A stretch of 23,250 nucleotides of DNA from a virus, in the IMG/VR virus record IMGVR_UViG_3300045303_000164, positions 1-23,250 of that record; one strand, 5' to 3'. Below, in pieces: positions 1 to 23,250 of this stretch (the stretch's first letter is position 1; the number at the start of each line of letters is the position of its first letter). A model generated the notes under the pieces. The model searched no databases, was not told the DNA's origin, and worked only from the letters and a program-made list of their open reading frames with translations. The position numbers and the translations under genes are program-made.

Positions 1-33
1 GTCAGGGTGGGGGTGCCACCAAAAAAACTGGGG

Positions 34-213
34 CTATGACTGGGTTTGCTGGGCACGTTCGAGTCCTTGTCGGTATCCGTGTTTGAGTCCTGCGTTGAAC
101 GCCTGGCGCATGATGGGTTCGAGTTCGCGGGCTTGGTCGATCGGTACGTCGTTGCGGAACGTGATGACGTGGGTTCGTTCGTCGACCCAGCAGATGGGTT
201 TCTTTATCCCCAT
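34..213 (-). CDS. Small hypothetical protein (59 aa), last gene of the early operon in the window
   Basis: I do not recognise this protein. It is read from an ATG whose first bases lie inside the 3' end of the membrane microprotein gene upstream, overlapping it by 10 nt. That overlap and the GC-rich third positions support translation. It begins MGIKKPICWVDERTHVITFR and ends in a helical, Gln/Arg-rich tail (residues 30-57). There is one Cys, no membrane segment and no known motif. After its TAG comes a run of seven T on the minus strand, but no stable hairpin precedes the run, so I do not call a terminator. It could be a small regulatory or virion-associated protein; no function is assigned. 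Confidence 0.6.
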   Translation of the reverse strand: MGIKKPICWVDERTHVITFRNDVPIDQARELEPIMRQAFNAGLKHGYRQGLERAQQTQS

Positions 214-284
214 CCGTCGATCTTCGCCCAGAAGACGACGACGGCGATGACGATGAGGGCGATGCCTTCGAGCGTGAACGTCAT
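204..284 (-). CDS. Single-pass membrane microprotein (26 aa)
   Basis: This very short gene starts with an ATG that overlaps the stop of the acidic protein upstream (ATGA). The product is nearly all one hydrophobic helix: residues 4-20 (TLEGIALIVIAVVVFWA), followed by KIDGWG. The layout is N-out/C-in or a small holin-like segment. It lies two genes downstream of a lysozyme-like gene, so a role in lysis (holin- or spanin-like) is possible, but this is inference from position only. Three consecutive start/stop overlaps in this stretch argue that the frame is real. Confidence 0.55.
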   Translation of the reverse strand: MTFTLEGIALIVIAVVVFWAKIDGWG

Positions 285-415
285 GCGTCGTCCTCTGGTT
301 CGTCCTCGTCGTCGGTGTCGTCGTCGTCGGGCTCGACGGGTGCGGGGTCGGGGTTCGGCGGGTAGGTCTCGGTTTCGGTGGTGGTTGTGGTGGTGGTGTC
401 GGGTGTTTCGGTCAC
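281..415 (-). CDS. Acidic Thr-rich small protein (44 aa)
   Basis: The start is GTG at 413-415, chosen because a strong Shine-Dalgarno (AAGGAGG) lies 5-6 nt upstream in the gap after the lysin-like gene. The protein has two low-complexity blocks: a Thr/Glu run (residues 2-17, with seven Thr in a row) and an Asp/Glu-rich C-terminus (residues 29-43). There is no hydrophobic segment and it must be disordered and strongly negative. Such acidic proteins occur among DNA mimics and virion linkers, but nothing here decides. Its stop overlaps the start of a membrane microprotein. Confidence 0.65.
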   Translation of the reverse strand: MTETPDTTTTTTTETETYPPNPDPAPVEPDDDDTDDEDEPEDDA

Positions 416-441
416 GTGGTCCTCCTTCGTTTGCAGGGACT

Positions 442-708
442 TTAGATCAGGCCGCAGCGTCTGGCTGCGGTGGGCCATGGCCGGTAGCCGCGCCCTTGGA
501 GGTGGGCTCTCATCGCGACGGTGACCTGGACGGATGGCGGCCAGTTGTTGGCTGTGCCGAACGCTCGTAGGAACTCGGGGCCGTAGGTGCGTTGGAACGA
601 TAGGTCCATTTGGAGGCCGCCGTAGTAGCCGTTGCCGGTGTTCGCTGTCCATGCGGCTTCGTGGCTGTGGATGCACATGAACGCGGCGACGAAGAGCGCT
701 GGGTTCAT
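442..708 (-). CDS. Rpf/transglycosylase-like lysozyme domain protein (88 aa)
   Basis: This is a compact peptidoglycan-cleaving domain of the resuscitation-promoting-factor / transglycosylase-like type. Visible signatures are the likely catalytic Glu in CIHSHEAAW (residues 12-20), NTGNGYYGGLQM (23-34), and the closing helix QVTVAMRAHLQGRGYRPWPT. The ATG at 706-708 is used because it overlaps the stop of the upstream zinc-finger gene (ATGA). A GTG 24 nt upstream is possible. The protein lacks a signal peptide and a cell-wall binding domain. It lies far from the amidase-holin pair, so the phage carries two wall hydrolases. It may act as a second endolysin, or as a virion enzyme for entry. The family call is secure; the role is inferred. 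Confidence 0.8.
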   Translation of the reverse strand: MNPALFVAAFMCIHSHEAAWTANTGNGYYGGLQMDLSFQRTYGPEFLRAFGTANNWPPSVQVTVAMRAHLQGRGYRPWPTAARRCGLI

Positions 709-875
709 GGGCGCTTCACCGGTGGGCCGCACTCGGCGTGCACCGACCAGTGCTCTTTCTTGACGGCGTCGTAGTGGATCTGGGCTGATTGCCGGCTGAG
801 GACGATCTTCCGTCCGCAGACGAAGCAGATGCGGTCGTCGCCTGGGCTCCAGCCGGCGTGGCTGCCTTTAGCCAT
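705..875 (-). CDS. Small zinc-finger-like protein (56 aa)
   Basis: The protein begins MAKGSHAGWSPGDDRICFVC. It has a CxxC pair (Cys17, Cys20) followed 25-30 residues later by His and Cys in HWSVHAECG, the spacing expected of a treble-clef or HNH-derived zinc knuckle. No HNH catalytic set is visible. The start ATG lies inside the 3' end of the upstream coiled-coil gene (8-nt overlap), and its stop overlaps the lysin-like start (ATGA). Such small Cys4/Cys3His proteins are common in actinophage early operons and usually have no known function. Confidence 0.7.
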   Translation of the reverse strand: MAKGSHAGWSPGDDRICFVCGRKIVLSRQSAQIHYDAVKKEHWSVHAECGPPVKRP

Positions 876-1059
876 TGGGTGGGTCCTTGAGCCAGGGTCG
901 GAGCGGCCACGATCGGCGGCGGCTGTTGTCGAGGGCGCGCTGGCGCCACAGGTCGCGGCTGGCGGTGAGCCGGCGGATCCGGTTTTTGAGTCGGGTGGTT
1001 TGGTGTTCGAGCTCTTGGATGCGGATGGCTTGGATCTCTGACCAGCGCTCCCAGTTCAT
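868..1059 (-). CDS. Short coiled-coil protein (63 aa)
   Basis: It is a basic, helix-forming protein: residues 4-45 (from ERWSEIQAIRIQELEHQ onward) have heptad-like spacing of I/L with many Arg/Gln, then a Trp/Pro-rich tail. The start ATG overlaps the stop of the replication-like gene (ATGA), and the stop overlaps the following zinc-finger gene. No family is recognised. Its position directly behind a replication-initiator-like gene might suggest an accessory replication protein, but this is only context. Confidence 0.6.
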   Translation of the reverse strand: MNWERWSEIQAIRIQELEHQTTRLKNRIRRLTASRDLWRQRALDNSRRRSWPLRPWLKDPPNG

Positions 1060-1637
1060 GGCGTGGCCTGGCCGGCGAGTTTTACTCGGAGTTGTTCGGC
1101 GGGTGTGCCGGTGACTTTGAAGCCGCGTAGCTCGGCTTCGAGATCGACCTCGTCGTGGATAACGCCGAGGTCGATCATGCGGGCGATGCGCGCTACGGCC
1201 ATGGCGGTTTCGTCTGCCCTGGGTAGGGCGGCGAGTGTCGGGAACTCTTCCTGGGCGGCCGCGTGCGCCGGCTTCGGCGCTCGCGCGGGCGCGCGTCTTA
1301 CTTCTTCTCTTTTCTTTTCTACTTCTCGCGAGCGCGCGAGGGCTAGCGGCTTGCTAGCAGAAAGTTGGATGAAACCCGCATCGTTAAGCCGTTCGAATTG
1401 ACGCTTGCGTGACCTTTGCCCGACCTTTGATGGCACTTTTGTCGTCGATAACACACCGCGTGAGCGCGCATATTCGATCCAGATGCTGACCAATAGCCCT
1501 CTTTCTGCATCCGATAGGTCACACCAGGCGCCGTTTGAGTTGAGCTCCGTGTACACCTTGATCCACGGTGGAGTGCGGTCGCCGTAGTGCTGGAACGTCT
1601 CCCAGTTCGGCACCACGATCCACCGCTCGTCGCTCAT
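1056..1637 (-). CDS. Replication-initiator / DnaD-like phage protein (193 aa)
   Basis: The N-terminal half (residues 5-95) resembles the winged-helix N-terminus of phage replication proteins: IVVPNWETFQHYGDR, then WIKVYTELNSNGAWCDLSDA, a helix ERGLLVSIWIEYARSRG and a recognition-like segment QFERLNDAGFIQLSAS. A basic Ala/Arg/Lys linker (100-130) leads to a helical C-terminal part. The ATG start lies 1 nt after the stop of the ERF gene. Pairing a recombination annealing protein with a replisome-organiser-like protein is standard in temperate siphophages, so the likely role is origin recognition or helicase loading. I see no ATPase or primase motif. Confidence 0.6.
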   Translation of the reverse strand: MSDERWIVVPNWETFQHYGDRTPPWIKVYTELNSNGAWCDLSDAERGLLVSIWIEYARSRGVLSTTKVPSKVGQRSRKRQFERLNDAGFIQLSASKPLALARSREVEKKREEVRRAPARAPKPAHAAAQEEFPTLAALPRADETAMAVARIARMIDLGVIHDEVDLEAELRGFKVTGTPAEQLRVKLAGQATP

Positions 1638-1638
1638 C

Positions 1639-2331
1639 TCAGAACGGGATCGCCTGCGCGTCGAGCCAGTCGATCAGCTCCGACGCCTGAGCCGCCTTCA
1701 ACTCGGCCCTGGACTCGATGCCGTACTCGCCCTGCAACCGCATCTTCAGCACCGCGACCCAATCCTCGGCGCCGGCGTAATCAGCCGGGATCGGCGTGGC
1801 GTTCGCGTTCAGGTCCTTGACGATCGCGTGCATCTTCGCCATCTGCGGCTTCGTCACCATTCGCGTCGACGAGCGCGGCGGCCTCGCGGCCATCGGCGGC
1901 CGCTCCGCCGAGCTCGGCTTCGGCTCCGACCTCGAGGGCGGTGTGGCGCCGGGCTCGTTCCCGTCGGTGTCCTCCTCCGACGCGATCCCCAACACCGCCG
2001 ACCAGGCGTACCTCCGGGCATACGTGATCGCCGCACCGAACCCCTGCATATCCAGCCGCCCCAGGAACAGCGGCGTGTCGTATACGCGCTCCTCACCCGT
2101 CGGGCCGTGCAGCAGCGTAGTTCTCAGAGCGGGCTCGCCGTGCTCGTCCCGGACAGGCGCCTGCGACATGCCCATGCCGTGCTTGTTCAGCACCGGCCGC
2201 GTCGCGGCGACCAGCGCATCGTGCGACACGAACCTGGAATGGAAATGCGGGTTCTCGCTGTCCTTCCCGACCGCCGGCAACTCGGCTTGAACCGCCACAA
2301 ATGCAGCAGCCCACGACCCGTGCTCGCTCAT
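1639..2331 (-). CDS. erf: ERF-family single-strand DNA annealing protein (230 aa)
   Basis: ERF-family recombinases anneal complementary single strands in phage recombination and in circularising or repairing replicating DNA. The family core is clear in residues 5-130: the N-terminal helix with ELPAVGKDSENPHF, then FVSHDALVAATRPVLNKHGM, a beta region with LRTTLLHGPTGEER, and the signature GFGAAITYARRYAWSAVLGI followed by EEDTDGNE. A Pro/Ser-rich linker (135-165) joins a C-terminal helical domain. The ATG at 2329-2331 is chosen because a GGGAGGG Shine-Dalgarno precedes it and the upstream stop overlaps it (ATGA). A longer reading from further upstream would only add low-complexity residues. The neighbour downstream is a replication-initiator-like gene. 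Confidence 0.85.
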   Translation of the reverse strand: MSEHGSWAAAFVAVQAELPAVGKDSENPHFHSRFVSHDALVAATRPVLNKHGMGMSQAPVRDEHGEPALRTTLLHGPTGEERVYDTPLFLGRLDMQGFGAAITYARRYAWSAVLGIASEEDTDGNEPGATPPSRSEPKPSSAERPPMAARPPRSSTRMVTKPQMAKMHAIVKDLNANATPIPADYAGAEDWVAVLKMRLQGEYGIESRAELKAAQASELIDWLDAQAIPF

Positions 2332-2444
2332 CCCGCGACCCTCCCAAGTAGGAACCCCAACACGAACGCCAACACCGCCACCAAACACACGACCGCCACC
2401 AGGCCATCCCGGTGCAGCCGGCCGCGCGGTGGGTCCTGGCGCAT
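2328..2444 (-). CDS. Single-pass membrane microprotein (38 aa)
   Basis: The sequence begins MRQDPPRGRLHRDG and then forms one hydrophobic helix (residues 15-33, with LVAVVCLVAVLAFVLGF), ending LLGRVAG. The basic N-terminus before the helix suggests N-in topology. Its ATG overlaps the stop of another membrane microprotein by one base (TGATG), and its stop overlaps the ERF start (ATGA). Two tandem single-helix proteins ahead of the recombination genes could form a superinfection-exclusion or membrane-anchoring pair, but no homology supports that. Confidence 0.55.
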   Translation of the reverse strand: MRQDPPRGRLHRDGLVAVVCLVAVLAFVLGFLLGRVAG

Positions 2445-2518
2445 CACCTGCCGCCACCCGGAACCAGAAGCAACAGCGCCAATACGATCAGTGCGGCGAT
2501 CAGGAACCCCGTCGTCAC
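2444..2518 (-). CDS. Single-pass membrane microprotein (24 aa)
   Basis: The 24 residues are almost entirely a hydrophobic helix: MTTGFLIAALIVLALLLLVP then GGGR. The GTG start overlaps the stop of the helical protein upstream (GTGA) and the stop abuts the next ATG (TGATG), so it fits the coupled-gene pattern exactly. It is well below usual gene-calling limits. No function can be given. The alternative is that it is only a translational link between two genes. Confidence 0.45.
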   Translation of the reverse strand: MTTGFLIAALIVLALLLLVPGGGR

Positions 2519-2781
2519 CCGACGCGCCTCGTCACGATCATCGGCAACGGTGCCGGCAAGTCCTCGACGCTCAACCGGAGCTCACGAGCGACACCCATCA
2601 GGGCGGTCGCGTCCGAGCGGAGCGCCGACGCAAGCGACCGGATCTCGCTGCAGCGGCCCGGGTTGCCGGCGTTCAACGCGATCGCATGCATATCGTCCAG
2701 GGCCACGAGGGCGCGGCCGATCGCCGCGACCTGCTCCTCCAAAGCGGCTGCTTGGTCGATGCGCCAGCCCGCGTCGCTCAC
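2515..2781 (-). CDS. Helical hypothetical protein (88 aa)
   Basis: I do not recognise it. From the GTG at 2779-2781 it reads MSDAGWRIDQAAALEEQVAA and continues as amphipathic helices (residues 8-80) with one Cys (GNPGRCSEIR), ending PMIVTRRVG. The start is chosen because it overlaps the stop of the Cys-rich small gene upstream (GTGA). A reading extended further upstream would merely translate that gene's 3' end in another frame. The 3' end overlaps a membrane microprotein gene. The 27 nt before the start form a divergent copy of the gene-boundary repeat of this region. Confidence 0.6.
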   Translation of the reverse strand: MSDAGWRIDQAAALEEQVAAIGRALVALDDMHAIALNAGNPGRCSEIRSLASALRSDATALMGVARELRLSVEDLPAPLPMIVTRRVG

Positions 2782-2909
2782 GGCCGGTAACACCAGTTCG
2801 ACGCGCACCACTTGCCGTGCAGGAGGATGCTTCCGTCGCAGTAGGGGTTGCCGTCCGGGCAACGCGCTTCCGGCCGTTTACACCAGTTCGGATCTGAGAG
2901 GCGCGTCAC
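2778..2909 (-). CDS. Cys-rich small protein opening with the boundary motif (43 aa)
   Basis: The GTG start opens with the array's conserved beginning, MTRLSDPNWCKRP. Instead of stopping after 13 codons the frame continues through a Cys-rich module (RCPDGNPYCDG, then HGKWC) and closes with a second, variant copy of the motif, ASNWCYRP. Five Cys lie at residues 10, 17, 24, 35 and 40, so a metal site or disulfides are possible. The stop overlaps the next start (GTGA). The start lies 16 nt from the start of an oppositely oriented gene, so both share one control region. This is the only copy in which the motif appears at both ends of one frame. Confidence 0.5.
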   Translation of the reverse strand: MTRLSDPNWCKRPEARCPDGNPYCDGSILLHGKWCASNWCYRP

Positions 2910-2911
2910 GC

Positions 2912-2917
2912 TAGAAT
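2912..2917 (+). promoter_or_regulatory. Putative -10 element of a leaderless plus-strand gene
   Basis: TAGAAT fits the actinobacterial -10 consensus TANNNT. Its last base is 7 nt before the GTG at 2925, so transcription would begin at or next to the start codon (leaderless mRNA). There is no Shine-Dalgarno. Any -35 would fall inside the boundary repeat at 2876-2909 and is weak (TCGGAT, 18-bp spacing). Confidence 0.45.
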
Positions 2918-2924
2918 CTGCTTC

Positions 2925-3110
2925 GTGAGCAACTACACGACCTGGGATCTCTACTCGCTCGGTACCCGTATCCTGGAATGGCGAGAGCGGGCCAAGCAGG
3001 CGGCCACGCTTCAGCAGCGCCGGTCGTACGAGGGCGAGATCGAAGTGATGGGCCGAGAGTTCGATCGGAAGTTCTTCACTGGGCCGTACTGGCCTGTCGA
3101 GATCCGCTAG
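2925..3110 (+). CDS. Inverted cassette: small hypothetical protein (61 aa)
   Basis: It is the only plus-strand gene in the accessory block. It begins MSNYTTWDLYSLGTRILEWR, continues as charged helix (residues 16-45) and ends in an aromatic segment FFTGPYWPVEIR. Codon third positions are GC-rich as expected for a real gene here, and the antisense readings are less protein-like. The GTG start is supported by a -10 box placed for a leaderless transcript. The TAG stop shares a CTAG palindrome with the stop of the opposing gene at 3107. Both flanks are boundary-repeat copies, so it looks like a single-gene cassette inserted in reverse. No family is recognised. Confidence 0.65.
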   Translation: MSNYTTWDLYSLGTRILEWRERAKQAATLQQRRSYEGEIEVMGREFDRKFFTGPYWPVEIR

Positions 3111-3130
3111 GCGCACGCCGCCACCTTCAC
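3102..3130. repeat. 29-bp boundary repeat, copy 1
   Basis: These 29 bases match 4961-4989 with a single mismatch (position 3126 T versus 4985 C). On the minus strand each copy holds the last codons of one gene (K/R-VAACA then TAG) and, overlapping, a GTG start reading MRLAD. Here the TAG also serves the opposing plus-strand gene through the shared CTAG. Confidence 0.85.
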
Positions 3131-3223
3131 TTGGGCCATGAGTTGGTGTCCGATCAGTTCGGTGTACGATCTTGAGAGCGGCGAGTCGGAGACGACCGAG
3201 ATCGTGGACGACTTCGTGTGCAT
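3107..3223 (-). CDS. Small hypothetical protein (38 aa) behind the Mom-like gene
   Basis: It lies in the same frame as the Mom-like gene, 27 nt after that gene's TGA. It could be a separate small gene from ATG 3221-3223 or a readthrough or degraded tail of the larger one. It reads MHTKSSTISVVSDSPLSRSY and ends QVKVAACA. The last seven residues and the following bases match the 3' end of the methyltransferase-like gene (4966-5595), although the rest of the two proteins is unrelated. That shared end belongs to the 29-bp repeat. There is no Shine-Dalgarno and no recognised domain. Confidence 0.35.
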   Translation of the reverse strand: MHTKSSTISVVSDSPLSRSYTELIGHQLMAQVKVAACA

Positions 3224-3250
3224 CACCGGTGGCTGTGACCCGAGTACCGA

Positions 3251-3748
3251 TCACGCGGTTGCCCCAATCGAGAGCTGTAGTTCCATCGGCCACTCCTTCG
3301 GCGGCATCGCATCGGGCAGCAGCTGCAACACGACGAGGTTCTTGTCCTTGGTTCGGCCGACGACCTCGAATCCGGCGCGGCGGAAGCAGCGGCCCGGGTC
3401 ACGCTTCCGGCGGACCTTCGTCTCGTCGACGAACGTCAGCATCCCGCCGACGGGCGCCTCAACGAACCAGGCGAGCGTCGCCGCGACAGCCTCGGTGATC
3501 AGCTCGCTCGAGAGGACGTCGCCCTCGTTGCGGAACAGGGTGCACACCCAGGCGTCGCCGTAGCCGTGGCGGGCCAGCTCGGCAAGCGGCCACGACGTGA
3601 CCCAGCCCGCGTCACCCGCGAGCGTGCGAAGGACGAGACACGCACCGGGCGCGACGAACTGCGGGTGGCCGACTGACTGGCGCGAGTAGTGCCGGTCGGC
3701 GAGGGCTCGCACGAGCGGGTCGGCACGCCATGAGACGACCCACCTCAC
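3251..3748 (-). CDS. Mom-like / GNAT-fold DNA-modification candidate (165 aa)
   Basis: The pattern resembles the Mom-type GNAT-like proteins seen in phages: an early RHYSRQ (residues 19-24), a core strand CLVLRTLAGDAGWVTSWP, FRNEG (72-76) with SSELI (80-84), a strand GGMLTFVDETKVRRK, and the conserved block KRDPGRCFRRAGF (115-127) ahead of GRTKDKNLVVLQL. Mu Mom converts adenine to a modified base that blocks restriction. I infer a similar nucleobase-modifying or acetyltransferase-like role, not proven here. The GTG start overlaps the stop of a 13-codon micro-ORF (GTGA). It shares the accessory operon with a C5-methyltransferase-like gene, which supports an anti-restriction theme. Confidence 0.55.
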   Translation of the reverse strand: MRWVVSWRADPLVRALADRHYSRQSVGHPQFVAPGACLVLRTLAGDAGWVTSWPLAELARHGYGDAWVCTLFRNEGDVLSSELITEAVAATLAWFVEAPVGGMLTFVDETKVRRKRDPGRCFRRAGFEVVGRTKDKNLVVLQLLPDAMPPKEWPMELQLSIGATA

Positions 3749-3786
3749 GAGCGTTTACACCAGTTCGAATCTGGTAGGAGGGTCAT
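3745..3786 (-). CDS. Boundary micro-ORF (13 aa)
   Basis: It encodes MTLLPDSNWCKRS. The ATG overlaps the stop of the coiled-coil gene upstream (ATGA) and the TGA overlaps the start of the Mom-like gene (GTGA). No other sequence separates the two large genes and no Shine-Dalgarno is present, so ribosomes would have to terminate and restart at each end. This copy also folds as a perfect 5-bp stem and 7-nt loop (ACCAG/CTGGT around TTCGAAT on the plus strand), like a tRNA T-arm. It may be a translated coupler, a regulatory leader, or only a recombination site. Confidence 0.4.
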   Translation of the reverse strand: MTLLPDSNWCKRS

Positions 3787-4454
3787 TCCTCACCGCCAGC
3801 CGCAATCGCGGCGCGAGCTATCTCCTGCGGAGACAGGTGATCCCACCAGACTGAGTTCTCATCCAGCCACCGGGGTCGTTCCTCATAAACCGGGCGGGCG
3901 GGATGGATGTCGCTCGCGATCTTCGTAAGCGCCTCGGCATACCGTTGAACCGCGGCCTCGGCATCGAGAGCGCGCTGGCGGAAGTGCTTGATCCCGGCTG
4001 GTGCTTCCGCCAGCAGCGCCTCGCACTCCTCGCGCAGACGCATGTACTCGTTGCTCAACTCTGTTTCGGTCAGCCTGATCGGGCCGTCTTCATGGAAGAA
4101 CGTGTAGATGGGTTCGGCCTCGCCGCTCACAGCACGCCTCTCCCGCTCCTTGGCTGCTTCAAGCTCAGCCTCGGCCTTATCGGCCGCCGCGCAGAACTCG
4201 ATAGCCGCCGCTTCGTGTTCTGACTTCGCGGCCTCAGACGCCTCCATGCGTTCGAGGTACTCGTTCGGATCGGCACGCCAATCGACGTGGCCGCACTCCG
4301 CGCAAGGCTCGCCGATGGCTCCGAGCATCGCGGCTCGTTCAGAGAGCAGCCGGTCTAGTGCAGCGTTAGCTTCGACGTATTTGTCCGCTCCTTCTTCGCT
4401 GTCGAAATACTCAGCGTTTTTCAGCATCTCGCGAATAAGGTCGGCGTCGGTCAC
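3783..4454 (-). CDS. Long-helix / coiled-coil hypothetical protein (223 aa)
   Basis: It is an acidic, Ala/Glu-rich protein beginning MTDADLIREMLKNAEYFDSE. Residues 15-50 and 65-115 are predicted long helices (EAAKSEHEAAAIEFCAAADK and similar), interrupted by a CxxC (ECAECGHVDW-like segment at about residues 50-60) that may hold one metal half-site. The middle (IYTFFHEDGPIRLTETELSN) is more globular, and the C-terminus WWDHLSPQEIARAAIAAG forms a last helix. Similar mosaic proteins occur in actinophage early regions without known function. The GTG start overlaps the stop of a micro-ORF upstream and the stop overlaps another one downstream. Confidence 0.7.
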   Translation of the reverse strand: MTDADLIREMLKNAEYFDSEEGADKYVEANAALDRLLSERAAMLGAIGEPCAECGHVDWRADPNEYLERMEASEAAKSEHEAAAIEFCAAADKAEAELEAAKERERRAVSGEAEPIYTFFHEDGPIRLTETELSNEYMRLREECEALLAEAPAGIKHFRQRALDAEAAVQRYAEALTKIASDIHPARPVYEERPRWLDENSVWWDHLSPQEIARAAIAAGGEE

Positions 4455-4501
4455 GGCTTGCCTTGCTGTCGTTTACACCAGTTCGAGTCTGAAAGGCTCA
4501 C
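4451..4501 (-). CDS. Boundary micro-ORF (16 aa)
   Basis: It encodes MSLSDSNWCKRQQGKP. GTGA overlaps exist at both ends, with the 97-aa gene upstream and the coiled-coil gene downstream. Relative to the other copies it lost one codon near the start and gained extra codons after CKR, yet it still keeps the frame and meets the next start exactly. Synonymous changes (GAC for GAT, CGA for CGG) within DS-NWCKR are consistent with selection on the peptide or frame. Confidence 0.4.
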   Translation of the reverse strand: MSLSDSNWCKRQQGKP

Positions 4502-4791
4502 GCCGTCTCCAATCGCCAGACGGGAAACGCGCCGGGGAAGTCACGGGCGCACTCGAACCAGCGGTCTTCTTCCCACACCACTTCACCGTCGAAGTTCCGG
4601 GCGAGTAACGGCTCGTAGCGCATCCATCGAGACAGACAGCGAACGTCAATCCAGCGACAGACCCATTGGTCAACGGCCCACCGGATCGCGTCCGACCGCT
4701 TCGGGTAATGCTCGCGCGGTAGCCATACTTCGCCGTCCTCAGACCAGACGCCCATCGCGTCGGGGATGACCACTTCGACCGCGCTTACCAC
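4498..4791 (-). CDS. Trp-rich hypothetical protein (97 aa)
   Basis: I do not recognise it. It begins MVSAVEVVIPDAMGVWSEDG and is rich in Trp/Arg (EVWLPREHYPKRSDAIRWAV, then VCRWIDVRCLSRWMRYEP) with acidic residues near the end (VVWEEDRWFECARDFPG). The length and alpha/beta mix suggest a small single domain. The GTG start is fixed by its overlap with the stop of a micro-ORF. The stop overlaps the next micro-ORF. Nothing in the sequence indicates catalysis or membrane location. Confidence 0.6.
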   Translation of the reverse strand: MVSAVEVVIPDAMGVWSEDGEVWLPREHYPKRSDAIRWAVDQWVCRWIDVRCLSRWMRYEPLLARNFDGEVVWEEDRWFECARDFPGAFPVWRLETA

Positions 4792-4826
4792 CGTTTACGC
4801 CCGTGCGAATCCGCTAGGCGCGTCAT
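4785..4826 (-). CDS. Boundary micro-ORF (13 aa), diverged
   Basis: It encodes MTRLADSHGRKRW. The ATG overlaps the stop of the 50-aa CGH-type gene (ATGA) and its TAA lies 4 nt inside the next gene's GTG, a 7-nt overlap. Several substitutions change N-W-C to H-G-R, but the length stays at 13 codons as in two other copies and the K-R position is kept. Confidence 0.35.
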   Translation of the reverse strand: MTRLADSHGRKRW

Positions 4827-4975
4827 CGCTTCTTCCGCCTCGTGCCCCACCTGATCCTGATGCCGCCGTGCTCTCCCGCGTCGTGGAACCCCTGATGGCC
4901 TGAAACAAGACAACAGCGGTGTCCGGCGAACTGAGACGTACAGCGCGGGATGCGGATCGAATCCGCTAGGCGCAC
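4823..4975 (-). CDS. Small Cys/His protein with GH-x-C and GHxGxH motifs (50 aa)
   Basis: It opens with the boundary beginning MRLADSIRIPRC and continues into a Cys/His-rich module: FAGHRCC, then SGHQGFHDAGEHGG and IRIRWGTRRKKR. The pattern C-x6-GH-x-C with a following GHxGxH and a Trp resembles small actinobacterial metal-binding proteins of unknown role. The basic tail suggests nucleic-acid contact. The GTG start lies 10 nt inside the methyltransferase-like gene, and the stop overlaps a micro-ORF (ATGA). It shows how the shared beginning can be joined in frame to a full small protein. Confidence 0.6.
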   Translation of the reverse strand: MRLADSIRIPRCTSQFAGHRCCLVSGHQGFHDAGEHGGIRIRWGTRRKKR

Positions 4976-4989
4976 GCCGCCACCCTCAC
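4961..4989. repeat. 29-bp boundary repeat, copy 2
   Basis: It is the partner of 3102-3130 with one mismatch. It spans the last codons of the methyltransferase-like gene and the overlapping start of the 50-aa gene. The upstream genes at the two sites are otherwise unrelated, so the shared stretch marks a junction rather than a gene duplication. Confidence 0.85.
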
Positions 4990-5595
4990 GCTGCGCGCCA
5001 TCTCGAGCAGCGCGTCACGGAACCCAGGCGGCGTCGGGCTGCTCGACCCTCGCGGCATGTGCTCGGTGAAGAACCCCAGGCCGAGCCGTTGCGCCCGGTG
5101 ATGATCGAACGCCGAAACCTGGGCGGTCGGCTTCGGCTCCGCCCAGTTCATCTCGACCGGGTCGACTCCGACCGCATACAGCCAGGTGCGCTTCCGGCAC
5201 GGATGACCGTAGGCCGACTGAGACACCTCGGTCACGATCCCCGGGTCGAACAGGCTCTGCGTCCATCCGTGCCTACCGGGTACGGGCAGGTCGTATTTCG
5301 TCCAGGCGAGCGAGTAGGCGGGATGCTCCAGCACGCCGCCGAACCTGCGAACAGCCGCGAGCGCCGCAGCGAACGTGCCTCCGTCGTTACCGACCCGGTA
5401 CTTCTCGCCGAGGCGCTCGAGGTGTAGATGCTGAACGAGCGGCGCCAACTGACACCAACGCTGGCACGGCGGGTGCGCCACCACCGGCCACGGCCCCGCG
5501 TACAGCCGGGCGTCGCGCATCTCGTCCCACACATCGACGTCCTCGAGGCCGGCGTAGACGCCGTTCGGGTCGACGTAAAGCGCGGCGACCCTCAC
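4966..5595 (-). CDS. C5-cytosine methyltransferase-like protein, divergent (209 aa)
   Basis: Residues 37-48 (PVVAHPPCQRWC) resemble motif IV of C5-methyltransferases with the catalytic Pro-Cys. GGVLEHPAYSLAW (86-98) sits where motif VI (ENV-like) is expected, and QSAYGHPCRKRTWLYAV (126-142) resembles motif VIII. The usual FxGxGG cofactor loop is missing: the N-terminus reads MRVAALYVDPNGVYAGLEDV. Hence it may be a degenerate or alternative member that binds or modifies DNA differently. The GTG start overlaps the stop of a micro-ORF (GTGA). With the Mom-like gene it suggests DNA modification against restriction. Catalytic activity is uncertain. Confidence 0.55.
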   Translation of the reverse strand: MRVAALYVDPNGVYAGLEDVDVWDEMRDARLYAGPWPVVAHPPCQRWCQLAPLVQHLHLERLGEKYRVGNDGGTFAAALAAVRRFGGVLEHPAYSLAWTKYDLPVPGRHGWTQSLFDPGIVTEVSQSAYGHPCRKRTWLYAVGVDPVEMNWAEPKPTAQVSAFDHHRAQRLGLGFFTEHMPRGSSSPTPPGFRDALLEMARSVRVAACA

Positions 5596-5633
5596 GGCCG
5601 TTTACCCTGGTTCGAATCTCCTAGGCCGGTCAT
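5592..5633 (-). CDS. Boundary micro-ORF (13 aa)
   Basis: It encodes MTGLGDSNQGKRP. The ATG overlaps the stop of the 42-aa gene (ATGA) and the TGA overlaps the methyltransferase-like start (GTGA). W-C is replaced by Q-G, but the 13-codon length, the D-S-N and the K-R remain. An internal AGGAG lies too far from the next start to act as its ribosome site. Confidence 0.4.
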   Translation of the reverse strand: MTGLGDSNQGKRP

Positions 5634-5758
5634 GGCCCGAACCGCTCGAGGTAGTAGAACCCGATCGGATTGTTCGGGTCGTCGCCGTAGATGTACTTCA
5701 GCACCGAGAGCCGGATCTCTCTCTGGAACGGCGAGTACCTGTCCCAGTGGGGTTTCAC
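5630..5758 (-). CDS. Small hypothetical protein (42 aa)
   Basis: From the GTG at 5756-5758 it reads MKPHWDRYSPFQREIRLSVL and then YIYGDDPNNPIGFYYLERFG, an aromatic, compact small protein with no recognised motif. The start overlaps the stop of the 41-aa reading frame upstream (GTGA) and the stop overlaps a micro-ORF (ATGA). Good third-position GC supports translation. Confidence 0.5.
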   Translation of the reverse strand: MKPHWDRYSPFQREIRLSVLKYIYGDDPNNPIGFYYLERFGP

Positions 5759-5880
5759 GCCAGAATCCCCAGATATGCAGGGGTTTTAGAGGAAACGCCT
5801 AGGAGATTGAAACAGCAGTTCGAATCTGATCGGGCAGAATGGCTTGAAACCGCCCATCGGGCAGAAAACGCCTTTGTCAT
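5755..5880 (-). CDS. Candidate first gene of the accessory operon (41 aa)
   Basis: From ATG 5878-5880 it reads MTKAFSARWAVSSHSARSDS, then NCCFNLLGVSSKTPAYLGIL. The internal DSNCC corresponds to the boundary motif D-S-N-W-C, and its TGA overlaps the next start (GTGA). The repeated SAR comes from an 11-bp direct repeat. AGGAG lies 12 nt before the ATG, slightly far. The stretch may instead be the phage attachment region that merely happens to be open, so coding status is uncertain. Confidence 0.35.
   Translation of the reverse strand: MTKAFSARWAVSSHSARSDSNCCFNLLGVSSKTPAYLGILA
5793..5873. repeat. Cluster of short direct repeats, candidate attP / arm-site region
   Basis: Three pairs of direct repeats lie within 81 bp: ATCGGGCAGAA at 5829-5839 and 5856-5866, AAACGCCT at 5793-5800 and 5866-5873, and TTGAAAC at 5807-5813 and 5844-5850. 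Between them sits CAGTTCGAATCTG, which resembles a tRNA T-arm. The cluster is beside the integrase and excisionase-type genes. Integrase arm sites and a tRNA-derived core would look like this, but the host attachment site is not visible, so the assignment is inference. Confidence 0.4.
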
Positions 5881-5940
5881 TCAGTTGCCCCGCTCCTGTA
5901 CTGATAGAGCCAAATCGACTGGGGATTGAGGTGTTGCGCG
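5881..5940. promoter_or_regulatory. Divergent control region between accessory operon and HTH gene
   Basis: This 60-bp gap separates the first minus-strand accessory gene from the plus-strand HTH gene, so it must contain the start signals of at least the HTH gene. GAGG lies 7-8 nt before ATG 5941. I see no convincing -35/-10 pair on either strand. Confidence 0.3.
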
Positions 5941-6234
5941 ATGACGAACAGCGATCACCCGGAGAGGTTGCTGACGCCTCAAGACGTCACTGACCTGATC
6001 GGGCATTGGCTCAAGGTCGCCGGGCCGCCACCGAGCCAGGTGACGACAGCAGGGATTCCTGGGCGGCTGCTCACTGCTCGGCAGGTAGCCGAGCTGCTCG
6101 GCTTCTCGATGGCCACGATCATCCGTTGGTGGGAGAGGGGTGAGATTCCCGGCTACCGCATCGGTGGTCGCATCCGATTCCGCGAGGACGAGCTCGCGGA
6201 ATGGCTTGAATCGAGACGATCGCCGAACGCCTAG
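5941..6234 (+). CDS. Excisionase-type helix-turn-helix protein (97 aa)
   Basis: Residues 42-93 form a MerR/Xis-type winged HTH: RLLTARQVAELLGFSMATII, then RWWERGEIPGYRIGGRIRF and DELAEWLESRR. The N-terminus carries a partial second copy (RLLTPQDVTDLIG, residues 9-21), as if the first helix-turn had been duplicated. Such proteins bind DNA as recombination directionality factors or small regulators. The ATG is preferred over an upstream TTG because GAGG precedes it. It converges on the integrase with 2 bp between the stops, and another excisionase-type gene lies on the integrase's other side. It could therefore be Xis or a Cro-like switch protein. Confidence 0.75.
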   Translation: MTNSDHPERLLTPQDVTDLIGHWLKVAGPPPSQVTTAGIPGRLLTARQVAELLGFSMATIIRWWERGEIPGYRIGGRIRFREDELAEWLESRRSPNA

Positions 6235-6236
6235 GG

Positions 6237-7250
6237 TCACAGCCGCGCCACCTTCGCGGCGAGGTCTTCGAACTCGATCCGGCCGTACTGCCGCACCGTC
6301 GTCTCCGGGCTCTCATGGCCGAGCAGCGCCTGGCGCTCCTCGAGGTCGAGGCCGCCCTGGCGGAGCCACCAGTGGTAGGTGTGGCGGGTCTGATGCGGAT
6401 TCAGGTACCGGACACCGGCGAGCTCGAGCTTGTCGCGATACCAGCGCTCGAAAGTGGTGTCGCCGATCGGGTCGCCGCGGCGGCGCCGGTCGCCAGGGGC
6501 GTACCGCTTCCGGTACCAGAGATGATCTGACGGCTCGAGGCGCTCGAGGAGGTCGAGGTCGGCGACCGCGACCGCTACATCCGGGGTGAACGGCACCGGG
6601 CGGTCCTTGTCGCCCTTGCCGCTGTAGACCATCAGCCGGCCGCGGTTCAGGTCGATGTGGCTGCGGCGAAGATGGCGGGCCTCGCTGCGGCGAAGGCCGG
6701 TGCCGAACAGGATCGCGAACAGCGGCCCGTCCGGGACGGGGAGCGCGACCAGGATCGCGACCTCCTCCGGCGAGAAGATGTCTTTGGGGCGGCGGTGTCC
6801 TGCGCTCATCTGCGGAACCTTCCTCATCGGTGACCTGTCAATTCGTTCGTCGCGCACCGCCCACTCGAACAGGCTGTTGTAGATCGAGCGGGGGATGTAG
6901 CGGCTGCGGGGGGGAACCGCGCGGAGCTCGGCGTTGATGTCGTCCGCGGTGAACTCCGCCAGGGTCTTGCCGGGGTGGCTGCGTAGCAGCGGCGCGACAC
7001 CCCGCTCGTAGGCGTAGAGGGTGCGGGTCGACTTGCCGCGCAGGTCGAGATGATCGACCCACGACTCAACGTCGGGGTAGGCAGCCGCGGTTTCGTGGCG
7101 GCGGTCACGCGCGGGCATGGCATCCCCGATCAGTGCTAGGAGCGCCTGCGTAAGATCGCTGGTGCATAGGGGCTGGTACCTCCTGTGCCACGAGCCGGGC
7201 CGTTTGCGCGGCGCCGGCTCTTTTGCGTTGTCGGGCACAAGGGTACTCAC
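6237..7250 (-). CDS. int: Tyrosine-family site-specific integrase (337 aa)
   Basis: It catalyses integration and excision by strand exchange through a phosphotyrosine. The catalytic set is complete: Arg187 (TGLRRSEARHL), Lys212 (SGKGDKDRPVPF), His286 and Arg289 (NPHQTRHTY), His312 (LLGHESPETT) and Tyr322 (VRQYGRI). An N-terminal core-binding SAM-like domain covers residues 55-140 (SWVDHLDLRGKSTRTLYAYE). The first 50 residues are basic and may bind arm sites. The GTG start overlaps the stop of the excisionase-type gene (GTGA), so the two are co-expressed. The putative attP repeats lie about 0.4 kb downstream, beyond the converging HTH gene. The intact catalytic residues suggest a functional integrase. 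Confidence 0.95.
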   Translation of the reverse strand: MSTLVPDNAKEPAPRKRPGSWHRRYQPLCTSDLTQALLALIGDAMPARDRRHETAAAYPDVESWVDHLDLRGKSTRTLYAYERGVAPLLRSHPGKTLAEFTADDINAELRAVPPRSRYIPRSIYNSLFEWAVRDERIDRSPMRKVPQMSAGHRRPKDIFSPEEVAILVALPVPDGPLFAILFGTGLRRSEARHLRRSHIDLNRGRLMVYSGKGDKDRPVPFTPDVAVAVADLDLLERLEPSDHLWYRKRYAPGDRRRRGDPIGDTTFERWYRDKLELAGVRYLNPHQTRHTYHWWLRQGGLDLEERQALLGHESPETTVRQYGRIEFEDLAAKVARL

Positions 7251-7447
7251 GCTGCTGGCTCCATGCTGCTGGCGATCCAGCGTTCGAACTCGGCGCGCGG
7301 GATACGGATCGAGCGGCCGAGCTTGACCACGCGGAGACGGCCAGCGTCGATCTCGCGGTAGACGGATGCGCGCGACAGTTTCGAGAGCGCCATGACGTCG
7401 GCGATCGTCAGAAGTTCGAGCGGGTCAGGATGCTCGTCGATGAACAC
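7247..7447 (-). CDS. AlpA/Xis-type helix-turn-helix protein (66 aa)
   Basis: It is a small excisionase-family HTH: ELLTIADVMALSKLSRASVY (residues 11-30), REIDAGRLRVVKLGRSIRI and the closing helix RAEFERWIA. The family bends DNA near att sites to favour excision. Translational coupling with the integrase (GTGA) supports that role. I chose GTG 7445-7447. A TTG at 7475-7477 would add ten residues, and neither has a clear ribosome site, so the start is uncertain. The second HTH at 5941 is related in type but on the opposite strand. Confidence 0.75.
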   Translation of the reverse strand: MFIDEHPDPLELLTIADVMALSKLSRASVYREIDAGRLRVVKLGRSIRIPRAEFERWIASSMEPAA

Positions 7448-7477
7448 CGCTTGGATGAAACCGCGGCCCCGCCTCAA

Positions 7478-7711
7478 TAGTCAAACCTGGCGATTTACAG
7501 CGGTTTGGGACGCCCAGAGACACCCGCGTACATACTGAGACGGACCATTGGGCTGGGAAACGTCCGCAAAATGCAGGAAGTTCATCCACCAAGCCCCTCC
7601 CAGGAATCTATGACGCCGGGAGCCGCAGCCTCAAAGTGCGATACGACACTAACAAACTCTGCGCGTAGAGTCGCGCAAAAGGTTCGGGTTATGGTGCATA
7701 CCGTGCGCGTA
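7478..7711. promoter_or_regulatory. Divergent lysogeny control region with inverted-repeat operator
   Basis: This 234-bp region is less GC-rich than its surroundings and separates the minus-strand excisionase-integrase pair from a plus-strand HTH gene. It contains a perfect inverted repeat TGCGCG-TAGAGT-CGCGCA (7660-7677). The half-site extended as TGCGCGTA recurs at 7704-7711, directly against the ATG of the HTH gene. This arrangement suggests operators for that protein. I cannot place -35/-10 boxes with confidence. Confidence 0.4.
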
Positions 7712-7942
7712 ATGGCAGGAAGACCAGCAGGCCGGCGACTAGAAAGCGCCGAACTGGAACACCTCCGATTCCTGCTCGAGATCCGGGAGACGAGCCGCTC
7801 CTACAAAGAGCGGCTCGAGGACTTCGTGCTCAAATGCCTTGAGAGCGGAGCCTCAACCCGGGGGATGTCGGAGCAGCTTGGCGTCCCCGACCGGACGATC
7901 CAGAGCTGGAAAGAGAACGCGCAACAGCGACGAGGCGAGTAG
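7712..7942 (+). CDS. Small HTH regulator (76 aa)
   Basis: From ATG 7712 it reads MAGRPAGRRLESAELEHLRF, then an amphipathic helix (LLEIRETSRSYKERLEDFVL) and a C-terminal helix-turn-helix ASTRGMSEQLGVPDRTIQSW followed by KENAQQRRGE. A longer reading upstream adds unstructured residues, and ATG 7691 is an alternative. The HTH resembles the Trp-repressor/homeodomain-like sets used in small phage regulators. Its position, divergent from the integrase operon with repeated TGCGCGTA at its start, makes it the best candidate for the lysogeny or switch regulator. No sequence identity to known repressors is seen. Confidence 0.6.
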   Translation: MAGRPAGRRLESAELEHLRFLLEIRETSRSYKERLEDFVLKCLESGASTRGMSEQLGVPDRTIQSWKENAQQRRGE

Positions 7943-8113
7943 CGGCCGGCCGCCGCGCACTGGACAGAGCGCGACAGGCCAGCCGACACGCCACGGTAGC
8001 CGACTGCATGTCACCCAGATGAGGGAGCCGACACACGTGGCCGGCCCGGTACCTTGCTGCCCGTGAACCCCGGGGCATTGGGCGTCGGGGGAACTGGGCA
8101 AAGGAGAGTTTCG

Positions 8114-8380
8114 ATGAAGGGTTCAACCTGGCTCGGCGTGATCGCGAGCCTGATCAGCATCGGCGCCGGCATCTACCTGATCGGTTCCGAGTCCGCCTCG
8201 GCGGAGACCACTGTGTTCGATGCGTTGATGCACGGGATCGGCGCGTACTTCGTCGCCCGTGGCTGCTGGATGCTGTACGAGATGCGCGCGATGGTCGTCG
8301 GGTCGGAAGAGAAGCCGAGCCTTGTCGGTCAGTCGTTCCGTATCGAGGGCGCCCAGCGCGGGGACGTAGACGCGACCTAG
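8114..8380 (+). CDS. Two-helix membrane protein (88 aa)
   Basis: The ATG at 8114 has a strong Shine-Dalgarno (AAAGGAG) 7 nt upstream. Residues 6-25 (WLGVIASLISIGAGIYLIGS) and about 38-58 (ALMHGIGAYFVARGCWMLYE) are membrane helices, and the C-terminus is charged and cytosolic or exposed (GSEEKPSLVGQSFRIEGAQR). It is transcribed away from the HTH gene at 7712, 171 bp downstream of it, and ends just before a long terminator hairpin. A prophage-expressed membrane protein in this place could be a superinfection-exclusion factor. That is inference. A holin role is less likely because a holin lies in the lysis cassette. Confidence 0.65.
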   Translation: MKGSTWLGVIASLISIGAGIYLIGSESASAETTVFDALMHGIGAYFVARGCWMLYEMRAMVVGSEEKPSLVGQSFRIEGAQRGDVDAT

Positions 8381-8386
8381 AGACCT

Positions 8387-8427
8387 GGCTCTGGCGATTG
8401 CCAACGCTGTCGGCAATCGCCAGAGCC
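8387..8427. terminator. Perfect 16-bp hairpin between converging genes
   Basis: GGCTCTGGCGATTGCC (8387-8402) pairs exactly with 8412-8427 across a 9-nt loop. It lies between the stop of the plus-strand membrane gene (8380) and the stop of the minus-strand late operon's last gene (8434), as expected for a bidirectional terminator. No T-run follows on either strand, which is common for high-GC actinobacterial terminators. Confidence 0.7.
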
Positions 8428-8433
8428 GGACGA

Positions 8434-9129
8434 TCAGTGGCCCATGACGCGCAGCCCGAAGCCGCGCTTGCGGCCCGTCCGGTACTTCGGCCCGGTCTTG
8501 CCTGTCCCTACGCCGCGTGCGAGGGCTCCGAGGGGCGGCGGGTTGCCGCCGAACTTGATCGGCACCGTGCCGCCGCCGGCCGGATTCGGGATCAGCGTTG
8601 CCGGAGTCCGAGTCGGCTTCGGCGTCTCGCTAAGGGAAGGACCAGCCTCGTCTGCAGATGTCTCGCTAAGGGAAGGGCTGGCCGTCTCAGCGGGGTCCGA
8701 CGGTGTCCCTGAAACCGAAGGGTTGGCGGTCGCCGCTACTGACTCCGGAACGGAAGGGCTCGCCTCGGGCTCGGCCTTCTTCTTCGGATCGCCGGCCTTC
8801 TTCGGTCCGGCCGATGTCAGGAGGATCTGGGCGGCGTGCGCTTTCACCGTGAACGGCTTTGGTTTGCTGCCCTGGTCGAAGTCGAGCAAGGCGACCTGCG
8901 CTGGCGTGGGCGTCAGGTAGATGTAACGCCGGCCGGTTCTCGGATCGGTGTAACGGATCGTTGCGAGATCGACCGAAATCTGCTGGGCGTGTGGCAGTGC
9001 CGCCCTCAGCCCGTCGGCGATCATGCAGTGCGCCGAGTCCTTCGGGATCGCGGTCTCGATCATCTCGTCCGTGATGGGGAAGTTGAGCTGCGGGGCGCGC
9101 CCACCGCTCACTCTGGTTGCGCTTGGCAT
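8434..9129 (-). CDS. Conserved-looking phage protein with Ser/Pro repeat linker (231 aa)
   Basis: A Shine-Dalgarno AGGAGG lies 8 nt before ATG 9129. The N-terminal domain (residues 12-108) looks globular and conserved: LNFPITDEMIETAIPKDSAH, CMIADGLRAALPHAQQISVD, TIRYTDPRTGRRYIYLTPTP. A disordered middle carries repeats of the type SPSLSET (residues about 125-180), and the C-terminus is basic and Gly-rich (GTGKTGPKYRTGRKRGFGLR). I recall similar N-termini in actinobacterial phage and prophage proteins without a function. It is the last gene of the late operon, after the lysis genes, so a virion or lysis accessory role is possible. Confidence 0.65.
   Translation of the reverse strand: MPSATRVSGGRAPQLNFPITDEMIETAIPKDSAHCMIADGLRAALPHAQQISVDLATIRYTDPRTGRRYIYLTPTPAQVALLDFDQGSKPKPFTVKAHAAQILLTSAGPKKAGDPKKKAEPEASPSVPESVAATANPSVSGTPSDPAETASPSLSETSADEAGPSLSETPKPTRTPATLIPNPAGGGTVPIKFGGNPPPLGALARGVGTGKTGPKYRTGRKRGFGLRVMGH
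8624..8676. repeat. 17-bp direct repeats in the linker of the 231-aa protein
   Basis: GTCTCGCTAAGGGAAGG occurs at 8624-8640 and 8660-8676, exactly 36 bp apart, so the reading frame (SPSLSET) is kept. The core TAAGGGAAGG appears again at 9219-9228 in the noncoding gap upstream of the same gene. Confidence 0.8.
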
Positions 9130-9276
9130 TGGTTAGCCTCCTGTCTGGGCTGCGAGCTTGAACCTTCCTCACGTTGGTAAGGGCTCGCGGCCCTTTTCAC
9201 GGGCGGATCGTACTCCGGTAAGGGAAGGGCTAAAGCGGCAATATCGCTCTTTGCGGGAAAAACTGCCGGGCGAGCA
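9130..9276. promoter_or_regulatory. Intergenic gap with small hairpin upstream of the 231-aa gene
   Basis: This 147-bp gap follows the holin stop. It holds the AGGAGG ribosome site, a hairpin AAGGGC-TCGCG-GCCCTT (9179-9195) followed by TT on the plus strand, and one TAAGGGAAGG copy (9219-9228). It could contain a promoter for the last gene, but none is clear. Confidence 0.3.
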
Positions 9277-9495
9277 CTACTTATCGGCGTGCCCACCGTC
9301 GCCGTTGCGTTCTTTGGCGAAGTCCAACCGCTGTTTCGTGTAGACGGCGCCGGCGGTGAACGCGGCGACGATCACCGAGATCAGGAACTCGGCGAGTCCG
9401 TCGACGTTCAACAGGTCGAACGCGCCGACGGCGAGCACACTCCCGAAGAACGCGGCGGCGCCCGCCCACAGGCTGACTTCCTGCGCTTTGTTCAT
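9277..9495 (-). CDS. Holin-like membrane protein (72 aa)
   Basis: The start overlaps the amidase stop (ATGA). Residues 8-27 (SLWAGAAAFFGSVLAVGAFD) and 36-54 (EFLISVIVAAFTAGAVYTK-like) form two membrane helices separated by a short turn, and the C-terminus is charged (DFAKERNGDGGHADK). This is the usual design of small phage holins, which open the membrane to let the endolysin reach the wall. The direct coupling to an amidase gene supports the call. Only a longer family search could assign a specific holin family. Confidence 0.8.
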   Translation of the reverse strand: MNKAQEVSLWAGAAAFFGSVLAVGAFDLLNVDGLAEFLISVIVAAFTAGAVYTKQRLDFAKERNGDGGHADK

Positions 9496-10046
9496 GTGTC
9501 GAGGAGCTCCTGCGCCATGTACCGCAACGGCTCGATCTCGGTGGCGAGGTTCGCTGGGCAAGCGGTCGCGTAGTACTTGCGGTGGGGGTGCATCGGCAGC
9601 ACCCGGCGGAGGCTGTACTTTTCGCACACCCAGGCCATGAGGGCGGCGCCCGCGAGGCGCTGCTCGCTGGTCATCGGTTCGGTGCCGGTGTGTTCGAACT
9701 CGATCCCGATCTGGTCGTTCTGCCCCGGACAGTGCGCACTCGAGACCATGTGCTGAGCTTGGATCGCTGAGACGGTGAGCCAGCGGCCTTGGAGGACGTA
9801 GCCGGCGCGGCAGACGAGGAAGTTATGCCCTGAGTCGTTCCAGCCGTTCCCGTCCATGTGGAACGCTTGGATGTCTCGGGCGTACTGCATCGCCTCCGCC
9901 CGTGTCGTGATCGACGGGTCGCCGAGCTGGCGGACGTGACCGGCCGTGTGGTGCATGATGAACCTCGCCGACGCGCCGACGGTGGCGATGCCCTGTTGCG
10001 GCTTCCGGGCTCCCCACTGCGGACAAGTGATGATCTCGAACTTCAT
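9492..10046 (-). CDS. N-acetylmuramoyl-L-alanine amidase, PGRP/amidase_2 type endolysin (184 aa)
   Basis: It is a zinc amidase that cuts the MurNAc-L-Ala bond of peptidoglycan. Likely zinc ligands are in MHHTAG (His32/His33), His155 and Cys163 (MHPHRKYYATACPAN). The central NGWNDSGHNFLVCRAGYVLQ and GIEFEHTGTEPMTSEQ match the family fold. The canonical CPG is CPA here. No cell-wall-binding domain follows; the protein is a single domain. The ATG at 10044-10046 overlaps the upstream stop (ATGA), and a longer reading is not needed. The holin follows, also overlapping. Confidence 0.9.
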   Translation of the reverse strand: MKFEIITCPQWGARKPQQGIATVGASARFIMHHTAGHVRQLGDPSITTRAEAMQYARDIQAFHMDGNGWNDSGHNFLVCRAGYVLQGRWLTVSAIQAQHMVSSAHCPGQNDQIGIEFEHTGTEPMTSEQRLAGAALMAWVCEKYSLRRVLPMHPHRKYYATACPANLATEIEPLRYMAQELLDT

Positions 10047-10492
10047 GACACCTTCAGTGTCCCGCCGTCGTTCCACAGGGCACCGCTGATGAGCGGGTCT
10101 GTGGTTGGGAGCCCGGCCATGAGGACGTTCCCGTCGACGCCCGCGGCGCCGCCGACAGCCGCGCGGAACACGACATCACGCTCGGCGCGGAACGTCACGT
10201 CACGGTCCGCCGTCACGGTGAAATCCCGGGCGACCGTGATCGGAATGTCCCTGCCCGCGATCAGAGGGATGTCGCGGGTGACCGAGTTGAGGCCGAGGTC
10301 ACCAACATCGGCGATCAGGTTGATCCCGAACCCGGTCGGTAGTCCGTCCACGGTGCCGGTCGTCTCGATCATCAGCCAGAGTCCTTCGTTGTTGATCTCG
10401 AACCGGATCGCGTCGATCGCAATCGAGGGGATCGGGTCCGACCCGCCGGGGACGTGGGTGAGGCCATGCATACGCGGGTGCGGCGCGGGCAT
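10043..10492 (-). CDS. Tail-associated protein with tandem octapeptide beta repeat (149 aa)
   Basis: It begins MPAPHPRMHGLTHVPGGSDP, where the HGLTHVPGGSDP element is typical of phage tail and fibre proteins. A beta region (IRFEINNEGLWLMIETTGTV) follows, then five exact-register 8-residue repeats of form R-D-x-x-x-x-x-x (residues 73-112; RDIPLIAG, RDIPITVA, RDFTVTAD, RDVTFRAE, RDVVFRAA; nt 10157-10276). It closes with SGALWNDGGTLKVS. Octapeptide beta repeats usually build trimeric beta-helix shafts. The ATG overlaps the hub gene's stop (TGATG). It is likely a short tail fibre or spike component. Confidence 0.65.
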   Translation of the reverse strand: MPAPHPRMHGLTHVPGGSDPIPSIAIDAIRFEINNEGLWLMIETTGTVDGLPTGFGINLIADVGDLGLNSVTRDIPLIAGRDIPITVARDFTVTADRDVTFRAERDVVFRAAVGGAAGVDGNVLMAGLPTTDPLISGALWNDGGTLKVS

Positions 10493-11991
10493 CAGGGGTC
10501 GCCGTCCTCGTCGAAGGGGTTCGTGGTGTAGTGCTGCCTCGGGCTGACGTCGAGCGACAGCTCGACGATCGGTAAGCCGGGAGCGCCTGGGCGGCCGGTG
10601 TAGTGGATCCCTTCGACGTACCAGTCTCCGTCGAAGCCGCCCGAACCCGGGTGGTCCGTCTTCAGCGTCAGGAGGTCGCTGATCTCGACCTCGCACATCT
10701 GCTTCCACAGCGCTGGGCCCAATGGGTCGTCGGGCCGGCGACTCTTGAACACCATGCGGCTGATCCTCACCGCGGGAGCGGAGCTGTAGTTCTCGACGTA
10801 GTACGTCGCAACCTTCTTCGTCTCCTCGAGCGCGTTGGTGCCGGCGCCTGCGGTGCCGACTATCGTCTGCAGATTGTCGAACGTCAGCGAGCGCAGCCCG
10901 TACTTCTCGATCGAGTCGGGGTCGCCGCCAACGCCGGGGTCGCCGGCCTTCACGAGCTGGCCGGGGATGTCGTCGACCTCCGGATCCAACGGCCGCCAAG
11001 AGAGACCGGAACCGATCCCCTGCGGTGTCGCTGTGCAGGAATTGAACAGGTTGTCCTGCCCGTTAGAAAACTCGAGCTCGGACACCGGAACAACGGTCGG
11101 GTCGAGGCTCGTCGCTGATGGGTCGCCGACGTCGCGCCTGTGGATGTGGTACTCCGCAACGTCGGGCCGGAACCGGGCCTGCCTGCCCCTAAAAGTCACG
11201 GCGCCGTCGGAGCTGCACCAGAAATTCGCGACGCCTACCAGCTCGGCGTCGACGGCGTCGAAGAGGGCGTCTAGGGCGCTCGTGCCGGGGCTGTACGCCT
11301 TCGGACCCACCCGAACGTTGCCCGAGAAAATGTCTCTGAGGGAGACGGGCCAACCGACGTCGCCGAGGATCGCGTTGATCCGGTCGCCGACGCTCCCGGT
11401 CGTCTCCCCGTAGAGGACGTTCCCGGCCGCCATCTCCGCGAGTGCCTCGGCTTCGGGGGTGCCGGTGTAGGGGGGAAGCACACCGTCGACACCAACCCTA
11501 AGCTCGGCGCGGGCCAAGATCGCGAACCCGTCGACCAACTGCAGCTCCAATTCCATGTGCTCTTCGGTCTGGCCGAGCTTGTAGTGCCACGACTCGATAA
11601 AGCCGCGGAACAGGGTGTGCCACTCCCCATCGATCGGGTTTTGTAGTGCGATCGCGGCCTGCTTGCCGGGGAGGATCTTCCCGGCGTAGTCGCTCGACGG
11701 GTTGGTCGGGTCGAAGACACCGGCCCGGTCGACGATCCGCACCGACGCCGTACCGACGTCCGTCTTGCTGAACTCGTTGGGGCGGCCCCGGTCGATCGTC
11801 CAGTCCCGCACCCGCACCCCCGCGAGGGTGTCGATCGTGGTCCACTCGGGATCCTCTGCCAATGCGGGGTCGTCGAACGCGACCGAGAGGAACCCTTCGG
11901 GGTGGTCGAGCGTCGACAGCTCGAGCAGCACCGCCCCCGTCGTTTCGAGCATGACATGCCCGCTCGTTTCGAGGCGGAGACGGTCAGCCAT
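10492..11991 (-). CDS. Minor tail / baseplate-hub-like protein (499 aa)
   Basis: A large beta-rich protein sits after the tape-measure and fibre genes, where distal-tail or hub proteins lie. The N-terminus carries two short tandem ET-rich strands (LETSGHVMLETTGAVLLEL), followed by DRGRPNEFSKTDVGTASVRI and FRGFIESWHYKLGQTEEHME, a pattern seen in actinophage minor tail proteins. The C-terminal third has DGDWYVEGIHYTGRPGAPGL and VELSLDVSPR. The start is ATG 11991, 3 nt after the upstream stop. No enzymatic motif is evident. It probably forms the tail tip and contacts the fibres. Confidence 0.65.
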   Translation of the reverse strand: MADRLRLETSGHVMLETTGAVLLELSTLDHPEGFLSVAFDDPALAEDPEWTTIDTLAGVRVRDWTIDRGRPNEFSKTDVGTASVRIVDRAGVFDPTNPSSDYAGKILPGKQAAIALQNPIDGEWHTLFRGFIESWHYKLGQTEEHMELELQLVDGFAILARAELRVGVDGVLPPYTGTPEAEALAEMAAGNVLYGETTGSVGDRINAILGDVGWPVSLRDIFSGNVRVGPKAYSPGTSALDALFDAVDAELVGVANFWCSSDGAVTFRGRQARFRPDVAEYHIHRRDVGDPSATSLDPTVVPVSELEFSNGQDNLFNSCTATPQGIGSGLSWRPLDPEVDDIPGQLVKAGDPGVGGDPDSIEKYGLRSLTFDNLQTIVGTAGAGTNALEETKKVATYYVENYSSAPAVRISRMVFKSRRPDDPLGPALWKQMCEVEISDLLTLKTDHPGSGGFDGDWYVEGIHYTGRPGAPGLPIVELSLDVSPRQHYTTNPFDEDGDP

Positions 11992-11994
11992 CGC

Positions 11995-13131
11995 CTAGGC
12001 GCTGGTGATCCGGATGAACGCGGGGAACAGCTCCCCGGCGGAGCCGCCCGTGCCGCCGTGGACGGTGCCGTTCGCGACGCCCCGGTAGCTCCGGACACTG
12101 TAGGTGCGGGTGCCTGAGGAGGGGGTGAAGTACCTCTCCCCTTTGAACGCGACGGAGTTGGTGTTCCCGTTCACCTCGCCGAGCTCGCCGAGGCAGGTGC
12201 TGCCGTCGAACAGGAGCAGGATCACGACGGGGCCGGTGCCGCTGCCGCACGCGACGGCCGGCGCGAAGAACTCGACTTTGATCCTCGCGGAGCCGCTAAC
12301 AGTGATCGCGGCGGCCGTGACAACGGTGTTCGCGGTCGCGACGGTCGTCGCGCTGATCGCCGTCGGGCTGGTTTTCTCGGCGTAGGCGAGCTCGGCGCCT
12401 CCTCCGCCGCCGCCGCTCGCCGGGACAGCCCACTTCACACCCAACGTCTGGGCGCTGTCGACGGTCAGCACATCACCGTTCGACCCAACCGCCAGCCGCG
12501 CCGCGGTGTCCGCGGCCGACCCTACAGCGAGGTCGCCTTTTGCGTCCCAGAGGGTGTCGGCGGCAAGTCCGCCGCCCGCTACCGCCGCCCACTTGATCCC
12601 CGTCGTCTGCGCGCTGTCAGCCGTTAGCACCTGGCCGTTGCTGCCGACCGCCAGCCGCGCGACGACGTCGTTCGCTGACGCTGCGAACAGATCGCCTTTC
12701 GCGTTCGCGTCGACGTGCAGGACAGCGGTCTTCGGGACCCACTTCGACGCGCTCGAATCCCACACGAGCGCCTGCTCATCGGCCGGGGTGGGCGCCTGCA
12801 CATCGGTGAGGTCGTCGAGGGCAGGAGTGGTGGGTGTCGCGGGGGCGGCCCACTTCACCCCGAGCGTCTGCGCGCTGTCCGCGGTCAGCACCTGGCCGTT
12901 GCTGCCGACGGTCAGCTTCCCCGCCGTGTCCGCTGCGGACGCGGCGATCAGGTCGCCCTTCGCGTCCAATAGCGTCGCGGGGATGCCGCTGGCGGGGACC
13001 GCCGCCACAACAGACGCCTTCAGGTTCGCGCCGGTGATCTTCTTGTTCCCCCCACCGCTGGCGAGGACGAGCTCGTCGGTGTCGCCCAGCGACGTGGTCG
13101 GTGTCAGCGCCGAAATCTTCGTGTCAGCCAC
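11995..13131 (-). CDS. Tail fibre protein with three tandem ~45-residue repeats (378 aa)
   Basis: The GTG at 13129-13131 is chosen because it begins MADTKISALTPTTSLGDTDE, a common fibre-type N-terminus, behind a G-rich ribosome site. Three repeats follow, each with AKGDL, then (A/T)ARLAVGSNGQVLT(A)DSAQ and a closing G-(V/I)-KWA. They encode a phage fibre shaft module. The C-terminal domain (residues 250-378) is a beta-sandwich-like head (GSARIKVEFFAPAV, YSVRSYRGVANGTVHGGTGG) that probably binds the receptor. The longer upstream reading overlaps the tape measure in another frame and is rejected. This is likely a main host-range determinant. Confidence 0.75.
   Translation of the reverse strand: MADTKISALTPTTSLGDTDELVLASGGGNKKITGANLKASVVAAVPASGIPATLLDAKGDLIAASAADTAGKLTVGSNGQVLTADSAQTLGVKWAAPATPTTPALDDLTDVQAPTPADEQALVWDSSASKWVPKTAVLHVDANAKGDLFAASANDVVARLAVGSNGQVLTADSAQTTGIKWAAVAGGGLAADTLWDAKGDLAVGSAADTAARLAVGSNGDVLTVDSAQTLGVKWAVPASGGGGGGAELAYAEKTSPTAISATTVATANTVVTAAAITVSGSARIKVEFFAPAVACGSGTGPVVILLLFDGSTCLGELGEVNGNTNSVAFKGERYFTPSSGTRTYSVRSYRGVANGTVHGGTGGSAGELFPAFIRITSA
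12428..12977. repeat. Three diverged ~125-bp tandem modules in the tail fibre gene
   Basis: The units at about 12428-12550, 12587-12715 and 12848-12977 encode the AKGDL...VGSNGQVLTADSAQ...KWA module. They are separated by short, different linkers. The middle and right units share the longest DNA identity (for example the stretch encoding NGQVLTADSAQ), suggesting that the repeat grew by unequal recombination. Confidence 0.75.
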
Positions 13132-13148
13132 AGCACCCCCTTGCGTAG

Positions 13149-14999
13149 TCAGCCACGGCGACCCGATGTCTGGTTCGCGGTCCGATTCGCGCCGCGCGCC
13201 TGCTGCGTCGTCACCGCACGCCCGACCTCGCGGCCGTCGATGTTGACGTGGACATGCAAGGGGCGAATCTCGGCGCCGGCGATGTTCGCGCCCAACACCC
13301 TCCTGCCCGCCCCGCTCAACCCGGTGCCGGCGGCGAGGATGTTCGTGAGCTTGCTCGACGACACCTGCATGAGGCCGGCGAGCGGATCGGTGCCGGCCTT
13401 CGACTTGTTGAGGTCGGCGATCTTCTGCCGGCGACGCCATATCTCGCTCACGAGCTCGAGCGTGTGCCCCTCTTGCTGCATCCGCCGCTGCAGGAACGCG
13501 ATCACATCCTGCTGCGCCTTGATGTCGTCCTTGATCGTCTTCGTGGCGCCTGCGCGCTCGACGGCGAAGTCGAGCCACCCCATCTGGGTTTCGGTCGCCT
13601 GCCGCTTCGCCTCCGCAGCGGCGGCCTTCGCCGCCTTCGAAGCCTCGGCCAGATCCGCGGCTGCTTGCTTCGCCTTCTCTTTCGTGGCCTTCGCAGCGGC
13701 AGCGAGGTCGTCCGCGCGAGCCTTGACCGCTGCGGCGATGTCGCCTTGCTTCCCGCGGATGTCGCGGGCGATCGCCTTGACCTGATCCTCGAGCGTGAGT
13801 TTGCGGGTGATGTCCTTCGTGACCGCGATCCGGGCGGTGACCTGGGCGCTGATCTCTTTCAGCCTCGCGATCTGGCCTTTCAGGGTGCTGATGTCCTGGA
13901 CGTCGACGAGCTCCCGTCCGATCATCTGGTCGAACCATGTGTTGCGGTTGGCCACGCCGCGGGCAGCCGCTTCACGCTGCCTCGCATCCGCTTCGCGCTG
14001 CTGCTTGTTCACCGCCGCCACCGCCGCTTTCCCGGCCTTCGTCGCGCCGGCGACCGCCTGAAGGATGTTGTCGAACAGCCCCGACCCGAACCCGGCACCG
14101 CCGCCGGACGCGGCCGGCTTGCCTTTTCCGCCGCCGAACAAGTCCATGATCGAGGTGCCCTTGATCCCGCCGAGGCCGATGAGGTCGAGGAGGCCTTTCC
14201 CACCGACGTTGGTGCCCGAGAACGGCAGCTTGATCTTCGATGCGGCCTGCCCCAAGATGACTATCTTGGTGAGCCCGTCCGCCACCTCGGCGAGCGCGCC
14301 CGACAACGGGCCGCCCGCCTGCTCCGCAAGGTTCTCCCACGCGACCTGCAACTTGTCCGACGAGCCTGCCGCCGAATCCGCGTACTTCTTCGCGGAGCCG
14401 CCGTAAGCGCGAAGCAGAGCGTCGAGCGCCTGCGCCGAGGTTGCGTTCTTGTCGATCTGGATGCCTGCGCGGCGCAAAGCCCCGATATTCCCCATCGCCG
14501 CCTTGTTCACGAGGTTCGTCGCGGTCTCGAGGTCGGTGTAGCGGCCGCGCGCAACATCTGCGGCGAGCTCGGACAGCTGCAACGACTTCCGAACGTCCTT
14601 CTGGCCGCGCACGAAAACCTGGAACGAGCGAAGGACGTCCTCGTCGTCGAACGCCGACGCCCGGGAGATCCGGGTCGCGGCAGCATCGACGTCTTTCGCG
14701 TACAGCTCCCACGACAGACCCGCGTCTTTCACCGCGATCGATGTTTGGCCGAGCACGACCTCCGCTTCTCGGGAAGCGTCGATCGCTTTCTTGATTCCGA
14801 CGAACGCGACGGCGCCAGCCGCCGCCGGCCCAGTGGCGCGGCCGAGCCCGAACATGGCGCCGATACCGCCCGCCCCACCCTGGCGGCTGAGCGCCGTCAT
14901 CTGACCGTTGAACCTTTTCGCCGATCGCTCCGACCTGGCGAACGCCCGCTCGAGGGAGCGGCTGTCGCCGACGATCTCGACTTCGATCCGGCGCGCCAC
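13149..14999 (-). CDS. Tail tape measure protein (616 aa)
   Basis: It is a long helical protein downstream of the tail chaperones. The N-terminus reads MARRIEVEIVGDSRSLERAF followed by ARSERSAKRFNGQMTALSRQ and a Gly/Ala-rich segment. A TMP-like helical domain (residues 60-260) carries FQVFVRGQKDVRKSLQLSEL. Long Ala/Lys/Glu coiled coils (310-520) follow. The GTG start shares its G with the TAG of the frameshifted chaperone. At 616 residues it is short for a siphophage; with about 1.5 angstrom per residue the tail would be near 90 nm. Confidence 0.85.
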   Translation of the reverse strand: MARRIEVEIVGDSRSLERAFARSERSAKRFNGQMTALSRQGGAGGIGAMFGLGRATGPAAAGAVAFVGIKKAIDASREAEVVLGQTSIAVKDAGLSWELYAKDVDAAATRISRASAFDDEDVLRSFQVFVRGQKDVRKSLQLSELAADVARGRYTDLETATNLVNKAAMGNIGALRRAGIQIDKNATSAQALDALLRAYGGSAKKYADSAAGSSDKLQVAWENLAEQAGGPLSGALAEVADGLTKIVILGQAASKIKLPFSGTNVGGKGLLDLIGLGGIKGTSIMDLFGGGKGKPAASGGGAGFGSGLFDNILQAVAGATKAGKAAVAAVNKQQREADARQREAAARGVANRNTWFDQMIGRELVDVQDISTLKGQIARLKEISAQVTARIAVTKDITRKLTLEDQVKAIARDIRGKQGDIAAAVKARADDLAAAAKATKEKAKQAAADLAEASKAAKAAAAEAKRQATETQMGWLDFAVERAGATKTIKDDIKAQQDVIAFLQRRMQQEGHTLELVSEIWRRRQKIADLNKSKAGTDPLAGLMQVSSSKLTNILAAGTGLSGAGRRVLGANIAGAEIRPLHVHVNIDGREVGRAVTTQQARGANRTANQTSGRRG

Positions 15000-15211
15000 T
15001 AGATCCTCGCCCCGGCGAGCGCCTCGAACATCTCATGACAGCCGAGCATCTGCATCGGTGTCAGGTCACCGACGTCACGAGGCCGGATCCCGAAGTATCC
15101 GAGCGCGGGCGTCCAATACGACTCGGGGGCTGCTCCGAGGTCTCCGAACTCGTCGGTGAATCGTCCCCATTGGAGCTCGGCCTCACGTCTGAGCTTCCCG
15201 GAGGAGGGCTC
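14999..15211 (-). CDS. Second tail assembly chaperone segment, reached by -1 frameshift
   Basis: This reading frame has no start codon before its late CTG/ATG positions. It is open only downstream of a TGA at 15215-15217 and overlaps the 3' half of the first chaperone in the -1 frame. It encodes a convincing protein: KLRREAELQWGRFTDEFGDL, then YWTPALGYFGIRPRDVGDLT and MQMLGCHEMFEALAGARI, ending exactly at the tape-measure start. The layout matches the G/GT chaperone pair. No canonical slippery heptamer is present. Candidate sites are GGGAAGC near 15200 and the C-run in GCAGCCCCC near 15128. Frameshifting is therefore inferred from frame structure. Confidence 0.7.
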   Translation of the reverse strand, partial: EPSSGKLRREAELQWGRFTDEFGDLGAAPESYWTPALGYFGIRPRDVGDLTPMQMLGCHEMFEALAGARI

Positions 15212-15525
15212 CCATCATCGTCCTCCTGATCGGCGGGACCGGCTTCGAATGTGATGGTGTCGCCGAACGGGGCGTCCTGGAACCGCTCCCACAGATCCGG
15301 GACGGCCGGCGGCTCGAGCTTCCCGGCGCGGTGAAGAGCAACGATGGCGAGTACGGACACCATTTCGGGGTCGGCGAACGCGCCCGCGTCGATCGTCAAC
15401 GGCAAGTAGCCGGCGTAGCGTTTCGCCCAGCCCCACTCCCGCGTCGTGAGCGCCTGCCCGTTCAGGTCGAGCTCGTAGCGGCCGTCGTAAGGTTTCACGC
15501 CCGCGATGGTGATGTAGTCAGGCAC
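15061..15525 (-). CDS. Tail assembly chaperone G (154 aa)
   Basis: From GTG 15523-15525 it reads MPDYITIAGVKPYDGRYELD, then TTREWGWAKRYAGYLPLTID and VSVLAIVALHRAGKLEPPAV, typical of phage tail chaperones that load on the tape measure during assembly. The end (DDDGSPPPGSSDVRPSSNGD onward) is low-complexity because the same DNA encodes the frameshifted chaperone in the -1 frame. The start overlaps the upstream gene by 8 nt. A much longer reading upstream is a shadow of that gene. Confidence 0.75.
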   Translation of the reverse strand: MPDYITIAGVKPYDGRYELDLNGQALTTREWGWAKRYAGYLPLTIDAGAFADPEMVSVLAIVALHRAGKLEPPAVPDLWERFQDAPFGDTITFEAGPADQEDDDGSPPPGSSDVRPSSNGDDSPTSSETSEQPPSRIGRPRSDTSGSGLVTSVT

Positions 15526-15901
15526 CGATACCGCCGCGGTTGAACCTGTCGCAGACCCGGTCGAGCGCCGCCTCCATCTCCCGGTTGGTGCGTTCCTCGT
15601 TCGCGTCCAACGCCGGCACGAGTGCCCGGCGCATCTGGAGGGCGCCGAACTCCGGGTGACGGCCGGTGGTGCGGCGGATCGCCTGCTCGACCGCGACACC
15701 CCGCTGGCGGACCCGTGTCCTATACCCGAGCGCCGAACGGCCGTCGGTTGACGCGAACCGAGCGCCGGCCTCGACCCGCACATGATCCCCAGCGGCGCGG
15801 AGCTCGTCGCGGACGGCCTTGCGGCTCGCCTTGTCCGACTTCGCGAGGGCTTGCATCAACTGGCGGTAGCCGTCGACGCGGAGGGTGGTGCCTTGCGGCA
15901 T
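15518..15901 (-). CDS. HK97 gp10-like tail completion / minor tail protein (127 aa)
   Basis: ATG 15899-15901, 2 nt after the major tail stop, gives MPQGTTLRVDGYRQLMQALA, then SDKASRKAVRDELRAAGDHV and RVEAGARFASTDGRSALGYR. The pattern resembles HK97 gp10-type proteins (tail terminator/completion). The C-terminal part RRALVPALDANEERTNREME is a long helix, also usual. Here the gene lies between the major tail protein and chaperones rather than before the major tail protein, a small change from the common order. No enzymatic role. Confidence 0.6.
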   Translation of the reverse strand: MPQGTTLRVDGYRQLMQALAKSDKASRKAVRDELRAAGDHVRVEAGARFASTDGRSALGYRTRVRQRGVAVEQAIRRTTGRHPEFGALQMRRALVPALDANEERTNREMEAALDRVCDRFNRGGIGA

Positions 15902-15903
15902 CT

Positions 15904-16335
15904 CTAGGCGTCGGGCGCGTTGAAGAACTGGAGGCCGTCCTCGTCGGCCGCGTTGAACGTGACCTCGAACGTGTCGACGTCGCCGCGGGCGCCGCCGGGC
16001 CCGTAGCTGTAGAGCTGGACGTTGCCTCTGAGCTCGGGGTTGGTTGCGGACGCGACGCTGTTCTGGTCGGGCCGCCAAGCGAACGCGACAACCTCGCGGT
16101 CCTTGTGGATCGGGTACAGCGTTTCGTGGACCTCACCGGCGCCGTAGCTGCCGTAGAACTCGCACGTCACTGACTGCTCTGTGGGGCCGGGCAGGTACTC
16201 GTTCATCCCGGTCGCCGAGAAGCCGCTGACGTCCTCGCGGCTGTGCTCGCTGCTGAACCGAACCGACCGGCACAGATTCGACAGGTCGGTTGCGTCGACC
16301 GACACCGAGTCCATCAACGCGATTCGCTTAGCCAT
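15904..16335 (-). CDS. Major tail tube protein (143 aa)
   Basis: A strong Shine-Dalgarno (AAGGAGG) precedes ATG 16335, as expected for a highly made structural protein. The sequence is beta-rich: MAKRIALMDSVSVDATDLSN, RSVRFSSEHSREDVSGFSAT, then TCEFYGSYGAGEVHETLYPI and VDTFEVTFNAADEDGLQFFN. SVTCEF and the closing TF-strands are typical of tail-tube beta barrels. It stacks as rings to form the tail tube around the tape measure. The position just before the chaperones supports the call. Confidence 0.8.
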   Translation of the reverse strand: MAKRIALMDSVSVDATDLSNLCRSVRFSSEHSREDVSGFSATGMNEYLPGPTEQSVTCEFYGSYGAGEVHETLYPIHKDREVVAFAWRPDQNSVASATNPELRGNVQLYSYGPGGARGDVDTFEVTFNAADEDGLQFFNAPDA

Positions 16336-16501
16336 TGTCGTCCTCCTTCTCGTTCTCGTGTTTGGTGTCGCGTTTCAGGACACGGATCGAGCCGCGCTCC
16401 TTCGCCCGGCGTTCCGCTTCCGGAGCTATTTCCGCTTCGAATTCCTCGCCGGGTTTATGGCCGCGGTAGGCGGTTTGGCCGGTGACTTTGTAGAGCGTCA
16501 C
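16328..16501 (-). CDS. Small neck-region protein (57 aa)
   Basis: It is read from the GTG at 16499-16501, which overlaps the upstream stop (GTGA): MTLYKVTGQTAYRGHKPGEE, then FEAEIAPEAERRAKERGSIR and a very charged tail KRDTKHENEKEDDNG. The pattern YKVTG...Y.GH.PGEEFEA resembles small SH3-like beta proteins found in phage head/neck modules. Its stop lies inside the major tail protein's start (8-nt overlap), and that gene's ribosome site is inside this coding sequence. Exact role unknown. Confidence 0.65.
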   Translation of the reverse strand: MTLYKVTGQTAYRGHKPGEEFEAEIAPEAERRAKERGSIRVLKRDTKHENEKEDDNG

Positions 16502-16953
16502 GTCAGCACCCGGACCCGCCACTCCGCGCCCAACAACCGTCCGTTGACGGCGACGTCCTCGACGTACTCCCGCAGCCCGCTGACACCGGGTGCGCCGCCG
16601 TCGTCGCCGAACGCCAACGAGTCGACGACACCGCCCAACGTTTGGTCGGCCATGAGCGCAGCCGCAACCCCTGTTTCTGGCTCGAGGATCTGGGCGAGCA
16701 GATCCTGTCCGGCGTCCGAGTCTGCGGTCGTGACGCGGGCGCGGACGGTGAAGAACATCTCCCAGCCGCCCCCCGGCCCGAACCCCAATCCGTTTTGAAA
16801 CGGGTCGCCTTCATAGATGTCGATCGTGGGTGGGGTCGCTGACGCGAGCCAGCGCGGATAGATCTGGATGTCGGGGATGTCCGCGCGGAGCGCCTCGAGC
16901 GCGAGCGCGAGCGCCTCCTTGATCTCGATGATCGTGCTCAACCGACACCCCAC
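16498..16953 (-). CDS. Tail terminator / neck protein candidate (151 aa)
   Basis: It reads MGCRLSTIIEIKEALALALE and continues with RADIPDIQIYPRWLASATPP, TIDIYEGDPFQNGLGFGPGG, FFTVRARVTTADSDAGQDLL and SGLREYVEDVAVNGRLLGAE-WRVRV. The alternating strand pattern and the final WRVRVLT fit phage tail-terminator (gpU/gp-like) proteins that cap the tail tube. The GTG start overlaps the connector gene by 16 nt. A TTG at 16939-16941 (TTGA overlap) would begin at STIIEIK and is equally plausible. Confidence 0.6.
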   Translation of the reverse strand: MGCRLSTIIEIKEALALALEALRADIPDIQIYPRWLASATPPTIDIYEGDPFQNGLGFGPGGGWEMFFTVRARVTTADSDAGQDLLAQILEPETGVAAALMADQTLGGVVDSLAFGDDGGAPGVSGLREYVEDVAVNGRLLGAEWRVRVLT

Positions 16954-17546
16954 GACTCCTGCAACACCGTCAGCTTCTGCAACGCCCGCGAGTGGCGGGA
17001 CACGAACGTCGGGCCGGACGGGCTATCCAAGCCGATGACGCCGAACGGAACCTCGGATTCGTTCCACAGCTCGGCGCCGCGCTCGAGGGTGACCTCGGTC
17101 GCGAGCGCAAGCTCCCACGCGGCGAGGCCGGTCTCCCGTCCCATCTTCGCGTTGACCTCACCGGACGCCGCGACGAGGATCCTGTCTGCTGCGGCCTGCT
17201 GCTCGGCGGTTGGGGTGCGGATCTTCAGGCGGCGGAACAGCTCGTCGGTTGAGCCGTACACGTCAGAGGGCGGGACAGACCCGGGCGCGCTCGAGGTGAC
17301 GAAGAGGTCTTCGATGCCAAGCACGTCGCCGGCGGCTTTCCAGATCAGCGTGTACTGGCCGGCGGTGTCGGGTGCCATGAGGCCGCGGGCGGCGTAGACG
17401 CCGGCCGCGATCTCGAGCACGGCGGTCGCGGGGGCCGAGATGCTCGTGCTGGTGTTGTCGCTGATCTCCAGGGTGAGGACGTCGACCAACCCGGTTTCGC
17501 CGGTATCGATGACCGCCTCGAACACGGCTTCAGGGGCGACGTTCAC
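16938..17546 (-). CDS. Head-tail connector with N-terminal beta domain (202 aa)
   Basis: The GTG at 17544-17546 overlaps the upstream stop (GTGA). Residues 1-85 form an Ig-like beta domain (FEAVIDTGETGLVDVLTLEI, APATAVLEIAAGVYAARGLM, YTLIWKAAGDVLGIEDLFVT). Residues 95-200 are helical like gp6/gp15-type adaptors: DELFRRLKIRTPTAEQQAAA, then ATEVTLERGAELWNESEVPF and LDSPSGPTFVSRHSRALQKL. The adaptor ring would sit below the portal. The fused beta domain is like decoration or carrier domains often appended to connectors. A longer reading upstream is only a shadow. Confidence 0.6.
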   Translation of the reverse strand: MNVAPEAVFEAVIDTGETGLVDVLTLEISDNTSTSISAPATAVLEIAAGVYAARGLMAPDTAGQYTLIWKAAGDVLGIEDLFVTSSAPGSVPPSDVYGSTDELFRRLKIRTPTAEQQAAADRILVAASGEVNAKMGRETGLAAWELALATEVTLERGAELWNESEVPFGVIGLDSPSGPTFVSRHSRALQKLTVLQESWGVG

Positions 17547-18058
17547 GCTGCCGCCTCGACCGACCAACTGATCCCGCACAACGACACCCACGGCCACGGC
17601 TGCGCGCTGGCGAGCTCGAGTCTGCCGTCGGAACGGAAGTAGACGTGCCCCTCCTCGTTCGGGATAGCGCTCTTCGCCGGGAAAACGAGGTCGTAGCCCG
17701 AGTGGCACTCCTGAGGCAGCATCGCGATCACGATCGGCGAGCCGGACTGCCCGGGCGGCGGCTTTACCAGCCCTTCGAGGTGGACGATGTTGTTCAGCGT
17801 CAACCGGTACCGCAACGGGGCCCAGTTGTCGCCGAACAGGCTCGGAAGGTTCTCGAACCCGTTCAACGGGTCGAGGTAGCGCCAGTCGACGGCGGCGACG
17901 CCCGCGAGGATCGCGTCGACGTCTTCGGTGGTCGAGACCCGGGTGAGCGGGTAAACCCCTGACCCATCGTCGACGGGCGACGCCCCAAGGCCGGGGTCGC
18001 TGCTGGTGTCGACGTCTTGGAGGTCGCGGAGCCTACGGATCACCCGGGTCGCCGCCAT
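17543..18058 (-). CDS. Head-module protein with fibre-like beta-sandwich C-terminus (171 aa)
   Basis: The N-terminus MAATRVIRRLRDLQDVDTSS is basic. The C-terminal half (residues 80-171) has a strand pattern common at the ends of phage fibres and tail proteins: RYRLTLNNIVHLEGLVKPPP, IVIAMLPQECHSGYDLVFPA, then GHVYFRSDGRLELASAQPWP and VSLCGISWSV. That pattern would suit a receptor-binding or capsid-decorating protein, yet the gene lies between capsid and connector. The start is ATG 18056-18058 just after the upstream stop; GTG one codon earlier is possible. Confidence 0.55.
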   Translation of the reverse strand: MAATRVIRRLRDLQDVDTSSDPGLGASPVDDGSGVYPLTRVSTTEDVDAILAGVAAVDWRYLDPLNGFENLPSLFGDNWAPLRYRLTLNNIVHLEGLVKPPPGQSGSPIVIAMLPQECHSGYDLVFPAKSAIPNEEGHVYFRSDGRLELASAQPWPWVSLCGISWSVEAAA

Positions 18059-18060
18059 CA

Positions 18061-18261
18061 CTATTTCTCGTCCTGAGCCTCGGGTTCCGGCTCCGGTTCG
18101 GGCTCGGGGTCGTCCTTGTGCTTGGCGGCCTTCGCTTTGCCTTTCGGCTCGGCCTCGGCGGAGCCGCCGGTGCCTTCGACCCATGGGGGATCGAGGCCGA
18201 CGGCCTGCTGGTTGGGGGCGTCCCAGACGGTGCCACCCGTGTCTTCGGGCTCCTCGGTCAT
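18061..18261 (-). CDS. Acidic Pro/Glu-rich small protein downstream of capsid (66 aa)
   Basis: ATG 18261 overlaps the capsid stop (ATGA). The sequence reads MTEEPEDTGGTVWDAPNQQA, then a Lys-rich patch KGKAKAAKHK and an exact (PE) repeat (EPEPEPEPEAQDEK). It is probably disordered, with separate basic and acidic blocks. Small proteins right after the capsid gene are sometimes head fibres, decoration or scaffolding factors; nothing here decides. Confidence 0.65.
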   Translation of the reverse strand: MTEEPEDTGGTVWDAPNQQAVGLDPPWVEGTGGSAEAEPKGKAKAAKHKDDPEPEPEPEPEAQDEK

Positions 18262-19475
18262 GGCGTCTTGACGATCTTCTGGATGCCGGTCGCCTCGATG
18301 ATCAGCGGCGCGAAATACCCGGCGTAGGCGACCTGAACACCGAGCACGGACGGCTCAACAACCTGGAGGGACCCGATCCGGTCTTCGTACACCTCCGCCG
18401 CAGCGGTGGACGCGACGAACGCCGTCCCGGTGGCGAGCTGGGCGGACATGACGACGGTGATCCCCGAGATGGCGCCCATCGCACCCTGCCCGAAGCTGCC
18501 CGCGGAGAACCCGGTGGACTGGCTGTTCTGCGGGTTGACGGGCGCGAAGATCGGCCCGAACAGGCCGAGCATGTCCGGAGCCACGGCGAGGATCAGCCGG
18601 CCGGCGCCCTTCGTTGCGCTGTACACGATCCCGGCTGCGGCCCACACGGCCCCTGCGACGCCGGCGGCGGTGGCTGCCCCGGTCGGGATCGTCGTCGCTG
18701 CGACGGCAGCGGTGCCGCCGGCGACGAGTGCGTCGCCGAAGACGTCTTCGGTCTTCTGCGCGTACACCGACGCGAGGTCGCCGATCACGATGTCCATGAT
18801 CGACGGCTGCGTCCAGTCGATGTCCTGACGGGACACGTTGACGTAGCCGCCGTACGTGGTGCCGGTGACGGGGACTTTGGAGATGGTCATCTTCTGTGAC
18901 GTGAGCTCGGCCTTTTCCGCGGACTGGGCGAGGATCGCGGTGTGCTGCGTGATCCGCGGCCTCGACCAACTGCCGGACGGGAGCTGCCGCGGCCCGAACG
19001 CCGACACCAATGGGCGGGCGTCGTCGACGAAGTTGATGACCGGCCCCAGGATCTGCTCGGGGAGCAGGCCGGGGTTGTCGGACGTGGTCTGGTGCGCGGC
19101 GGCGCGGTTGTAGGTCGAGAGGCGGTTGCGGGCGTGCTCCTCGCCGAGGCCGGCCTTCCAGTAGTCGAGGACGTAGGCGCCGGCTGAGCGGTACTCGATC
19201 TCCTTCGGCGCGGCGACGCTGCTGTCGTCGAGCAGCTTCCCGATGTCCCTGATCCGCTCCCTGGACTGGAGCGCGATCGCGGCCGACTCCTGCATCGGCT
19301 TCGCCTGCTCGTTCAGCTCACCCTGCCGGGTGTGCGCCCGGGTGACCAACTCCATTTCCTGGGCGGTGAGGTCGCGGCCTTCCTTCTCGGCGGCCTCGAC
19401 GACACCGTCGATGAACGTTTGCTTCTCCTCGATCTCCGCGGAGATCCGGGCGAGCATCTGGTCTGTTGCCCTCAT
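18258..19475 (-). CDS. HK97-fold major capsid protein (405 aa)
   Basis: A strong ribosome site (AAAGGAG) precedes ATG 19475. Residues 1-85 are a helical delta (scaffold-like) domain, DQMLARISAEIEEKQTFIDG through QELVTRAHTRQGELNEQAK-type heptads, normally removed by the protease encoded upstream. The mature part begins before PGLLPEQILGPVINFVDDAR and contains PLVSAFGPRQLPSGSWSRPR, YVNVSRQDIDWTQPSIMDIV and the A-domain region with AVAPDMLGLFGPIFAPVNPQ. The order protease-capsid and the delta domain match the HK97 type. A 101-bp gap with the palindrome CGCTCGAGCG precedes the gene and may hold its own promoter. Confidence 0.9.
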   Translation of the reverse strand: MRATDQMLARISAEIEEKQTFIDGVVEAAEKEGRDLTAQEMELVTRAHTRQGELNEQAKPMQESAAIALQSRERIRDIGKLLDDSSVAAPKEIEYRSAGAYVLDYWKAGLGEEHARNRLSTYNRAAAHQTTSDNPGLLPEQILGPVINFVDDARPLVSAFGPRQLPSGSWSRPRITQHTAILAQSAEKAELTSQKMTISKVPVTGTTYGGYVNVSRQDIDWTQPSIMDIVIGDLASVYAQKTEDVFGDALVAGGTAAVAATTIPTGAATAAGVAGAVWAAAGIVYSATKGAGRLILAVAPDMLGLFGPIFAPVNPQNSQSTGFSAGSFGQGAMGAISGITVVMSAQLATGTAFVASTAAAEVYEDRIGSLQVVEPSVLGVQVAYAGYFAPLIIEATGIQKIVKTP

Positions 19476-19576
19476 TGGGGGCTCCTTTCGAACGCGAGTA
19501 AGAGATCAGGTCTCGCTCGAGCGTTCGCTTCCCCCGCAACAGCCGGCCCACCCAGTGGTCTACAACGGCTGGTAGT
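19476..19576. promoter_or_regulatory. Upstream region of the capsid gene
   Basis: This is the largest gap in the head module. It holds the capsid ribosome site (AAAGGAG) and a perfect 10-bp palindrome CGCTCGAGCG. Separate high-level expression of the capsid is usual, but no clear -35/-10 pair is seen. Confidence 0.3.
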
Positions 19577-20164
19577 TCAGCGATCGGTCAGAACATACAT
19601 CTTCTCGAGCTCCCACGCTTTCACGGCGGCCAGGTTCGGCGCCACGATGCCGCTGGGAGGCTCTGTAAGCCCCTGTGAGCGCACCGCAAGCACTTTGGCA
19701 CCTTCGTATGCCGGGTCCGGTGTCATCGCGATATGGCCGAGCCACGCCTTCACCAATCGGCGGAGCGACCGGCCCTCCCACTGCTCACCGTCGGCCATCG
19801 GCAGGAACCCCGCCGACGCATCCAGGATCTCTTCGTGCGCGAGCGTCAACGTCTCGTCGCCGAGCGGTGTCTGGGCGATGCGGAGCTCGGCGACCAACCC
19901 GTCGTCGCGGTTGTGGAGCCGGACCGCGCGGCCGACGGTGCGGGTGACGTCGTGGTCGCGGTTCACCCTGATGCGGTTCGCGCGCCGCTCGATCCCGGAG
20001 AACGCGCCCCGCGAGAACACTTCGCGGACCATCCGCCCCTGGTGCTCGACAACGGTCTCTTCCTCGTAGGGCATCACGATCAGCTCGATGATCCGGTCGG
20101 GGAACGACACCCCGATCTGTTTCGCGGCCCGGTACTCCAGGGCGCCCGTCGGTGTTTCGGTCAT
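19577..20164 (-). CDS. HK97-type prohead protease, S78 family (195 aa)
   Basis: It cleaves the capsid delta domain during head maturation. Family features in order: IIELIVMPYEEETVV (I-G-...-PY region), EVFSRGAFSGIERR, the catalytic His in NRDHDVTRTVGRAV (about residue 71), the catalytic Ser in LAHEEILDASAGFLPMADGE, and the late motif AWLGHIAMTPDPAYEGAKVL followed by AVRSQG. The ATG overlaps the portal stop (ATGA). The gene order portal-protease-capsid is canonical. Confidence 0.9.
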   Translation of the reverse strand: MTETPTGALEYRAAKQIGVSFPDRIIELIVMPYEEETVVEHQGRMVREVFSRGAFSGIERRANRIRVNRDHDVTRTVGRAVRLHNRDDGLVAELRIAQTPLGDETLTLAHEEILDASAGFLPMADGEQWEGRSLRRLVKAWLGHIAMTPDPAYEGAKVLAVRSQGLTEPPSGIVAPNLAAVKAWELEKMYVLTDR

Positions 20165-21417
20165 CTGAGGACTCCTGCGGCTAGGTCTGTCGGGGCGGTG
20201 TCGGTGAGTCGTTCGGCCTCCCGGATCTCGTCGACCGACTGCGCGGGGTTGCCTCTAGCGTCGACGATGCTGTTCAGGATCTGGTAGGTCTGGGCGCGCT
20301 CGTACGGGCCGGGCTGGACGTACTCGTCACGGTTCAGCTCGACGCGGGTGCCGCGCGGCAGCAGCCAGCCGGACAGCGCGGACATCACAGCCTGGGCTTT
20401 GGGGCGGAGTCCTGCGCGCCAGTGGTAGTCGAAGATCGCGGACACGTTCGCGTACGTCATCGAATCCCCGCCGCTAGGCAGTCCGACGAGGTGCGGCGGG
20501 ACGCCCAACAGGACGGCGATTCTTGATTCGTTGAACGTCGACAGCTCAAGCAATGCCATCTTGGTGGGGTCGAGCTGGGTTGGTTTCCAAGTGATGCCGC
20601 CCGACAGCACGGCCGGTTCGCCGATCGACGAGAGCCTCGCCGACACCCAATCCGCTTTCAGGGCGGCGGCCTGCTCTGAGGTGAGCTCCTCCGGGTGCTC
20701 GAGCACCGAGCTCGGGATCCCGCCGCCCGCGGCCAACCTGGTCGCGTACCGGGCGAGCACCTGCGCCGCGACGATCCGGGCGGCGCCGGCTTCCAATGGG
20801 CCGTGGCCGTGCGCGTCCGCAGTCGAGGAGCGGTAGCGGATGTGGAGGATGTCGTCGGTGCGGTCCTGATCCCCGATCGAGTAGTACCGGCTGCCCTGGT
20901 TCATTTCGACGTTGACGGTCCACGGCGGCACGACCCGGAACCGGGCCGGCCAGCCCGTCGAGTACCGGGCGAGCACGAGCACGAACGCTTCGCCGACGGC
21001 CTGGTAGTCCCAGAAGAGCTGGGCGAGGAACTCCTCGACGGACGTGTAGATCTCGGGGTCGGGGTTGACGAGCCAGTCCGCGTTCAGGCTCGGCGCCGCG
21101 CCGACCAAGTAGGGCGGCATCGTCGAGAGGACGGACGAGTTGAGGTCGAGGCACATCCAGGCGGTGTCGGTCAGGCTCGACATCGCCTGCCCGTTCCAGT
21201 TCGGGGTGTCCCATGTTTCGGGCCAGCCTGACCAGGCGGACGCGACGATCCGCGGAGGCAGCCACGGAGGCGCCGCGTCCCCCTCAACCACGAGACCGTG
21301 CGGGTCCCCGGGTGTGACGTTTGGGGGGCCGACGGTGCCTGGGGAGGCGGTCGCGGGATCGTTCCCGTTCGGGATCTCCGGCGGCCGGATCGCCCGTGTC
21401 CACAACCCCACGGCCAC
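20161..21417 (-). CDS. Portal protein, HK97/Phage_portal family (418 aa)
   Basis: The dodecameric portal is the DNA channel and the terminase docking site. Typical regions are FLAQLFWDYQAVGEAFVLVL (residues 139-158), then HIRYRSSTADAHGHGPLEAG with ARIVAAQVLARYATRLAAGG, the insert HPEELTSEQAAALKADWVSA, and FNESRIAVLLGVPPHLVGLP followed by the helix YANVSAIFDYHWRAGLRPKA. The GTG start lies 37 nt after the terminase stop. The N-terminus is Pro-rich and poorly conserved, so the exact start is less sure than the family. Confidence 0.9.
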   Translation of the reverse strand: MAVGLWTRAIRPPEIPNGNDPATASPGTVGPPNVTPGDPHGLVVEGDAAPPWLPPRIVASAWSGWPETWDTPNWNGQAMSSLTDTAWMCLDLNSSVLSTMPPYLVGAAPSLNADWLVNPDPEIYTSVEEFLAQLFWDYQAVGEAFVLVLARYSTGWPARFRVVPPWTVNVEMNQGSRYYSIGDQDRTDDILHIRYRSSTADAHGHGPLEAGAARIVAAQVLARYATRLAAGGGIPSSVLEHPEELTSEQAAALKADWVSARLSSIGEPAVLSGGITWKPTQLDPTKMALLELSTFNESRIAVLLGVPPHLVGLPSGGDSMTYANVSAIFDYHWRAGLRPKAQAVMSALSGWLLPRGTRVELNRDEYVQPGPYERAQTYQILNSIVDARGNPAQSVDEIREAERLTDTAPTDLAAGVLR

Positions 21418-21454
21418 CGAGTCTAAACGATTTCCTAGTTTCCGGTAGGGAAGG

Positions 21455-23221
21455 TCAACTGATCGAGGGGACGGGTGTTGGCCGGTGCGCCGCCGACACA
21501 GCCCAGACGAGAGCCTTCACGAGATGCGGGGCGCCGTGACCCGGGATCAGGAACAACCCCGACGGCATCTCCTTGACCCTGGCGAGGGCGACCGCCCTGT
21601 CGAGGTCGCGCCGTTCGCCGTCGTGGACGAGCATCCCGCCGAGAGCGAGATCCCTGAGCAGCGGCAACCCCGTCCGGGTCTCGGTGCCGCCGGCACGAGA
21701 AGGGGGCGGCGAGAACCCGCGCGGCACCCTCGCGATCAGCGACGCACCGACGTGGAGCGCCCGCAACGGGCGGACCGCAGCGACGGCCTCGACCTGGGCG
21801 ACGGCCTCGTCCCAGGTTTCGCAGCGGCACCCGTCGAGCTCGAGGCGGCCGTCGGCGGTTTTCGAGACGAACGCGGCGGCGGCGCCCAGCCCGGCGTCGT
21901 CCTCCAACGCGGCCCACACCGGCCCTGTCGAGGGTGCTTCCGGGTCTGCGAGGTCGGCCCAGACACCGGGCGGCAGCAGATCCTCGACCCCGGCGGAGTA
22001 GTCCGCGAGCCGGACGGGCCACTCGTTCAGCCATTGCGACCGGAACGACTCCGCCGGGTCGGGCTCGTCCTCAGCCCGCAACGTCCCCGCGAGCGCCGCC
22101 TCCAGCTGCGCGCGGATCGTTTTTTCGCGGCGCGGCGACCAGTGCGCCGACGATGCCCGCCAAACCGTCTCGTCGGCCATGTCGGCGCCACGCGGCGCGG
22201 ACCACTCGAGCAGCAGGCTCCCGTCACCGTCCTCCAATCCGGCGACGGCTGCGGCCCGCCACGAGAGCATCAGCGACGTCGACCGCCGATGCGCCGTACT
22301 GACGAGCAGCAGCTGCGGCTGTTCCCGCTCGACCATCGTCGGGACGATCCCTTCCTCGATCACCTCCGGCGCGACCTTCCACACCTCGTCGGCGACCGCG
22401 AACGGCACCGAGAACCCGAACGCCGCCATCACCGGCGCCTGCAGCATCCACCGCGACGCGGACGCGCGATGCTCGATATGGACGTCGCCGTTCGCCTCAC
22501 GAACCTTGTACTCGTCCGGCCGGACCTTCGCCCACAACCTGGCCGGCCGCTGCACCTCGATACAGACCCGCAGGTCCTTCCCGGTGTGCAAAACATCCTG
22601 AGCCTCACCGAAATGCTCGGCCTTGTGGATCCGCCAGAAGCACAACTCGCGAAGCAGCCACGATTTGCCGAGCTGCCGCGGCATCGTCAACAGGATCGTC
22701 TCCCAGCACAACCGGCCGTCCGCGTCGATCTCAAGCATCCGGGTCGCGGCCAGCTTCTGCCACCACCGCAACGGGCGCCCCGAACGAGCCTCGGCCCAAC
22801 GAATGAAGTCCGGCCCCAACGAGCCCACCGCCCGCTCATGGGGAACCGACATCAGCCTCGGCCACGCCGCGTCGGCCGGCACCCGCCTCAATCCCCGCAG
22901 CCACGGCACCCGCCAACGCTCATCGCCCCACACGAGGCCATCGCGCTCGACCTCGGCCTCAGCCACCGCCGGCGCCAGCAACTGCCGCCGCGCCGTCGCC
23001 CGGTTACACGCCCTGTGCTCAGGCCCCGCATACAACGACCGTGACCCGTCGACATGCCCCAGATCCCACGGCTCGCCCGGCAAGATCAACTCGCCGCAAC
23101 GAGCACACGTCACCCCACCCGCGAGAACCAACCCCTCCAGCCGCTCACGAAGCCCCTGATGCGGGCCGCCGTAGCCGCGAGCAGCCGTACGCGGCCGAGG
23201 TCTAGCGGCTACAGGAGACAC
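21455..23221 (-). CDS. terL: Large terminase subunit with N-terminal HNH domain (588 aa)
   Basis: The ATP-driven packaging motor and headful or cos nuclease. Walker A is PRQLGKS (residues 181-187), Walker B is FAVADE (274-279), and the coupling motif LLLVSTAH is at 304-311. Acidic residues in [16 protein letters not shown] (436-451) probably belong to the RNase H-like nuclease. Unusually, residues 22-80 form an HNH/treble-clef module: CARCG (Cys39, Cys42), PWDLGHVDG (His56) and [10 protein letters not shown] (His69, Cys72, Asn73). HNH endonucleases are normally a separate gene beside the terminase. The GTG start has no good ribosome site. I see no frameshift between the two domains. The right edge of the window is 29 nt upstream. 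Confidence 0.88.
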
Positions 23222-23250
23222 CAGGCCAAAGAGGGAGAGATAAAGATGAC

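Follow-up and report, generated by a model that had tools for sequence, protein, structure and literature searches.

The ninR region of lambdoid phages is an example of phage boundary sequences, the palindromic elements of Rickettsia are hairpin-forming inserts repeated in frame within genes, and the stoperators of cluster A phages are sites spread genome-wide. One proposal for how phage mosaicism arises invokes short conserved boundary sequences (cited in PMC3029335). The start-associated sequences of cluster K are 13 bp long and lie upstream of the start, at the ribosome-binding position (PMC3203893). In integrons, short ORFs (ORF-11 in attI1, others inside attC sites) are believed to hand ribosomes on to the following gene through termination-reinitiation (PMC8876359). 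The dif modules of Acinetobacter plasmids are small accessory units that lie between repeated sites and are reshuffled by dif/Xer (PMC13141974, PMC6449649).

The DNA analysed here, which we call the window, comprises all 23,250 bases of IMG/VR record IMGVR_UViG_3300045303_000164 and encodes an integrase, ERF, a major head protein, a portal and a terminase; here and throughout, genes are ORF predictions from metagenomic contigs. The terminase ORF has matches in phages of Mycobacterium, Arthrobacter and Gordonia. A single ORF at 21455-23221 (minus strand) has an N-terminus matching an HNH endonuclease family, with the terminase large subunit farther along. An array of small ORFs on the minus strand is bounded by a tyrosine integrase gene (6237-7250, minus strand), for which no close relatives were found in the viral contigs searched, and, downstream, by the gene for the ERF single-strand annealing protein (1639-2457, minus strand). 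Between integrase and array, a helix-turn-helix ORF on the plus strand (5926-6234; HTH_17, weak AlpA) is probably an excisionase or regulator, and the overlying minus-strand ORF 5881-6240 is therefore unlikely to be a gene. The array itself consists, in minus-strand order, of a 42-aa ORF with no family (5630-5758), a phrog_12600 gene (4966-5595), ORFs of 97 aa (4498-4791) and 223 aa (3783-4454), again with no family, and a phrog_24928 gene (3251-3748).

At the gene junctions of this array, between 2775 and 5836 on the minus strand, a repeat of ~45 bp is present in five strong and four weaker copies. Its consensus, GATTCGAACTGGTGTAAACG, occurs five times on the minus strand with at most three mismatches and not once in 100 shuffles; a 42-column matrix built from the five strong copies gives those same copies 47-60 bits, and no other position reaches 3. 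Four copies form micro-ORFs that an earlier note on this DNA had placed at gene junctions, with coordinates that proved exact. All lie on the minus strand, each ending in a stop: copy D (5592-5633; 13 codons, MTGLGDSNQGKRP), copy C (4785-4826; 13 codons, MTRLADSHGRKRW), copy B (4451-4501; 16 codons, MSLSDSNWCKRQQGKP) and copy A (3745-3786; 13 codons, MTLLPDSNWCKRS). The same note described each as starting inside the upstream stop and stopping inside the downstream start. Three copies conform, with 4-nt overlaps on both sides: copies D and A have an ATGA overlap upstream and a GTGA overlap downstream (for copy D with ORFs 5630-5758 and 4966-5595, respectively), and copy B has a GTGA overlap on each side. 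Copy C, by contrast, begins in an ATGA overlap but ends with TAA in a 7-nt overlap with the downstream ORF 4498-4791, its stop not lying within the start codon. Variant beginnings of a 43-aa and a 50-aa ORF, also claimed, are present: copy E (2865-2909, minus strand) opens the 43-aa ORF 2778-2909 (MTRLSDPNWCKRP...), and a left-half copy, G (4952-4979, minus strand), opens the 50-aa ORF 4823-4975 (MRLADSIRIP...). Both diverged copies that had been proposed exist as well. One, the right-half copy F (2775-2805, minus strand; SNWCYRP and a stop), closes the ORF that copy E opens; the other, at 5811-5836, was found to be non-coding and part of an integrase-side element. A further left-half copy, H (3102-3117, minus strand; CGTGCGCCTAGCGGAT), is absent from the earlier note; it stands at the start of a 112-aa ORF running down to 2778, and this ORF (3116-2778) takes in H, E and F without a change of frame.

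The exact 20-mer at 3752-3771 also occurs in 28 genome contigs, in 27 of which its context places it in a tRNA-Cys gene (ARAGORN agreed for 13 of the 14 checked); these genes are mainly from Bacteroidota. It has no match in the viral contigs searched. A tRNA origin of the copy at this position was rejected: no tRNA/Rfam family was detected in the window or the array, and the T-stem is not kept in the array copies. We treat the match to tRNA-Cys as chance around the palindrome TTCGAA.

A search for the consensus in relatives, which had been suggested as a check, recovered the repeat as a family. Degenerate patterns were run over high-G+C viral contigs and followed by an HMM built from the copies, which yielded 80 array copies in 19 IMG/VR records (window counted), together with 11 copies of a related integrase-adjacent element. 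Every array copy belongs to an array of small genes, which in most cases is flanked by the integrase on one side and by ERF/RecT recombination genes on the other; in ten records a RecT-like or ERF protein, assigned by homology, follows the array or a single element. Within a record, copies share one orientation and cluster, with eight in the window (element P, described below, included) over 3.1 kb and up to eight in others. Arrays with two or more copies extend over ~0.4-3.5 kb, and in the sequence searched the copies are confined to a single array. Array genes include Dam-type DNA adenine methyltransferases in L076 (13631-14347, minus strand) and L080 (4841-5338, minus strand), the latter adjoining a phrog_12600 gene.

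The repeat is open in a single frame. Read as L-[A/P]-D-[S/Q]-N-x-x-x-R across 33 nt, it contains a stop in 0 of the 80 array copies, against 30 +/- 3 stop-containing copies after column shuffling, a procedure that ignores haplotypes, applied to copies that share ancestry and hence are not independent events; the remaining two frames carry stops in 61 and 43 of 80 copies. Upstream, RTGAs were counted if they lay at most 21 nt away and closed an open frame of 35 codons or more; all 46 share the repeat's frame, at a spacing of 12, 15 or 18 nt, and none falls in the other two frames. For all 46, the repeat begins at the start codon. Downstream, the frame is closed within 13 codons in 38 of 80 copies, mostly by the TGA within a GTGA from which the next ORF starts, and in the other 42 it stays open into a longer ORF, the next gene beginning MTxLxDSNPSKR. 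Proline after D-S-N marks the split: 30 of the 33 copies that have it are leaders, compared with 12 of 47 otherwise (Fisher p 4e-9, copies not being independent). The micro-ORF and the N-terminal leader are thus alternative states of a single element. The idea of a frame-kept micro-ORF thus stands as regards the single, stop-free frame in phase with the upstream RTGA, but the micro-ORF is not the general form. Two or three in-frame copies also occur within single ORFs, in the window (3116-2778) and in L077, L083, L086 and L087. Use of dN/dS as a sign of a selected peptide was discarded, as the 1.7-fold synonymous excess of the repeat frame is nearly matched in frame +1 (1.6-fold), and so is not specific to the coding frame. 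Shine-Dalgarno core matches of at least 4 nt precede 27 of 34 downstream starts, compared with ~20% at random positions, which would allow ordinary initiation there.

The earlier note had read the repeat as either a translational-coupling element or a recombination boundary enforcing in-frame joins, and comparison among phages supports the boundary reading. Homology blocks end within 10 nt of a repeat in 29 of 116 cases, above the 15.8 +/- 3.7 for random positions (the blocks not being independent), and some genes recur between repeats with differing neighbours. L079 and L082 have in common one 39-aa gene and both flanking repeats, at 84.6%, with the shared stretch ending no more than 8 bp from the outer repeat edges. 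The window, L080 and L086 each have a phrog_12600 gene between repeats, and L086 and the window have it in common from the gene start into the repeat that follows. On either side of the array L080 and L103 are 85-88% alike; inside it, no DNA match of at least 70 nt was found between them. The conserved next gene starts in L103 at the RTGA closing a repeat, and in L080 and L084 at an RTGA common with a different gene. Breakpoints fall at the gene start, the core or the right edge of the repeat, and so define no single crossover point.

The integrase-side element, termed P, occupies 5760-5836 of the window (minus strand) and consists of CAGATTCGAACTGCTGTTTCAATC followed by the terminator-like AAAACCCCTGCATATCTGGGG; it is non-coding and, set against the P elements of other phages, a candidate attP. 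In many records element P, ~73 nt long and located downstream of the integrase, has a terminator-like hairpin at its end. Among L078, L080, L087, L088, L091, L098 and L103 it is 69-90% alike even where the adjoining DNA does not align. Searches of named phages and plasmids gave short tRNA-like or terminator-like matches only. In six records, and in part also in the window, the reverse complement of P reads like the 3' end of a tRNA, and the nearest annotated actinobacterial match is a tRNA-Thr(cgt), at 24 of 26 bases, which in a Mycobacterium abscessus prophage immediately follows the integrase; where P is tRNA-Thr-like, it is therefore probably attP. L098 and L108 have a fragment of a tmRNA 3' end between integrase and P, so that P is not attP everywhere; the arrangement suggests that attachment in this branch is at ssrA, while its relatives have a tRNA-Thr-like site.

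We consider it somewhat better than an even bet that the repeat is a translated gene-boundary joint, at which genes are exchanged by annealing recombination while translation is kept across the joint. The joint would start at the RTGA where the upstream stop overlaps the start codon, and would then be read in one fixed frame that is either soon closed by another stop/start overlap (micro-ORF) or runs on as the next gene (leader). The phage annealing recombinases, ERF or RecT, may exchange genes at the short homologies of the repeats; ERF and RecT pairs give efficient recombination of 78%-identical DNA (PMC3945230). With the frame intact in every copy, and the overlaps usually so, we infer that a newly joined gene would be translated by termination-reinitiation in the micro-ORF state or by read-through in the leader state, without a strong ribosome-binding site of its own. 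Stop-start coupling and annealing at the repeats are both predictions from sequence. As one sequence family marks the accessory-array joints of 19 records and keeps frame, the idea of translation-safe recombination joints becomes directly testable: genes may be exchanged at the repeat without breaking translation, and the joint could anchor searches for small phage genes, for example methyltransferases and genes of unknown function.

Several of these observations would also fit a repeat serving chiefly in translation initiation or as an early-codon element, comparable to the start-associated sequences of cluster K, with the recombination boundary incidental. Its beginning at the start codon, its slightly lower G+C relative to the flanks (0.62 versus 0.65-0.66) and its restriction to a non-structural array are as such an element would have them; breakpoint enrichment and the recurrence of genes with different neighbours, however, are not predicted by it, and we regard it as unlikely. 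A rather doubtful alternative makes the repeats recombination sites of the phage integrase, in an integron-like or dif-module-like cassette array with element P as the primary site. P lies just downstream of the integrase and the array copies resemble it in the left arm and outer bases; a 30-bp GCC..GGC outline is found in 8 of 11 P elements and 33 of 80 array copies, and the match of P to a tRNA-Thr 3' end in part of the records, together with the M. abscessus tRNA-Thr, points the same way. The inner inverted repeat AGCGG..CCGCT, present in 8 of 11 P elements, nevertheless occurs in 0 of 80 array copies, and the array type does not track the integrase clade, the same types being found with tRNA-Thr-like P and with the tmRNA-type site; on these two grounds the integrase is disfavoured as the shuffling enzyme. 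The tmRNA 3'-end piece that L098 and L108 hold separately beside P, and breakpoints not limited to the core, also speak against it. Decidedly improbable, in our estimate, is an integron-like platform for cassettes, carried by the phage, whose att-derived joints would double as translated couplers, so that small genes captured at a site descended from the phage's tRNA attachment site would stay translated in any order.

Two further readings find little room. As several copies can share an ORF, always in frame, the repeat could be an in-frame selfish element like the palindromic elements of Rickettsia, with which it has in common a position in frame in genes; its copies, however, lie at the gene boundaries of one array only, without the inner stem (0 of 80), and fold no better than background (mean -9.1 versus -10.7 kcal/mol), a result that also led us to reject a hairpin function of the array copies. 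We judge this reading very improbable. Binding sites of a phage regulator, like the stoperators of cluster A, would share the single orientation, the gene boundaries and the temperate phages, but the copies are confined to one array of ~0.4-3.5 kb in the sequence searched rather than spread over the genome, and they keep a single reading frame that a binding site does not need; such sites strike us as scarcely credible here.

The translated joint that we favour can be set beside the systems introduced above. Like the cluster K sequences, the repeat is found at non-structural gene starts, mostly in one orientation; the cluster K sequence itself, GGGATAGGAGCCC, lies just upstream of the start codon, whereas the repeat begins at the start codon, has another consensus and is open as coding sequence. 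In function, its nearest parallel is with integrons (PMC8876359), whose attI1 and attC sites likewise place a short ORF at a cassette joint. Unlike in integrons, the genes here overlap by 4 nt; the window integrase scores 55 bits against the integron integrase model TIGR02249, whose cut-off is 265, and the integron core GTTRRRY occurs at 0 of 80 joints on the gene strand and 2 of 80 on the other. As with dif modules, small accessory units lie between repeated sites, but here all sites point one way and the recombinase is a candidate only. In kind, the repeat appears nearest to the phage boundary sequences cited in PMC3029335, in a translated form for which a limited literature search found no description. 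It differs from them in being open in one frame, in forming micro-ORFs or leaders and in being common to many junctions per genome. It resembles them in being a short conserved sequence at gene boundaries where modules would be exchanged by general recombination, and at which inter-phage homology changes (29/116 versus 15.8).
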